From assembly GCF_002835935.1 (NCBI RefSeq), contig NZ_PJCF01000015.1, positions 1-64,000 of the forward strand: 64,000 nucleotides of DNA, in the 5' to 3' direction. Below are positions 1 through 64,000 of the stretch, piece after piece. Under the pieces are notes generated by a model. That model was not told the origin of the DNA. It saw only the letters and a list, made by a program, of their open reading frames with translations, and ran no database searches. The position numbers and the translations under genes are program-made. Source of the stretch: Paraglaciecola sp. MB-3u-78 (GTDB lineage Bacteria > Pseudomonadota > Gammaproteobacteria > Enterobacterales > Alteromonadaceae). Each line of letters begins with the position of its first letter. Position 1 is the stretch's first letter.

Positions 1-73
1 AAACCGGTCATTCAGCTTTTCGAAAAACAACCAAAGCTTGCTCCCTTAGCAGCCATTCAGATATGCTTAAGCC

Positions 74-445
74 ATGCTAGATGTGATTGTATTAGCCAAA
101 ACCCGCTGGCACTTACGCAAGGCCATAAGGACAGTCAATCAACACTTTCATCAATTAAAAGTGGAGCAAGCGCCGGATAAAACCCTTATAGGTAAAATCA
201 GCCGGGGCTGGGATTTTCTCGGTTATCATTTTGATGGCAAACAATTAACCGTCGCAGCAAAGACGGTAGAAAAACACGTTTTACACTACAGGCAGCTTTA
301 TGAGCAACTAAGAATAAAAAAAGCCACCTCGATCGAGATGGCTTCTGTCTTAGGTCAGTATGTGAAACGTTGACAGCGGTGGGTCAAGGCTGGCATTGCA
401 GCATGGGTTACCCCACAAAAACATAGAGCGTACCATCCTACATGA
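74..445 (+). pseudogene. C-terminal remnant of a reverse transcriptase
   Basis: The readable frame carries motifs typical of the C-terminal part of bacterial group II intron-like reverse transcriptases: a DVIVLAKTRWHLRKAI stretch (the region after the catalytic YxDD), then LIGKISRGWDFLGYHF. The catalytic DD and everything upstream are missing, and an in-frame stop (TAA, 68-70) sits just before the readable part. A TGA at 371-373 falls where a Trp codon would fit, and the same frame continues with QRWVKAGIAAW to a second stop at 443-445. It is therefore a truncated, interrupted relic with no active site. The family call rests on these motifs only; the subclass (group II intron or other RT) cannot be decided. 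Confidence 0.6.
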
Positions 446-472
446 TCAAATGTCCGAGATAAAGATATGTGT

Positions 473-1735
473 CTAACGTGACCGGTTAACTATTTCATCG
501 GTTAACGTGCTACGGCACATATTATATATGCCGGAAAACCAATCACTGTATTCCATCCTTTCCATTTCGGTCCACTGCCCATCGAAAGCGCCGCCAGTCC
601 ACGGTCTCCATACACTTGCAACTTCTACTCCGTCCACAAAACCAACCCTATAGCTAATTTCAGATGTGCTGAGAGACAGCAAACCCGGTTCACCTGCTAC
701 CGGTAAAGTAGATACTTCGCCCTGGACATTCTGTAACTCCTCTGCTGTCCACATTGGGCATATGGCCGGTTCCGGTAAGGCACATCGATTACCGATTGTA
801 TTTATACTTACCGCACCAGTTGCGTATAAATTCCCACATTTGACATCGCTCGTGGCGCCATTTACCGAGCCATTCACATACGTCTCACCACTAAACGATG
901 ACCCTGCTCCAAGATTGAGCGAACCGCCCAATATCCATGTGACAGTCGCATCGCCCTCCAGCTCAATATTTGCCCCAGCCCCGATGGTCATTGCCTCGCT
1001 GGTGATGACCGTGGCGTTGCCAAGTATGGTCAGCGTGGTATTCGCCTTCAAGTTTATCGCACTGAAGCGCCACGTCGACCCACCGACCCCAGTTCCAAGA
1101 GTGGTATCCCATGTGTTCGTCAATGAGATGGCCTCGTTGACGTCAACTGGATTAGCGTCGAATTTCGCGTTAATGGTATCTATAGCGACGTTCATATCTG
1201 CGGCAATCACTATAACTCCGTCGTCGGTGTATCCACCATTCTCAGGGGATACGACCATCGAACCCGCCCCTTCGGTAACAACCGCATCTATGGGTGTGGA
1301 GTAATAAGTTGCACCGGCGCCCAACGTGATGGCTGCGCCAGCGATGATATCGCCGACGGCACCTCCGGCACCGACGACCACTGCGGCGCCCGCGTCAACG
1401 TCTTGAGCGTAGGCGTTAGCCCCAACACCTGCGGCAGCACCAGCATAGATTTGCTTAACTCTTGACGAGGCACCTGTAGTAACAGCAGCGCCAGCATAAA
1501 TGTCATTGACGGTTGTAAAGGCACCGATAACAACGGCCGCCTGTCCAGCGATATGTCCGCCAACATTGGGGGCTGTCACATAATCGGGTTGCGCTGCTAT
1601 ATTCACCGCACCTCCTGAAATCACAGAATACGTGAGCATTTGGTCAGGGGTCATGACTGCAGTTTGTGCATTGGCTAAACCAGCGACAGACAAAGCCAAA
1701 GCGGTTAAGCATGTTTTTAACACTCTATTTTTCAT
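473..1735 (-). CDS. Secreted beta-solenoid protein, possibly related to ice-binding DUF3494 proteins
   Basis: 420 aa with a clear signal peptide (MKNRVLKTCLTALALSVAGLANA, cleavage near residue 23). Residues about 60-150 hold five consecutive repeats of about 17 residues built on AGAA-x3-GA-x4-V-x2-I, the look of a beta-solenoid. Residues about 175-325 (NLKANTTLTILGNATVI, then ILGGSLNLGAGSSFSGE, then LYATGAVSINTIGNRC) resemble the ladder of DUF3494 ice-binding-like proteins, but divergently. The C-terminal about 90 residues contain several Trp and end without a recognised anchor. It probably acts outside the cell. It stands alone between a transposon relic and repeat DNA. Ice or polysaccharide binding is inference; what is seen is secretion plus a repeat fold. 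Confidence 0.6.
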   Translation of the reverse strand: MKNRVLKTCLTALALSVAGLANAQTAVMTPDQMLTYSVISGGAVNIAAQPDYVTAPNVGGHIAGQAAVVIGAFTTVNDIYAGAAVTTGASSRVKQIYAGAAAGVGANAYAQDVDAGAAVVVGAGGAVGDIIAGAAITLGAGATYYSTPIDAVVTEGAGSMVVSPENGGYTDDGVIVIAADMNVAIDTINAKFDANPVDVNEAISLTNTWDTTLGTGVGGSTWRFSAINLKANTTLTILGNATVITSEAMTIGAGANIELEGDATVTWILGGSLNLGAGSSFSGETYVNGSVNGATSDVKCGNLYATGAVSINTIGNRCALPEPAICPMWTAEELQNVQGEVSTLPVAGEPGLLSLSTSEISYRVGFVDGVEVASVWRPWTGGAFDGQWTEMERMEYSDWFSGIYNMCRSTLTDEIVNRSR

Positions 1736-2353
1736 TATCTACTTCCATTTAATGTTATGTGATAACCCCATTGAGGGCTGACCAAGGTGTGAGGTAATAA
1801 CTACCTATTAATGAACGCCTCATGATATGAAGTGAATGAGCGTTGTTTTTCTGAATAAGCAACAGCCTATACCTTCATATTAGGTACGATATATTGATAC
1901 TGAGCCTCTTGAGGCAATACGCAATAATAATACCAACAATAATTACTCATTATAATACAACGTGTTAGCTGAATGCCAACATTGCCAATATATGAAAATG
2001 TAAAAAAACCAGACTCATCCATTTGGATTAAATTGTCATGTCGATTGCGCGTGCCATCCAAGGGCACTGCCATCACTTGATTTGCCGTGGTTTGCTAATA
2101 AGGCGGTGAAAGGGTGGCGTTTGATGGGATGTCAGCAATGATGTTGACTGCCCGGTATTTGCTCGGTTGAGTCAGATATCATTTTACTGTTAGCGGCTGC
2201 AATGAGCGATCACTTGCCAGTCGCGTTTCATTCAGTCATATGGCTGCAATTCGCTCTAACAAGACATTAATTTTTTCAATTCGTTATGTCAATTAAGCGC
2301 ACCAATAAGACCTAAATGACAAAAGAAAGGAACCACAACATGTAGTGGTTGGT
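1736..2353. other. Gene-poor stretch upstream of the beta-solenoid gene
   Basis: About 620 bp without a convincing gene. It should hold the promoter of the minus-strand solenoid gene next to 1735. A 69-codon frame on the minus strand (1867-2076) has no recognisable motif or ribosome-binding site, and I do not call it a gene. The right part borders the target duplication of the ISAs1 pair. Confidence 0.4.
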
Positions 2354-2363
2354 CGGGCTAAGT
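2354..2363. repeat. 10-bp target-site duplication, left copy (CGGGCTAAGT)
   Basis: CGGGCTAAGT immediately precedes the left inverted repeat of the first ISAs1 copy and is repeated exactly at 4800-4809 after the second copy. The sequence between the two copies (3577-3586) is different, so the pair was inserted as one unit. Confidence 0.85.
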
Positions 2364-3576
2364 CAGGGCAATCGCATTAAAATATTTGTAGCAGTTTCAG
2401 CAAGTAATCATTATCCCAACCTGCCATTTGCCGCTTAATCTTAATACCTACCTTATTATCATTATCTGACGTTAATAAATTCAAAGATATGTGGCGTAAT
2501 ATTGCCATGTTTTGATCTGCATATCCTTGACGAATTCGACAATGATCTTCGTCAAATGCCATATCTAATCTCCAGTGAAGATTATTCTCTACACCCCAAT
2601 GAGCACGTACATAGTGAGCAAATTTCTCTGCATCGTTATGCTTAACGCTACTAATAAAGTATCGCGTTTCTTCTGACCATTCGTTCGCAAGAAATCTTCT
2701 TGATTTGACGCTAACAATACTGGCAAGGTGTGGGTGAGTATGATGCTCAGTAAGCCAGTCAATTCGGTTGCAGGAAGTCACTGTTCTTTCTTCAATACGG
2801 CCATGCCCTGAATCAATACTCTTATAAGTATTTAACGTGCCCTCATAACTTTTAGGGGTATTTTCAAAGAATAAAATCACATCATCATGTAGGGTGCTTT
2901 GATTTCCTTTCAGTGCGGTTAAATAATCAGCGCCTTTACTCACGATCAGTTCAGCCGATTTCTTTTGTGTGTTTAATGCATCGGTTGTGATGATACTGCC
3001 TGTGATGTCTAAGTTTTTGAGTAGGGAAGGTAAGGCGGTTATTTCATTCGATTTTTCATCAACTTTCACTTGTCCAAGTGCCAGCTGATTATCATGTGAC
3101 CATGCGCTAACCATATAAATAGCTGATTTATTAGATGACTTATCATGAGTGCGTCGAAGGCATTTACCGTCAATAGCGATCACATCGCCCGTGACATTTT
3201 TTACTATCTCTTTGATCCAGCTAGAAAAACAGGTTTGAAATTGCTCAGGATCAATTAAGGAAAAAATACGTCCCAAAGTATCATGAGACGGAATACCATT
3301 TTCTAGGGATAAATATTGTTCAAACCAAGTGCGTTTAATGTTGGCAAATTTTTCAATGGCAACCCAGCCATCACAGCCACAGATAACGGCACATAGGGTA
3401 ATAAAAAAGATGTCATCTAATTTATGTAATTGTTTTCTTAGAAGACGAGGATCTTCAATGTCTTTGAAATGTTCGATAAGTGTGGGCTTGTATTTGGTCA
3501 TATTACGTCGCGTAAAGCGAAGTAATAGATCAAATTAGGGGATCTGTGTCAAGCCATTTTTAATGCGATTGCCCTG
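2364..3576 (-). mobile_element. ISAs1-family insertion sequence, copy 1
   Basis: 1,213 bp bounded by perfect 19-bp inverted repeats starting CAGGGCAATCGCATTAAAA at the left (2364-2382) and its reverse complement at the right (3558-3576). It contains one transposase gene on the minus strand. It is separated from copy 2 by only 10 bp (GGTGATAACC) and shares an outer 10-bp target duplication with it. The structure is complete, and identity of the two transposases points to a recent event. Confidence 0.9.
2377..3501 (-). CDS. ISAs1-family DDE transposase (copy 1)
   Basis: 374 aa, intact. The N-terminal region (LIEHFKDIEDPRLLRKQLHKL, CAVICGCDGWVAIEKFA, GIPSHDTLGRIF) is typical of ISAs1/H-repeat transposases. 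The catalytic aspartates are probably in VIAIDGKCLRR and IITTDALNTQ, and the Glu in the HWGVENNLHW motif near the C-terminus. It catalyses excision and insertion of the element. Its translation is identical over its full length to the copy at 3600-4724. The stop lies inside or next to the left inverted repeat, normal for compact IS elements. Confidence 0.93.
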   Translation of the reverse strand: MTKYKPTLIEHFKDIEDPRLLRKQLHKLDDIFFITLCAVICGCDGWVAIEKFANIKRTWFEQYLSLENGIPSHDTLGRIFSLIDPEQFQTCFSSWIKEIVKNVTGDVIAIDGKCLRRTHDKSSNKSAIYMVSAWSHDNQLALGQVKVDEKSNEITALPSLLKNLDITGSIITTDALNTQKKSAELIVSKGADYLTALKGNQSTLHDDVILFFENTPKSYEGTLNTYKSIDSGHGRIEERTVTSCNRIDWLTEHHTHPHLASIVSVKSRRFLANEWSEETRYFISSVKHNDAEKFAHYVRAHWGVENNLHWRLDMAFDEDHCRIRQGYADQNMAILRHISLNLLTSDNDNKVGIKIKRQMAGWDNDYLLKLLQIF

Positions 3577-3586
3577 GGTGATAACC

Positions 3587-4799
3587 CAGGGCAATCGCAT
3601 TAAAATATTTGTAGCAGTTTCAGCAAGTAATCATTATCCCAACCTGCCATTTGCCGCTTAATCTTAATACCTACCTTATTATCATTATCTGACGTTAATA
3701 AATTCAAAGATATGTGGCGTAATATTGCCATGTTTTGATCTGCATATCCTTGACGAATTCGACAATGATCTTCGTCAAATGCCATATCTAATCTCCAGTG
3801 AAGATTATTCTCTACACCCCAATGAGCACGTACATAGTGAGCAAATTTCTCTGCATCGTTATGCTTAACGCTACTAATAAAGTATCGCGTTTCTTCTGAC
3901 CATTCGTTCGCAAGAAATCTTCTTGATTTGACGCTAACAATACTGGCAAGGTGTGGGTGAGTATGATGCTCAGTAAGCCAGTCAATTCGGTTGCAGGAAG
4001 TCACTGTTCTTTCTTCAATACGGCCATGCCCTGAATCAATACTCTTATAAGTATTTAACGTGCCCTCATAACTTTTAGGGGTATTTTCAAAGAATAAAAT
4101 CACATCATCATGTAGGGTGCTTTGATTTCCTTTCAGTGCGGTTAAATAATCAGCGCCTTTACTCACGATCAGTTCAGCCGATTTCTTTTGTGTGTTTAAT
4201 GCATCGGTTGTGATGATACTGCCTGTGATGTCTAAGTTTTTGAGTAGGGAAGGTAAGGCGGTTATTTCATTCGATTTTTCATCAACTTTCACTTGTCCAA
4301 GTGCCAGCTGATTATCATGTGACCATGCGCTAACCATATAAATAGCTGATTTATTAGATGACTTATCATGAGTGCGTCGAAGGCATTTACCGTCAATAGC
4401 GATCACATCGCCCGTGACATTTTTTACTATCTCTTTGATCCAGCTAGAAAAACAGGTTTGAAATTGCTCAGGATCAATTAAGGAAAAAATACGTCCCAAA
4501 GTATCATGAGACGGAATACCATTTTCTAGGGATAAATATTGTTCAAACCAAGTGCGTTTAATGTTGGCAAATTTTTCAATGGCAACCCAGCCATCACAGC
4601 CACAGATAACGGCACATAGGGTAATAAAAAAGATGTCATCTAATTTATGTAATTGTTTTCTTAGAAGACGAGGATCTTCAATGTCTTTGAAATGTTCGAT
4701 AAGTGTGGGCTTGTATTTGGTCATATTACGTCGCGTAAAGCGAAGTAATAGATCAAATTAGGGGATCTGTGTCAAGCCATTTTTAATGCGATTGCCCTG
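3587..4799 (-). mobile_element. ISAs1-family insertion sequence, copy 2 (tandem)
   Basis: Same 1,213-bp structure and orientation as copy 1, shifted by 1,223 bp. Left inverted repeat 3587-3605, right inverted repeat 4781-4799, followed directly by the CGGGCTAAGT duplication. The junction with copy 1 places two inverted-repeat ends head to head around GGTGATAACC, whose GGT/ACC ends lengthen the palindrome. Confidence 0.9.
3600..4724 (-). CDS. ISAs1-family DDE transposase (copy 2)
   Basis: 374 aa, identical in translation to the transposase at 2377-3501, with the same DDE motifs (VIAIDGKC, ITTDALN, WGVENN). It lies upstream of copy 1 in the direction of transcription, so read-through from this gene would enter copy 1. 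No truncation or frameshift is seen. Confidence 0.93.
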   Translation of the reverse strand: MTKYKPTLIEHFKDIEDPRLLRKQLHKLDDIFFITLCAVICGCDGWVAIEKFANIKRTWFEQYLSLENGIPSHDTLGRIFSLIDPEQFQTCFSSWIKEIVKNVTGDVIAIDGKCLRRTHDKSSNKSAIYMVSAWSHDNQLALGQVKVDEKSNEITALPSLLKNLDITGSIITTDALNTQKKSAELIVSKGADYLTALKGNQSTLHDDVILFFENTPKSYEGTLNTYKSIDSGHGRIEERTVTSCNRIDWLTEHHTHPHLASIVSVKSRRFLANEWSEETRYFISSVKHNDAEKFAHYVRAHWGVENNLHWRLDMAFDEDHCRIRQGYADQNMAILRHISLNLLTSDNDNKVGIKIKRQMAGWDNDYLLKLLQIF

Positions 4800-4809
4800 C
4801 GGGCTAAGT
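4800..4809. repeat. 10-bp target-site duplication, right copy (CGGGCTAAGT)
   Basis: Exact repeat of 2354-2363, directly after the right end of ISAs1 copy 2. Confidence 0.85.
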
Positions 4810-5541
4810 GGATAGCCCTTGTATTTATATAGTTATTTAGTTATATTTCACAAGGAAGTGAGTGATGAACTCTGCTTTTCTAACATACATTTCAGAATTA
4901 ATGACTGAATTAACAAGGCAGACATTGTAAGAGGACAAAAGAATCGGCATCGCCGATAACTGCTTTGGTGGCTCCGCCACTGCTTTACCCGCCTTTAAAG
5001 TTTCAGCAAAAAATGGCTTATTCTTGGGTAAAATGACATGGGTGAAACTGGTTTTTTTAGAAGCACGGCTTCGCCCAGTTGAACAGCTCGACAAGGAAGT
5101 CGAGATTGGGTGCCTATTATCATGGACGTATGATTGACTAATTTAAAGCGTTTGCATCGGGTAGAAAAAGAGCATTCGAAACAACCCTAAGAATAAGCCA
5201 TTTTTTGCGGTTAAAAACTTTAGAAGCGAGCGGCGTTTTACAAAGTACATCCTTATACTTTGCCCTTCGGGCCATCTTGCAGATGTTCAAAATGGTTCCC
5301 TACCATTTTGTCTGGATACTCTTTTTTGCTGTTGACCATATTTACGGGATAAATATGGAACAGCCTTAGCTGGCCTGAAAGGTAAAGTGCATGGATTCAC
5401 TTTATAAAAAGAGTATCTGGCTCGAAGGGATTCGAGACAAAACCATCAAGCGGACGCCGCGCGGGACGATGGCGCGAAGCGTGCTTTTGTTTTTTATTAG
5501 CCAGTGTGCGAAGCACATGCTCTAAAAGGCAAAAAACTATG
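4810..5541. repeat. Intergenic dispersed-repeat DNA
   Basis: About 730 bp without a convincing gene. 5043-5169 is a degenerate relative of 62161-62314: both have GAAACTGG, GAAGCAC, CAGTT..ACAG, AAGTCGAG, GATTGACTA/AATTGACTA and AAAGCGTTT..CGGGTA in the same order. 5447-5466 (CAAGCGGACGCCGCGCGGGA) recurs inverted at 51260-51279. Open frames on the minus strand (4837-5094, 5397-5588) read like translations of repeat DNA rather than genes. Confidence 0.55.
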
Positions 5542-6672
5542 CTATATAGACAAAAAACTTCGTAACTCATCCTGCCTAGCCAACCCATCCTGCATCCCTA
5601 AATCAATTAACTCTCGGCAAAACTCTTTTTCAAACAATAAATAACTCAACAAACTAGAGTCAGCCTTATCGTGTAGCCCCATCAAACGTAACAAAATCTT
5701 AATCCCCGACGGCATGCGGTGAAAATGTTTGGCAGCCATGTCGTTAAAATTACGAGTGGGGCTGATCACCAAGGTATCGATGGTTTTTAGCTTGGTTTGT
5801 TGCTGTTGTTTGTGGGTCATATGGGCGATGGTTTCGTTTATTCGCGTAAGACGCTCAAGATCGGATTTTAAGGTGTCAGAAAAAATAGTGTCAAGTAAAT
5901 GACCCGCTATAGCGATGCTACTGGGGTATCGATTCATGTCGGCAAATCGAGATTTTTTCTCTGGTTGCTCCACACCAATGATCAGTATTTTTTCTGCCCC
6001 TAAATGAATGGCCGGACTCAGTGGCGATAATTGGTGAATAGAGCCATCACCAAGAAACTCCCCCATCATTTTTACTGGGGGAAAGAGCATTGGGATCGCT
6101 GATGATGCAATCAAATGTTCTGAATTTAAAGTACAAGGTATACCTCGCCTTTGTTCACGTTGCCAAGGCTTTATATCGCTTTGCCCTTGGTAGAAACTGA
6201 TGGAGTCATGGCTTGTATAGCTAGAGGCATTAATGGTGATAGCGCGTAAATGGCCGCTGGAAATATTTCTATCAATACGATGAAAGTCCAAGTGACTTCT
6301 GATCAAACGCCTCAAAGGCTGGTTGTTTAATAAACTAGAGGGGTGTCTTTGATTTTGCTCGGATTGGAAGCTACTCAGATAATTACCGACTAAATGTTTA
6401 AAGACGTCTCGAATTCCACTGTCGTAGACTTGGCGGGTATGAAAATTTTTCCATACCCATTCTAATTTCCTTAGACCAAGGTGGTAACAAGATGCATAGC
6501 AGGCTAATCCTGTTGCATTAATTGCACCGGCTGAATTGCCGCAGACTATGGGGAAAGGTAAACCTTGGTTGCGGGGTAAGAAGGTGGCAATCGCTTTAAG
6601 TACGCCTAATTGATAAGCCGCTCTTGCGCCACCCCCTGATAACAACAACGCATATTGATTACGTTCTGACAA
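5542..6672 (-). CDS. Patatin-like phospholipase family protein
   Basis: 376 aa. The N-terminus has the patatin oxyanion motif GGGARA (residues 13-18) and the nucleophile elbow GNSAG with Ser47; the dyad aspartate is probably in the GDGS motif near residue 208. No signal peptide, so it is probably a cytoplasmic or membrane-associated acyl hydrolase; the substrate is unknown. The start chosen is TTG at 6672, because the family begins just before the LLLSGGGARAAYQ block, and an AGGG stands about 10 nt upstream. The gene begins 12 bp after the stop of the metallo-hydrolase gene on the same strand, so the two probably form an operon. Confidence 0.87.
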   Translation of the reverse strand: MSERNQYALLLSGGGARAAYQLGVLKAIATFLPRNQGLPFPIVCGNSAGAINATGLACYASCYHLGLRKLEWVWKNFHTRQVYDSGIRDVFKHLVGNYLSSFQSEQNQRHPSSLLNNQPLRRLIRSHLDFHRIDRNISSGHLRAITINASSYTSHDSISFYQGQSDIKPWQREQRRGIPCTLNSEHLIASSAIPMLFPPVKMMGEFLGDGSIHQLSPLSPAIHLGAEKILIIGVEQPEKKSRFADMNRYPSSIAIAGHLLDTIFSDTLKSDLERLTRINETIAHMTHKQQQQTKLKTIDTLVISPTRNFNDMAAKHFHRMPSGIKILLRLMGLHDKADSSLLSYLLFEKEFCRELIDLGMQDGLARQDELRSFLSI

Positions 6673-6684
6673 AAAGATGTTTCC

Positions 6685-7524
6685 CTATAATGTAAAGGTC
6701 AAACCTTCGGCGGCGGCAAAAAGTTCTAGGTCTGCGCCGCCAATTTCGATTATCTCTTTGCAATGACTCTCAATTTTGGCGATTTCAATATCTGTGCGAA
6801 TGTGGTCGTGGCTATATAATGCCATACGTTTTGCTCGACTGCCCATGGCCAGTTTTACAGCTTCTTCTGCTACTGAGTGTCCCCAGCCTAACTTGGCGGG
6901 CATATCTGCAATCATGTATTGTGCATCATGAATAATCAAATCTGCATCACGGCTAAACTCTACCCAGTCTAAATAGTCGGTATTTTTTTTGTACGGAGGA
7001 TAGAGTTCGTTGTCGGTGATGTAGGCAACTTTTTTGCCATCGGCTTCTATGCAAAACGAGCTACCGCTGCCAGGGTGGTTCATCGCTAATCGACTGATTT
7101 TAGCTTCTCCAATTTTCCAATGGGAGACATCTTTTGGCTGAGGCATAATTTGAATGTTCGATGGTAATGTTTTGTAATCTACCGGGAAGTAGCTGCCACT
7201 CATTTGTTCTAGAATGGCATGGTCTGCGTCGAAAGTTATCTGACCTGGTGTAATAAAGATATTACGTTGGGGTTGATAAATGGGGGCAAAAAAAGGAAAA
7301 CCTTGGATATGATCCCAGTGATTGTGGGTGAGTAACAAATGAATATCGTTAGTTTGTTTAATCAGCTTTTGACCAAGATTTTTTATGCCTGTGCCTGCAT
7401 CTAAAATAATATCAGTGCCGTCTTCTAAACAAACGTGCACACAAGCGGTATTGCCACCATATTTGATAAACTCAGGGCCAGGAGCAGGGCAGGAGCCTCG
7501 TACACCAAAAAAGGTCACTTGCAT
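6685..7524 (-). CDS. MBL-fold metallo-hydrolase
   Basis: 279 aa. The HxHxDH metal motif is present as THNHWDH (His67, His69, Asp71, His72), with an upstream LDAGTG strand and later His residues in AMNHPGSG, IIHDAQY and YSHDHIR, as in binuclear-zinc metallo-beta-lactamase-fold enzymes. The opening MQVTFFGVRGSCPAPGP is typical of a subgroup annotated as phosphodiesterase- or RNase Z-like hydrolases. No signal peptide; cytoplasmic. It is the first gene of a probable pair with the downstream patatin-like lipase. The exact substrate is not deducible. Confidence 0.85.
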   Translation of the reverse strand: MQVTFFGVRGSCPAPGPEFIKYGGNTACVHVCLEDGTDIILDAGTGIKNLGQKLIKQTNDIHLLLTHNHWDHIQGFPFFAPIYQPQRNIFITPGQITFDADHAILEQMSGSYFPVDYKTLPSNIQIMPQPKDVSHWKIGEAKISRLAMNHPGSGSSFCIEADGKKVAYITDNELYPPYKKNTDYLDWVEFSRDADLIIHDAQYMIADMPAKLGWGHSVAEEAVKLAMGSRAKRMALYSHDHIRTDIEIAKIESHCKEIIEIGGADLELFAAAEGLTFTL

Positions 7525-7652
7525 TTATGATCTCATTAATAAGCTGTTTGCGTCCATGGGCTGCAACATTACCACTAAAGCTAAACTGAATTAAGTATAA
7601 ACTTATTAATAAAGGTATGTATGTAAGTTTATAAGGATTTGTTTTATATAAT

Positions 7653-7678
7653 AAAAAAGCGCCTTTAGGCGCTTTTTT
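7653..7678 (-). terminator. Rho-independent terminator after proS
   Basis: Perfect AAAAAAGCGCC / GGCGCTTTTTT stem with a short loop, 16 bp downstream of the proS stop on the minus strand. The A and T tracts on both sides would let it work in either direction. Confidence 0.85.
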
Positions 7679-7693
7679 GAAGGTGTTAGTCAC

Positions 7694-9409
7694 TTATAAG
7701 TTAGCAACAAACTGTGCCAATTGATCGATCTCAATTAATTGCTTTTCACCACTGCGACGATTTTTATACTCTACTTTATTTTCATCAAGGTTACGCTCAC
7801 CTATGACAATAGTGTGTGGTATACCGATAAGCTCCATATCGTTGAACATCACGCCAGGGCGTTCTTTTCTGTCATCAAATAACACTTCAACGTCGGCATC
7901 TTTTAATTGTGTATACAAAGACTCGGCAATGTCCTTAATGCGTTGTGATTTGTGCATATTCATCGGGATAAGGGCGATTTTAAATGGTGCGATGGCTTCT
8001 GGCCAGATGATCCCATATTTATCATGGTTTTGTTCAATTGCCGCAGCGACTATGCGTGATACACCTATGCCGTAACAACCCATGCTAAGTATTTTGTGTT
8101 TGCCGTTTTCGTCGAGCACACCGCAGTTCATCGCTTGTGAGTATTTATCGCCGAGTTGGAAAATGTGGCCTACTTCGATACCACGCTTTATCTCTAGAGT
8201 GCCTTTGCCGTCGGGCGAAACATCACCTGCTATCACATTGCGAATATCCGCGACTTCAAACTCGCCTGCGTCTGTTGACCAGTTTACGCCTGTATAATGG
8301 AAGTCAGTCTCGTTAGCACCACAAACAAAGTCTGCTAAATGGGCAGCACTCTCATCCACTATCACTGGAATGGTTAGGCCTACTGGCCCAAGTGAACCTA
8401 TGGTGCAGTTCAGTGTGTCTTCTATTTGTTGTTCACTGGCCATGGTAAGGGGAGCAAATACGCCCGCTAGTTTTTCTGCTTTGACTTTGTTAAATTGGTG
8501 ATCACCCCTTAACACCAAGGCAACTAATCCATGTTTGCTTTTTTTGTCTGGCTCAGCCAATACAATTAATGTTTTAACTGATTGCTCAGCAGGCACTTTT
8601 AAAAATGCTGAAACAGCCTCGATGGTCTTTTTCCCTGGCGTAGCCACTTTTTCTAAGTTTTGTGTACCTTGAGGGCAGTTGCCTGTGGGCGCTAAAGCAC
8701 TGGCCATTTCAATGTTCGCCGCATAATCGGAGCCATTACTAAAGGCGATATCATCTTCGCCTGATTCTGCTAACACATGAAATTCATGTGACGCACTGCC
8801 CCCAATGGAGCCATTGTCGGCTATTACCGGACGGTAATCTAAACCAATACGTTCAAAAATGTTGCAGTAGGCTTGGTACATATTTTGGTAGGTTGTTTCT
8901 AAGCAGCTTTGATCAAGGTGAAATGAATAGGCGTCTTTCATGGTGAATTCTCGGCTACGCATAATGCCAAATCTAGGGCGAATTTCGTCTCTGAATTTGG
9001 TTTGTACCTGATATAAGTTAATGGGTAGTTGTTTGTAGCTGTTGACTTCGTTTTTGACCAATGAGGTGATCACTTCTTCATGAGTGGGGCCCAGTACAAA
9101 GTCACGAGACTGTCGGTCTTTTATGCGCAGTAATTCAGGTCCGTACTCTTCCCATCGGCCTGATTCTTGCCATAAATCAGCAGGTTGAACCACAGGCATT
9201 AATATTTCTATGGAGCCCGCTTTGTTCATTTCGTCACGCACTATCGCGGCTACTTTATTTAATACACGTAAACCTGTGGGTAGCCAAGTATATAAACCTG
9301 CAGCTAACTTTCTGACCATGCCTGCACGTAACATTAACTGGTGACTAATGACTTCTGCGTCGGCTGGGGTTTCTTTTTGCGTGGATAATAAATATTGGCT
9401 AGTGCGCAT
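7694..9409 (-). CDS. proS: Proline--tRNA ligase (prolyl-tRNA synthetase)
   Basis: 571 aa, the usual length for the bacterial long form. It charges tRNA-Pro with proline in the cytosol. The class II core is visible: [20 protein letters not shown] start, [13 protein letters not shown], motif 2 with [17 protein letters not shown], and the LGPTHEEVI region. An insertion of about 160 residues (about 225-390) between motifs 2 and 3 corresponds to the editing (YbaK-like) domain. Motif 3 is in [17 protein letters not shown], followed by a C-terminal anticodon-binding domain. Single-gene unit with its own terminator; 90 bp separate it from trmO. Confidence 0.97.
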
Positions 9410-9499
9410 GAAGGATAAAATCTCTGGTTTTGAAGGAAAAAACGGCGCTTATTCTAACAGTAATCTTGGTTAAAGCCATTATTGTGTATGGGTATAAAA

Positions 9500-10201
9500 T
9501 TAAATTATTTGGATTGCCAAGACTACATTTTGCTGATTAATCACTTGCCATTGAATGTTGAAGTCATACAAGGTCATGGCATAGGTTTTATCTGGATGAG
9601 TCACTTTGTGGTAGGCGGGACGAGGATCTTGGCTGAGCACTTCTCGAATAAGTGAACCTAGTGCAGGATAACGGGGTTCAAGTTGCTTCAATTGCGAATT
9701 GGCTTGTTCGGTAAAAGTGACGGTCATCAATTCAGGACTATGTTGCGCTATGCCTCCTGATGCTTGGGGAATACTATCTGCGTAAGGTACATAAGGTTTT
9801 ATATCTACAATAGGCGTGCCGTCTAATAAATCCATACCCTTAACGGTAAGGATAAGCTGGTTGTTTTGATAACTCACTGCCCCAAACTCAACCACAGACA
9901 TGCCTATACCGTTGGGTCTAAAAGTACTGCGTGTGGCAAATACGCCTAGCTTCTGGTTACCGCCTAGGCGGGGAGGGCGTACTAAGGGAGAATGGCCTTT
10001 ATCCGCAGTTTGGTGAAAATGAAACAGAAGCCATAGATGACTAAATTGCTCAATGCCTCGAAGATAGTTGGGATCGTTAAACCCCTCAAAAAAAGTAATG
10101 TTCCCTTCGGCACTTTTAGCTAAGCCAGGTTGACGAGGTATGGCAAATTTTTCTTTGTAAGGTGTACTAATTTTACCAATAGGCTGGGTATCAATGGTCA
10201 T
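9500..10201 (-). CDS. trmO: tRNA (N6-threonylcarbamoyladenosine(37)-N6)-methyltransferase TrmO
   Basis: 233 aa. TrmO (TsaA/YaeB) uses S-adenosylmethionine to methylate t6A at position 37 of certain tRNAs. Family signatures are present: PIGKISTPYKEKFAIPRQPGL at the N-terminus, GIEQFSHLWLLFHFH, RPPRLGG, GVFATRSTFRPNGIGMS and DLLDGTPIVDIKPYVPYAD, followed by the smaller C-terminal domain with DPRPAYH. Length matches the family. It lies between proS and the divergent serB. Cytoplasmic; no sign of damage. Confidence 0.93.
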   Translation of the reverse strand: MTIDTQPIGKISTPYKEKFAIPRQPGLAKSAEGNITFFEGFNDPNYLRGIEQFSHLWLLFHFHQTADKGHSPLVRPPRLGGNQKLGVFATRSTFRPNGIGMSVVEFGAVSYQNNQLILTVKGMDLLDGTPIVDIKPYVPYADSIPQASGGIAQHSPELMTVTFTEQANSQLKQLEPRYPALGSLIREVLSQDPRPAYHKVTHPDKTYAMTLYDFNIQWQVINQQNVVLAIQII

Positions 10202-10375
10202 AAACGAATAGTGCGTTGCTGCGAAAGAAGATTGAGTGATTGCATGGTTGCTGAAAATTACGGGTTATTCAACCGATAATTTATAACCAAACTAAAACAA
10301 GCATAAGGGCCTAATAGCATTCTGTTATGTCATTGGATACCATGCCTTTATATTGATTGATACGGTTACCCAATA

Positions 10376-11443
10376 GTGTTTGAAATAAAAATTACTGATA
10401 AAAATTTGATGTCCCATTTGTTTTTAAGTGACTTGGTTTGCCAACAGGGATTAAGAGACTTTACTTTGACTGATGGTACATTGTGCAGTGTGACTGCTTT
10501 GGCGGGTGCTCAAACACCAGCCTCTGTCTCCACTTCATTTACGGATCAAACAAACCTCAGTAAATTAGTGGTATTTACAGAAGGCCTTGAGTTGCAACAA
10601 TTAACGCAAGTGACTCAAGCGTTAGCCGATTACCTAGACATAGTCTTTTATCGAGTGATTAAAGTTGAAGGTGTCAGTGGGTTTGCTATTTGTGGGTACG
10701 TTGCCCTGAAGACCCAATGTCTTTTAAATAAACAATTAGAAAATGTAGCTACCCGTTTTAGTGTGGAGTTATGTTTGGTGGATAAAACCCCCTCATTGTC
10801 CGAACCGGGTTTGTTATTGATGGATATGGACAGCACTGTTATCGCCGTTGAATGTATTGATGAACTGGCTGAACTGGCGGGTGTTGGTGAACAAGTATCG
10901 GCAGTTACTGTACTTGCCATGCAAGGTAAATTGGACTTTGCACAGAGCTTACGTACCCGAGTTGCTTGTTTAGCGGACGCTAATGAATCCATTTTACAAC
11001 AAGTGCGAGACGCTTTACCTCTTATGCCCGGTGTGGCGAATTTGGTTAAGATATTAAAATCCTATGATTGGAAAGTTGCAATTGCCTCAGGTGGATTTAG
11101 TTACTTTGCTGATTATCTGCAAGTCAGGCTCAACCTTGATGCTGCCGTGGCCAATGATTTGACGATACAGGACAAAAAACTGACGGGCACAGTGCAAGGG
11201 GATATTGTGGATGCCAATGTCAAAGCGCAAACCCTTAAAAGCCTAGCCGAACAATGGTCTATTTCACCTAGTCAAACTATTGCTATGGGCGATGGGGCGA
11301 ATGACTTGGTCATGATGAACGCCGCAGCTTTGGGCGTAGCATTACATGCAAAACCTATAGTGCGTCAACAAGCGGATATTGCTATTCGCCGAGGTGATTT
11401 AGACACTTTGTTATGGGTGTTGGAAGCGGGCAGACCTAACTAA
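10376..11443 (+). CDS. serB: Phosphoserine phosphatase
   Basis: 355 aa. It hydrolyses phosphoserine to serine, the last step of serine synthesis. HAD-superfamily motifs: MDMDSTV with the nucleophile and acid aspartates at 150 and 152, AIASGGFSYF (motif II Ser), and GDGANDLVMM (motif IV). The approximately 140-residue N-terminal part is an ACT-like regulatory region typical of gammaproteobacterial SerB. The start is GTG at 10376; an internal ATG at 10406 is a weaker alternative because it would trim the N-terminal domain. Transcribed divergently from trmO and convergently with the PilZ gene. glyA, which interconverts serine and glycine, lies elsewhere in the window. Confidence 0.95.
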   Translation: MFEIKITDKNLMSHLFLSDLVCQQGLRDFTLTDGTLCSVTALAGAQTPASVSTSFTDQTNLSKLVVFTEGLELQQLTQVTQALADYLDIVFYRVIKVEGVSGFAICGYVALKTQCLLNKQLENVATRFSVELCLVDKTPSLSEPGLLLMDMDSTVIAVECIDELAELAGVGEQVSAVTVLAMQGKLDFAQSLRTRVACLADANESILQQVRDALPLMPGVANLVKILKSYDWKVAIASGGFSYFADYLQVRLNLDAAVANDLTIQDKKLTGTVQGDIVDANVKAQTLKSLAEQWSISPSQTIAMGDGANDLVMMNAAALGVALHAKPIVRQQADIAIRRGDLDTLLWVLEAGRPN

Positions 11444-11471
11444 AGATATTATTAGTGATTATCCGCTGTGT

Positions 11472-11511
11472 TTAAAGCCTAGCCTCTGGCTATATTTACA
11501 TTAGGCTTTAA
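11472..11511. terminator. Possible bidirectional terminator between serB and the PilZ gene
   Basis: A perfect 10-bp inverted repeat, TTAAAGCCTA (11472-11481) and TAGGCTTTAA (11502-11511), lies between the convergent serB and PilZ genes and overlaps the PilZ stop codon. It lacks a good T tract, so termination is only suggested. Confidence 0.35.
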
Positions 11512-14020
11512 GCAGTTGCTCAATCCCTACTTGTTTTATTTTATGGGTCGGGGGAGATTTGTGGTTCAGCTGTATTGCACTTTCAGCAAACTCAAAACGT
11601 CTTAATACTTCGTCAGTCACATCAATAATATCGCCCATTGCCGATACATTCCAAAGTTGTTCTTCCAATACTTTGGCTTTGTGCACAGCGTACACACTCA
11701 CGTAGTTGAGCTCTGATTGCATGGTCTCAAAGTCGGGTCTGCCGGTGCGTGCTAGAAACACTTTTACAGCAATAAATTGTCCATTTTGTAAAGCCTGAGT
11801 AATAAACTGCCTGCGTTGTTCTGGTTGCGTGAACTGTTCGGTAAAGTAGCTGTAGATCGCGTCGCCGATCACTTCTTTGCTGGGATCAAAGGCAATCAAC
11901 AATTCGCGCATTTCGGGGCGATCATTCGGTTTTATTTTTGCTAAAGTGTGGCTAATAAAATCGTGATGTATCTTGGCATTTCGATAAAGGGGGTATAAGT
12001 TGAATTGGCCAGGCTTAGCTTGGAAATGTAATAGCTGAGATAACCTGTTGTTGTCTGAAGAGGTTGCCACCGCATCGGGTACATAATCAACACCGTCTTT
12101 GCGTAAGAAGTATGCCACGTTAACCACGTTCTGAGCATATATGTTGCGTAGAGCTTCACCTATGCCTGCGACTTCTTCTTCGTCACGGTAGGCTCTGAGT
12201 TTTGAACGGTTTGATTTGATCAATGCTTCAAAAAAACGTCTGGCGGTATTGCTTTGTTCGGTGACAAAGTTTTGTAAATGCACCACATGACCGACTTTAG
12301 ATACATTTCTAACCACATAAGGTAAGTCTGACAACTCGAACTTTGAAGTGACCGATTGCAGTTGTGGAAAACTCAGAGTGATTTTGGCTGTATCGTTTTG
12401 ATGAAAAAATTTATCTAATTCTATTCTCAATCCTTGAGTTGAAATATCTTCAGTGTGCCCTTCAAGTACTACATCATCAATGCTGACTTGCACTGCAGTG
12501 CGCAGTAAAAAACGCGTCTCTCTGCGCTGATTAAAATACTTGAAACGATAAACAGTCACTAAAGCGGGTGGCTTATTTCGTGGATGACCAAATACTTTGA
12601 GTTCTGACAACTGCTCACGCTTTATTTTTAATGATTGATAATGCTCAGTACTGACATCGTCAGTTACATTGGTGAGTAAGGCGATATGGTTAATATTTTT
12701 CAATCGCGACATCAAACGTGGAGAGGGCTTTTGGTTTTGTCTTTTGACTTTGTCGTTAATCGAGTTGCCAATAGACAATGGGCGATAACTTTGTTCAGGG
12801 TCTACAGGGGTAAGCTGTAACTTGTAAATTCGCCAACTGGCTTTTCGCGACCCATAACCTAAAAATAAATGTTTCAAGTCAGGTTTGGCATCTAATTCAG
12901 CATGAGTGGCCGAGTAAAAATAGACCTTTTCATTCTTAATATGATTAAACACAAAAATGAACATTTCTTGCTGGCCTTTCGCAAGTGCAAGCCCCTTTTT
13001 TATACGTTCCTCAGTTAACAAATAACCAATTTTCAAGTCTTGAAATTCATTAGCCCAATACTGAATTTCTTCCCTGTTACAGTCGTTGGCTAAGGCATAC
13101 TTGGGAATATATTGATTTTCTACTTGTTCAATAAATACCGGGATTGAAGCAAAATTAGGAATGTAATACTGCTCGTAAGTTTTGTTTTGAATAGCGGTGA
13201 TTGTATTGTCTAAATTGACTTTGTAGCGACGTTTATTACCATGAATAAAACGTTCAAAAAATTTATCAAAAGAAGGGAAAGGAATATCAAACTGACGTTT
13301 AAGATTTAGCCTTTGGTCGTCTTTTGTGCGTTCAATGCTGCTAATAATATAGGCTACGCCTTGACGCTTATCGAGCAGATATTCTTTCTCTAAACCACGA
13401 AATTGCACAGTAAGACGTTCTTCAGGTTTGAACAAGTGTTCTTTGCTGGCTTTCACTTTTAGCCCCTTTACGGAGACATCGATAGTGGTGGCTTGAATAC
13501 TTTTATTCATTTCGGAAAACATTTCTATGTTTACCGAAAAATTCATTCTTTCTTCATCTCTCTGGGCAAAGGTTCCAAATTTAATCAGTGGAGCTTGGAA
13601 ACTTTCAGCTTTAGGTTTGACTTCTACTGTTTTGTTTTGTTTGGTTTTCGACTCTTTTTGTTCTTTTTTATACCTAACCCGAAAGTTATTTTCAGTATTC
13701 GTAACCGCTTCATAAACACCAATGGTGTATTCGCCAAAAATACGGACTTGGCGTTCAAAGGTTTCGATGGCAAGTTCATCTAAATAATGCTGTTTGCCTT
13801 GATGCTCATACAGCCTGCATTTACCATCCACTAAACCCCGTAAGTCAATCAAACGGATACATGGGCGAGCTAGGCGCATCAATTCCATTTTTAACAAAAA
13901 ACGTTTTTGCTTTGAAATTGCTGAAGCAACCTGATTCAATATCTGATTAAACTCAGGCTCGTTGATCATAGGCTTAAGTTCTTCAATGATGTCGTGGTAT
14001 TCTTCTAAATCTTGGCTCAT
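11501..14020 (-). CDS. Large protein with two PilZ domains (predicted c-di-GMP receptor)
   Basis: 839 aa. Two PilZ signatures are visible: R-DEE-R near residue 155 followed by DVSVKG near 180, and R-RET-R near 500 followed by DISTQG near 525. Both fit the RxxxR and (D/N)xSxxG motifs that hold cyclic di-GMP. The first 130 residues are a charged helical region (EEYHDIIEELKPMI..), and the C-terminal 250 residues are of unknown fold. No signal peptide or TM segment, so cytoplasmic. Similar long PilZ proteins beside radA are, from memory, found in Shewanella and alteromonads. The output process (motility, surface attachment) is inferred. It is divergent from radA. Confidence 0.85.
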   Translation of the reverse strand: MSQDLEEYHDIIEELKPMINEPEFNQILNQVASAISKQKRFLLKMELMRLARPCIRLIDLRGLVDGKCRLYEHQGKQHYLDELAIETFERQVRIFGEYTIGVYEAVTNTENNFRVRYKKEQKESKTKQNKTVEVKPKAESFQAPLIKFGTFAQRDEERMNFSVNIEMFSEMNKSIQATTIDVSVKGLKVKASKEHLFKPEERLTVQFRGLEKEYLLDKRQGVAYIISSIERTKDDQRLNLKRQFDIPFPSFDKFFERFIHGNKRRYKVNLDNTITAIQNKTYEQYYIPNFASIPVFIEQVENQYIPKYALANDCNREEIQYWANEFQDLKIGYLLTEERIKKGLALAKGQQEMFIFVFNHIKNEKVYFYSATHAELDAKPDLKHLFLGYGSRKASWRIYKLQLTPVDPEQSYRPLSIGNSINDKVKRQNQKPSPRLMSRLKNINHIALLTNVTDDVSTEHYQSLKIKREQLSELKVFGHPRNKPPALVTVYRFKYFNQRRETRFLLRTAVQVSIDDVVLEGHTEDISTQGLRIELDKFFHQNDTAKITLSFPQLQSVTSKFELSDLPYVVRNVSKVGHVVHLQNFVTEQSNTARRFFEALIKSNRSKLRAYRDEEEVAGIGEALRNIYAQNVVNVAYFLRKDGVDYVPDAVATSSDNNRLSQLLHFQAKPGQFNLYPLYRNAKIHHDFISHTLAKIKPNDRPEMRELLIAFDPSKEVIGDAIYSYFTEQFTQPEQRRQFITQALQNGQFIAVKVFLARTGRPDFETMQSELNYVSVYAVHKAKVLEEQLWNVSAMGDIIDVTDEVLRRFEFAESAIQLNHKSPPTHKIKQVGIEQLLKA

Positions 14021-14192
14021 GAATTCAGGGTAAACTCATTATTAATGTTATGGGGCTTAGCAATTGATGTAATACTTATCGGCAATATCGCTAAAACTAT
14101 GATTTTAAGGACATATTGCCCTGACATAACATACGACAATCACCTAGTGAATATCAATTCAAAATTCAAAACAATAAAAGATAATTATCGAT

Positions 14193-15557
14193 ATGGCTAA
14201 ACGCAAAACTGCTTATGTATGCTCTGATTGTGGGGCTGAATATCCTCGTTGGCAAGGACAATGTAACGATTGTAACACTTGGAACACTATCACAGAATTT
14301 GTAGTCTCTTCTGCTATCAGCCCAAGTGGCCGGAATACAGGTGGCTATTCAGGTCAAACTAAAGCCAAAATTGAGTCCTTAGCAAGCATCGATTTGCAAG
14401 CACTACCTAGATTTGAATCTGGTTATAAAGAGCTGGATCGGGTTTTGGGTGGAGGCATTGTACCGGGGTCAGCTATATTGATAGGCGGCTCCCCGGGTGC
14501 AGGTAAAAGTACATTGTTATTGCAGGTCATGTGTCAAATGGCCAGTAACAAAAACGCACTATATGTTACGGGTGAAGAATCTTTGCAACAAGTTGCTATG
14601 CGGGCACAACGCCTTGGCTTGGCCAAAGACAAACTAAAATTGCTGGCCGAAACCAATATTGAAGTGATTTGTGATCTCGCTTTACAGCATAAGCCTGAAC
14701 TCATGGTGATTGACTCCATTCAAGTGATGCAAGTACCTGATGTGCACTCGGCTCCAGGCAGTGTTTCACAAGTGCGCGAAAGTGCCGCTTATTTAACACG
14801 GTTTGCTAAACAGCATCATATCGCTATGTTTTTAGTCGGTCATGTGACCAAAGATGGCAGTTTGGCAGGCCCCAAAGTGTTAGAACATTGTATTGATTGT
14901 TCAATGATGCTTGAAGGTGAAAGTGATAGCAGATACCGCACTCTAAGGAGTCAAAAAAACCGGTTTGGCGCTGTGAATGAGCTAGGTGTTTTTGCCATGA
15001 CCGAAAAAGGTTTAAGAGAAGTGAAGAATCCCTCAGCTATTTTTCTGAGTCGAGACGATCAGCAATCTCCCGGTAGCATCGTCATGGTGGTGTGGGAGGG
15101 GACTCGGCCACTGTTAGTGGAAATTCAAGCTTTAGTGGATTATTCACAAATGGCTAACCCAAGACGGGTTGCCATAGGGCTGGACCAAAACCGTTTGGCA
15201 ATGTTATTGGCGGTGTTACACCGACATGGCAATGTACAAATGAACGATCAAGATGTGTTTGCGAATGTCGTAGGTGGGGTAAAAGTGAATGAAACCAGCG
15301 CTGATTTAGCCTTGTTGTTATCCATAGTATCTAGTTTTCAAAATAAAGTCTTAGACAAAGAACTGATCGCATTTGGGGAAGTCGGCCTCGCGGGTGAAAT
15401 TAGACCTGTACCTAACGGCTCAGAAAGAATTAGCGAAGCGGTTAAACATGGATTTAAACGCGCTATCGTCCCTAAAGCTAATGTGCCGAAACAGCCTGTG
15501 GCAGGTATCGATATTGTTGGGGTGTCGAGATTATCAGAAGCTCTTGAAGCTATATGA
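14193..15557 (+). CDS. radA: DNA repair protein RadA
   Basis: 454 aa. RadA is a RecA-like ATPase/helicase that promotes branch migration during recombination repair. Visible parts: N-terminal C4 zinc finger (Cys10, Cys13, Cys24, Cys27); Walker A GGSPGAGKST near residue 95; the RadA-specific KNRFG motif near 255; and a C-terminal Lon-protease-like domain that starts around 290 (ALVDYSQMANPRRVAIGLDQNR). Start ATG at 14193. Complete and normal in length. It is followed at once by a methyltransferase frame. Confidence 0.96.
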   Translation: MAKRKTAYVCSDCGAEYPRWQGQCNDCNTWNTITEFVVSSAISPSGRNTGGYSGQTKAKIESLASIDLQALPRFESGYKELDRVLGGGIVPGSAILIGGSPGAGKSTLLLQVMCQMASNKNALYVTGEESLQQVAMRAQRLGLAKDKLKLLAETNIEVICDLALQHKPELMVIDSIQVMQVPDVHSAPGSVSQVRESAAYLTRFAKQHHIAMFLVGHVTKDGSLAGPKVLEHCIDCSMMLEGESDSRYRTLRSQKNRFGAVNELGVFAMTEKGLREVKNPSAIFLSRDDQQSPGSIVMVVWEGTRPLLVEIQALVDYSQMANPRRVAIGLDQNRLAMLLAVLHRHGNVQMNDQDVFANVVGGVKVNETSADLALLLSIVSSFQNKVLDKELIAFGEVGLAGEIRPVPNGSERISEAVKHGFKRAIVPKANVPKQPVAGIDIVGVSRLSEALEAI

Positions 15558-15707
15558 TTATTTATTGAAGCTCATTATAGGTCGTAATATAACCACACCA
15601 TTGTCTGGCATTGACTCTGGGCTTGTGGCTTTCAAAAGGGGGCGTTTCAAATCAAAAATCTTATTGCAACTTCATCATATTGGTTTACCCGATCCCAAGT
15701 TCGGCGA

Positions 15708-16337
15708 ATGGCTCGCTACACCGGTGGGGTTATTAATACAGGTCGCCCCTTTTCCTATTATCGTAAAGTCTTTTTTAATAATCATAGCAAAAGTTCTATC
15801 TTGGCAAATTTGCAAGGCAAGAAATTGCTAGATATTGGGTGTGGATATACCCCTTATTCTGCGGATTCTATGTTTAGGGCTTGTTTTGATGGGGGTATTG
15901 AGTTTTATGGCATTGATCCCATTATTGAAGAAAATATCACGTTCAAAGCGCGTGACTCGATTTTTACACGCTTAACGGGTGGCTCTGGACGATTTGACTC
16001 CAATGCGCCGGGAGTGGAACGGGCGATTTCTGCCATGGCAGATGACCTGCCATTTGGCGATAATGAAGTTGACACGATCTTGAGCTGTTGGTTGATCTTT
16101 ATTTGGATTAACAAAGAACAGGAGTTGTTAAAAATATTTACAGAGTTTCATCGAATTCTTAAAGTCGGCGGTAATATAAATCTTTACCCCTTACCAGATT
16201 GGAATAGTTTTCGATTCAAAAACCGAGAGTTGAAATCGTTACTAAATAAGTTTGACTTCACCCAGCAGTTTATCTTTGAGCCTTTTAATTTCCAGTACCC
16301 GCCTACAAACCGATTAACATTCACAAAAAATTGTTAG
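15708..16337 (+). CDS. SAM-dependent methyltransferase, 5' end uncertain
   Basis: At least 209 aa. The class I SAM-binding motif is KKLLDIGCGYTPYS near residues 39-52, with later FYGIDPI (acidic residue after the second strand), ADDLPFGDNEVDTILSCW (motif IV region) and HRILKVGGNINLYPLP. The frame stays open upstream to about 15615 without an ATG (it reads SSYWFTRSQVRRMARYTGG), and this upstream part looks protein-like, so the 5' end may be lost or the gene may start at a rare codon. The substrate is unknown. It lies 150 bp after radA on the same strand. Possibly a decaying gene. Confidence 0.6.
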   Translation: MARYTGGVINTGRPFSYYRKVFFNNHSKSSILANLQGKKLLDIGCGYTPYSADSMFRACFDGGIEFYGIDPIIEENITFKARDSIFTRLTGGSGRFDSNAPGVERAISAMADDLPFGDNEVDTILSCWLIFIWINKEQELLKIFTEFHRILKVGGNINLYPLPDWNSFRFKNRELKSLLNKFDFTQQFIFEPFNFQYPPTNRLTFTKNC

Positions 16338-16545
16338 TCGATAAATATATACCCTAATCTGTGAGGGAAACTAAAGACGTCACGCCTATACGTTTTTCCT
16401 TATTGCGCAGAAAACAGCCGGCTAAATTAGGATAATTCCGTAGATAATCCATGCTATTCAATCAAATATTTAGAATTATTTGACAACATTTACAATGGGT
16501 ATACATGTCAATGCTTCCTAACTGGATACAAGGTGTCATTAAAAA
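16338..16545. other. Short gap between the methyltransferase and the nuclease terminator
   Basis: About 200 bp with no gene seen, between two convergent transcription units. Confidence 0.4.
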
Positions 16546-16578
16546 AAAGCCAGTTAGAATTAAATTCTATCTGGCTTT
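16546..16578. terminator. Bidirectional terminator
   Basis: AAAGCCAGTTAGAAT / ATTCTATCTGGCTTT imperfect long stem with an A tract on the left and GGTTTTTT on the right. It lies downstream of the minus-strand exported nuclease (stop at 16612) and of the plus-strand methyltransferase, so it can serve both. Confidence 0.85.
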
Positions 16579-16611
16579 GGTTTTTTCGAAGTAAATCAAC
16601 TCATGGTAAAA

Positions 16612-19600
16612 CTATGAGTTGAACTTAGTCTTTCTATTGCGAATATGTAACATTGATAACAGCAATAAGCTTAACCAAGCCATTGAACCACCACTTTCGT
16701 TATTTTCCACTACAACATTGTAAGTTGTGGTCACCGTAGATAAACCGTCAGATACAGTCAACTGGAATCTAATCGGTATGTCATCACTTACCTGAGGAGC
16801 TCGAAAACTCAAGGTGGCTGCTGAAGTGTCAAAAGAGATCAACTCAGATGTCAACTGCACCCATTGGTAGGTTAATTGATCGTTGTCAAAATCACTAGAT
16901 CCAGACGCATCAATAGTCACCATAGCACCTTCACTCACAACGGCATCACCTGTGATATTAATTTCAGGTGGGGTATTTGGCATACAGATTGAGCCAAATA
17001 TGGTATCTACCCACTCAGGATAATCGATAAACGGATTTCGATTGCCTTGATACTCGTAGACTACATCATTGCGTTGAGTTTCTGCTGCAGAGACTACATC
17101 AATTAAATGCCAATCATACAAAGTACATAATTTACCAAATTCAGGTGAGCCGGTATCTGTGCCAATATTGTCAACTAAGATTAAATCAGGGGTATCTTCG
17201 GTTGAAGCACCTGCATAACGTACGTCCATATAGAACATCATACGCGCTACGTCACCTTTTACCTCATCACGAGGTTCAAACGTACGATTGGCTGAATCTA
17301 CAGAGTTAAGTGGAGATTCCGCTACTGGGATACCACCTGCCTCAAAGTCATAGTTACTGCGGGTAGAATTCACTGATGCATCTGCAGGACGTAAATGGTG
17401 AGCATCGGTATAGCCAAGTTGAGATTGATTTGGGAAACCATGACTTTTTGACCAAACATGTTCACGGTTCCACGCATCAGGATCTGAAGATTGGGCACCA
17501 CTGCCATTTGAAAACTTAGGCAGGGAATCACCTCTATAAAGCGTGATAATATTATCTGAATTATCTGGATCTTCATCTGAAAAGGTCAATACACTCCATA
17601 CTTCACCATAACTAAGTTGTGTGTGATTAGTAGAGATAATAGTATTCACTTCATTTCTAAGATCAGCGGGGTCAGCGGCAAGCGCGACTGCATAATAATC
17701 AGAAGCGATAAAGGTTGTCGCATCGGCTATTTTAGTTATATCTGGGCAATTCAAGCAAAGACCTGTTTGTGGCACGATTCCTTCGCCTTCAAGTGGAAGA
17801 GGTTCGTTACCAGTACAAGCCGTTTCACCAGGGCAACCTAAGCCGTCAGACGTATCTTTATCAAACACTACCCATTCGTTAGGTGTGTTAGGAAAGACAT
17901 CGTCAACGATAATATCACCAGTAGTAACCGTACTTAGGCGCCGAAGAGTCTTATTCGCCGTGCTAAAATTCGCATCATTAGGATCAGTCCACTCACTTCC
18001 TGGATCTTCACCAATGCGGCCTAAACTATCAACAATGGTGCCATTGACCGTTAATACCAAAGCATCATCACCATTAATGAAAGTGACATTTGAGGCAATT
18101 CCTTGAGGCGCTAATTTTTTAAATACTTCGTCTGCACCGCTGTTGAAGATAACGATACTAGAATTAGGTACCAAAATGCCGATCAAGTTTTCGCTATTAC
18201 TAGCATCGGTATTGCCATTATTAAAGGCTTCTAGTCGATAACCTGCGGTAAATAAATCTACGCTTTCAGTACCAAGGTTAGATATTTCAAACGCTTTATT
18301 GTTGCTACCACCTTCAATATATTCAGTAATTAATACGTTTGCGTTAACCGGGTTGCCGCCGCCAGTATTATCATTTGTACATACACCTTCACCAGGACAA
18401 CCTAAGCCATCAGAGGTGTCTTGATCAAATGTTAGCCATTCGTTGCTTGCGCCACCAGGAAAACCATCGTCAATAACAGTATCACCAGTCGTTACCGAAC
18501 TTAGACGGCGAAGTGTTTTATTCGCTGTGCTGAAATCAGCATCATTTGCATCAGTCCAAGCACTACCTGGATCTTCGCCAACACGACCAAAACTATCTAC
18601 TACAATGCCTGCTTTAGTGAGTACAAGTGCATCATCACCGTTGAAAAAAGTAACCTGTGAAGAAATCCCATTAGGGGCATCAAAAACAAATTCTGGATCT
18701 GCACTAGCGTTGTATATGACTAAAGAAGCATTCGGCGCTAACGTGCCAATTAATAACTCGGTATTGCCTTCATCAACACTGCCATTGCTATAAAGTGCAA
18801 GTTTGTACTCGCCAGCACCCAGGTCAACATCTGTTGAACCTAAGTTAGTGATTTCAACTGCTTTATTGCTACTGCCTCCTTCAATATATTCGGTAATTAA
18901 TACTATTTGGGCAACAGGGTCTCCGCCGCCAGTATTATCATCTGAACAGGCAACTTCACCTGCGCAACCTAAGCCATCAGCTGTGTCTCGATCAAACGTT
19001 AACCATTCGTTGCTTGCACCAGGAAAAGCATCGTCAACAACAGTATCACCAGTCGTTACAGAACTTAGACGGCGCAGTGTTTTATTTGCTGTGCTGAAAT
19101 CAGCGTCATTTGCATCAGTCCAAGCACTGCCTGGATCTTCGCCAACGCGGCCAAAACTATCCACCACTACGTCTGCTTTTGTGAGAACAATTGCATCATC
19201 ACCATTAAAGAAAGTCACGGTTGAGGCAACCCCATTAGGGGCATCAAAAATAAATTCAGGATCAGCACCTGAGTTGTAAATCACCAAAGAAGCATTTGGC
19301 GCTAACGTGCCAGTCAACAACTCTGTATTGCCTTCATCAACACTACCATTACTATAAAGTGCAAGTTTGTATGCGCCAGCACCCAAATCAACGTCTGTTG
19401 AACTTATGTTGGTGATTTCAATTGCTTTATTACTACCGCCACCTTCAATATATTCAGTAATTAAGATGGATGCTGCAGCAGGGTCGCCGCCAGTATTATC
19501 ATTTGAACACAGCGTTTCACCGCTACAACCCAAACCATCTGCGGTGTTTGAATCAAACGTCAGCCATTCGATGCTGGTGCCAGGAAAAGCATCGTCAGAA

Positions 19601-20103
19601 ATAGCATCACCAGTTGTTACAGAGCTTAAACGACGTAGTGTTTTATTCGCTGTGCTGAAATCAGCATCATTTGCATCAGTCCACGCACTGCCTGGGTCTT
19701 CACCAACGCGGCCAAAACTATCCACCACAACGTCTGCTTTAGTGAGTAGAATTGCATCATCACCGTTAAAGAAAGTTACGGTTGAGGCAATCCCATTAGG
19801 GGCATCAAAAATAAATTCAGGATCAGCTCCTGAGTTGTAAATAACCAAAGAGGCGTTAGGCGATAATGTGCCAGTCAACAATTCGGTATTACCTTCATCA
19901 ACACTGCCATTGCTATACAGAGCAAGTTTGTACTCGTCAGCAGCCAAGTCAACCGCAGCAGACCCCAGGTTGGAAATTTCAATCGCTTTGTTACTACTAC
20001 TGCCTTCAACATATTCAGTTATAACAACATTTGCCATTGCCGTTGCAGACAAGAGGCAAGACAATGCTGTGGTCAACATGGCCTTTTTAAATATTTGTTT
20101 CAT
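16612..20103 (-). CDS. Exported nuclease: four lamin-tail domains, endonuclease I domain, GlyGly-CTERM anchor
   Basis: 1,163 aa. Signal peptide at 1-24 (ends ATAMA). Four tandem lamin-tail-like domains of about 188 residues begin near 25, 213, 400 and 588, each opening with a VLITEY(I/V)EG block and sharing FFNGDDA, DSFGRVGEDPGSAWTD and TLRRLSSVTTGD. They are joined by short acidic linkers (NDNTGGG). From about 785 to 1035 there is an endonuclease I (EndA/NucM) domain with NREHVWSKSHGFP near 874 and DAHHLRP near 899. An Ig/PKD-like segment follows (ASGSSDFDNDQLTYQW), then a C-terminal GG-SMAWLSLLLLSML-HIRNRK tail that fits a GlyGly-CTERM/rhombosortase signal. It probably degrades extracellular DNA or RNA at or beyond the outer membrane. 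Confidence 0.88.
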   Translation of the reverse strand: MKQIFKKAMLTTALSCLLSATAMANVVITEYVEGSSSNKAIEISNLGSAAVDLAADEYKLALYSNGSVDEGNTELLTGTLSPNASLVIYNSGADPEFIFDAPNGIASTVTFFNGDDAILLTKADVVVDSFGRVGEDPGSAWTDANDADFSTANKTLRRLSSVTTGDAISDDAFPGTSIEWLTFDSNTADGLGCSGETLCSNDNTGGDPAAASILITEYIEGGGSNKAIEITNISSTDVDLGAGAYKLALYSNGSVDEGNTELLTGTLAPNASLVIYNSGADPEFIFDAPNGVASTVTFFNGDDAIVLTKADVVVDSFGRVGEDPGSAWTDANDADFSTANKTLRRLSSVTTGDTVVDDAFPGASNEWLTFDRDTADGLGCAGEVACSDDNTGGGDPVAQIVLITEYIEGGSSNKAVEITNLGSTDVDLGAGEYKLALYSNGSVDEGNTELLIGTLAPNASLVIYNASADPEFVFDAPNGISSQVTFFNGDDALVLTKAGIVVDSFGRVGEDPGSAWTDANDADFSTANKTLRRLSSVTTGDTVIDDGFPGGASNEWLTFDQDTSDGLGCPGEGVCTNDNTGGGNPVNANVLITEYIEGGSNNKAFEISNLGTESVDLFTAGYRLEAFNNGNTDASNSENLIGILVPNSSIVIFNSGADEVFKKLAPQGIASNVTFINGDDALVLTVNGTIVDSLGRIGEDPGSEWTDPNDANFSTANKTLRRLSTVTTGDIIVDDVFPNTPNEWVVFDKDTSDGLGCPGETACTGNEPLPLEGEGIVPQTGLCLNCPDITKIADATTFIASDYYAVALAADPADLRNEVNTIISTNHTQLSYGEVWSVLTFSDEDPDNSDNIITLYRGDSLPKFSNGSGAQSSDPDAWNREHVWSKSHGFPNQSQLGYTDAHHLRPADASVNSTRSNYDFEAGGIPVAESPLNSVDSANRTFEPRDEVKGDVARMMFYMDVRYAGASTEDTPDLILVDNIGTDTGSPEFGKLCTLYDWHLIDVVSAAETQRNDVVYEYQGNRNPFIDYPEWVDTIFGSICMPNTPPEINITGDAVVSEGAMVTIDASGSSDFDNDQLTYQWVQLTSELISFDTSAATLSFRAPQVSDDIPIRFQLTVSDGLSTVTTTYNVVVENNESGGSMAWLSLLLLSMLHIRNRKTKFNS

Positions 20104-20208
20104 TTTATATATCCGTTATTCGTATTTGAATTTTATTATCAATCACATTGCTACAACGCAAAAAAATGCGCCTGTAGCAATTAAAAAGAATGATTTGGAA
20201 TGAATGAC

Positions 20209-23200
20209 TTAGAATGAGTAGCGTACGCCCATCTTGATGCGCCAAGCTGAGGCAAAATCAACCTGGGAATAATTACGCGTATCATAGCCTCTAAAAACCT
20301 CGTCAATTTGATATTGACCTTCGCTAGACAGTCCACCTAAGTCGTACAAATTAACCGAAGAAAAGCTAAGTCGACGCTCAAGGCCCCAGTCTTTATTAAG
20401 CAAATTACCTAAATTAGAAATGGTAAAATAGAGGGTGCCTTTGTGGCCTTTAGCAAAACCAGGGATCTCCTGCTGAATACTTAAATCGGCAGTCGTTACC
20501 CAAGGTTGACGACCTGTATTACGATCTAAAATACAACCACAAGCATTAACACCAGCACGGTCTAGTACGGTAGATAATTCATCCCAGCTAATTGAGTTAT
20601 CCCAATCAATATTGGGATCATCGGCACCACTTGGAATATAAGGGAGGTAAGCTGAATTGGTATAGAATTCTTCTGTGTCGCCAAAGTCTTCATCTCTAAA
20701 CATGCCCATAGCCCAACTAAATGGACGACCTGAACGACGTTCTAAGAATAAGTTAATGCGTGTGGTATAACCTTCAAACACTTCAGTGTTGTAACCAAGA
20801 TTTAACTTAAAGCTATGTTCAATTTGGTAATGGCCAGTATCTGCAAATGCTTGATTGCGGTTAACGCCCACAAGGTGTTTGTAGTTACTTTGGTTTCGAG
20901 AAGAAGAGCCAACTTGGTTTTCCGTCACATCTTGATTGGCATAGTTCATGCTGACACTCATGCCATTATCCCAATCTTTTGCCAACGAAGTAGTAAAGAT
21001 AATGCTGCGACCATCGTCATCTGAATTCGTCATCATAATGTCGAAATTTTCGGCCGCATCACCTTCATAAATACTTTGTTGGATCAGGCGAATACCATCA
21101 GCCGCGTAATTTAGACTACCATTCTCGTCTAGTGGGTTTAGCGCTGTATTGTACCAAACCGCTTCATTTTGCTTTTTGATGTATAGCAGTTCAGTGGTCC
21201 AAGAGAAGTTTTCGCCTAACATCGGAATATCAAAGATATAGTCAATCGCTAACTGGGCGCGCCAATCAGAAGGCAGTTTGAAGTTGGGATCGGTGTAATT
21301 TGTGCTACCTGAACCAGCCTCAAGGGAGTCTTGTATTGCTTGTGGTACGGAGGTGAAATCGGCTGGGGCCGTAGTATTAGCAAAATAATTGTTGATAACA
21401 CTTTCGTTTGCTTCCACTAATGTTATGCCATCTTTAGTGAATGGTCCGTTGTACCAAACATTAGGCACTTTGTTTGAGAAACGCCCTAAACCACCACGTA
21501 CCTTAACGTCCTCGTTTACAAACCATTTGAAGCTAATTCTGGGCAAGATAATACTTAAACCATCAAGATTCTCTTGATTTCTAAAACCATAGGTTTCAAG
21601 GAAATTAGCGTTAAGGGTGGGTTTATCTTCTGAACTTAAACTTTCATAACGAAGACCTGCGGTAACCTCGACGTTATCGAACAGTTCAAAGTTATCTTCA
21701 ATATAAAAAGCCGACGTATAACGAACTGTGTCGTAAGCAGTATCCTGAGCATTATTAGTATAAGCATTGGCATAGCTAAAATCATAATTGCCTCGGAAAT
21801 TTCCTACTTCCCGATTTTCAAATCCTACAAGGCTATCAAACTCCCAAGAACCCAAAGAATTTTCTGCAAACAAGTTATATAAACGTAAACGCTGGAGTTC
21901 GAAACCAAAACTTATGTCATGCTCTCCATAGAGATAGTTAGCATCTAAATGAATGGTTAGATTTTCATTTTCAGACGCGTTGGCGTGACGGAAGACGTCA
22001 GTACCAAATTCATAAGATGGGCCACGAAAAAACTCTTCTACTATTACACTACCAAAATCGCTATTGGTAATGGAATTAGCTTTAACATCTTTAAAGGAAA
22101 TACCAAATTCAGTACTGAATTCATCTGACCAACTAGAATAAAATTTTGCAGCAACATTATTCATTTGAGTATCATAAACATAACGGCTAGAGGCTAGACT
22201 AACGGTATTACCACCTAGCCCAAAATTGCGCTCATCTTTATCGTCTTGCCATTGATAAGTAAGATCCATACGATGTAAATCGCTTATATTCCAGCTTATC
22301 TTTAGCAAACCACGATCATTAGTATCTTCTGGATCACCGCCAAGAGAGTCGCTTAAACCATAAACAGTATCGAGTATTCTTAAGACCTCGTTGTAATTGT
22401 CTTCTGAGGTATTATATTCATTTGCTGCTCCACTGCCTTCAAATCCGTAATCTAAATCAAGGTCACTTTTCCATTGATCATAATCAAGAAAGAAGAATAA
22501 TTTATCTTTAATTATCGGTCCGCCGATAGAAAGACCTATTGTACTTTGGCTGTTAGAAGAATCGACAGAATTCAATTCATAGGTTCTAAACCCATCATCA
22601 TCAAGGACAGGATTACTACCATCAAAAATCTGTGAAGGTCTTTCAACTTTGCCGGAAAGGTCAGGATCAGTAAATTCATAAAAAGCACTGCCTTTAAATT
22701 CATTGGTTCCTGATTTTGTTACCGCATTAATGGCTCCGCCTGAGAAACCCGTTTTTCGTACCGAAAATGGTGCGGCTGCTACCGAAATTTGCGCTATGGA
22801 ACTTAAACTAATAGGTGAACGTTCTGTAGGATAACCACCAAAATTCAAACCAAAATCATCATTTTGACCGATACCGTCAACAGTAATGTTGTTAGTGCGT
22901 GGGTTGCCTCCAGCGATTGTCATGTCACCGCTGCCATTGATATTAACCAAGGGATTTAGACGAGCGATATCTTTAATATCGTTGTCAAAGCTAGGAAGTC
23001 GGTTAATCATATCTTCGCCAAATACGCTAGCCGCACCGTTGGTTTCGAATATTCGGCCGGCAGTTACTTGAATACGTTCAAGGTTGCTGTCTTCTAACTG
23101 GACACTAAAACGGTAAGTATCACCGAGTTGTAAAAAAATATTGTCTGAGTCAGTATCACGATAAACATCGGAATCAATGGACACCATATAAGGACCACCA

Positions 23201-23433
23201 ACTCGCAAGCCTGTTGCTAAAAAAGTACCCGCTTCATTAGTACGAAACTCTCTGGTAGTACCAGATGGTTGGTGAATAATTACAACTTTGGTGTTTGTGG
23301 CGGCCTGCCCCTCTGGAGTGATAATTTTGCCGCGCATCGCTGAGGATGTTTCGTTAGCCGAAGCAATATTACTGGCACCTAGTGCTGCAGTCATTGCCAA
23401 GCATAACGCAGTGCGTTTCAACATGGTTTTCAT
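20209..23433 (-). CDS. TonB-dependent receptor, Oar-like, with carboxypeptidase-regulatory-like N-terminal domain
   Basis: 1,074 aa from the chosen ATG at 23433. This start leaves a standard signal peptide (MKTMLKRTALCLAMTAALGASNIASA) and has an AGGG about 9 nt upstream; a start eight codons earlier is possible. After the signal comes a CarboxypepD_reg-like domain (about 35-105), then a plug domain (NGAASVFGEDMINRLPS, NNITVDGIGQNDDFG, FSVRKTGFSGGAINAVTKSGTNEFKGSAFYEF), and then a long 22-strand-type barrel ending in RYSF. Energised by TonB, it should import a large or complex substrate across the outer membrane. It lies 105 bp upstream of the exported nuclease on the same strand, so uptake of nucleic-acid products is a possible but unproven role. 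Confidence 0.92.
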   Translation of the reverse strand: MKTMLKRTALCLAMTAALGASNIASANETSSAMRGKIITPEGQAATNTKVVIIHQPSGTTREFRTNEAGTFLATGLRVGGPYMVSIDSDVYRDTDSDNIFLQLGDTYRFSVQLEDSNLERIQVTAGRIFETNGAASVFGEDMINRLPSFDNDIKDIARLNPLVNINGSGDMTIAGGNPRTNNITVDGIGQNDDFGLNFGGYPTERSPISLSSIAQISVAAAPFSVRKTGFSGGAINAVTKSGTNEFKGSAFYEFTDPDLSGKVERPSQIFDGSNPVLDDDGFRTYELNSVDSSNSQSTIGLSIGGPIIKDKLFFFLDYDQWKSDLDLDYGFEGSGAANEYNTSEDNYNEVLRILDTVYGLSDSLGGDPEDTNDRGLLKISWNISDLHRMDLTYQWQDDKDERNFGLGGNTVSLASSRYVYDTQMNNVAAKFYSSWSDEFSTEFGISFKDVKANSITNSDFGSVIVEEFFRGPSYEFGTDVFRHANASENENLTIHLDANYLYGEHDISFGFELQRLRLYNLFAENSLGSWEFDSLVGFENREVGNFRGNYDFSYANAYTNNAQDTAYDTVRYTSAFYIEDNFELFDNVEVTAGLRYESLSSEDKPTLNANFLETYGFRNQENLDGLSIILPRISFKWFVNEDVKVRGGLGRFSNKVPNVWYNGPFTKDGITLVEANESVINNYFANTTAPADFTSVPQAIQDSLEAGSGSTNYTDPNFKLPSDWRAQLAIDYIFDIPMLGENFSWTTELLYIKKQNEAVWYNTALNPLDENGSLNYAADGIRLIQQSIYEGDAAENFDIMMTNSDDDGRSIIFTTSLAKDWDNGMSVSMNYANQDVTENQVGSSSRNQSNYKHLVGVNRNQAFADTGHYQIEHSFKLNLGYNTEVFEGYTTRINLFLERRSGRPFSWAMGMFRDEDFGDTEEFYTNSAYLPYIPSGADDPNIDWDNSISWDELSTVLDRAGVNACGCILDRNTGRQPWVTTADLSIQQEIPGFAKGHKGTLYFTISNLGNLLNKDWGLERRLSFSSVNLYDLGGLSSEGQYQIDEVFRGYDTRNYSQVDFASAWRIKMGVRYSF

Positions 23434-23969
23434 GTGTGTTTCCCTAATTGTTATCAAATCAGGTGAGATAAAAACAAGTCCGTTTATTTAATTATTCACC
23501 CGTTAATTATTATGTTTGTAGGTAAAAATGGATCATCTAGTGAGCATTCACGAATAAAAATCTGAGATAGTATAAGGAGGTGAAAATAAACATACAATGT
23601 GCATTTTCGTTAAGATTTTGTGCGTAAATTCAGTTGGTTATAAAGTGAGCGTTAGTGGCTTGAAAACCCGCATGTTGTATTTTTATTGAGCAAAACCTGA
23701 CCATTTGGTCTATGCAAATAATTTATTGATATATAAGCTTTTTGATCCGGTAAAATAATGAGTCGGTATTGTTGAAAAAGCAGCGGAACAGTGTTTTTTG
23801 ACGTGTTTACTCTGAATGCTATAAAGAAATTTCGTTTGAATTACTGACTGCGAACATTCGAAAATGGCATATAAGCACCCAAAAATATAAGTACCTAAGT
23901 AACAATACCTAAATAATTTCCGCTTTTGTTTAACCATATTCTAAGAGTTGTTAAGCGTTGTAAGAAAAT
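23434..23969. other. Upstream region of the TonB-dependent receptor
   Basis: About 540 bp without a convincing gene. It must contain the receptor promoter. A 75-codon minus-strand frame (23710-23937) shows no motif, and its composition is unlike its neighbours, so I do not call it. Confidence 0.4.
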
Positions 23970-23994
23970 AAAAAGGCGCTGAATGCGCCTTTTT
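23970..23994 (-). terminator. Rho-independent terminator after ettA
   Basis: AAAAAGGCGC-TGAAT-GCGCCTTTTT, a 10-bp perfect stem with T tract, about 30 bp after the ettA stop on the minus strand. Confidence 0.88.
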
Positions 23995-24022
23995 ATTAGT
24001 GGTTAATATTAGTGGTTAATCG

Positions 24023-25690
24023 TTATTTACTAATTTTTTTATACTTCAACCTATGAGGTTCAACCACATCTGTTCCATAGGTCGCTTTTAACCATGCGGC
24101 ATATTCGGTGTAGTTACCTTCATAGAAATTGATTTTTCCTTCGTCACGATAGTCCATTATGTGAGTGGCTATTCTGTCTAAAAACCACCTATCATGAGAA
24201 ATAACCATCACACAGCCCGGGAACTCCAAAATGGCGTTTTCCAGGGCGCGTAACGTTTCAACATCCAAGTCATTGGTGGGCTCATCCAGAAGCAAAACGT
24301 TGCCGCCGGCTTTTAATAATTTAGCGAGATGCACACGGTTGCGTTCACCACCCGACAAGTTTTTCATAAACTTTTGTTGGTCTGAACCTTTAAAATTAAA
24401 ACGTCCACAGTATGCGCGACTGTTTAGTTCAAAGTTTCCAATGCGGATAATCTCTGAATCATCAGAGATTTCTTTATAAACCGTATTGTCACCGTTCGTT
24501 TGGTCGCGGAACTGATCGACGCTGGCTAAGTGTACTGATTCACCCACATCAATTTTACCGGCATCGGGTTGCTCGTCACCACTGAGCATTTTGAATAAGG
24601 TGGATTTACCCGCTCCGTTAGGGCCGACTATGCCAACAATGGCACCTTTGGGTATTTTGAAAGTGAGGTCATCAATTAATAATCGATCACCATAGGATTT
24701 TTTGAGGCCCGTTACTTCAATGACTTTGTCCCCTAAACGTTCACCGGGTGGGATAAATAACTCGTTGGTTTCATTGCGTTTTTGGTAATCGCCGGTATTG
24801 AGTTCTTCAAACCTAGCCATACGCGATTTGCTTTTTGATTGGCGACCTTTTGCGTTTGATCGCACCCACTCTAGCTCAGTTTTGATGGATTTTTGTCTGG
24901 CGCTCTCGGTTTTTTCTTCTTTCTCAAGACGTGCATCTTTTTGTTCTAACCAAGATGAATAGTTACCTTCCCAAGGTATACCTTGGCCACGGTCAAGCTC
25001 GAGTATCCACCCAGCTACATTATCAAGGAAGTACCTATCATGAGTAATCGCGACCACTGTGCCTTCATAATCATGTAAGAAACGTTCTAACCAAGCCACT
25101 GACTCTGCATCCAAGTGGTTAGTAGGTTCGTCGAGTAATAACATTTCAGGTTTTTCGAGTAGCAATTTACACAGTGCAACGCGGCGTCGCTCACCCCCTG
25201 ACAGTTTGCTAACGTCGGCATCCCAAGGTGGTAGGCGTAAGGCATCGGCTGCGCGTTCTAAGGCGTTTTCGAGATTATGCCCATCTTTACTTTGGATGAT
25301 GGCTTCTAGCTCACCTTGTTCTTTCGCTAAGGCATCAAAGTCCGCGTTTTCTTCTGCATAGGCTGCATAAACTTCATCGATACGTTTTAGAGCATGTGCT
25401 ACATCTGCCACTGCTTCTTCTACGTTACCGCGCACATCTTTGCTTTCGTCCAATTGAGGTTCTTGGGGTAGATAGCCAATTTTTAATCCGGTTTGAGGGA
25501 TCGCCTCACCTTCAATTTCAGTGTCTATGCCAGCCATGATTTTTAGTAAAGTGGATTTACCTGAACCGTTTAAACCCAATACACCGATTTTTGCACCGGG
25601 GAAAAAACTAAGGGAAATATTCTTTAAGATATGTTTGCCGGGTGGAACCACTTTACCGACACGAAGCATGCTGTAAACGTATTGAGCCAT
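24023..25690 (-). CDS. ettA: Energy-dependent translational throttle protein EttA (ABC-F ATPase)
   Basis: 555 aa, the standard EttA length. Two ABC domains are arranged in tandem: Walker A GLNGSGKST with signature LSGGERRRVA and DEPTNHLD in the first, and GPNGAGKST with LSGGERNRVH and DEPTNDLD in the second. Between them lies the charged linker that contacts the ribosome (EKEEKTESARQKSIKTELEW..). EttA binds the ribosomal E site and links entry into elongation to the ATP/ADP ratio. No TM segments; cytoplasmic. Monocistronic, with its own terminator. Confidence 0.95.
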   Translation of the reverse strand: MAQYVYSMLRVGKVVPPGKHILKNISLSFFPGAKIGVLGLNGSGKSTLLKIMAGIDTEIEGEAIPQTGLKIGYLPQEPQLDESKDVRGNVEEAVADVAHALKRIDEVYAAYAEENADFDALAKEQGELEAIIQSKDGHNLENALERAADALRLPPWDADVSKLSGGERRRVALCKLLLEKPEMLLLDEPTNHLDAESVAWLERFLHDYEGTVVAITHDRYFLDNVAGWILELDRGQGIPWEGNYSSWLEQKDARLEKEEKTESARQKSIKTELEWVRSNAKGRQSKSKSRMARFEELNTGDYQKRNETNELFIPPGERLGDKVIEVTGLKKSYGDRLLIDDLTFKIPKGAIVGIVGPNGAGKSTLFKMLSGDEQPDAGKIDVGESVHLASVDQFRDQTNGDNTVYKEISDDSEIIRIGNFELNSRAYCGRFNFKGSDQQKFMKNLSGGERNRVHLAKLLKAGGNVLLLDEPTNDLDVETLRALENAILEFPGCVMVISHDRWFLDRIATHIMDYRDEGKINFYEGNYTEYAAWLKATYGTDVVEPHRLKYKKISK

Positions 25691-25849
25691 AACTGTCTTT
25701 ATTGAGTTAATTTGTGAGTAGTGTAAGTCAGTGCAAGGGCAGGGTAAAAGGTATTGTGATTTTTAGTGTGGCTTTTTATGAATAATGGATGTGATTTAGC
25801 GTCAGCTATCGTAGTATTTTATTCTCTTTGACTGTTAATAAGGTAAAAC

Positions 25850-26845
25850 ATGCGTGGCTTTAATTGGGGCGTCATAGGTCCTGGAAATATTGCTAATACA
25901 TTTGCAAAAGCAATCAAGTCGTCTAAAAAAGGTAAAATTTTGGCAGTAGCCAGTCGTTCAACAGAGCGAGCAGCCGAGTTTGCGAACACCTATCAAATTG
26001 AAAAAACCTACTCAGATTACGGGAAAATGCTGGCTGATCCCGAGATCGATATTATTTATATTGCTACCCCTCACAACTTTCACTATCAACAAGCAAAAAT
26101 GTGCTTAGAAGCGGGTAAACACGTGTTAGTCGAGAAACCTTGCACCGTAAATGCCAAACAAATGCAAACGTTAGTTGAATTAGCTCAACGCAAAAATTTA
26201 CTGTTGCAGGAGGCCTTGTGGAGCCGTTTTATGCCTTGTTTATCAAAACTTAGGCAGCTATTAAATGAAGGCATAATAGGGGATATTCAATATATTCAGT
26301 CAGAAATTGGTTTTGCATTTCAAAATAGAGAAAAAAGTCGTTTGCTAAAGGCTGAGCTTGCTGGTGGGTCACTACTGGATTTAGGTATTTATAGTATTAC
26401 CGTCAGTCAGTTTTTACTTCAGGAACACCCTGATAAAGTTGACGCTATGGGGCAATTAACTGATCAAAACGTAGACGGACATGTATTAGCAAATATGCAT
26501 TATGCATCTGGCCGTTATGCGCAATTTACTTGTTCTATGTTATCTCAAACCAGCAATACGATGCGGATAGTGGGAACAGAAGGTTACGTAAATTTACCCG
26601 CCTGTTTTTGGGATACTGATACTGCTTCTATTTATCGCGATAACAAGTTAATTCAAAGTATTGACATTCCTCATCCGGTTAACGGGTTTGAATATCAAAT
26701 TGAAAAAAGCATGGAGTGCATCGAACAAAATAGGCAGTGCAGTGATTTGATGTCACATCGCGACAGCATAGGAGTACTTAATGTGATGGATAATATCCGC
26801 AAGCAAATTGGGGTGCACTTTCCGGGTTCGATTGAAGCGCTGTAA
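25850..26845 (+). CDS. Gfo/Idh/MocA-family oxidoreductase
   Basis: 331 aa. The N-terminal Rossmann fold is marked by WGVIGPGNIANTFAKAI (dinucleotide-binding loop), VASRSTERAAEFA and YIATPHNFHYQQAKMCLEAGKHVLVEKP, where the EKP motif contains the conserved Lys of the family. The C-terminal part (LLDLGIYSITVSQFLL) matches the dihydrodiol-dehydrogenase-like branch. It should be a NAD(P)-dependent dehydrogenase acting on a sugar or diol; the substrate cannot be given. It stands alone between ettA (divergent) and glyA (same strand, 168 bp). Confidence 0.88.
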   Translation: MRGFNWGVIGPGNIANTFAKAIKSSKKGKILAVASRSTERAAEFANTYQIEKTYSDYGKMLADPEIDIIYIATPHNFHYQQAKMCLEAGKHVLVEKPCTVNAKQMQTLVELAQRKNLLLQEALWSRFMPCLSKLRQLLNEGIIGDIQYIQSEIGFAFQNREKSRLLKAELAGGSLLDLGIYSITVSQFLLQEHPDKVDAMGQLTDQNVDGHVLANMHYASGRYAQFTCSMLSQTSNTMRIVGTEGYVNLPACFWDTDTASIYRDNKLIQSIDIPHPVNGFEYQIEKSMECIEQNRQCSDLMSHRDSIGVLNVMDNIRKQIGVHFPGSIEAL

Positions 26846-27013
26846 TTAATAGGATCATTGTGTATAAAAAAGCGTGCAAAAAGCGTTACAACTTTTGGTT
26901 GTTTGTCATACCACATTGCCACTATACAAATTGTTTAAAATAACTAAACTATGCGCTGTTTATTTAGGGTGTGTTAACCCTAATTTTAATTACCCCATAG
27001 TTGAGGAAAAGTG

Positions 27014-28270
27014 ATGCTAACACGTGATATGAATATTGCTGATTTTGACCCGGAATTGTTCCAAGCAATTCAAGATGAAAACCAACGTCAGGAGCATCAC
27101 ATTGAGCTGATCGCTTCTGAAAACTATTGCAGCCCACGTGTTTTAGAAGCTCAAGGTTCCCAGTTAACTAATAAATATGCAGAAGGCTATCCACATAAAC
27201 GTTATTACGGTGGTTGTGAATATGTAGATATTGCTGAAGATTTAGCCATTGAACGGGCTAAACAATTGTTTGGTTGCGATTATGCCAATGTACAGCCACA
27301 TGCAGGTTCACAAGCTAACGCTGCTGTATTTATGGCATTGATCAATGCCGGAGATACAGTATTAGGAATGAGTTTGGCCCACGGTGGTCATTTGACTCAC
27401 GGTTCACACGTTAATTTCTCGGGTAAAACCTATAACGCGGTGCAGTATGGTTTGCATCCTGATACCGGCGAAATTGATATGGCGGAAGTGGAAGCATTGG
27501 CGATTGAACACAAACCTAAAATGATTATCGCTGGTTTCTCTGCTTATTCAGGCATAGTTGATTGGCAGAAATTCCGTGAAATTGCAGATAAAGTAGGGGC
27601 ATATTTGTTAGTGGATATGGCTCACGTTGCTGGTTTGGTTGCGGCAGGTGTTTATCCTAGTCCTCTTCCTCATGCTCATGTTGTCACCACTACTACCCAT
27701 AAAACTTTGGCTGGTCCTCGCGGCGGGTTGATTTTATCGGCTTGTGGTGATGAAGCTATTTATAAAAAGCTCAACAGTTCGGTATTCCCTGGCAATCAAG
27801 GTGGGCCTTTGTGTCATGTCATCGCTGCTAAAGCGGTTGCCTTTAAAGAAGCGCTACAACCTGAGTTTAAAGTTTATCAGCAGCAAGTGGTTCTGAACGC
27901 TAAAGCTATGGTTGCTGTGATACAAGAGCGTGGGCACAAAGTTGTTTCAGGTGGCACCGAAAACCATTTGTTCTTATTAGACTTAATTGGCAAAGAATAC
28001 ACAGGTAAAGATGCGGATGCTGCGTTAGGTAACGCTAATATCACTGTTAATAAAAACTCAGTGCCAAATGATCCTCGTTCACCTTTTGTCACCAGTGGAT
28101 TACGTCTTGGCTCACCCGCTATTACACGCCGTGGTTTTAAAGAACAGCAAGCCAAACAAGTCGCCAATTGGATTTGTGATGTATTAGATAACATCAATGA
28201 TGAATCTGTGATTGCACGTGTTAAAGGTGAAGTAGTTACATTGTGTGAGCAATTCCCTGTTTATGCCTAA
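27014..28270 (+). CDS. glyA: Serine hydroxymethyltransferase
   Basis: 418 aa from the ATG at 27014. That start gives [12 protein letters not shown], matching the family N-terminus, and has GAGG 7 nt upstream; a GTG one codon earlier is less likely. It converts serine and tetrahydrofolate to glycine and 5,10-methylene-THF with pyridoxal phosphate. Signatures: [55 protein letters not shown] and the PLP lysine in [14 protein letters not shown]. Followed by a strong terminator. An inverted repeat (TTAGGGT..AACCCTAA, about 26965-26983) in the upstream gap might be a regulatory site. Confidence 0.97.
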
Positions 28271-28290
28271 GCGATTGCTAGATTGATATA

Positions 28291-28316
28291 AAAAAGCCGA
28301 CGAAAGTCGGCTTTTT
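28291..28316 (+). terminator. Rho-independent terminator after glyA
   Basis: AAAAAGCCGAC-GAAA-GTCGGCTTTTT, an 11-bp perfect stem with a GAAA tetraloop and T tract, 20 bp after the glyA stop. Confidence 0.93.
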
Positions 28317-28400
28317 TATTGCTTTTTATTGCTTATAGTATGACTGGCCGTGGAATTTTGTTAATTTAGTCTTATTCACTATCCAAATTTGAAATCATTT

Positions 28401-28850
28401 ATGTTTTGCCCATTTTGTTCTGTACAAGAAACTAAAGTCATCGATTCCCGTCTTGTGGCTGATGGCAGCCAAGTGAGACGCAGAAGAGAGTGCACGGTAT
28501 GTAAAGAACGTTTTACGACATTTGAGATGGCAGAATTGGTGATGCCTCGGATAGTCAAGCGTGATGGCTCTCGTGAGCCTTTTAATGAAGACAAGTTGCG
28601 GGCTGGTTTGCAGCGCGCCTTAGAAAAACGCCCAGTCAGTACCGAACAAGTAGAGCAGTGTATTAGTCGTCTGAAATCTTCGCTGCGAGCCACAGGTGAG
28701 CGCGAGGTCAGTAGTGAATTTCTCGGTAATTTGATAATGGATGCATTGAAAGAACTCGATAAAATTGCTTATGTGCGTTTTGCGTCTGTGTATCGTTCGT
28801 TTGAAGATATTCGAGAATTTGGAGAAGAGATCGCGCGGTTGGGCGACTGA
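28401..28850 (+). CDS. nrdR: Transcriptional repressor NrdR
   Basis: 149 aa from the ATG at 28401, chosen because the family starts with M-x-CPFC. A TTG four codons upstream would only add KSF. N-terminal zinc ribbon (Cys3, Cys6, Cys31, Cys34) with [13 protein letters not shown], then an ATP-cone domain ([19 protein letters not shown]). NrdR represses ribonucleotide reductase operons when bound to ATP/dATP. It heads the nrdR-rib-nusB cluster conserved in gammaproteobacteria. Gap of 69 bp to ribD. Confidence 0.95.
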
Positions 28851-28919
28851 ATTCTGCTCTGGTAATTGTCTTCTTTACACTCTTGTATGTGTATGTATGT
28901 ATTTATTTATTGGTAACCC

Positions 28920-30071
28920 ATGACTCAATTTTCTAAAACAGATCATCAGATGATGGCTCGTGCTATTCAATTAGCTAAACGCGGCGAATATACTACTGCT
29001 CCTAATCCTAATGTGGGTTGTGTTATCAGTAATAGCCAAGGTGTCATTCTGGGGGAAGGCTGGCACAAAAAGGCGGGAACGCCCCATGCAGAAGTACATG
29101 CATTAGAACAAGCGGGTATTTCTTCAAAAGGAGCCTCAGCCAAAGGAGCAACTGCCTATGTGACGCTAGAGCCTTGCAGTCATTATGGCAGAACACCACC
29201 TTGCGCAGATGCATTAATCGAGGCAGGTGTTACTAGGGTAGTGGCGGCTATGGTTGATCCTAATCCACTGGTATCTGGGAATGGTTTAATAAAGCTACAA
29301 GAAGCTGGGATAAAAACTGAGCATGGTTTATTACAAGCCTCAGCTGAACAGCTTAACCGTGGCTTTATAAAACGTATGCGTACTGGTAAACCTTGGGTCA
29401 CAGTTAAACTGGCGGCAAGTTTGGATGGTAAAACTGCGTTAGCAAACGGTTTAAGTCAATGGATCACTGGCCCACTGGCAAGGCAGGATGTGCAAAGGCA
29501 TCGCGCCAGAAGCTGCGCTATTTTATCGGGTTCTGGCACAGTAATAGCCGATAACCCTATGTTAAACGTGCGTTATGCTGAACTTAACTTAGCTGCTGAT
29601 GTGTTAGCGCAAACAGACTTACGTCAACCTTTGCGGGTGCTATTGGATGGGCGTAATCAGTTGCCGCCATCGTTAAGTTGCCTGCAGTCTTTTGAAAACA
29701 ACCTTGCGGGTAATGTTTTGCTTGTTAATGGTCAGCCCAGTGATCATCAATTTGCACCCCATGTGAGTCAATGGCAAGCACCTTTTAACGGCAATAAGTT
29801 AGACTTAGTTAAAGTGATTGCCAAGTTAGGTGAGATGCAGCTAAATCACATTTGGGTTGAAGCGGGTGCTAAACTTGCGGGTGCATTACTGCAAAATAAA
29901 CTGATTGATGAATTGATTTTGTATCAAGCGCCCAAGTTAATAGGGAACGCAGGGCAAAACCTGTTTGATACTATGACAATTGAAGTTATGGATGAGGTGG
30001 CTGACCTCACTTGGGCCGATATTCGGCAAGTGGGCGACGATATAAAAATGACTGCGCTTTTTAATCATTAA
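28920..30071 (+). CDS. ribD: Bifunctional diaminohydroxyphosphoribosylaminopyrimidine deaminase / 5-amino-6-(5-phosphoribosylamino)uracil reductase
   Basis: 383 aa. The N-terminal deaminase (1-150) has the zinc motif HAEVHAL and PCSHYGRTPPC. The C-terminal reductase (from about 150) has KPWVTVKLAASLDGK and, later, LNHIWVEAGAKLAGALL. It carries out the second and third steps of riboflavin synthesis from the GTP cyclohydrolase II product. Start ATG at 28920. Next gene ribE starts 58 bp downstream, so the rib genes are probably cotranscribed. Confidence 0.96.
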   Translation: MTQFSKTDHQMMARAIQLAKRGEYTTAPNPNVGCVISNSQGVILGEGWHKKAGTPHAEVHALEQAGISSKGASAKGATAYVTLEPCSHYGRTPPCADALIEAGVTRVVAAMVDPNPLVSGNGLIKLQEAGIKTEHGLLQASAEQLNRGFIKRMRTGKPWVTVKLAASLDGKTALANGLSQWITGPLARQDVQRHRARSCAILSGSGTVIADNPMLNVRYAELNLAADVLAQTDLRQPLRVLLDGRNQLPPSLSCLQSFENNLAGNVLLVNGQPSDHQFAPHVSQWQAPFNGNKLDLVKVIAKLGEMQLNHIWVEAGAKLAGALLQNKLIDELILYQAPKLIGNAGQNLFDTMTIEVMDEVADLTWADIRQVGDDIKMTALFNH

Positions 30072-30129
30072 ACCATCGGACTCATCATTAAAGTATTATC
30101 TTACCCATGAATCACGTTATTGAGAGATT

Positions 30130-30801
30130 ATGTTTACTGGAATTATAGAAGACGTGGGACTGATTGAAGCTTTGATACCTTCAGGTGCAGACATAAGGTT
30201 GTCGATTAAAACTGACAAACTGGATATGAGTGATGTGTCCTTTGGTGATAGTATTGCAAATAACGGTGTGTGTTTAACCGTCGTCGCCATGTCGAAACAT
30301 GGCTTTAGCGCTGACGTTTCACACGAGACTATTAAACGCACCGGCTTTGCCAACTATCAAGCGGGTAGTAAGGTTAATCTTGAAAAAGCATTACAAGCTA
30401 CTAGTCGTTTAGGTGGGCATATTGTCAGTGGTCATGTGGACGGTGTGGGTGACGTATTATCTATTACACCTGTTGGCCGTTACATAGAAATATGGGTCAA
30501 AGCGCCTGACGAGTTAGCCAAATATTTAGCTGAGAAAGGCTCGATTACGGTTGATGGTGTAAGCCTAACTGTCAATCAAGTGAATGGCGCTAAATTTTTA
30601 TTAACTCTTATTCCACATAGCTTGAAGGAAACCATTATTGGGCTTTATCAAGTCGGTACTAAGGTTAATTTAGAAGTAGATATTATCGCCCGTTATCTTG
30701 AAAGATTGATGTTAGGTGACAAAGCATCAGATGATTCAAGTGATAATCATAAAAAAGATATCAGCATGGCGTTTTTAGCAGAAAACGGCTATTTGAAGTA
30801 A
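30130..30801 (+). CDS. ribE: Riboflavin synthase, alpha subunit
   Basis: 223 aa. Typical MFTGIIEDVG start and two internally homologous lumazine-binding barrels (first about 1-95, second about 96-195; compare NGVCLTVVAMSKHGFSADVSHET with DGVSLTVNQVNGAKFLLTLIPHS). It dismutates two 6,7-dimethyl-8-ribityllumazine molecules to riboflavin. A charged tail of about 20 residues (KASDDSSDNHKKD..) follows the second barrel. Lies between ribD and ribBA in the same orientation. Confidence 0.95.
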   Translation: MFTGIIEDVGLIEALIPSGADIRLSIKTDKLDMSDVSFGDSIANNGVCLTVVAMSKHGFSADVSHETIKRTGFANYQAGSKVNLEKALQATSRLGGHIVSGHVDGVGDVLSITPVGRYIEIWVKAPDELAKYLAEKGSITVDGVSLTVNQVNGAKFLLTLIPHSLKETIIGLYQVGTKVNLEVDIIARYLERLMLGDKASDDSSDNHKKDISMAFLAENGYLK

Positions 30802-30878
30802 AGTAGGGTCACCCAAATGTGTTGGTCCCAAGGGCGAGAATGATGCCCTCAATAAAATTTAAAAGAAGACAATAAACT

Positions 30879-31979
30879 ATGGCATTAAATAGCAGTGAAG
30901 AGATAATCGAAGATATCCGCCAAGGTAAAATGGTTATCTTAATGGACGATGAAGATAGGGAAAACGAAGGCGACATCATTATGGCCGCCGAACATGTTAC
31001 CCCCGAAGCTATTAATTTTATGGTAACCCACGCTCGCGGTTTAGTGTGTTTGCCTATGACTGCCGAGCGCTGCCGAGCGCTTAAATTGCCCTTGATGGTA
31101 GATGATAATAGCGCCCAATTTTCAACTAATTTTACTGTGTCTATTGAAGCCGCAGACGGTGTTACCACAGGTATATCGGCTTCAGACAGAGCCAAAACTG
31201 TTTTGGCGGCAGTAGCAAAAAATGCCCAGCCTAGCAACATAGTGCAACCGGGGCATATATTCCCATTAATTGGTAAAGAGGGTGGTGTATTAAACCGCGC
31301 AGGGCATACTGAAGCGGGTATCGACTTGGCACGATTAGCAGGTTGCGAACCTGCATCGGTCATTGTTGAAATACTCAACGAAGACGGCAGTATGGCCAGA
31401 CGCCCAGAGCTAGAAATCTTCGCCGCCAAACATGATATGAAAATTGGCACTATTGCCGATTTAATCGAATACCGAAATTTGAACGAAACTACTATTCAAC
31501 AAGTCGCTAAGTGTAAACTTCCCACTGAGTATGGAGAGTTTGATTTAATTACCTACAAAGATGTGATTGATAACCAAGTACATTTTGCTATGTGTAAAGG
31601 TGAAATTAACAGCGAAATCCCTGCTTTGGTAAGAGTTCACTTACTCAATAGTTTTAGTGATTTATTAGGTTCTCAGCGGGCTATTTCCAGAAGCATGGGT
31701 CTGCCGCAAGCCATTAAATATATTGCTGATAATGGTGGTATTTTAGTGTTACTAGGTAAAGATGAAGACTTGCTGACTCAGGTCAAACAATTTGAAGCCG
31801 AAGATAAGGGCGAGAAACCCGCGAATGCCCCATGGACTGGCTCATCTAGAACGATTGGTATAGGCAGTCAAATCTTAGCCAGTTTAGGTGTTAAAAAAAT
31901 GCGTTTGATGAGCAAACCCAAAAAGTACCATGCCTTGTCTGGTTATGGTTTAGAAGTGGTTGAATACGTCGAAATATAA
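30879..31979 (+). CDS. ribBA: 3,4-dihydroxy-2-butanone-4-phosphate synthase with degenerate GTP cyclohydrolase II-like domain (RibBX-type)
   Basis: 366 aa. The RibB half (1-205) is intact: [10 protein letters not shown] near residue 25, [17 protein letters not shown] and [16 protein letters not shown]. The second half (about 206-366) aligns with GTP cyclohydrolase II but, where active RibA has three zinc cysteines (C-x10-C-x-C around SLRCDCG), it reads [18 protein letters not shown] without any of them. This fits the RibBX architecture described for Shewanella relatives, where only DHBP synthase activity remains. A separate ribA would be needed elsewhere. 73 bp upstream of ribH. Confidence 0.93.
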
Positions 31980-32052
31980 GAAATAAAATTCACAATATTT
32001 CCCATTAAGGATGTGCTAAACTGCGCGCCGATTTTTCCAGTAAGGTTTATAG

Positions 32053-32529
32053 ATGAATATTATTGAAGGTAACATTCGCGCGACAGGCAAAAAGTTTGCA
32101 CTCGTGGTTTCTCGGTTCAACAGTTTTGTAGTTGAAAGCTTAGTAGACGGTGCGCTAGATGCCCTAGAAAGACATGGTGAAGTCAACGAACAAGATATTA
32201 CTTTGGTTCGCGTGCCTGGTGCTTACGAGCTTCCCATTGCAGCTAAAAAACTGGCTGAACAAAACAAGTACGATGCCATTATTGCTTTGGGCGCAGTTAT
32301 CCGTGGAGGCACACCTCACTTTGAGTTTGTCGCTGGAGAATGTAATAAAGGCCTTGCACAGGTATCTCTAGAATACGGTATTCCCATTTCTTTTGGCGTG
32401 ATCACCACTGATAGCATAGAACAAGCTATCGAACGTTCTGGTACTAAAGCCGGTAACAAAGGCGCAGAAGCAGCCATTAGCGCGCTAGAAATGGTCAATG
32501 TGTTAGCAAATATTGAAGAGGCTAAATAG
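32053..32529 (+). CDS. ribH: 6,7-dimethyl-8-ribityllumazine synthase
   Basis: 158 aa, standard length. It condenses 5-amino-6-ribitylaminouracil with the RibB product. Signatures: [38 protein letters not shown] and [17 protein letters not shown] (with the catalytic His), [10 protein letters not shown]. Its TAG stop is followed directly by the GTG start of nusB without spacer, so the two are translationally linked. Confidence 0.96.
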
Positions 32530-32952
32530 GTGAAACCTAAAGCCCGACGTCTAGCCAGAGAGCTTGCGGTACAAGCTGTTTATTCTTGGCAAATGAGTAA
32601 AAACCCGGTTGAGCAAATCGAGCTAAGTATAGTCACCAGTAATGAAATGCAGAAAGTCGATACTGAATACTTTTTGGAATTATTGCGAGCAGTGGTAAAA
32701 GACTGTGCTGACTTAGATAAAAAAATCAAACCTTACCTTGGGCGCCTGCCTGAAGAGCTAGATCCAGTAGAAAAAGCCATTCTCAGAATCGCCACTTACG
32801 AACTAGTTGGCAGAATTGATGTCCCTTATAAGGTTGTTATCAATGAAGCCATAGAGTTGGCTAAATCTTTTGGCGCAGAAGAAAGCCATAAATTCGTTAA
32901 TGGCGTGCTGGATAAAGCGATTAAAACTCTGCGTAAAGACGAGTTGTCTTAA
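32530..32952 (+). CDS. nusB: Transcription antitermination factor NusB
   Basis: 140 aa, all-helical NusB fold with [22 protein letters not shown] at the start and [28 protein letters not shown] at the end, the most conserved block of the family. It forms the boxA-binding antitermination complex with NusE (S10) for rRNA transcription. The start is GTG at 32530, immediately after the ribH stop. In gammaproteobacteria nusB commonly follows ribH, which supports the call. Confidence 0.96.
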
Positions 32953-33048
32953 CTTTTTCAAATAGGCTTAACCTTGAAAATAGGCTTAACCATGAAAATA
33001 GTTTAAGTCCAACTTTTCTGTCACCTCATGTAACTAAAATTAGTATTA

Positions 33049-34011
33049 ATGAAAGAATTTAATGTAATTGAAGACTTTTTCAAAGCAAAAAGTATTCAAC
33101 GTAAAGACGTGATAATTGGTATTGGTGATGATGGCGCTGTTACGCGTATCCCACAAGGTCAAGCCTTAGTCACTACTACCGACACTTTGCTAAGTGGTGT
33201 GCATTTCTTAGCAGACACGCCTGCCCATGCTATAGCGCAAAAAGCCATGGCTGTTAATCTAAGCGATTTGGCGGCCATGGGCGCAGAACCTGCCTGGATA
33301 AGTTTATCTTTGAGTCTGCCTACAGTTGATGTCAATTGGTTGCAGGCTTTTTCTAATGGTTTGCAAGAACATGCTGAATATTACAACGTGCAACTTATTG
33401 GCGGCGATACAGTTCAGGGGCCTTTAGCGATAACTATTACGGCACAAGGGTTTGTGCCTTTTGATCAAGCTTTGACCAGAAGTAAGGCTAAACCAGGTGA
33501 TTCAGTATACGTTACTGGCAGTCTAGGGGATGCTGGATTAGGTTTACATATAGCGCAAAAAAAGTGTGTGGTAAACAATCAGTTTCACCAAGAATTTTTG
33601 CTTAATCGTTTAAATTATCCCACACCTAGGTTATTGGTCGGCACTAGTCTTAGGCGTATTGCCAGTGCTTGTATTGATATCTCCGATGGTTTGGTGTCTG
33701 ATATCAAACATATTCTCAATGCGTCGCAGTGTGGTGCAACAATACATGTTGATAAATTGCCAATGTCACAAGCCTTAATAGAATCGGTCTCTAGTAGTGA
33801 AGCTATTGATTATGCCTTAAGTGCAGGCGATGATTACGAGTTATTATTCACTGTGAGTGAAGAACAAAAAGGCCAATTGGAGACAACCTTAGCCAATGCT
33901 AACGTGCATGCGACCTACATTGGTCAATTGAACGGCAATGCAGGTAAGTTAGATTTGCGCCAAGCAGATAAGCCATTCGAATATAACACCAAAGGTTACG
34001 AACACTTCTAA
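33049..34011 (+). CDS. thiL: Thiamine-monophosphate kinase
   Basis: 320 aa. It phosphorylates thiamine monophosphate to thiamine diphosphate. ATP-binding PurM-like fold with IGIGDDGAV near residue 24, VTTDTLLSGVHF, AVNLSDLAAMGAEP and GGDTVQGP; C-terminal ACIDISDGLVSDI and SAGDDYELLFTV. Downstream of nusB after 96 bp with a small repeated TAGGCTTAACC block; upstream of pgpA by 27 bp. Confidence 0.95.
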   Translation: MKEFNVIEDFFKAKSIQRKDVIIGIGDDGAVTRIPQGQALVTTTDTLLSGVHFLADTPAHAIAQKAMAVNLSDLAAMGAEPAWISLSLSLPTVDVNWLQAFSNGLQEHAEYYNVQLIGGDTVQGPLAITITAQGFVPFDQALTRSKAKPGDSVYVTGSLGDAGLGLHIAQKKCVVNNQFHQEFLLNRLNYPTPRLLVGTSLRRIASACIDISDGLVSDIKHILNASQCGATIHVDKLPMSQALIESVSSSEAIDYALSAGDDYELLFTVSEEQKGQLETTLANANVHATYIGQLNGNAGKLDLRQADKPFEYNTKGYEHF

Positions 34012-34038
34012 TCGCTACATCCTAAGGGAGACGCTGTA

Positions 34039-34521
34039 ATGGACAAACAAATACGTAGTCGTGTTAGTTTACTTAATCCTGTGCACTTTTTGGCGTTTGG
34101 GTTTGGTAGTGGTTTAGCGGCAAAAATGCCTGGTACATTTGGTACCTTGGCAGCACTGCCTTTAGTTGTGCTGTTATCTCATTATGCTAGTTTTTCTGTT
34201 TACTTGATTGTCACGATACTGGTCAGTATTGTGGGGATCTGGATCTGCGGGAAAACCGCCCAAGACATGGGCGTGCATGACGATTCTTCTATTGTGTGGG
34301 ATGAGGTCGCGGGGATGCTGATTACTATGCTCGCCGTTCCTTTAAGCTGGCAAACATTGCTGGTTGGTTTTGTGCTATTTCGCTTTTTTGATATTCTTAA
34401 ACCTTGGCCAATTAGTTATTTAGATAAACACGTACATGGCGGTTTTGGCATTATGATTGATGATGTGTTGGCAGGGGTATTCGCCTTAGGTGTTTTACAT
34501 CTCGGTTTGTTTTTAATTTAA
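34039..34521 (+). CDS. pgpA: Phosphatidylglycerophosphatase A
   Basis: 160 aa inner-membrane protein with four hydrophobic segments. It dephosphorylates phosphatidylglycerophosphate to phosphatidylglycerol. Family blocks: LAFGFGSGLAAKMPGTFGTLAALPL, DDSSIVWDEVAGM (acidic catalytic region) and LFRFFDILKPWPI, then GFGIMIDDVLAG. A good Shine-Dalgarno (AAGGGAGA) precedes the ATG. Last gene of the nrdR-rib-nusB-thiL-pgpA run. Confidence 0.95.
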   Translation: MDKQIRSRVSLLNPVHFLAFGFGSGLAAKMPGTFGTLAALPLVVLLSHYASFSVYLIVTILVSIVGIWICGKTAQDMGVHDDSSIVWDEVAGMLITMLAVPLSWQTLLVGFVLFRFFDILKPWPISYLDKHVHGGFGIMIDDVLAGVFALGVLHLGLFLI

Positions 34522-34666
34522 TTGTTTATCACTATCCGCTAATTTCTAGGCTTTTTAGCCTTTGCTCACTAAACAGATTGCCTAAATAAACTTCCTGCCC
34601 ATAAAATTATTACAAGAGACAAGTATAATACTCAGCCAGCTTTATAATGTATGTTGAGCAAGATAG

Positions 34667-34936
34667 ATATGTACCTATAGAAAATTTTTGTTTGATTGGG
34701 ATCTAGATGCTGGAAATAATGACAACAACTGGATTTATTTGGCGTTTCGTACTAGGCAACCGCTGCAGCAAATTAAATTTGATGCAGCAGAAATGTTACG
34801 ACACGGCATGGCACAAAACTTTATTACATCCGATCTATATATCGCTGATATTCAGCTCGGAACAGAAATTATGAGTGGTACTGGTCAAGTTTGGCTCAAT
34901 CATAACCAAGTAGATGTGGTTTCGAGTAACCATTAG
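34667..34936 (+). pseudogene. C-terminal fragment of a GH12-like beta-glucanase
   Basis: About 85 residues are readable from after the in-frame stop at 34664-34666 to the stop at 34934-34936. The stretch FDWDLDAGNNDNNWIYLAFRT, then FDAAEMLRHGMAQ, then DLYIADIQLGTEIMSGTG, resembles the end of GH12 cellulase/xyloglucanase domains, including the Glu region after the IQLG strand. No ATG is present; the only start candidate is a TTG at 34688. The rest of the catalytic domain and any signal peptide are absent, so this is a remnant. The family call comes from memory of GH12 C-termini and is tentative. Confidence 0.45.
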
Positions 34937-34954
34937 GCACTAGGATAAACGCAG

Positions 34955-35752
34955 ATGATTAGGTTTTTATTATGTATGTATTTGAGCATAATGTCCTCAC
35001 AGAGTTTTGCTTTTGAGCAAGATGTACAACGTTTTGCTCTAGTGATAGGCAATAAAAATTATGAGACTGCACCCTTAAAAAATTCGGCTAATGACGCAAA
35101 CGCAATAGCAGATAGTTTAACGGATATGGGGTTTCGGGTCAGTTTGCTTACAGATAGTAACTTGTCAGATTTAACGACTCAGGTGCAACAGTTTTATGCA
35201 CAAGTAAAAACAGATGAGCATGCCAATAAACTCGCGCTGATTTATTACGCAGGACATGCCATTCAGGTTAATCATCACAACTACATTGTTCCGCTAGGCA
35301 TGCAGTTTGAAAGTTACCCAGAATTTATTTCTGGTCTCTACAAAATCGATAGATTGTTTATTGAAATTAACAAATCAAAGAATTTGCAGAATATTATTAT
35401 TTTGGATGCTTGTCGTAATAACCCTTTTGAAAATAATGCAGTTGCAGATGGCGGCAAGATGTCGAGTGGCTTGGCACCGATTAAAGCGCCGTCTAATACT
35501 ATGATTGCCTTTGCTACAGAGCCTGGTGGTGTCGCCGCTGATGGTAAACGTAAAAATGGGGTGTATACCAAACATTTACTAAGACATATCGCTAAACAAA
35601 TTAGTGTTGAAGAAGTATTTAAGAAAGTCAGAACAGGGGTGGCGAAAGAAACACGAAATAAACAGATACCTTGGGAGCATTCCTCTTTGCTTAATGAAGT
35701 GTTTTTTAGCCCGCCGAAAAATCGGGATATACCCGATTTGCTGGTTTTTTAA
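34955..35752 (+). CDS. Caspase-family (peptidase C14) protein with signal peptide
   Basis: 265 aa. A signal peptide (cleavage near residue 19, SQSFA) precedes a caspase p20 fold: RFALVIGNKNYE, then LKNSANDANAIADSLTDMGF, then IYYAGHA with the catalytic His101 and LDACRNNPF with the catalytic Cys153. Both catalytic residues are present, so it may be an active cysteine protease (metacaspase/orthocaspase group) in the periplasm. No extra domain is attached. AGGAT lies 10 nt before the ATG. It meets the outer-membrane barrel gene tail to tail with a 4-bp overlap (35749-35752). Target unknown. Confidence 0.85.
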   Translation: MIRFLLCMYLSIMSSQSFAFEQDVQRFALVIGNKNYETAPLKNSANDANAIADSLTDMGFRVSLLTDSNLSDLTTQVQQFYAQVKTDEHANKLALIYYAGHAIQVNHHNYIVPLGMQFESYPEFISGLYKIDRLFIEINKSKNLQNIIILDACRNNPFENNAVADGGKMSSGLAPIKAPSNTMIAFATEPGGVAADGKRKNGVYTKHLLRHIAKQISVEEVFKKVRTGVAKETRNKQIPWEHSSLLNEVFFSPPKNRDIPDLLVF

Positions 35753-36576
35753 AAAACGTAAGCAAGGCCAACGTGCAAGGTGGTGAATGTTTCGTCAATA
35801 TTCTTAAACCGTTCACCATCAACAACAATATCTTGTTGGTAATCATTGATCTTAAAACGCGTTTGAAATAACAGATTGCTAGACAGTGGCATGGTCCAAC
35901 TTAACCCATAACTGAAACCTTTAGTCTCTCCCTTAACCTGTCCGGTTAAATCGTCAAACTCTGTTAATTCTTCTTCCTCTTCCTCATCAGTATTGGCAGA
36001 AAAACTGTTAGTGGCATCTAGAGATGCGTAAGCCAAAGACACACTTAAGCTACCGGCTTTTTCAAATTGCCAACTGTAACTTGCCCCAATAAATGGGCCT
36101 TTTTGGGAGTAGCTTTCATTAGTCAGCTCTAGAGTGCCTGCCTCGTCTTCGTCTCCCCCTACTTCGTCTTCGTCGATTTCTTCATTAAAGTCCCGTGGAA
36201 CAAATGACATTTCAGTTTTGCCATATTTGAATCCAGCAAATAGTGACCAGTTTTTAGTCACTCTGTAACCCAAGGTTAAATCCAAGTCTTTTCGTGATGC
36301 TTCTCCTATATCTTCTTCCTCAGCAATATCCGCATTAGCTAATGTGCTACTGGCGTTCAATGCAAGTTGCCAGTTGCCCATAGTTAGAGCAATAGGGATA
36401 TTAGCACTGGGAAATGAAATATCATGGTCGAGTTTTTCTGGAAATGAAAAATCGCTATAACCAAGGGATAAACCGGTTACAACCCGAATGTTGTCAAAAT
36501 CTTCTTGGGCAATGGTAGTGTGTGAAGTTAATAACAATGGAAGACATTGAATAGCGCAGGTTGTTTTTATAGACAT
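35749..36576 (-). CDS. Predicted outer-membrane beta-barrel with very acidic loops
   Basis: 275 aa. Signal peptide (ends HTTIA, about residue 23). Alternating amphipathic strands (VVTGLSLGYSDF, DLDLTLGYRVTKNWSLFAGFKYGKTEM, GPFIGASYSWQFEKAGSLSVSLAYASLD, FSYGLSWTMPLSSNLLFQTRFKI) end in HVGLAYVF, the C-terminal Phe typical of BAM substrates. Three loops are strongly acidic: AEEEDIGEA, EEIDEDEVGGDEDEAG and TDEEEEEELTEFDD. Such loops could bind cations. Good RBS (AAGGA). I do not recognise the specific family; a 10-12-strand barrel is inferred. Confidence 0.7.
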   Translation of the reverse strand: MSIKTTCAIQCLPLLLTSHTTIAQEDFDNIRVVTGLSLGYSDFSFPEKLDHDISFPSANIPIALTMGNWQLALNASSTLANADIAEEEDIGEASRKDLDLTLGYRVTKNWSLFAGFKYGKTEMSFVPRDFNEEIDEDEVGGDEDEAGTLELTNESYSQKGPFIGASYSWQFEKAGSLSVSLAYASLDATNSFSANTDEEEEEELTEFDDLTGQVKGETKGFSYGLSWTMPLSSNLLFQTRFKINDYQQDIVVDGERFKNIDETFTTLHVGLAYVF

Positions 36577-36669
36577 AATTATCCTTAATTTTTATCTGTA
36601 TGTTATTACATCAATTAAATATAATTACTAGTATAGTACTAAAATAAATCACAACGATTGCAGAGACTT

Positions 36670-36888
36670 ATGGAAAAATCATCAATAAATAGAGCGGGTC
36701 GAATATTTGTTTTATTCACTTTTTGTCTGTTATTTTTCAATGGGTGCAAAAGCACAACAGACGAAGACGTTGCCGCCAATTGTAGAACACAAGCCAATGA
36801 AAGCTGTGGATCTGAAGAGGATAATGGTGATGATCGTGGTTATAACCCTTGCCTAGTCAACAAAAATTTGCCCGTTTGTAAAAAATGA
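36670..36888 (+). CDS. Small predicted lipoprotein
   Basis: 72 aa from the ATG at 36670; a TTG four codons upstream is less likely. A hydrophobic segment (IFVLFTFCLLFFNG) ends at a Cys followed by KSTTDED, so it looks like a lipoprotein signal, although the lipobox (FNGC) is not ideal. The mature part is short, polar and Cys-rich (CRTQANESC, CLVNKNLPVC), perhaps with two disulphides. Its stop overlaps the start of the next gene (ATGA), so the two are translationally coupled. Function unknown. Confidence 0.55.
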   Translation: MEKSSINRAGRIFVLFTFCLLFFNGCKSTTDEDVAANCRTQANESCGSEEDNGDDRGYNPCLVNKNLPVCKK

Positions 36889-37436
36889 CTGATCAAGAAA
36901 TAAGGCTTCAGCTAGCAGAAATAGCCGGAACCTGGGTGGCGGCGTTGGCTGTGGTGATCGGTGGCTTGTTTGGTATTTATCAGTATTTGGAACATAAGTC
37001 TGCTGTACGTGTTGACCGTTCGATGGCATTTGTAGAGAGGTATCATGGTAATAGTATGTTGGTAGATGCTAGGTTAAAAATTACCCAATCTATGGCCAAT
37101 CGCACTGCTCAACTTAATGAAATTTTGCAAGACCCTTCTTTAAAAGCCAAAGACTTACAAGCAAAATACGATAATGAAATACTAACTTTGATTGCTGAAG
37201 ACAAGTTAAACGGTGCGTTGGAGCAACTTTTTACTTTTTATGAGCAAATAATTTTGTGCCGAGAATTGGATTTATGTGAAGAAAAAGTTGCGGGCCAATT
37301 TTTTGATACCGATGCACAAGGCTTTGTAAACACCTACTACCCTTATATTTGTAACGTTCGTAAAGAATGGCATAACCCAGAGCAATATAAAAAGGTTACG
37401 CAATTTTATAGCCCTAAACTGAGCTGCGAATTTTAG
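36885..37436 (+). CDS. Unknown single-pass membrane protein
   Basis: 183 aa. One N-terminal membrane segment (TWVAALAVVIGGLFGIYQYL, about residues 16-36), then a helical, charged domain (DPSLKAKDLQAKYDNEILTLIAEDKL..LEQLFTFYEQIILCRELDLC) with several Cys near the end (CREL, DLCEE, ICNV, SCEF). No family recognised with confidence; it resembles small membrane-anchored DUF4760-like proteins. Coupled by a 4-bp ATGA overlap to the lipoprotein upstream, suggesting the two act together. Confidence 0.65.
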   Translation: MTDQEIRLQLAEIAGTWVAALAVVIGGLFGIYQYLEHKSAVRVDRSMAFVERYHGNSMLVDARLKITQSMANRTAQLNEILQDPSLKAKDLQAKYDNEILTLIAEDKLNGALEQLFTFYEQIILCRELDLCEEKVAGQFFDTDAQGFVNTYYPYICNVRKEWHNPEQYKKVTQFYSPKLSCEF

Positions 37437-37861
37437 TCTCCTCCTAGTTATTTAACATGTGTGTCCTGATAATTATGAGGCCTGTTAATATTGATATTTA
37501 AAGCATGTGCCTTGCGGCACACTGGCATCCATGCCATTTTTCAAACGAATCCCTTCGTTCAACCTACTTTTTTGCTGCAGCTAAAAAAAGTAGGCAAAAA
37601 AAGCCGCTCGATGGCAATGCTCTTCTTCCAATTATTAGGCAAATTTCGCAGGTCGTTTGCACTTGCTCCCGGCAATGGCAAACTCAATTTGCGTCCCTGC
37701 AAATTGCCCTACTAAATTCACCTAATCATTGGCGAGCTTTGAGTCGAGGGTAAATCAAGAGCATCGGCGTTGCCGACTAATAAGGTAAATGGCTGCGCCA
37801 TTGATTTATGTCACAGGAAATTATGATGGGTGTCCCCATGAAATTCAGCCAGGCTCTGTTG
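37437..37861. repeat. Dispersed-repeat region next to IS66 copy A
   Basis: About 430 bp with no convincing gene. 37711-37845 is a repeat unit recognisable again at 53857-53985 and, shorter and more diverged, at 55140-55224. Shared blocks in order: ACTAAATT, TTGGCGAG, TTTGAGTC, GTTGCCGACTAATAAGGTAA, TGGCT-CGCCATT-ATTTAT, AGGAAATTA, GGTGTCCC. A stem is possible around 37563-37595 (ACCTACTTTTTTGC / AAAAAAAGTAGG). Confidence 0.65.
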
Positions 37862-37869
37862 CTTACTTG
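37862..37869. repeat. 8-bp target duplication of IS66 copy A (CTTACTTG), left
   Basis: CTTACTTG directly before the left end of IS66 copy A; repeated exactly at 40343-40350. Confidence 0.9.
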
Positions 37870-37943
37870 GTAAGCGCTTAATAAACCGACGTACTTTCCA
37901 AGTATAAATATCCTTGTCATAATCTAACAGTTCACAGTAAGCG

Positions 37944-39536
37944 CTATTGAACGTGCGGGGGTAGCCAACTGGGTTTTGAATTTTTGAAATTCCATGGCAG
38001 GAGGTCTTCGATCTTTTCAACCGTGTCAGCATAGGGTAACGCCTTGAACACGGCATTGAGATAAGCGTAAGGTTCAAGCTCATGAATTTTGGCTGACTCA
38101 ATCAGGCTATAATGGATTGCACTGGCATTAGCGCCTGCTGGGGTATCGGCAAATAACCAGGCGCGCCTACCAACAGCAAAGGGACGAATGGCATTTTCAG
38201 CCAGAATATTGCTGAGCCTCAGCCGACCATCCGTACTGTAAACCATTAGCTTTTCCCACTGATTATGTAAATAGGTCATCGCCTTGCCCGTCAATCCTCC
38301 TTTGTCGACTCTGGGGCGATTGAGCTCCAGCCATGTTTTCAGCTCGCTGAGTATGGGCACACTTCTTTGTTGCCTGGCCTGATAAATTTCATCCGCGCTT
38401 AGCAATTTGATTTGACGCTCTACCACGTACAACTTATTGATAAGGCTCAGTGCCATATCCGCTTTGGTTACCTTGCCTTTCATTGCCCTGGGTTGCCCAT
38501 CTTTGGCTTCACGGAATTTTCGTCGTGCATGATCCCAGCAACCCACCGAGATTAACTGATTTTGTCTGCATACCTCGTTATAACTGGCACAGCCATCGGT
38601 TTGCAGGTAGCCATGGGTAAACCCATCAAGCAGGCGCAAGGGTACCTCCCTGCCACGGGAGGGATCGTATTCAAACAAGACACTTCGTTGCTGCGGTAAC
38701 CCGCCCAGGGTTACCCACATCCATTTATGTGAAGTGGGCGAACGATCTGGCTCTTTCAATACTTGAATGCGGGTTTCATCCGCACAAATCAGTGGGCCCG
38801 AATGTTGATGCTCCCTGAGTAGGTTAATTAAAGGTTGGGCTTGTTTCGACAGGGCAATCACCCAGTTGGCCAGTGTGGCCCTTGATATTTCACCGCCATA
38901 ACGTTTGATGATGTTTTCAAGTCGATAAAGCGGCATGCCATCGGCGTATTTTGAAATAATGATATAGGTCATCAGGTTGACGCTCCCCATGGCCTTGGGG
39001 ACAGGATGTTTGATAAGCTGGGCGGCTTTCACCGTGCGGCCATCATCTTGTGTTTTGAAGGTCGCTTTTTCCTGCATGTATTCCAATACACGTACCTGAG
39101 CGGGAATGATATCCAGCTCTTCCCTGACTTTGACAAAGAAGGTGTCAATGGCACCCACTTTTTCTTCATCACTCAAATAAGCGAACACCTGAAGGCGGGG
39201 CAATTTGTCGGACAGTGGCTTGCGACCGGTTTTGGCCTTTGGCTCGTTGCCTGTAGGTAAAGGTGAGTCGACAGGCTCAGGCTCAGCCACCGCTTCTACT
39301 TCATTAAACAGGTGACCTTGCTGTGGTGGTGTTTGCTCAGAGCTGGCGCCAAAACGTTTTGAGTTGGCCAACCGCAAGTACTCTTCAAGCATCGCTATTC
39401 GTTTCTTTTGCTCGGCAATGACATCCGTTTTCTGTTCGATGACATCGTCTTTTTCAGACAGCAATGCGGTCATCTGGCTCATCGCATCCAGATGTAATTT
39501 TGCTTTATTTTCAGTGTCTTGCGGCGCTAATTTCAT
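37944..39536 (-). CDS. tnpC: IS66 transposase TnpC (copy A)
   Basis: 530 aa, DDE transposase of IS66 elements. An N-terminal coiled coil (SEKDDVIEQKTDVIAEQKKRI..) is followed by a region rich in Pro/Glu, a zinc-binding/helix-turn-helix part, and the catalytic core with CADETRIQVL, QTDGCASYNEV and ENAIRPFAVGRRAWLF (D, D, E). The translation is identical to copy B at 47210-48802. Complete. Confidence 0.93.
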   Translation of the reverse strand: MKLAPQDTENKAKLHLDAMSQMTALLSEKDDVIEQKTDVIAEQKKRIAMLEEYLRLANSKRFGASSEQTPPQQGHLFNEVEAVAEPEPVDSPLPTGNEPKAKTGRKPLSDKLPRLQVFAYLSDEEKVGAIDTFFVKVREELDIIPAQVRVLEYMQEKATFKTQDDGRTVKAAQLIKHPVPKAMGSVNLMTYIIISKYADGMPLYRLENIIKRYGGEISRATLANWVIALSKQAQPLINLLREHQHSGPLICADETRIQVLKEPDRSPTSHKWMWVTLGGLPQQRSVLFEYDPSRGREVPLRLLDGFTHGYLQTDGCASYNEVCRQNQLISVGCWDHARRKFREAKDGQPRAMKGKVTKADMALSLINKLYVVERQIKLLSADEIYQARQQRSVPILSELKTWLELNRPRVDKGGLTGKAMTYLHNQWEKLMVYSTDGRLRLSNILAENAIRPFAVGRRAWLFADTPAGANASAIHYSLIESAKIHELEPYAYLNAVFKALPYADTVEKIEDLLPWNFKNSKPSWLPPHVQ

Positions 39537-39571
39537 GCCGTAAAGTATACCAAATTAGCGCATTGATTACC

Positions 39572-39937
39572 TTAAAAAACGGCCTCATAATGCAACTTTT
39601 TATGACCTTTCATGGCACTGATATCATAGCCATCAAGCAGCCAATTAATTTGCTGCCCGGTCAGTGTTATCACCTTATCATCACGCTTTGGCCACTTGAA
39701 CTTTTCCTCTGACAGGCTTTTGTAATACAACACAAAACCATTATCTTCCCAGAACAGACACTTGATTTTATTACGCCGTTTATTGGTGAATGCATAAAGG
39801 TGACCGGCAAAGGGGTCGTGCCCCAACTCACATTCAATGATGGCAGATAATCCCAAGTGTGCCTTGCGAAAATCAATCGGCTGTTGGTAAAGAAAAACCT
39901 GAGTGAGCTCCACACCTGGACGCATCACTTTGCTCAC
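39572..39937 (-). CDS. tnpB: IS66 accessory protein TnpB (copy A)
   Basis: 121 aa. Typical IS66 Orf2 blocks: VFLYQQPIDFRKAHLGLSAI, LYAFTNKRRNKIKCLFWEDNGFVLYYK and LTGQQINWLLDG. Required with TnpA and TnpC for IS66 transposition. Starts at a GTG overlapping the tnpA stop by 4 bp, so translation is coupled. Identical to the copy at 46809-47174. Confidence 0.93.
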   Translation of the reverse strand: MSKVMRPGVELTQVFLYQQPIDFRKAHLGLSAIIECELGHDPFAGHLYAFTNKRRNKIKCLFWEDNGFVLYYKSLSEEKFKWPKRDDKVITLTGQQINWLLDGYDISAMKGHKKLHYEAVF

Positions 39938-40257
39938 GACAACAACTCGGCTAATTGTTTAACCACTGACACGTTACTTGCCGTGATACCTATCAGACGA
40001 ACACCATTGGTAAAGTGCAATGAGAGTGGATCATGATGTTGCGGCTCAGGTAATCGCTGCACACTGACAAAACCGGAGGGTTTGTGGTTAATGGGTACCA
40101 GTGCGGTTGAGTATTTGCGTTTGTGGTAGCTGAAGTTGTGTGGACACAGGTCGTGATCTCGACAATAGGCAGCTTGGGTTAAACCTGAGTCACGCCACTG
40201 AGTCACATGCTCACGCCACAGCGGAGCTTCCTGCTTTAAATTTGATGTTGCGGTCAC
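39934..40257 (-). CDS. tnpA: IS66 accessory protein TnpA (copy A)
   Basis: 107 aa, helix-turn-helix type Orf1 of IS66 (WREHVTQWRDSGLTQAAYCRDHDL). GTG start preceded by GAGG. First gene of the three-gene IS operon; identical to the copy at 46489-46812. Confidence 0.9.
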   Translation of the reverse strand: MTATSNLKQEAPLWREHVTQWRDSGLTQAAYCRDHDLCPHNFSYHKRKYSTALVPINHKPSGFVSVQRLPEPQHHDPLSLHFTNGVRLIGITASNVSVVKQLAELLS

Positions 40258-40342
40258 TTTGTTTTCCTCATACGTTTGTAATGAGGAAATTATGCAGCAG
40301 ATTGCCCGTCGGAATAAGGACGTAGGTTTATTAAGCGCTTAC

Positions 40343-40350
40343 CTTACTTG
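40343..40350. repeat. 8-bp target duplication of IS66 copy A (CTTACTTG), right
   Basis: Exact repeat of 37862-37869. Confidence 0.9.
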
Positions 40351-40459
40351 CGCATTTCTTTCGTTAATTTGGGGCTAATAACAACGTTTTATGAATGAGC
40401 AGGCATATGGATATGAGCATCGTCTGATACTCGGATTTAGATTTGCTTGATGGGGTAAT

Positions 40460-41443
40460 TTACGCTTGTTTGAGTAAAACTCTTGCCTTACCCATCCCTC
40501 GAAGTCGTTTATGAGAGGTGTGGATTTTGAATGCTTGCATCATTAACTCTGCCCCTGCGGCATAACAGAAGTGTTTTTCAAATTCGGTGCTGAGCGTGAG
40601 CCATTGTTCGGCGGACAAACCGAGTCGCTGCAAAATTGGACATTGGCTGTTCTCAATATACCCCGTCTTGTCTTCACGAATGCAACGGCCGGTGAGGTCC
40701 ACAAGCTCACAGTAGTCTTTGAGATGGTAGGCAATGCCTTTGGGCATATTTTGCCTGTGACCACCCACAAATGGCAGCAGTGACTTGGGCTGGCGTTGTT
40801 TGTTCTTCACTGCTAGTGTACGTTTTTTGATGCTGGTATGGGCCGAAGTTTCCGGGGTTTTCTCCATTTTCGCACGAATGGGATTTAAGTCCACATAGGC
40901 CATGCAGGCCAATACCGCACTTTCATCTAGTAAGGCTTGAGACTTAAACCGCCCTTCCCAGAATCGGCCTGTACAGTTATCTTCTTTATTCGCTTCCCGG
41001 GCAATGTATTCATTTAAGTCCCGCATCAGCCAACTGATGTCATAAAGCCGCAGCCGATACTGAGCAACGGTTTCATTGAAACTAATCGACTCACTGGGGC
41101 TTAATTCATCACCCCGTACATATTTTTGGGTCAGTAAGGTGCCGTTGTGCAACTTGTGATACCGCCTTAACACCTCATCAACATCCCAGCTAAGAGCCTC
41201 ATCTTTATCCACATGGACCACTACATGTACGTGGTTACTCATCACCGCATAGGAGCAGATATCAATGGCAAACAGGGTCGACAAGAACAACAATCGCTTC
41301 TCCACCCAACCACGGCGGTGCTCATAACTTTGCCCCGAATAACTGTCCACACCGCACAAGAAGGAACGGCGCACACAGCGCGTAACGCAATGGTAATAGG
41401 GAGTATCAACTAAACTGACTTGGTTTCTGCGGGGCTGGGGCAT
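40460..41443 (-). CDS. REP-associated tyrosine transposase (IS200/IS605-like, RAYT)
   Basis: 327 aa. Y1 transposase fold: N-terminal PYYHCVTRCVRRSFLCG, then the HUH-type metal motif SNHVHVVVH, a long insertion, and DLNEYIAREANKEDNCTGRFWEGRFKSQALLDE with the candidate catalytic Tyr followed by the GRFWEGRF block common in RAYTs. A basic C-terminal part follows. RAYTs are single-copy domesticated enzymes that mobilise REP palindromes. No clear REP pair was seen at its own flanks, although palindromic repeats occur elsewhere in the window. Lies between the two IS66 copies. Confidence 0.85.
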   Translation of the reverse strand: MPQPRRNQVSLVDTPYYHCVTRCVRRSFLCGVDSYSGQSYEHRRGWVEKRLLFLSTLFAIDICSYAVMSNHVHVVVHVDKDEALSWDVDEVLRRYHKLHNGTLLTQKYVRGDELSPSESISFNETVAQYRLRLYDISWLMRDLNEYIAREANKEDNCTGRFWEGRFKSQALLDESAVLACMAYVDLNPIRAKMEKTPETSAHTSIKKRTLAVKNKQRQPKSLLPFVGGHRQNMPKGIAYHLKDYCELVDLTGRCIREDKTGYIENSQCPILQRLGLSAEQWLTLSTEFEKHFCYAAGAELMMQAFKIHTSHKRLRGMGKARVLLKQA

Positions 41444-41609
41444 AGCACACCTACCTGATTAGAAAATGAACGAGCTAAACAAAGTGTAGTTCAGCTTATA
41501 TCAAAAAGTTAGGACCTAGCGTTAATGTAATTTTGGATGTCTATGTAAGTATATCTATGTAAGTATAATACGACCAATAATTTTTATGATAGCAAAGTGG
41601 GACGCTACA
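41444..41609. other. Short gap with a 14-bp tandem duplication
   Basis: 166 bp between the RAYT gene and the two-TM gene. TCTATGTAAGTATA occurs twice in direct succession (41540-41553, 41554-41567). No gene seen. Confidence 0.4.
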
Positions 41610-42104
41610 CTAAATTGCAGATTGCCTTTTAAAGAGCCAACTTGTTACTTTAAGCATAATCAAAGAAAGTAAAGAAATGCCTAAACAGAGAACTGCAAAA
41701 AAGAAATAAACTGCCCCTGTATTTTTTTTCTTGTCTATGAATTTATCATAAGTCCCAAATTGATATTCTTTTAACTTTAGAAAAACCGTTTCGATTGGCT
41801 CGCCACAAACTTGATCAACAAACATGATTTCTGCATCTATTGACTTTGTAAATTTTAGAGCTTCTTCAGTTTGAATGAAATCCTCTATATCAACTTCATA
41901 TTCAAATTGACAATTTGAATCTCTAGAACTAAAAATCAACTTACTATCCAAAAGTTTTAATCCATGAATAGCCTCTTGCTTCTTATTAAAATTCAATAAA
42001 TCACTTGCATAAAAGTTTTTTCCAGCCCAAAAAAGGCTGACTGTACCAAGGATCAATGTAAGTAAAATTAAAACTCTCCAAAACCATAGATATTCTTTAT
42101 ACAC
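41610..42104 (-). CDS. Two-TM protein coupled to the RHS gene (candidate immunity or partner)
   Basis: 164 aa. Hydrophobic segments at residues about 8-27 (FWRVLILLTLILGTVSLFWA) and 133-155 (VYFFFAVLCLGISLLSLIML) enclose an approximately 105-residue soluble domain with two Cys (SNCQF, VCGEP). It starts with a GTG whose G is shared with the TAG stop of the RHS gene, a one-base overlap that implies translational coupling. The position directly after the RHS C-terminal tip is where immunity genes of polymorphic toxins are found, but no known immunity family is recognised. Confidence 0.6.
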   Translation of the reverse strand: MYKEYLWFWRVLILLTLILGTVSLFWAGKNFYASDLLNFNKKQEAIHGLKLLDSKLIFSSRDSNCQFEYEVDIEDFIQTEEALKFTKSIDAEIMFVDQVCGEPIETVFLKLKEYQFGTYDKFIDKKKNTGAVYFFFAVLCLGISLLSLIMLKVTSWLFKRQSAI

Positions 42105-45100
42105 TATAATTTATCCTCCAATTCTTTTTTAGCCCCAACTACACTAACTCCAAAGGCATCAGCCACTAATTTTTTAGCAGGCGAAAGTGTTAATATAGAA
42201 CCTGGACTCGCAGCCAGAAAACCATCAACAGCTCCTGCACCTGTTTTTAATGCTACTTTATTCATATCAATATCTACTTTTTCTCCCTTACTTACATCGG
42301 TTAAGGAATCTCCTATTGCTTGACCAGAACCTGACGAAATGGCCCCTGTCACAGTACCAGCAGCTAACTTACCAGCAGTAGCCAATGAACTACTTACGGT
42401 TGTTTTTACTACTGTGAGTGCTAATGCTTTAGTTGCAAGTGCGGTAGTACCGCCTGTAAATAACCCAGTCAAAGCTCCCCCAAGCCCAGCCACTATCTGT
42501 GTGTTACCAGAAGCGCCCATGTCACCAGCCGCTTGATATGCTGTATATCCCCCTGATAAAAAACCAATTAATGGTAAAAGAAATAAGAATTCACCATTAG
42601 GGTCTGTATATTTATACGGATTGTTATTCACATACAAATAACGGTTAAACGACATTACAGGATTTTTAGCAGTGTACCCAACAGGATCATTCGAATAAAA
42701 CCGCCCAATCACTGGATCATAGTATCGTGCCTGCATATAGGTCAGACCAATATCATTATCGTGTTTATGGCCGGTATAACCAATCTCATTGTCACCACTT
42801 TCAGCATTGGTCTTGCCCCATTCCAAACCAAAAGGAGCATAGCGTAGGCGTTTCGTAACTGCTCCACTGCTGTTTGATTTAGCGGCTGTAGTCCCCATTA
42901 AGTCAGGGTGAATAAAGGTTTGGGGGCCTGCGCCTTGATGTGCCACTAACTGGCTACCCATGTAATAGTTTGCGCGGTTTGCCCCATTGATCCTTTCATA
43001 CACTAACTTACCTGCCAAGCTGTACATAGAGTAACGGGTTCCTGCACCGTCAACAGTTTTTACTCGTTTGTTGCGACCATCATATAAATACGAGTTGTCA
43101 TCGGCCTCTTCCATTTGGTTAGCGAGATTATAACTAAACGTATGATAACCACTATCAGTGACATTACCACGGCCGTCATAGCTAAAATCATAACTGCGCA
43201 TACCGCTGGTTGATTGTAAACGCTTAGCAGGATCATAGTCATAGTGGATGGTACCGACTATGGAATCAAACTTTGTGATATTGCCCATGGTGTCATAATT
43301 CATATCACCAATCAGTGTTTGGTTGGCTTTACGGACATTATCTATTCTATCAAGACCGTCATAGGTAAAACGTAAATCATAGGTATTTGATTGTTTATCA
43401 TCCCAAAACTTGACATTGCCGTTGGCATCAAAGGTGTATTGGTTGTATACAGCATTGGCACTGCCACACACACTGCGCTGGGTATCAGGTAATCCTGATG
43501 TGCGCAGACTCATGGTGTTAACACAGCCATTTCGCTGCTGATAAGAATTGTATTGACCGTTGGGATGAAAACTTATGTTACTGGCAAATACCCCTATATG
43601 TTTGGGCTGGCCGAATGCATTAGGTATGTACGATAAATTTCCGCCAGTGGGATAGATCAAATTTGCCTCATTGCCAAGAGCATCATAAGTATGACTAATC
43701 ATCCAATCTAGGCTATCAACGCGTAAGCGCTCAGTTTCTGGCATATTCAAGTCATTATAGGTGTAATTTTGTGTTACACCGCCAAAGATTAATTGAGTGA
43801 GATTGTTATTTTTATCGTACCCAAACTCCTTACTCGCGGTGCCATCACCAAAGTCAATGCGTTTGAGATTACCTAAATTGTCATAGGCAGAGGTGACTTT
43901 ATCCTGTGCGTCTACGTTAATGTCGCAGGCCGTGTTAGAGGTGCTGACTGAACTACCGGTTGCCTGCCATGATAATTTCCCTAGCGCGTCATACTGGTAA
44001 GCCGTTCTGCCCACATCATTTCTGTTGACTTTACACAATTGCTGATAGCTATCATAAACACGGTATTCGGTCTGACCCCCCTGGCTTACCGATGTGAGAT
44101 TGCCATAAATATTATACGCTAAGGTGCTGGTGACGTTTTGTGGTGAGGCAACTGTTGTAGCCATGTTTTGCTCAGGGGTGCCATAAGCAAGAAAAGTAGT
44201 GGTGGTAACCTGGCCTCTATTATTATTAACCTGCACTCGGTTGTTAGCTAAGTAGCTATAACTGATATTACCAGAAGTAGTGTTGTCGTCTACAACCTTT
44301 GGTCTACCTAAGCCATCATAAGTGATTGTATTGCCATAAGGGGTATTGTTTAAACTATGGGGTTTACTTTGATAAACAGGCCGATTAAACGCATCAAACT
44401 TCATTCTGGTATAACGCTTGGTGGTACCTTCATTGGCCGTATCCCATTCTTTAGTCATGCGAGCTCTAAGCAAGCTATCATGGTAAGTAACCTTACGATA
44501 ATTGCCTTTACTGATGGTCTGTTTGAGCATTCCTGCTTCAACGTAGGTGTACCCTTCAGCTCCAGAGGTTGTCGTATAACTAACATTCGTATTGTGCCAA
44601 TAAGGATCGCATGGATCAATCAATGTCATACGACCTAATTCATCATAATCATAGTTAATACAATTACCCATAAAATCAGTCTGCTTGGTCACCCTGCCAT
44701 TATTGTCGACCACTTTATAGGCATATTGACTGTTTACGCTCAGACTCTTAGGCGTTCGAATAGTCTGGGCGATACCGCGTTTATAATTTGAATATTCTGC
44801 CCAGCGGCTTGTGCCGTTATAACGAATAATCCTTGGCAAACCTGCACTGGCACCACTTGTGTGATAATACTGAAAATATTTAAACCACCGCCCAAAGGTG
44901 TATTGATATTTTGGTAACGATTTATAACTGCCCGTGGCACTGTAGTAGCTTGTTCTGCTCGTTTCAGTATACGCACTCCCGTTACTTGATACTTGCCTAT
45001 AACTGGGCTGACCAATTAACCAATTAGTCGTATCGTTATAGTAATACTGTTTGGTGTAACGTTTTTTATTCGAAAAATTGTTAGTTTCTACTGTAATTTG

Positions 45101-46395
45101 CGGGAATCCGTATGAATCATAGTTACAGTTAACATCACAGGTTGAAGTGAAATAATTTATTGTATAAACATCACTTTTTCTGGCGTCTTTTTTTGATTTT
45201 AAAAACATCCTATATTCTGTTTGATTACTATTGATAGGATCATCATTGGGATATTCATGATGACGTGTTCTACTCCAATCATTGCCCACGTAATCACCTT
45301 TTTGATATTCAAACTCTTTTCTGTCTAACAACTCAGTCGGGGCCTGCCCAATGATATCTTGTACTAACACGACACCTTGGTTGTGTGAACCAAATTTTCG
45401 ATATGTATAAAAAATGGATTTTTTTGTCCCATCATCTATCGTTGTAGTTCGAAAATCTTTTGGACTTGTTGCAACAATGGATGGAAATCCAGTCGATGGT
45501 TGTGACGGTGCATTTTCTGTTGGGTAACGAGTTTGGAGAAGGTGGCCATTAAAAAAACCACCTATATTTTGTGAGTATGCATACGTGTATGCTCTATCCT
45601 CAATGCCAGGTCCAGCGACACTCTTTTCAACTAAAGCATAAGAAGCTGAACAGGGTACGTTTCCTACCAAACCATCGTTAGTATTACGGTCACGAAAGGC
45701 ACCAGGCTTGACCTGACTATCATAAAAATAAGTTTTTCTAGCCTTATATGCTACGGCTATGTCTGTTGGGGCGGTAACATTGTATGTTAAGTCAGCGCTA
45801 TTAGCATTGAAAGAACATCCAGGTTTACTAAATGTTGGTATTTGTGTATTAGGATCTATTTTTTCGTAGAAAAAATGATAACCAAAATTTTGCGCTTGGC
45901 TGTCAGGGTTGAATTTCATCCAATTAAAACCTGAATAAGTCCATTTTTTGCCTTCTGGTAAATCAACTTCTGACAAACTATTACTATTGTAGTAATAGTG
46001 CCATTCTCGATTGTTTGCCGTTACTTTAGAAACTCTATATTTGGTACCTGAAGAGCTACTATAAGTAATATTGATTGTTCTACCGTCGCTGGAAACAATG
46101 CTTTTAAGACCTTTTGAGTCGTAATTATAGACAACATTGTTTCCAAATCGATCGTGAATTTTCGTGACATATATAAGTTTAGTTTTTGCCTCTAAAGTAC
46201 TGCCGGGTATAATTTTTCCATTACTATACGACTTAACATAGTTAAACTCATAGGTTAAGCCATCAGGACCAGCCACTTTGAACCCTTCTTCACCATTAGG
46301 GTTGGTAATACATTGAGTAACTTTGTAGTTACTTTTAGTGATTTGGTTAGCGCCATTAGTCAAAAACCTTTCATGTGTTTTACCAGGAATGTGCA
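42104..46395 (-). pseudogene. RHS/YD-repeat protein, 3' part (gene split by IS66 copy B)
   Basis: From an internal ATG at 46363 the open part encodes 1,419 aa. Many YD-type repeats are seen (RHDRF-like IHDRFGNNVVYNYDSKGLKSI, YTYNDLNMPETERL, FTYDGLDRIDNVRK, YDYDPAKRLQSTSG), then the RHS core end QARYYDPVIGRFYSNDPVGY..LYVNNNPYKYTDPNGE at about 1,220-1,255, and a hydrophobic Gly/Ala-rich tip of about 165 residues ending KELEDKL. Removing IS66 and one 8-bp duplicate joins this in frame to 48877-49510 (LVYSSTYWTGKL + LHIPGKTHERFL), giving a 1,641-codon gene. The insertion should silence it or leave an N-terminally truncated product. Confidence 0.9.
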
Positions 46396-46403
46396 GTAAT
46401 TTT
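46396..46403. repeat. 8-bp target duplication of IS66 copy B (GTAATTTT), left
   Basis: GTAATTTT before the left end of IS66 copy B; repeated exactly at 48877-48884. Confidence 0.9.
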
Positions 46404-46488
46404 GTAAGCGCTTAATAAACCTACGTCCTTATTCCGACGGGCAATCTGCTGCATAATTTCCTCATTACAAACGTATGAGGAAAACAAA

Positions 46489-46812
46489 GTGACCGCAACA
46501 TCAAATTTAAAGCAGGAAGCTCCGCTGTGGCGTGAGCATGTGACTCAGTGGCGTGACTCAGGTTTAACCCAAGCTGCCTATTGTCGAGATCACGACCTGT
46601 GTCCACACAACTTCAGCTACCACAAACGCAAATACTCAACCGCACTGGTACCCATTAACCACAAACCCTCCGGTTTTGTCAGTGTGCAGCGATTACCTGA
46701 GCCGCAACATCATGATCCACTCTCATTGCACTTTACCAATGGTGTTCGTCTGATAGGTATCACGGCAAGTAACGTGTCAGTGGTTAAACAATTAGCCGAG
46801 TTGTTGTCGTGA
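46489..46812 (+). CDS. tnpA: IS66 accessory protein TnpA (copy B)
   Basis: 107 aa; translation identical to 39934-40257 (helix-turn-helix Orf1, WRDSGLTQAAYC). GTG start with GAGG upstream; overlaps tnpB by 4 bp. Confidence 0.9.
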   Translation: MTATSNLKQEAPLWREHVTQWRDSGLTQAAYCRDHDLCPHNFSYHKRKYSTALVPINHKPSGFVSVQRLPEPQHHDPLSLHFTNGVRLIGITASNVSVVKQLAELLS

Positions 46813-47174
46813 GCAAAGTGATGCGTCCAGGTGTGGAGCTCACTCAGGTTTTTCTTTACCAACAGCCGATTGATTTTCGCAAGGCACACTTGGGATTATC
46901 TGCCATCATTGAATGTGAGTTGGGGCACGACCCCTTTGCCGGTCACCTTTATGCATTCACCAATAAACGGCGTAATAAAATCAAGTGTCTGTTCTGGGAA
47001 GATAATGGTTTTGTGTTGTATTACAAAAGCCTGTCAGAGGAAAAGTTCAAGTGGCCAAAGCGTGATGATAAGGTGATAACACTGACCGGGCAGCAAATTA
47101 ATTGGCTGCTTGATGGCTATGATATCAGTGCCATGAAAGGTCATAAAAAGTTGCATTATGAGGCCGTTTTTTAA
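46809..47174 (+). CDS. tnpB: IS66 accessory protein TnpB (copy B)
   Basis: 121 aa; translation identical to 39572-39937, with the QPIDFRKAHLGLSA and KIKCLFWEDNGFVLYYK blocks of IS66 Orf2. Confidence 0.93.
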   Translation: MSKVMRPGVELTQVFLYQQPIDFRKAHLGLSAIIECELGHDPFAGHLYAFTNKRRNKIKCLFWEDNGFVLYYKSLSEEKFKWPKRDDKVITLTGQQINWLLDGYDISAMKGHKKLHYEAVF

Positions 47175-47209
47175 GGTAATCAATGCGCTAATTTGGTATA
47201 CTTTACGGC

Positions 47210-48802
47210 ATGAAATTAGCGCCGCAAGACACTGAAAATAAAGCAAAATTACATCTGGATGCGATGAGCCAGATGACCGCATTGCTGTCTGAAAAAGACG
47301 ATGTCATCGAACAGAAAACGGATGTCATTGCCGAGCAAAAGAAACGAATAGCGATGCTTGAAGAGTACTTGCGGTTGGCCAACTCAAAACGTTTTGGCGC
47401 CAGCTCTGAGCAAACACCACCACAGCAAGGTCACCTGTTTAATGAAGTAGAAGCGGTGGCTGAGCCTGAGCCTGTCGACTCACCTTTACCTACAGGCAAC
47501 GAGCCAAAGGCCAAAACCGGTCGCAAGCCACTGTCCGACAAATTGCCCCGCCTTCAGGTGTTCGCTTATTTGAGTGATGAAGAAAAAGTGGGTGCCATTG
47601 ACACCTTCTTTGTCAAAGTCAGGGAAGAGCTGGATATCATTCCCGCTCAGGTACGTGTATTGGAATACATGCAGGAAAAAGCGACCTTCAAAACACAAGA
47701 TGATGGCCGCACGGTGAAAGCCGCCCAGCTTATCAAACATCCTGTCCCCAAGGCCATGGGGAGCGTCAACCTGATGACCTATATCATTATTTCAAAATAC
47801 GCCGATGGCATGCCGCTTTATCGACTTGAAAACATCATCAAACGTTATGGCGGTGAAATATCAAGGGCCACACTGGCCAACTGGGTGATTGCCCTGTCGA
47901 AACAAGCCCAACCTTTAATTAACCTACTCAGGGAGCATCAACATTCGGGCCCACTGATTTGTGCGGATGAAACCCGCATTCAAGTATTGAAAGAGCCAGA
48001 TCGTTCGCCCACTTCACATAAATGGATGTGGGTAACCCTGGGCGGGTTACCGCAGCAACGAAGTGTCTTGTTTGAATACGATCCCTCCCGTGGCAGGGAG
48101 GTACCCTTGCGCCTGCTTGATGGGTTTACCCATGGCTACCTGCAAACCGATGGCTGTGCCAGTTATAACGAGGTATGCAGACAAAATCAGTTAATCTCGG
48201 TGGGTTGCTGGGATCATGCACGACGAAAATTCCGTGAAGCCAAAGATGGGCAACCCAGGGCAATGAAAGGCAAGGTAACCAAAGCGGATATGGCACTGAG
48301 CCTTATCAATAAGTTGTACGTGGTAGAGCGTCAAATCAAATTGCTAAGCGCGGATGAAATTTATCAGGCCAGGCAACAAAGAAGTGTGCCCATACTCAGC
48401 GAGCTGAAAACATGGCTGGAGCTCAATCGCCCCAGAGTCGACAAAGGAGGATTGACGGGCAAGGCGATGACCTATTTACATAATCAGTGGGAAAAGCTAA
48501 TGGTTTACAGTACGGATGGTCGGCTGAGGCTCAGCAATATTCTGGCTGAAAATGCCATTCGTCCCTTTGCTGTTGGTAGGCGCGCCTGGTTATTTGCCGA
48601 TACCCCAGCAGGCGCTAATGCCAGTGCAATCCATTATAGCCTGATTGAGTCAGCCAAAATTCATGAGCTTGAACCTTACGCTTATCTCAATGCCGTGTTC
48701 AAGGCGTTACCCTATGCTGACACGGTTGAAAAGATCGAAGACCTCCTGCCATGGAATTTCAAAAATTCAAAACCCAGTTGGCTACCCCCGCACGTTCAAT
48801 AG
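47210..48802 (+). CDS. tnpC: IS66 transposase TnpC (copy B)
   Basis: 530 aa; translation identical to 37944-39536. DDE residues in CADETRIQ, QTDGCASY and ENAIRPFAVGRRAW. Complete and probably active, given the perfect ends. Confidence 0.93.
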   Translation: MKLAPQDTENKAKLHLDAMSQMTALLSEKDDVIEQKTDVIAEQKKRIAMLEEYLRLANSKRFGASSEQTPPQQGHLFNEVEAVAEPEPVDSPLPTGNEPKAKTGRKPLSDKLPRLQVFAYLSDEEKVGAIDTFFVKVREELDIIPAQVRVLEYMQEKATFKTQDDGRTVKAAQLIKHPVPKAMGSVNLMTYIIISKYADGMPLYRLENIIKRYGGEISRATLANWVIALSKQAQPLINLLREHQHSGPLICADETRIQVLKEPDRSPTSHKWMWVTLGGLPQQRSVLFEYDPSRGREVPLRLLDGFTHGYLQTDGCASYNEVCRQNQLISVGCWDHARRKFREAKDGQPRAMKGKVTKADMALSLINKLYVVERQIKLLSADEIYQARQQRSVPILSELKTWLELNRPRVDKGGLTGKAMTYLHNQWEKLMVYSTDGRLRLSNILAENAIRPFAVGRRAWLFADTPAGANASAIHYSLIESAKIHELEPYAYLNAVFKALPYADTVEKIEDLLPWNFKNSKPSWLPPHVQ

Positions 48803-48876
48803 CGCTTACTGTGAACTGTTAGATTATGACAAGGATATTTATACTTGGAAAGTACGTCGGTTTATTAAGCGCTTAC

Positions 48877-48884
48877 GTAATTTT
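48877..48884. repeat. 8-bp target duplication of IS66 copy B (GTAATTTT), right
   Basis: Exact repeat of 46396-46403. Confidence 0.9.
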
Positions 48885-49433
48885 CCAGTCCAATAGGTAC
48901 TTGAATAAACGAGGTCTTCTCTGTCATCAACTACCGTCTCTGCGCTGCCTGAACAATTGAAGCCACCATGCCAATCATGAATACCCCATTGTATTTTCGG
49001 TGATTCAGAAATACTGCCTCTAACAGACATAAACTTACCTTGGATGAAAGGAATATTTATATCCCAATCACCTAGTGCTTGGGCATGATAATCACCGTCT
49101 GGTACCCATCGTGAGAATTGGACAGGTATATTAAAGTTGCCAGGGATACTTACATCGGTATTATTTAAACTGATTTGGCCTGTACTAGGCACATATCTAT
49201 CACCTTCAGGTGAACTAATATCTAAAACAGCATTCGCATAACTTGACTGAGCAGAAATCAATTCGGAATCCAAGGTTAAATAACTACTAGGATTATTAGG
49301 ATCATCATCCATGTAGACTGAGTGAGAATATTGAATACAAGACATACAAGTCAACAAAATCAGTATAATGTTCTTGTAAATTCGACGAATATTATTCAAA
49401 TATGTGTTTTTTAAAAGTTGAACGCTAAGAAAG

Positions 49434-49489
49434 ATGAAAGATGAAAGATGAAAGATGAAAGATGAAAGATGAAAGATGAAAGATGAAAG
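49434..49489. repeat. Heptanucleotide microsatellite (ATGAAAG)8
   Basis: Eight perfect, uninterrupted 7-bp units (56 bp) at the 5' end of the RHS gene (CTTTCAT on the coding strand). Because 7 is not a multiple of three, gain or loss of a unit would shift any frame that starts upstream, or change promoter/leader spacing if translation begins at the downstream TTG. This is the usual form of slipped-strand phase variation. Confidence 0.9.
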
Positions 49490-49510
49490 GGATTTAGGTT
49501 GAAAGGACAT

Positions 49511-49651
49511 GTTAATTCCATTTTATTTGGGTGAATCCTATCCGCACGACTGTACTTATACTTTGCGGAAACATCAAATTTATTTTATCGAAACGTTTTA
49601 AGCGTTGATTTTATTTGATGTGCCGGGTGACTAAAATAGTTCGATGCAATC
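49511..49651. promoter_or_regulatory. Upstream region of the RHS gene
   Basis: About 140 bp of AT-rich DNA between the RHS start and the IS110 end. It contains an imperfect inverted repeat (ACATCAAATTTATTTTATCG..TTTTATTTGATGT, about 49571-49621), which may be a regulatory or terminator structure. No promoter can be fixed by eye. Confidence 0.3.
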
Positions 49652-50762
49652 CAAGATACTGTCTTGAGGATCAAGCCCAAATCTGATTAATGTTGATAAT
49701 TTACATCAAACGGCTTTCCTGATTTCAATACGCCGAAAGCCAGTACCAGTAATTTTCGCATCACCGCGATTAAAGCTACTTTTTTAGGCTTACCTTTGGT
49801 TAAAAGTTTATTATAAAAAGCGAGCATTAATGGGTTATATCTGACGGCAACCATGGCTGGCATATACAATGATTTTCGTAATCTAGTACTGCCCGTCTTT
49901 GACAAGCTGGAACGGTTAAGACTGGTCCCAGATTGATCAATGCTTGGGTTGAGCCCGGCATAACTACTTATCTGTTTTGAGTTTTCAAATAAAGAAATAT
50001 CACCTATGTACGCTAGCAATGCCCACGCTGTTTTGTCCCCAATACCATTAATACTAACGAGTAACTTAAGCTGAACTGTTAGCTGCTCATCCTGCTTAAT
50101 AATCATGGTTATTTCTTTTTTAATGACTACTATTTGTTTATCAATAAAAGTCAGCATGGACCCAATGGAGCGTGCTGCGGCCTTATCTAAACTGACACCC
50201 GAACGATTGTTCTCCTGGCTTTTCATCTTACTTAACTGATCTAGGCGTGTGACAAGAAACTGTACCCGTTCAAATGCTGCAGACCTTGGTATGAAAAGGC
50301 TCTTGACAATCCCTCCTCTATTAAATAAGTACTGACAATAACGAGCAATGCTCATCGCATCGGCTTTATCTGTCTTATTTCTCGCCATTTCCATCTTAGC
50401 AAACGCATGGGTTTGGAGTGGATTGGCAACGATAACCTTTTGGTTGGTTTGATATAAATGCTTAGCTAATGCCAAACCATAAATCCCCGTTGCTTCTAAA
50501 CAGAAATAGGCGGTTTTTTTAAATGACTTTATCCATTGTGAGAGTTTTAAAAAACCTGACTGCTTGTTCTCAAATTGACGACTCTGGTACTTGCCATCAA
50601 TTAACACGGCCACATCAAAACTTAATTTAGAAATATCAATACCCACAAATATCATGAAGAAGTCCTTACGTTGAGATACACTGATTTCGATTTGATAGTT
50701 AACGTCAACTGCATTCTTGTCGCTATACTTGCTACAGCTTCAGACTGTGCACAAGATACTGT
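49652..50762 (-). mobile_element. IS110-family element, tentative limits
   Basis: The 11-bp direct repeat CAAGATACTGT occurs at 49652-49662 and 50752-50762, bracketing the IS110 transposase. IS110 elements lack terminal inverted repeats and recombine at short core sequences that appear at both ends, so these repeats are plausible limits, but the true limits could lie further out on the right. The noncoding stretch between the transposase start (50655) and the right end is where the bridge RNA of IS110 elements is encoded. Confidence 0.4.
49687..50655 (-). CDS. IS110-family transposase (DEDD recombinase)
   Basis: 322 aa. The N-terminal RuvC-like DEDD domain has FVGIDISKLSFDVAV, CLEATGIYGLALAKHL, and NKTDKADAMSIARYC. 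The C-terminal transposase_20 domain has SINGIGDKTAWALLAYIGDI, YAGLNPSIDQSGTS and KTGSTRLRKSLYMPAMVAVRYNP, with the conserved Ser region near the end of the SGT motif. It catalyses RNA-guided recombination in this family. Intact, with a noncoding leader on the 5' side. Confidence 0.93.
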   Translation of the reverse strand: MIFVGIDISKLSFDVAVLIDGKYQSRQFENKQSGFLKLSQWIKSFKKTAYFCLEATGIYGLALAKHLYQTNQKVIVANPLQTHAFAKMEMARNKTDKADAMSIARYCQYLFNRGGIVKSLFIPRSAAFERVQFLVTRLDQLSKMKSQENNRSGVSLDKAAARSIGSMLTFIDKQIVVIKKEITMIIKQDEQLTVQLKLLVSINGIGDKTAWALLAYIGDISLFENSKQISSYAGLNPSIDQSGTSLNRSSLSKTGSTRLRKSLYMPAMVAVRYNPLMLAFYNKLLTKGKPKKVALIAVMRKLLVLAFGVLKSGKPFDVNYQH

Positions 50763-50853
50763 TCGCATTTTAAGACGTTAATGGTGAGGGGTAGGCACTA
50801 ATCTGACCCACAGAATGGTAAGCACTAAGAGCAATTGCAGTGTCTCTACCCCT

Positions 50854-50980
50854 CTATCCAATCACCTTGGATAGTGTAAAACATAGCTTATGTTTTGCAC
50901 GGGTTTAAGATACAAGGTCTTGTATTTTGCATATGTGACGTGGTCAACCTAATACGACGTGGTCTAATATATACGACCAC
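50854..50980. repeat. Cluster of four closely spaced hairpins
   Basis: Consecutive perfect or near-perfect stems: CTATCCAA/TTGGATAG (50854-50874, 5-nt loop); GTGTAAAACATA/TATGTTTTGCAC (50874-50900, 3-nt loop, one G-T pair); ATACAAG/CTTGTAT (50910-50925); GTGGTC/GACCAC (50959-50980). A second GTGGTC lies at 50940-50945. Just upstream, GAGGGGTAG (about 50788-50796) pairs with CTACCCCTC (50846-50854). No protein is encoded. It may be a structured RNA, an attachment region or degenerate palindromic repeats. Confidence 0.6.
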
Positions 50981-51001
50981 CCTAGTTAAGACATAATAGC
51001 T

Positions 51002-51157
51002 TTAACTGGAGGTAGATAATGTGATGTAGCAAAACTTGATTAGTTTACTTTGAATGAATTGATATCGCTCCTTTTTATCACCTAAAACGGTAAAAACTGC
51101 GGTTTGGTTACCTTGAATAAAACTATCAAGGGCTTCAACTTTTTCAACAGTAAAAGA
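51002..51157 (-). pseudogene. N-terminal remnant of an integrase-type transposase
   Basis: The minus strand reads GYSFTVEKVEALDSFIQGN, then QTAVFTVLGDKKERYQFIQ, then SKLIKFCYITLSTSS and a stop (TAA, 51002-51004). It has no start codon. The GNQxAVFxVLGDKKERYxFI pattern recalls, from memory, the N-terminus of a DDE integrase-core transposase common in marine gammaproteobacteria. The catalytic part is absent. Too short to be functional; the assignment is tentative. Confidence 0.35.
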
Positions 51158-51196
51158 GTAACCAGAAAATGCCGCACGCTACTAAAGTTTTTAACC

Positions 51197-51310
51197 GCAC
51201 AAAAAGGCTTATTTTAGGGTCGCTACAAATGTGTCCATTCAACTTTCGCTCAAATGGCATCCCGCGCGGCGTCCGCTTGCCATTTGCCCCTAAAACAAGC
51301 CTTTTTGTGC
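51197..51310. repeat. Palindromic MITE-like element
   Basis: 114 bp with imperfect terminal inverted repeats (GCACAAAAAGGCTTATTTTA at 51197 against the complement of TAAAACAAGCCTTTTTGTGC ending at 51310) and an inner stem CAAATGGCA (51251-51259)/TGCCATTTG (51278-51286). It ends one base before the target duplication of IS66 copy C. Its GC-rich core (51260-51279) is found inverted at 5447-5466. No coding capacity is recognised. Confidence 0.6.
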
Positions 51311-51311
51311 A

Positions 51312-51319
51312 GAAACATT
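51312..51319. repeat. 8-bp target duplication of IS66 copy C (GAAACATT), left
   Basis: GAAACATT before the left end of IS66 copy C; repeated exactly at 53745-53752. Confidence 0.9.
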
Positions 51320-51343
51320 GTAAGCGGCTAATCAACCCACGTA

Positions 51344-52960
51344 TCAAACAGTCGTAATACTGCGCTTATAGTTCCACGGCAATAACGCTTCAAAATCTTC
51401 CACCGTTTCCGCATAGGGTATCGCTTTGAATATAGTATTGAGATATGCGTATGGCTCAATGCCATGTAACCGAGCGGTTTCAATCAAGCTGTAATGTGCG
51501 GCACTGGCGTTTGCGCCAGCAGGTGTGTCGGCGAATAACCATGCACGCCTCCCAACGGCAAAAGGGCGAATGGCGTTTTCAGCCATAATGTTACTGATGC
51601 GAAGCTGCCCATCTGTGCAATACACAGTGAGTTTATCCCACTGATTATGCAAGTAGGTCATGGCCTTGCCAGTTAAACTGTCGGTGGCCACGCGCGGTTT
51701 GTTTGCCGTGAGCCATGCCTGCAGTGTGTTTAATATCGGCATGCTCTTAGCTTGGCGAACGGCCAGTCTTTTCTCATTGCTAGCATGTTTGATGGTGCGC
51801 TCAATCCCATAGAGCTTGTTAATCAGGCTCAAGGCCATGTCGGCTTTGCTGGCTTTTATTTTTTTCCCTTTAGGTTGTGATTGCTGTGCCTCGATGAATT
51901 TGCGGCGAGCGTGATCCATACAGCCTAATTGAATGAGCTGGTTTTTGCGGCACACTTCGTTGTAACCTGCATAACCGTCGGTTTGCAGGTAGCCATGAGT
52001 AAATCCATGTAGCAAGCGCATAGGCACATGGCGAGCACGCGATGGGTCATAGTCAAACAGCACGCTTTGTTGGTCGGCTTTACCGCCGAGTGTCACCCAC
52101 ATAAATTTATCGCCCGTGGGCGCAAGCCCTGGCTCTTTTAATACCTGAATGCGGGTTTCATCCGCCATAATGAGTGAGCCGGCATGCTGAGTCTCCCTTA
52201 ATAAGTTAATTAAGGGTTGGATTTGTTTGCCTAGCGCAATGACATAGTTGGCGAGTGTTGTTCTTGATATGCTGCCCCCGTATCGTTCGATAATCCCCTC
52301 TAATCGATAAAGCGGCATGCCATCGGCGTATTTAGCAATAATGATGTAGGTCATTAAGTTGATACTGCCCATGGCTTTGGGTACAGGGTGTTTAATGACC
52401 TCAGCCGCTTTCATGGTGGTTGTGCCTTGTTCGTCTTTAAACACCGCCTTTTCCTGCATGTACTCTAGTACCTGTACTTTGGCAGGGATAATATCTAGCT
52501 CTTCTCTGACTTTCACAAAGAAGGTATTGATTGCGCCTTCTTTTTCAGTATCTGACAAATACGCAAACACTTGGGTGCGTGGTAGGTTTTTAGCAAAGGG
52601 TTTGCGACCGGTTTTGGCTTTAGGCTCGCTTGTGGTCGGTAACTCAGGCTCAGTTTGTTCTGGCTCACTGGTCGCTTCGGCTTCGTTGAACAAGTTACCT
52701 TGCTCTGGCGGGGTTTGTTCAGAGCTGCTGCCAAAGCGTTTGCTATTAGATAAGCGTAAATACTCTTCGAGTAACTCAACGCGCTTTTTAAGTGAATCGA
52801 TGACATCAGACTTCTTTTCGATGATGTCACTTTGCTCTGCAATCAGTGTTTCTTTTTCCCCAATCACCCCGTCTTTTTCAGACAGCATAGCTTGCAACCT
52901 TGACATGGTATCGGTGTCGCTAAAAGCCTTGTTTTTATGGGTGTTGGGCGGTAATTTCAT
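51344..52960 (-). CDS. tnpC: IS66 transposase TnpC (copy C)
   Basis: 538 aa, complete. Coiled-coil start (SEKDGVIGEKETLIAEQSDI), then the catalytic blocks MADETRIQVL, QTDGYAGYNEV and ENAIRPFAVGRRAWLFADT. Similar throughout to the copy A/B transposases but with many substitutions and an 8-residue longer N-terminal region. Confidence 0.93.
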   Translation of the reverse strand: MKLPPNTHKNKAFSDTDTMSRLQAMLSEKDGVIGEKETLIAEQSDIIEKKSDVIDSLKKRVELLEEYLRLSNSKRFGSSSEQTPPEQGNLFNEAEATSEPEQTEPELPTTSEPKAKTGRKPFAKNLPRTQVFAYLSDTEKEGAINTFFVKVREELDIIPAKVQVLEYMQEKAVFKDEQGTTTMKAAEVIKHPVPKAMGSINLMTYIIIAKYADGMPLYRLEGIIERYGGSISRTTLANYVIALGKQIQPLINLLRETQHAGSLIMADETRIQVLKEPGLAPTGDKFMWVTLGGKADQQSVLFDYDPSRARHVPMRLLHGFTHGYLQTDGYAGYNEVCRKNQLIQLGCMDHARRKFIEAQQSQPKGKKIKASKADMALSLINKLYGIERTIKHASNEKRLAVRQAKSMPILNTLQAWLTANKPRVATDSLTGKAMTYLHNQWDKLTVYCTDGQLRISNIMAENAIRPFAVGRRAWLFADTPAGANASAAHYSLIETARLHGIEPYAYLNTIFKAIPYAETVEDFEALLPWNYKRSITTV

Positions 52961-52995
52961 GCCCGATATTATACTAAACTTGAGGCTAAAAAGCC

Positions 52996-53361
52996 CTAAA
53001 AAACACTGTCGAAATGCAACTTTTTATGGCCCTTCATGGCACTAATATCAAGACCATCAAGTAGCCAGTTTATTTGCTGGCCGTTGAGTGTTATCACCTC
53101 CTTTTCACACCTCGGCCAAATGAATCTATCTTCCTCTAGGCTTTTGTAATACAGCACGAAACCATTGTTTTCCCAGAACAGACATTTGATTTTAGTGCGC
53201 CGTTTATTGGTGAACACATACAAGTGACCCGAAAAAGGGTTGTGACCCAACTCACATTCGACAATGGCGCTAATGCCTCGAAATGACTTACGGAAGTCAA
53301 TTGCCTGCGGATATAGATAAATATGCGTAAGCGACATGCACGGGCGCATCGCACTTGTCAT
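52996..53361 (-). CDS. tnpB: IS66 accessory protein TnpB (copy C)
   Basis: 121 aa. QAIDFRKSFRGISAIVECELG and KIKCLFWENNGFVLYYKSL are IS66 Orf2 hallmarks. Overlaps the tnpA stop by 4 bp. Confidence 0.92.
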   Translation of the reverse strand: MTSAMRPCMSLTHIYLYPQAIDFRKSFRGISAIVECELGHNPFSGHLYVFTNKRRTKIKCLFWENNGFVLYYKSLEEDRFIWPRCEKEVITLNGQQINWLLDGLDISAMKGHKKLHFDSVF

Positions 53362-53660
53362 GACAATGCCGCCGTTAGCTGTTTCACCACATCGATATTA
53401 TTGGGCGCAATACCCGATAACGACAGGCCATTGGCGAAGTGCAGCGTTAATAATTCTGGCTTGGGTAAATACTCTGGAATAGGCAATGCAATGAAACCCG
53501 TTTTGACCGGTGCTGTTTCTTGCGTTTCTAATCTACGCTTATGGTGACTTAGTCGCTGCGGGTTTAGTTGATGCTTTTTACAATACTGCGTTTGTGTTAA
53601 TGCTGAATCCTTCCATTGGCTTACGTGTTGCTGCCAAAAGATGATGGGTTGTTTTGACAT
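53358..53660 (-). CDS. tnpA: IS66 accessory protein TnpA (copy C)
   Basis: 100 aa helix-turn-helix Orf1 (WQQHVSQWKDSALTQTQYCKKHQLN), first gene of the copy C operon, diverged from the copy A/B protein. Confidence 0.88.
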   Translation of the reverse strand: MSKQPIIFWQQHVSQWKDSALTQTQYCKKHQLNPQRLSHHKRRLETQETAPVKTGFIALPIPEYLPKPELLTLHFANGLSLSGIAPNNIDVVKQLTAALS

Positions 53661-53744
53661 GTCATTTCCTCACTTGATTTCAGTGACGAAATTATGCACC
53701 AGCGGTAATGGTAAAATAAGACCGTGGGTTTATTTGGCGCTTAC

Positions 53745-53752
53745 GAAACATT
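53745..53752. repeat. 8-bp target duplication of IS66 copy C (GAAACATT), right
   Basis: Exact repeat of 51312-51319. Confidence 0.9.
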
Positions 53753-54092
53753 AAATGCGGTAACTATGGCGGCGACTTGCGATATTGGAGTTAATAGGGA
53801 AAATAGTTTTTTAATTGTGCCTGTCCCAATAGAGTTCAGTCCCAATAGAGTTCACTACTAAATTGAAGTAATAGTTGGCGAGATTTGAGTCTAGGGTAAG
53901 TCAAAAGCATTGGCGTTGCCGACTAATAAGGTAAATGGCTACGCCATTAATTTATGCATCAGGAAATTACGTTGGGTGTCCCATTAGAGTGTTCCTATAG
54001 CTTGATTATTTAAAATCCGAAGGGCTTTATTCATTACGTGAAGGTTGGATTGTCCCTGTGCGGATCTACATGCAGGGTGTTGTGGGCTGAGG
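53753..54092. repeat. Repeat-rich gap: tandem 16-mer and dispersed repeat unit
   Basis: No gene seen. GTCCCAATAGAGTTCA is present twice in tandem (53823-53838, 53839-53854). It is followed at 53857-53985 by a copy of the dispersed repeat found at 37711-37845, in the same orientation. Confidence 0.65.
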
Positions 54093-54878
54093 TTAGAGAC
54101 CTCCGGCTACCCGATTAGGTGAGCTAAGTGACTCTATAGCAACAGATTCCGACTCCTTCATAACCAGCCTAAGGGAATCCGCAATTTCTTTCGCCCCTAA
54201 AGTGTACTCTTGGAGCTTCTCCTTTCTAATTACCTTGATACAACAAGCTACTTCAGATGGCATATGTGCAGAGAACAGAAAGTCACTCTCTTGAACCTCC
54301 ACTAGATCTATTTCACCATCAGAATTTAAAGTACATTCAAAAATAGGGGTGTCCACTACAATTACAGGCAATGCAAACGCAAATCTTTTCAATTGTGAAG
54401 CTGTCCTTTCACGTGTCAAACCCGCACATGCCTTTAATACTGAGATAGCTGCTGAATAGGCGCGATCCGTTTTTCCGCCTAGAGCTTGGCGAAAACTATA
54501 ACCACATCTTCCGGGCTTGTTTAATAGACCTTTAAAAACTTCATTATTTCGCCATTTTGAAAAAATCTCTGACTTTGCATCTTCAGAGGAAACAGCAAAA
54601 GAATGAATTCTATTAAAATTTGAAAGCGTATCATTTGCCATAAGCACAACCCATGGCTTATCGGATGATTTACATTCGACTACGAAATAGATATCAACTA
54701 CTCCTAACCAATCAGGGTCTTGAGCTAACACATCAATTTCACGCCCTTTTTGTTCTTCTGGGTCAAGATGAGTGGCTGATTGGCGCACGTCAAAACCTGC
54801 ACTACGAAAAGCTTTAGCTGTCTCCATTTCGAGCGGAAAGCCAGTTTTATTTATCCATGAAAGTACTTTCTCTTGCAC
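54093..54878 (-). CDS. Orphan PD-(D/E)XK-fold predicted nuclease
   Basis: 261 aa. The N-terminal half has the restriction-endonuclease-like core: an early acidic helix residue (EMETAKAFRSAGFDV), then GREIDVLAQ with Asp49, and YFVVECKSSD with Glu68 and Lys70, that is D-x18-E-x-K. The C-terminal half (about 120-261) is of unknown fold. Start GTG at 54878. No methyltransferase, helicase or specificity partner lies next to it, so it is not an obvious restriction system. Surrounded by IS66 copy C and repeat DNA, it is probably accessory and may be a defence or mobile-element gene. Function not proven. Confidence 0.65.
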   Translation of the reverse strand: MQEKVLSWINKTGFPLEMETAKAFRSAGFDVRQSATHLDPEEQKGREIDVLAQDPDWLGVVDIYFVVECKSSDKPWVVLMANDTLSNFNRIHSFAVSSEDAKSEIFSKWRNNEVFKGLLNKPGRCGYSFRQALGGKTDRAYSAAISVLKACAGLTRERTASQLKRFAFALPVIVVDTPIFECTLNSDGEIDLVEVQESDFLFSAHMPSEVACCIKVIRKEKLQEYTLGAKEIADSLRLVMKESESVAIESLSSPNRVAGGL

Positions 54879-55304
54879 GATATTCTACCTTTCACCTAAC
54901 AGTATATTTACTAGACCAAATGTTAAATCTGCTTTTGGAATAATCGGAATAATTGTTCTGACTCTTAATTTTATTTATCTTTTCATATAGTTAATGATTT
55001 GCAAAGAGGTAAATTTATTGGCTTAACTTGGAGCCATCACGACACTGGATAAACACAGGATATTATATTTCCTCTATTTGTAATTACTTCTATTAAAACA
55101 ATAAGATAAAGAAATTAATTTGCTTTAAGTAACTTCATAATCGGGGTTGTCGACTAACAAAGCTAAATGGTTACGCCATTAATTTATTCCATTGGAAATT
55201 ACGATAGGTGTGCCCATGAAATTTTTTGTACGCTTTTCCTCGGTGCTCTCTGTGGTAAGTAGCTTTTATCTTTTACTTTTGGCTACCCGCTATCCACTGC
55301 CTTT
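54879..55304. repeat. AT-rich gap with a diverged dispersed repeat
   Basis: No gene seen in 426 bp. 55140-55224 is a shorter, diverged relative of the repeat at 37711-37845 (GTTGTCGACTAACAAAG, TGGTTACGCCATTAATTTAT, GGAAATTACGATAGGTGT, CCCATGAAATT). Confidence 0.55.
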
Positions 55305-57167
55305 TTATTTATAAAAACCTTCGATTCTACCCAATATTCCCGCTGCATCTAAACCTAGTTCAACATACATTTCTTGTTGTGTACCTTGCATGATAAATTC
55401 GTCAGGTAGGCCTAGTTGCAACAACTTACTGGTGTGTTTAGAAGACATTAAGTATTCAGCGACTGCACTGCCTGCGCCGCCTATGATAGCGCCATCTTCA
55501 ATGCTTACAAACAAATCGTGGGTTGCTGCGAGTTGGTTAATTATTTCGGTATCTAAGGGTTTAACAAAACGCATATCAATGATGGTTGCATTGATTTTTT
55601 CTGCCGCTTCTTGGGCGTAGGGCAATAAAATACCAAAGTTAAGAATAGCGACTTTTTCACCGGTTCTTATGGTGCGACTTTTACCTAATTCTAAGGCTAT
55701 CATTTCTTTTTCAGGTGATACGCCTGTTGAAGAACCCCGTGGGTATCTTACGGCTGCTGGTTTTTGCAGTTTATGGCCAGTATACAACATCTGACGACAT
55801 TCGTTTTCATCGGCCGGTACCATGATCACCATATTGGGGATACAGCGCAAAAATGGAATATCAAAAGCACCTTGGTGAGTAGGGCCATCAGCTCCTACTA
55901 GCCCAGCACGGTCTATGGCAAATAAAACCGGTAGGTTTTGGATTGCCACATCATGAATAAGCTGGTCATAGGCACGTTGCAAGAATGTGGAATAAATAGC
56001 CACTACCGCATTCAGCCCTTCTTTGGCTAGACCAGCAGCAAAGGTGACTGCGTGTTGTTCAGCAATCGCCACATCAAAATATTGTGATGGATATTGCTGG
56101 GAAAATTTGACCATACCAGAACCCTCACGCATAGCGGGTGTGACGGCCATTAATTTAGGATCTTGTGCGGCCATATCACATAACCAATCACCAAATATGG
56201 CTGAAAAAGTTGGGTTGCTGGGCGCTGCTTTAGGGAGTGCTTGATCTTTTGGATTGAACTTAGGTACGGCATGAAACTTAATGGGGTCTTGTTCGGCTGA
56301 CTCGTACCCTTTGCCTTTTTTGGTCACAACATGGAGTATTTGAGGACCTTTGATGTTGCGCATATTACGTAGCGTATCTACTACGCCATTCACATCATGG
56401 CCGTCTATTGGCCCTATATATTTAAAGCCCAATTCTTCAAAAATAGTACCGGGAACCACCATGCCTTTGATATGTTCTTCAGCACGGCTGGCAAATTCCT
56501 TTATAGGCGGGACATTGCTGAGTAATTTTTTACCACCATCACGGATAGAATTAAAAAAGTTACCCGTTAGTAATCTGGCTAAGTGACTATTTAGCGCGCC
56601 GACATTTTCGGATATGGACATTTCATTGTCATTTAACACCACTAACAAGTCTTTGCTGATATCACCGCCATGGTTCAGCGCTTCAAAGGCCATGCCTGCG
56701 GTCATCGCACCATCACCAATTACCGCCACAACTTTACGGCCTAAGGCTTCTTTTTCTGCAGCAACGGCCATGCCCAATGCAGCGCTGATTGAGGTAGAAG
56801 AATGGCCTACAGCAAAGGTGTCATACTCACTTTCTGGTGGCCATGGGAAAGGATGTAAGCCACCTTTCTTACGTATGGTTGGCATGCGCTCACGGCGCCC
56901 GGTCAAGATTTTGTGGGCATAGGCTTGATGGCCCACATCCCATAACAGGCGGTCAAAAGGGGTGTTGTACACATAATGCAAAGCAACTGTCAGCTCCACC
57001 GTGCCTAATCCCGATGCAAAATGTCCACTGCTTTGGCTCACGCTAGTCAATAAATATTGACGTAATTCAACACTTAGCTGTTGCAGTTTATCTTGTGATA
57101 ATTCTCTTAACTGTTCTGGTGTGTCAGCTTGAGCGAGGATAGGGTAGTGAGCAATATCTAGGGTCAT
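55305..57167 (-). CDS. dxs: 1-deoxy-D-xylulose-5-phosphate synthase
   Basis: 620 aa, the usual length. Thiamine-diphosphate enzyme that joins pyruvate and glyceraldehyde-3-phosphate, the entry step of the MEP isoprenoid pathway. Signatures: [20 protein letters not shown] (catalytic His49), [31 protein letters not shown] (TPP/Mg motif), [14 protein letters not shown], and the pyrimidine-domain block [15 protein letters not shown]. Third gene of xseB-ispA-dxs on the minus strand, 56 bp after ispA. Confidence 0.97.
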
Positions 57168-57223
57168 TAAATGGGTATCAACTATTTAAATTTCATTTTA
57201 TTCAAGCACACTTACCATTTCAT

Positions 57224-58114
57224 TTAGTAAGCACGATGGATAACAAAGTTAGTAAAAGATACCAACATATGGGTATTGTAAGGCAAAGCGTGCAAAGCTT
57301 GAAGCGCTTGTTGATGTAGATCATCGAGATAAGTTTGTGCTTGCTCTAATCCTAACATAGCTGGGTAGGTGCTTTTGTTCTGTGCCTGGTCAGAACCTTG
57401 TGGCTTGCCAAGCACTGCTGAGTCACTGATTACATCTAAAATATCGTCCTGAACTTGAAAGGCTAACCCTATAATTTTGGCAAAATTCATTAAATATTGC
57501 TGACTTGTTGGGGTAATATCAGCAGCTAATGCTATGACCATTTCAACACAAGCACTCAGTAGCGCACCGGTTTTTTTGCTATGTAGGTCTTCTAATCTCT
57601 GTTGAGTGATAGATTGATCAGTCGCTTCCAAGTCCATCGCTTGACCACCACACATGCCATTATAACCAGCCGCTTGACTGACAATTTTGACTAATTCAAT
57701 GCGTTTATTTGTCAGTTCACTTGAAAGCGGGTAATCACACAATATTTCAAATGCCAGTGATTGTAGGGCGTCACCTGCTAAAATAGCTGTGGCTTCATCA
57801 AATTGAATATGACAAGTTGGATGTCCCCGTCTTAGGTCATCATTATCCATGGCAGGTAAGTCATCGTGGATAAGTGAATAGGCATGAATGGCTTCTATTG
57901 CAGCGGCAGGACCATCGAGATCTTTTTCCTGGACAGACAGCATTTTACCGGTGGCATAGACTAAAAACGGGCGCATTCTCTTGCCACCTATCAGCAATGC
58001 GTATTCCATGGCATGCTTGAGCCTTTCTGAATGTCCAGGCAATGCTTTGATGGTTTGAATTAGGGTTGAATTAACCCTGTCGCTACTAGCTTGTTGCAAG
58101 CTGGATAAATTCAT
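57224..58114 (-). CDS. ispA: Farnesyl diphosphate synthase (geranyltranstransferase)
   Basis: 296 aa from the ATG at 58114, chosen because it follows the xseB stop by 4 nt; a TTG at 58135 would overlap xseB by 17 bp. It elongates DMAPP/GPP with IPP to farnesyl diphosphate. First aspartate-rich motif DDLPAMDNDDLRRG, second motif DDILD; GGKRMRPFLVYATG and MCGGQAMDLEAT are also family blocks. Lies between xseB and dxs, the standard gammaproteobacterial order. Confidence 0.96.
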   Translation of the reverse strand: MNLSSLQQASSDRVNSTLIQTIKALPGHSERLKHAMEYALLIGGKRMRPFLVYATGKMLSVQEKDLDGPAAAIEAIHAYSLIHDDLPAMDNDDLRRGHPTCHIQFDEATAILAGDALQSLAFEILCDYPLSSELTNKRIELVKIVSQAAGYNGMCGGQAMDLEATDQSITQQRLEDLHSKKTGALLSACVEMVIALAADITPTSQQYLMNFAKIIGLAFQVQDDILDVISDSAVLGKPQGSDQAQNKSTYPAMLGLEQAQTYLDDLHQQALQALHALPYNTHMLVSFTNFVIHRAY

Positions 58115-58118
58115 TTGG

Positions 58119-58361
58119 TTACTTATCAGGTTCAAATACGTCTAAGGTTTGCTGACCATTTTGAGTGGTGAGAACCTGTACTTTTTGTTCTGCATCTTTC
58201 AATTTTTGTTGGCTGTGTCTTGCTAGCACAATACCACGCTCAAAACTTTGTAATGCGTCTTCCAAAGGCAAATCGCCTTGCTCCATTTTGGTCACTAGTG
58301 TTTCTAGTTCCTGCATAGATTGTTCAAAGGTAAGTGATTCTGCTTTTTTTCGAGCCGTCAT
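58119..58361 (-). CDS. xseB: Exodeoxyribonuclease VII small subunit
   Basis: 80 aa. LTFEQSMQELETLVTKMEQGDLPLEDALQSFERGI is the family consensus; two helices form the coiled coil that packs on XseA. The enzyme degrades single-stranded DNA to oligonucleotides. First gene of the xseB-ispA-dxs operon. Confidence 0.95.
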   Translation of the reverse strand: MTARKKAESLTFEQSMQELETLVTKMEQGDLPLEDALQSFERGIVLARHSQQKLKDAEQKVQVLTTQNGQQTLDVFEPDK

Positions 58362-58667
58362 AATATTTTTAAACCGATTCCTGAATTGGCACGCACCTTA
58401 CCTGAGCAAAAAAATGGGGTCAAATACTTTTCAAATACACGTTAAAAGCCCCATAAGTACGCCTGTTACTTGAAAAAGTGTGCCCTGAAATTAATAACCT
58501 TAATGGTTACTACAGAATTATTTTAGATTGTCGATAATATTGGGTGATAAACACATGAATTTGTTTAGTGTTTTTAGTTTATTATGGATAGGTAAGTTTG
58601 AAGATAACCTGAGCTGTTGGCCTTTGTTGTTTAATATTTATACCTTTATTTCTATTGGGAGCACAAT
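58362..58667. promoter_or_regulatory. Divergent upstream region of xseB and pomA
   Basis: About 300 bp with no gene, between divergently transcribed operons, so it must hold both promoters. A good ribosome-binding site (GGGAG) precedes the GTG start of pomA at 58668. Individual promoter boxes are not certain. Confidence 0.45.
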
Positions 58668-59432
58668 GTGGATTTAGCAACCATAATCGGTATTCTTGGC
58701 GCTATTGGTTTTGTTTTGATGGCGATGATCCAAGGTGGTGATCTCGCAATGTTTGTCAACGTACCTTCAATATTGATTGTATTTTGTGGGAGTTTATTTG
58801 TGGTTTTATCTCAATATACTCTGGGGCAGTTTTTTGGTGCCGGAAAAATAGCGGGTAAAGCGTTTATGTTCAAAATCGATACCCCTGAATCACAAATAGA
58901 AAAAATTGTTGAAATGGCAGATGCTGCACGTAAAGGTGGTTTTTTAGCTTTAGAAGAAGCGGAGATAGCCAATCCCTTTATGCAGAAGGGCGTTGATATG
59001 TTGGTGGATGGTCACGATGTCGAGGTCGTTAGAGCGACCTTAGGTAAAGATATTTCTATGACCTCAGAACGACATGAATTTGGTAAAACTATTTTTAAAG
59101 GTTTAGGTGATGTTGCGCCAGCCATGGGAATGATAGGAACGCTGGTTGGTTTGGTCGCGATGTTGTCAAATATGGATGATCCTAAGTCAATTGGGCCAGC
59201 AATGGCGGTAGCGCTTTTAACGACCCTTTACGGTGCTATGTTAGCTAACTTAGTTTGTTTACCTATTTCAGTAAAATTGGGTAACCGAGCAGATGAAGAA
59301 AAACTGAACCAAAGTCTGGTGTTAGACGGGATCATTGGCATTGCCGATGGACAAAATCCACGAGTTATTGAAGGGATCCTTAAAAATTATTTAGCTGCTA
59401 GCAAACGTGGCTCCGCAGAAGATGCAGAATAA
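58668..59432 (+). CDS. pomA: Flagellar motor stator protein PomA (MotA family)
   Basis: 254 aa. Four TM segments (about 1-20, 28-50, 145-170, 180-200) with a cytoplasmic loop containing RHEFGKTIFKGLGDVAPAMGMIGTLVGL, the region of charged residues that contact FliG and the proline-bearing TM3. DLATIIGILGAIG at the start is typical of the PomA (sodium-type) branch rather than E. coli MotA. GTG start at 58668; the overlapping ATG at 58666 is out of frame. Forms the stator with PomB, 3 bp downstream. Confidence 0.93.
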   Translation: MDLATIIGILGAIGFVLMAMIQGGDLAMFVNVPSILIVFCGSLFVVLSQYTLGQFFGAGKIAGKAFMFKIDTPESQIEKIVEMADAARKGGFLALEEAEIANPFMQKGVDMLVDGHDVEVVRATLGKDISMTSERHEFGKTIFKGLGDVAPAMGMIGTLVGLVAMLSNMDDPKSIGPAMAVALLTTLYGAMLANLVCLPISVKLGNRADEEKLNQSLVLDGIIGIADGQNPRVIEGILKNYLAASKRGSAEDAE

Positions 59433-59435
59433 CTG

Positions 59436-60359
59436 ATGGAAAATGAATGCCCTAAATGTCCCCCCGAAGGGCTTCCTGCTTGGATGGGGACCTTTGCTGA
59501 TTTAATGTCGTTATTAATGTGTTTCTTTGTGCTGTTGTTATCTTTCTCTGAGATGGATGTACTTAAGTTTAAACAAATCGCAGGTTCGATGAAGTTCGCA
59601 TTTGGTGTTCAAAATAAAATTGAAGTAAAAGATATTCCAAAAGGTACCAGTGTGATTGCCATGGAGTTTCGTCCAGGTCGTCCAGATCCCACCCCTATAG
59701 ATACCATTCAGCAACAAACTACCGATATGACTCAAGAGATGCTCGAATTTCAAGCGGGTAATGAAGACTCTGCAGGTGGTCGTCAAAAACAACAGGGTGA
59801 ACAACGAGGTGGCGCAGCACAACAAACTGCCTCTGAACAACAGTCACAAAGCACCAGTCAAAAAGCGAGTGAAGATGAAGTGGCCGAACGCATGCGCAAA
59901 GTTGCCCAACAATTAGAAAAGCAAATTGTTGATGGGGCGATAGAAATGGAATTATTAGGCCAGCAAATTACTATCCGCATTCGTGAGAATGGTTCATTTT
60001 CTGCAGGCTCTGCGTTTTTACAACCACAGTTTGTACCGATTTTGCGAAAAATTGGCAGTTTGTTAGCCGATATTCCGGGAGATATTGAAGTATCTGGGCA
60101 TAGTGATAGTCAGCAAATTTCCAATGAGCTTTATCGTTCTAATTGGGATTTGTCATCGCAACGTGCTGTGGCTGTGGCTGAAGAGTTAATACGCGCCGTT
60201 GGCTTTGATGAAAGTCGCATGTCAGTTGTGGGTAAAGCCGACACTGCACCCTTAGACGAAGGTGATGAAGCGCAGAATCGCAGTCGAAATCGTCGTGTTG
60301 AGATATCCATTAATCAGGGTAAGCCTAAAATCTCGGATCCAATATCTGTTTTGGAATAA
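59436..60359 (+). CDS. pomB: Flagellar motor stator protein PomB (MotB family)
   Basis: 307 aa. N-terminal TM segment with the ion-carrying aspartate Asp22 in TFADLMSLLMCFFVLLLSFSE, then a plug/linker region rich in Gln and Ser (EDSAGGRQKQQGEQ..), then an OmpA-like peptidoglycan-binding domain (about 190-300) with VSGHSDSQQ and SSQRAVAVAEEL, ending NRSRNRRVEISI. It anchors the stator to the cell wall. Coupled to pomA (3-bp gap). Confidence 0.93.
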   Translation: MENECPKCPPEGLPAWMGTFADLMSLLMCFFVLLLSFSEMDVLKFKQIAGSMKFAFGVQNKIEVKDIPKGTSVIAMEFRPGRPDPTPIDTIQQQTTDMTQEMLEFQAGNEDSAGGRQKQQGEQRGGAAQQTASEQQSQSTSQKASEDEVAERMRKVAQQLEKQIVDGAIEMELLGQQITIRIRENGSFSAGSAFLQPQFVPILRKIGSLLADIPGDIEVSGHSDSQQISNELYRSNWDLSSQRAVAVAEELIRAVGFDESRMSVVGKADTAPLDEGDEAQNRSRNRRVEISINQGKPKISDPISVLE

Positions 60360-60737
60360 CCTGCAGAGGCGAAAATTGATTTTTTAGTCTGAAAAGCTTA
60401 CGCTGCTTTACTATCTATATGGCGGGGGTGCCTGACATTTTTCACACTGAATGCTTTGTTCACGACTTACTTCTGGCGACAACGCTTTTTCTTAAGTTTC
60501 GTCAGTGCATTCAACTTAATAGCCTCTTTTCTGCTTACCTTCATTATGTCCTTTCAAATGTACTGCTGCACTATATCGAATAATGTAATGCACTACTTTC
60601 GAGCATTCTCAAAAGAAAAACATGGATTTTTTCGAGACATTCATTATTTGGTCATTATTCTTAGCTAAAATTTACTGGCAAACTGTTTGCATAGTCTTGG
60701 CATAGGACACACATCATTTAATGAAGGATCAAGTATT
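60360..60737. other. Gap between pomB and the HMG-CoA reductase gene
   Basis: About 380 bp. A 70-codon frame (60456-60668) has no ribosome-binding site or recognisable motif, so it is not called. The 3' end contains the upstream region of the reductase gene, with AAGGA 10 nt before its ATG. No hairpin terminator was seen after pomB. Confidence 0.35.
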
Positions 60738-61913
60738 ATGGCCAGAAAACATAGGATCCCACGAAATACACTTAATGATCATAGCCATGAGTGGGCACAG
60801 AAACGTCGTGAATATTTGACGGAACAAACTGGTGTCGATTTACCTCACACCGGACATTTCTCCATAGAGCCAAGTGAATTACCGGGTAACATTGAAAACT
60901 TTATTGGTGTTGTACAAATGCCTGTGGGTATTGCAGGCCCAATGCTGGTTCACGGTGAGCATGCACAAGGTTATTTTCATGTTCCTTTGGCCACTACTGA
61001 AGGCACTTTAGTGGCAAGCTACAGTCGTGGTATGCGCTTGCTCAATGAATGTGGCGGTGTACATACAACTGTGGTCGAACAATTTATGCAGCGCTCACCG
61101 GCCTTTATTTTTACCAGTGCCAGAGAAGCGCGGGATTTTGGTCAATGGATCGATGAACACTTTCTCGAAATTAAGCAACAATCTGAAACCACAACGCGGA
61201 TCGGTAAACTTGACCATATTATGCAATGGTCAGTGTCGAAAACACGTTATCTTCGATTCAACTACACAACGGGTGATGCTGCGGGGCAAAATATGGTGGG
61301 CAAAGCGACGTTGGCTGCCTGCGAATGGATAGTCCAAAAATACCCAGGTAAGTGTGAATACTTATTATCTGGGAACATGGACACAGACAAAAAACACTCT
61401 CATTTGAACATGCTGCACTCTCGAGGTAAGCGGGTTATTGCAGAGGTGGTAATAAAAAAAGACATACTTAAAAAAATCATGAAGGTGGATACTAAAATGT
61501 TGGCCCGAGCGACAGTATTGGCCAATACTGGGGCCATGATGGCAGGTGCTGCCTACAATGGCCCCCATTCAGCGAATGGTATCGCGTCTATGTTTATTGC
61601 CACAGGGCAAGATGAAGCGAATGTAGTTGAGTCCCATGCGGGTATGCTTTCCCATGAATTGCTAGATAATGGCGACTTTTATCTGTCGGTCACTCTACCC
61701 TCCTTAATTGTGGCTACCTACGGAGGAGGTACTGGCCTGCCTACACAAAAAGAGTGTTTAGGAATACTCGGTTGTTATGGTACGGGAAAAGCAAACAAGC
61801 TAGCAGAAATTGTTGCAGCCACAGTTCTGGCTGGAGACATTTCTTTAGCCTGTGCTGTAATTGGAGGGCATTGGGTGAGTAGTCATGATAAGTTGGGAAG
61901 GAATCGGGATTGA
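60738..61913 (+). CDS. Hydroxymethylglutaryl-CoA reductase
   Basis: 391 aa from the ATG at 60738 (AAGGA upstream; a TTG 17 codons earlier has no RBS). HMG-CoA reductase signatures are present in order: ENFIGVVQMPVGIAGPML, PLATTEGTLVAS (catalytic Glu), TGDAAGQNMVGKA, SGNMDTDKKHS (catalytic Lys in the DKK motif, as in class I enzymes), GQDEANVVESHAG (catalytic Asp), GGGTGLPTQ and a C-terminal SSHDKLGRNR (catalytic His). It should reduce HMG-CoA to mevalonate with NADPH. No membrane segments. It coexists with dxs in this window. No other mevalonate-pathway gene is beside it. Confidence 0.9.
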   Translation: MARKHRIPRNTLNDHSHEWAQKRREYLTEQTGVDLPHTGHFSIEPSELPGNIENFIGVVQMPVGIAGPMLVHGEHAQGYFHVPLATTEGTLVASYSRGMRLLNECGGVHTTVVEQFMQRSPAFIFTSAREARDFGQWIDEHFLEIKQQSETTTRIGKLDHIMQWSVSKTRYLRFNYTTGDAAGQNMVGKATLAACEWIVQKYPGKCEYLLSGNMDTDKKHSHLNMLHSRGKRVIAEVVIKKDILKKIMKVDTKMLARATVLANTGAMMAGAAYNGPHSANGIASMFIATGQDEANVVESHAGMLSHELLDNGDFYLSVTLPSLIVATYGGGTGLPTQKECLGILGCYGTGKANKLAEIVAATVLAGDISLACAVIGGHWVSSHDKLGRNRD

Positions 61914-62328
61914 TTTGATTTAGTTGTGTTTTTCATGTCCTGACTGGCACTGCTTTCATTGCTTTTTTCACTCAGCCTAAAGCGTGACTGCCCGTTGCTG
62001 AATTTTTGTATTCAGCAACCAAAAATAAGTACAAAATATATGGGAATCATCTTGAACATCTGAAAGATGGCTCTTAGGGTAAAATATAAGGAGGTATTTC
62101 ATAAAAAAGCCCTTTGAGGACAATGCTCATCATTCGATTAATAGCCAAATGTATCAAGGCGAAACTGGATTATTTCGAAGCACAGCTTGCACCACTTTAA
62201 CAGTTCGACATACGCTGGAAGAAAAAATAAGGCAGCCTTTATCCAGAAGTCGAGTTCGGGTGAAGATCATCAAGGGTGTGAATTGACTAGTTCAAAGCGT
62301 TTATGTCGGGTAAGGAAGGAACAATTAA
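61914..62328. repeat. Gap with a perfect hairpin and a dispersed repeat
   Basis: No gene seen. GTTGCTGAAT (61994-62003) and ATTCAGCAAC (62010-62019) form a 10-bp perfect stem with a 6-nt loop but without a T tract on either strand. 62161-62314 is a degenerate relative of 5043-5169. Confidence 0.55.
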
Positions 62329-62877
62329 CTAACTACACTTCCTAACGGGCTCAGTTTTATCAAAAAAGATAGATATTTCAGCTACCGTGACTCCTAATTT
62401 TTTCATATAAGATCGATTCATCACCCGATTGTTGTCCATCATAAACATCCAATCATCTACGAATAGGTCATACTCTGTGTCATTCACTGGCACACGTAAA
62501 GTATACTGCCAGTTAAATGCAGTACCTTGTGATCCGCCGCTAGCCTCACCAATGACATCTGCTGCACCACCGGAGACACTTCCATCGTCGGCGATTTGTA
62601 ATTCCCAGATACGGATTTGTTGTTCGCCGTCGTTATAGTAAAAAGTCTCATGTAATTGACCTTTATTGCCTTGCCAAGTGCCTACTATGTCGACACAAAA
62701 GCGCCTAGTCAGTTTGTTCGAATAATCTTGTACAATGCCCCAAGCGGTAACTTCGCCATCAAAATAGGTCGCTAAATTAAATTCAGGAGAGGTGTTGTCG
62801 TAATCATCTAGAGAGCTACTACATGACAAAACAAAAGGGATGACCAAGACTAGCAGGAGAAATTTGAAACGCATCAT
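62329..62877 (-). CDS. DUF3833-family lipoprotein
   Basis: 182 aa. Lipoprotein signal with LVIPFVLSCSS (Cys near residue 19). The domain matches the DUF3833 pattern: FDGEVTAWGIVQDYSNKLTRRFCVDIVG, LHETFYYNDGEQQIRIW and DDWMFMMDNNRVMNRSYMKKLGV. The ATGA overlap (62874-62877) with the chalcone-isomerase-like gene shows coupling and supports this start. Members commonly lie in cyclopropane-fatty-acid-synthase clusters; biochemical role unknown. A lipid-binding barrel is inferred. Confidence 0.82.
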   Translation of the reverse strand: MMRFKFLLLVLVIPFVLSCSSSLDDYDNTSPEFNLATYFDGEVTAWGIVQDYSNKLTRRFCVDIVGTWQGNKGQLHETFYYNDGEQQIRIWELQIADDGSVSGGAADVIGEASGGSQGTAFNWQYTLRVPVNDTEYDLFVDDWMFMMDNNRVMNRSYMKKLGVTVAEISIFFDKTEPVRKCS

Positions 62878-63401
62878 TTGTTTAGTCCAATTAGTTGGTT
62901 GCGTACTTTGGGGTAGCTACAATTTTCGTCTAGCCAGATACGTAAGAAACTTTTTCCAAAGGTTTGGTCAGTAATCGTGCCTATTGTTTTGCCATTAAAG
63001 AAAAATTCGCTTTGTTGATTTTCAGTGACGTTTAGTAACAGTGTGTCGCCTTTTTTTATATTCGGAAATATTTCGGTTAGCATGGTGATCCACTGACTGA
63101 ATGTGTCTTGTTCGATACCTAATTTTTTCCATTCTTCTTTAGTTTTTTCAATTAAATCTTCAGCATCAATATCTCTTAAGTAATTTATTTTAAGCGCTTG
63201 TGGAAAAGCCTCTGCCTGGTACTCGCCTGTCTGGCTATATAAGGTTGAGTTATAGACATCCCAAAACAGCACTTTGAGTTTAGCTTCCCCCACTTTTTTT
63301 AACTCAGATACTGGATCGGCCATACTCACTCCTGAAAAAACGAGGCTGCATAAAAAGGCTAAAAGCCAAAAAGAATTACTTTTAGACGGTTGATATTTCA
63401 T
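62874..63401 (-). CDS. Chalcone-isomerase-like exported protein
   Basis: 175 aa. Signal peptide (ends SGVSMA, about residue 28), then KKVGEAKLKVLFWDVYNSTLYSQTGEY, KINYLRDIDAEDLIEKTKEEWKKLG, and FFNGKTIGTITDQTFGKSFLRIWLDENCSYPKVRNQLIG, the pattern of bacterial chalcone-isomerase-like proteins. Periplasmic; probably not a true flavonoid enzyme but a fatty-acid- or lipid-binding member. 14 bp after the cfa stop, and coupled to the downstream lipoprotein. Confidence 0.78.
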   Translation of the reverse strand: MKYQPSKSNSFWLLAFLCSLVFSGVSMADPVSELKKVGEAKLKVLFWDVYNSTLYSQTGEYQAEAFPQALKINYLRDIDAEDLIEKTKEEWKKLGIEQDTFSQWITMLTEIFPNIKKGDTLLLNVTENQQSEFFFNGKTIGTITDQTFGKSFLRIWLDENCSYPKVRNQLIGLNK

Positions 63402-63415
63402 AGAAATGCCATTCT

Positions 63416-64000
63416 TTAACGACTAATACTATTAGAGAATGCGGGTTTGCTTATCACCAATTGTACAGTGCTGATGGTACGCTCTAAAAATCCACCTTCG
63501 CAGTAGCTAAAGTAATAACGCCACATATTCATAAATCGATCATCGTAACCATCTTCAGCCAAGGGGACTTTGTTCTCGAGTAGTTTGTGATGCCAGTCTT
63601 TCAGGGTACGGGCGTAATCCAGGCCTATATCGTGCAGATCACGTATCATTAAGTCTGTATGTTTTCTCAAGTGTTGATTAATTAACAACTGTGAAGGCAA
63701 GAAACCACCGGGAAAAATATGCTTTTGAATAAAATCGACACTTTTGCTATAGCTGTCAAAGCGATGGTCGCTGATAGTGATAGATTGCAACACCATCAAC
63801 CCTTCATCTTTTAATAGGCTTGAGCATTTTTTAAAGAATGTCGGTAAGTATTCTTTACCTACCGCTTCAATCATTTCAATAGAGACTAACTTGTCATACT
63901 TGCCTTCGAGTAATCTATAGTCTTTTTTCAAGAGGGTGATTTTGTCTTCTAGACCTTCCTTGTTGATTAAATCTTGAGTGTATTGATGTTGTTCTTCTGA
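63416..64000 (-). CDS. cfa: Cyclopropane-fatty-acyl-phospholipid synthase, C-terminal part
   Basis: Partial: the frame is open to the right edge (residues before the visible part read SEEQHQYTQDLINKEGLEDK). About 194 residues are visible. Family blocks: KYDKLVSIEMIEAVGKEYLPTFFKKC, GLMVLQSITI, SKSVDFIQKHIFPGGFLPS, and RTLKDWHHKLLE, then DDRFMNMWRYYFSYCEGGFLERTISTVQLVISKP. It transfers a methylene group from SAM to unsaturated phospholipid acyl chains. First of at least three minus-strand genes (cfa, chalcone-isomerase-like, DUF3833). Confidence 0.93.
   Translation of the reverse strand, partial: SEEQHQYTQDLINKEGLEDKITLLKKDYRLLEGKYDKLVSIEMIEAVGKEYLPTFFKKCSSLLKDEGLMVLQSITISDHRFDSYSKSVDFIQKHIFPGGFLPSQLLINQHLRKHTDLMIRDLHDIGLDYARTLKDWHHKLLENKVPLAEDGYDDRFMNMWRYYFSYCEGGFLERTISTVQLVISKPAFSNSISR

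What the first reader, a model, noticed from the sequence alone, without database searches (positions are those of the whole stretch)
49434..49489. (ATGAAAG)8 heptamer: likely phase-variation switch of the RHS gene
Eight perfect 7-mers at the start of a large surface/toxin-type gene are the signature of slipped-strand phase variation. If translation starts at ATG 49510, each unit gained or lost changes frame. If it starts at the TTG near 49400, which gives the better signal peptide, the tract would tune leader spacing. Contingency loci of this type are best known in host-associated bacteria and would be notable in a free-living marine species.
Basis: partly seen in the sequence, partly recalled or inferred. 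Interest (0 to 1): 0.65.

Follow-up and report, generated by a model that had tools for sequence, protein, structure and literature searches.

The report
Seven-base repeat before broken RHS gene
A perfect run of eight seven-base repeats sits just before the secretion signal of a large RHS-type gene in a gammaproteobacterium; it is the same repeat unit, in the same direction, that tunes adhesin genes in Haemophilus influenzae, but here its variation is unproven and the gene itself is cut in two by a transposon.

Summary
In detail: 61 bp of perfect period-7 DNA (49429-49489), the longest perfect short-unit repeat in the window and in an 800-kb genome sample, and the genome's only array of this unit (three units or more). 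The gene is on the minus strand, so its sense strand reads (CTTTCAT)n = (ATCTTTC)n: letter for letter, and in the same orientation, the heptamer in the leader of Haemophilus hmw1A/hmw2A, where more units mean less expression. In 394 genomes of the order three carry four or more units: this one, one with two hmw-like genes (16 and 19 units) and a Vibrio. All four arrays read CTTTCAT upstream of genes for secreted-type proteins.
Relatives' signal peptides favour the TTG start (49399), which puts the tract in the leader (tuning). ATG 49510 would give an ON/OFF frame switch, in frame at 8 units; ranked lower. Variation in unit number could not be tested. An IS66 copy with 8-bp duplications splits the gene, so any switch is now idle. 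Arrays of this unit are common between genes in many phyla, and a reversed-unit control is no rarer in the order (7 against 3 genomes), so a neutral slippage product remains a serious rival.

The parts
49429..49489 (-). heptamer array, sense (CTTTCAT)8 = (ATCTTTC)n, 8.7 perfect units
49397..49399 (-). TTG candidate start of the RHS gene, 34 bp after the eighth unit; no Shine-Dalgarno pairing found (+1.7 kcal/mol)
49319..49399 (-). signal peptide from the TTG start (MNNIRRIYKNIILILLTCMSCIQYSHS); cleavage end is my estimate
   Evidence: hydrophobic core by hydropathy; cleavage site inferred
49508..49510 (-). alternative ATG start upstream of the array, in frame at 8 units
49519..49521 (-). second upstream ATG in another frame, in frame at 6, 9, 12 units
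49511..49653 (-). region between ATG 49510 and the inferred IS110 edge; no promoter stands out above shuffles; no second copy in the genome
48877..49399 (-). RHS gene, 5' half (N-terminal domain with signal peptide)
46404..48876 (+). IS66 insertion, 2473 bp, 8-bp target duplications GTAATTTT at 46396-46403 and 48877-48884; 100% identical copy at 37870-40342
42104..46403 (-). RHS gene, 3' half (RHS repeat, RHS-associated core)
49687..50655 (-). IS110-family transposase gene upstream; element edge near 49654, inferred from one 99% match elsewhere in the genome

Best explanation
The array is a slippage-prone leader tract of an RHS-type gene with a signal peptide that would work like the heptamer of Haemophilus hmw1A/hmw2A. 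Translation starts at TTG 49399, the sense strand (CTTTCAT)n lies in the 5' leader, and changes in unit number alter the amount made rather than the protein. A possible extra layer, inferred only: ribosomes that start at ATG 49510 or 49521 either read through into the gene or stop 11 or 25 nt before the TTG, depending on unit number, which could alter re-initiation. Shown: the array, its uniqueness in the genome, the unit and orientation shared with hmw, and the signal-peptide geometry. Inferred: start codon, promoter, slippage and effect. At present the product would be truncated, because IS66 splits the gene.
For: Unit and orientation equal (5'-ATCTTTC)n of hmw1A, where more units mean less transcript and protein (passages of PMC8262952; same unit on the other strand in PMC2651432). 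In the order, 3 of 394 genomes, own included, carry four or more units, and all four arrays read CTTTCAT upstream of genes whose products look secreted: this gene; two hmw-like genes in one genome with 16 and 19 units and identical flanks over 112 bp upstream and 1365 bp downstream (TPS and ESPR domains found on one of the two); a GH18/Ig-like protein in Vibrio. In 38 of 43 measurable RHS relatives the first possible start lies at most 35 residues before the hydrophobic core, median 12; here it is 10-11 from the TTG and 47-48 from the ATG. The array is the longest perfect repeat of period 1-12 in 800 kb sampled plus the window. One of 53 relatives' loci (L238) has a perfect 12-bp repeat of 4.4 units 68 bp upstream of its likely start, a unit that cannot shift frame.
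Against: No variation in unit number could be observed. The hmw layout of TATAAT directly abutting the first repeat is absent here, and promoter-like sites are no more frequent than in shuffles (3 against 2.8). The TTG has no Shine-Dalgarno pairing (+1.7 kcal/mol), while ATG 49510 has -3.3 and ATG 49521 -4.0; this discriminates poorly, since 28% of 25 unambiguous ATG starts and 34% of 800 random sites score 0 or worse. The unit is widespread as a repeat in unrelated phyla, and over 122 arrays the sense of the unit upstream of genes shows no bias (42 CTTTCAT against 56 ATGAAAG, p 0.19). The reversed-unit control occurs in 7 of the same 394 genomes. In 52 of 53 relatives' loci no repeat of period 4 or more passed the thresholds. 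Signal-peptide cores were called by hydropathy alone and some relatives are near-duplicates.
Confidence: 0.42

Rival explanations
1. Translational ON/OFF switch: translation starts at ATG 49510, the array is coded as a hydrophobic (LSSFIFH)n extension, and unit number sets the frame.
For: At 8 units the ATG frame is open into the gene; at 7, 9 and 10 units it stops before the signal peptide; a second ATG at 49521 would be in frame at 6, 9, 12. Pairing to the anti-SD is -3.3 and -4.0 kcal/mol for the two ATGs, against +1.7 for the TTG.
Against: 22% of 800 random sites reach -3.3. The extension would put 47-48 residues before the hydrophobic core, against a median of 12 in 43 relatives, only 1 of which reaches 50 and 5 of which exceed 35. 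Being in frame has a one-in-three chance anyway.
Confidence: 0.23
2. Neutral slippage product: a heptamer that arose by polymerase slippage and happens to lie before this gene.
For: The same unit, four units or more, was found in at least 119 stretches of many bacteria; 94 of 122 arrays lie outside any open frame of 150 residues or more. The reversed unit is no rarer in the order (7 against 3 of 394). [quoted passage not shown] The gene is broken by IS66.
Against: This genome is poor in such repeats, the array is the only one of its unit, and it sits exactly at the 5' end of a gene with a signal peptide, in the stop-free orientation.
Confidence: 0.32
3. The array belongs to a mobile element (MITE or an IS end) that landed there.
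For: The neighbourhood is full of IS elements and repeats.
Against: 48903-49640 has one match in the own genome (itself) and none in 21 other species of the genus; the array is single; the IS110 match begins only at 49654.
Confidence: 0.03

Closest known systems
Haemophilus influenzae hmw1A/hmw2A 7-bp leader repeats (ATCTTTC)n
   Same: Identical unit, same sense orientation, upstream of a very large surface-type protein with a signal peptide; perfect array.
   Different: There: TATAAT directly abuts the first repeat, and an RBS with ATG lies 115 nt downstream of the array. Here: no such TATAAT; the nearest in-frame start after the array is a TTG 34 nt downstream without SD; 8 units; the gene is RHS-type, not TPS; the gene is interrupted.
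Frame-shifting SSR contingency genes (for example Haemophilus tetranucleotide loci)
   Same: A repeat whose unit is not a multiple of 3 near the start; wrong frames stop at once; two ATGs in different frames upstream.
   Different: Relatives' signal peptides argue that the true start lies after the tract; no variation seen.
Intergenic heptameric SSRs of bacteria (Xanthomonas, Nostoc; PMC4692102, passages)
   Same: Heptamer array; the same unit as here recurs, mostly outside long open frames, in many phyla.
   Different: Several of those genomes carry many arrays; here there is one of this unit, at a gene's 5' end.

Membership tests
hmw-type leader heptamer | unit ATCTTTC on the sense strand of the downstream gene | tested here: met
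hmw-type leader heptamer | -10 box (TATAAT) abutting the first repeat, so that the transcript carries the repeats in its 5' UTR | tested here: not met
   present in L222 and L259; in the window the repeat is preceded by CCTAAATCC; no promoter above shuffles
hmw-type leader heptamer | repeats outside the coding region, start codon with RBS downstream | tested here: inconclusive
   TTG 49399 fits the relatives' signal peptides but lacks an SD; ATG 49510 lies upstream
hmw-type leader heptamer | downstream gene is a two-partner (TPS) adhesin | tested here: not met
   RHS repeat and RHS-associated core instead
SSR contingency (phase-variable) locus | unit number varies between cells or isolates | not testable with these tools
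   no second genome with this DNA among 22 of the genus
SSR contingency (phase-variable) locus | unit number changes expression or frame of the gene | tested here: inconclusive
   frame changes only if translation starts upstream of the tract; expression not testable
RHS-repeat proteins | RHS repeats and RHS-associated core domain | tested here: met
   PF05593 3.6e-13; TIGR03696 3.1e-21
IS66 insertion | IS66 transposase and TnpB proteins, terminal inverted repeats, 8-bp duplication | tested here: met
   PF03050 1.1e-85 and PF05717 2.5e-35 (the first ORF gave no family); ends GTAAGCGCTTAATAAACC, duplications GTAATTTT, identical second copy with its own duplication

The most novel reading that the evidence does not exclude
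(CTTTCAT)n/(ATCTTTC)n is a convergent expression-tuning leader element: a stop-free, unstructured, pyrimidine-rich tract that bacteria as different as Haemophilus, Vibrio and this one have independently placed before genes for secreted proteins, so that a rheostat proven in a human-adapted pathogen also operates on an RHS-type gene elsewhere.
Probability: 0.15. Interest if true: 0.65.

Novelty: new member of a known kind. Interest (0 to 1): 0.4.

Why it matters
If unit number varies and alters output, it would carry a repeat-number rheostat, studied so far in a human-adapted pathogen, over to an RHS-type protein of another bacterium, and it would make a simple question testable: does this exact heptamer act through its sequence or merely its length? 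If not, it is a clean example of how a textbook contingency signature can be a neutral repeat beside a broken gene.

Tried and rejected
Mobile-element origin of the array: rejected, the flanks are single-copy. Many such arrays in the genome: rejected for this unit and, on an 800-kb sample, for perfect repeats of period 1-12 in general. Orthologous tract in relatives: none; among 53 relatives' loci (the ones fetched, not every hit) only L238 has repeats of period 4 or more near the gene, with other units; its 12-bp unit, two copies in a row, is absent from this genome. Orientation preference of the unit over 122 arrays: none upstream of genes (42 against 56); the excess of ATGAAAG sense at gene 3' ends (61 against 34, p 0.007) is probably because that sense contains TGA and so ends frames. 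Gene calls there were simple ORF picks, not annotation. SD strength as arbiter between starts: too weak (41 unambiguous starts in all). Promoter scan: no signal above shuffles. RNA folding: the leader with the tract is unstructured (-2.8 kcal/mol, z +1.1), and the hairpin further upstream is not beyond shuffles (z -1.5). Plasmid match to the IS66 part, 'near' mode: none. Viral contigs with four or more units: none. Papers: searches, whose listings are capped (15 of 28, 25 of 26, 12 of 82, 15 of 886, 12 of 20); the rows listed showed no report of this tract in an RHS gene, which is no proof of absence. I read passages only of PMC8262952, PMC2651432, PMC3309571, PMC2424069, PMC4692102 and PMC11868660; the 1999 hmw paper is not held. 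Host species was not identified.

Full report
What is there. The window holds a perfect period-7 run at 49429-49489, 8.7 units, of which 49434-49489 are eight ATGAAAG units as reported. The gene concerned runs on the minus strand, so the sense strand reads (CTTTCAT)8, a rotation of ATCTTTC. Read in that sense the tract is free of stops in all frames; the other sense contains TGA every 21 nt (from the sequence). It is the only array of three or more units of ATGAAAG in the 6.48-Mb genome (all six three-unit matches lie in it), and none of the 21 other genomes of the genus has four or more units. In 800 kb of the same genome (40 stretches) four perfect repeats of period 1-12 passed the listing thresholds: A15, a CATTCACCG array of 4.9 units, TTCC of 6.5 units and AATTAA of 4. 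So the sample is not repeat-rich.

The gene. The downstream frame gives a signal peptide and a region of about 170 residues without a family in Pfam or NCBIfam, then, beyond an insertion, 1419 residues with an RHS repeat match (PF05593) and the RHS-associated core (TIGR03696). Matches to the N-terminal part occur in 6 of 22 genomes of the genus, 19 of 394 of the order and 61 of 395 of the family, the own genome counted in each; most lie in open frames of about 1300-1900 residues, and the best is 40% identical. The DNA itself has no match in the other 21 genomes of the genus.

The gene is broken. A 2473-bp IS66 element (46404-48876; PF03050 and PF05717) lies between the halves, flanked by GTAATTTT on both sides; a second copy, 100% identical and inverted, lies at 37870-40342 with its own duplication. 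I infer two separate, recent insertions and no inversion between them. The two halves share a frame by coordinates. An IS110-family element lies upstream, its edge near 49654 inferred from one match elsewhere. Whatever the tract does, the present product should be truncated.

Which start? With eight units the ATG at 49510 is in frame; at 7, 9 and 10 units it stops before the signal peptide, and a second ATG (49521) is in frame at 6, 9 and 12 units. The stops fall 11 or 25 nt before TTG 49399 (worked out). Pairing to the anti-SD is -3.3 kcal/mol for ATG 49510, -4.0 for ATG 49521 and +1.7 for the TTG, which taken alone favours the ATGs; but 22% of 800 random sites reach -3.3 and 28% of 25 unambiguous ATG starts score 0 or worse, so this does not decide. 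Relatives do speak: of 53 fetched homologue loci, 44 could be anchored and 43 measured; in 38 the first possible start lies 35 residues or fewer before the hydrophobic core, median 12, and in one it lies 50 or more. In the window the distance is 10-11 from the TTG and 47-48 from the ATG. The cores were picked by hydropathy, and some loci are near-duplicates. I take the TTG as the likelier start and the tract as leader.

The closest precedent. PMC8262952 (passages) gives the hmw1A unit as 5'-ATCTTTC between promoters P2 and P1, with transcripts from P2 carrying it in the 5' UTR and expression falling as units increase. PMC2651432 (passages) gives the unit as TGAAAGA, the other strand, in several strains; PMC3309571 (passage) names both forms; PMC2424069 (passages) reports 9-28 units in four isolates and changes of one unit among colonies and passages. 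The tract here has that unit and that orientation. An order-wide search found four or more units in 3 of 394 genomes: this one; a 1.9-Mb genome with two arrays of 16 and 19 units, each abutted by TATAAT and 115 nt before a like gene, TPS and ESPR domains being found on the one tested; and a Vibrio with six full units 150 nt before a GH18/Ig-like protein with a signal-like N-terminus (the Vibrio name comes from the same sequence). All four arrays have the same sense relative to the gene they precede. The two hmw-like loci share 112 bp upstream and 1365 bp downstream exactly yet differ by three units, so this unit does expand or contract there.

A relative with a repeat. One of 53 relatives' loci, L238, has a perfect 12-bp repeat of 4.4 units 68 bp upstream of its likely start and a six-base repeat of 4.2 units further up. 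A 12-bp unit cannot change frame, so if it matters it would tune. One in 53 is thin.

Cautions. 94 of the 122 lie outside open frames of 150 residues or more. Over these arrays there is no preferred sense upstream of genes (42 against 56). Two Pseudoalteromonas arrays lie between convergent genes. The reversed unit, a composition control, occurs in 7 of the 394 order genomes against 3 for the real one. [quoted passage not shown] So the shared unit may be coincidence, and a neutral origin is not excluded. The hmw promoter layout is not met here.

Verdict. Observation confirmed; interpretation partly supported. Best reading: a slippage-prone leader tract that would work like the hmw heptamer, not a proven member of that kind, on a gene now idle. 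The most useful next fact is whether unit number varies.

Noticed in passing
37870-40342 and 46404-48876: Two 100% identical IS66 elements in inverted orientation, each with its own 8-bp duplication (CTTACTTG and GTAATTTT): recent transposition.
   Followed up: yes
51344-53660: A further, diverged IS66 element (74% identical over 811 bp; PF03050) close by; the region upstream of the RHS gene is crowded with mobile DNA.
   Followed up: partly
50953-51327: Short interspersed repeats with 43 other matches in the genome, in several blocks; MITE-like.
   Followed up: no
41610-42104: Small membrane-type protein gene overlapping the end of the RHS gene; a possible partner or immunity gene by position only; no Pfam or NCBIfam family.
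   Followed up: partly
L238 1983-2035 and 2366-2390: A relative of this RHS gene in the same family has a 12-bp repeat (4.4 units) 68 bp upstream of its likely start and a 6-bp repeat (4.2 units) further up.
   Followed up: partly
L191 16463-16488: TTCC array of 6.5 units beside CACAGAGG/CCTCTGTG-type inverted sequences, elsewhere in this genome.
   Followed up: no
L187 4266-4309: CATTCACCG array of 4.9 units elsewhere in this genome.
   Followed up: no
L068 845-891: The same heptamer upstream of a GH18/Ig-like protein (start 150 nt after the sixth unit) in an uncultured Vibrio, a candidate for the same kind of tuning.
   Followed up: partly
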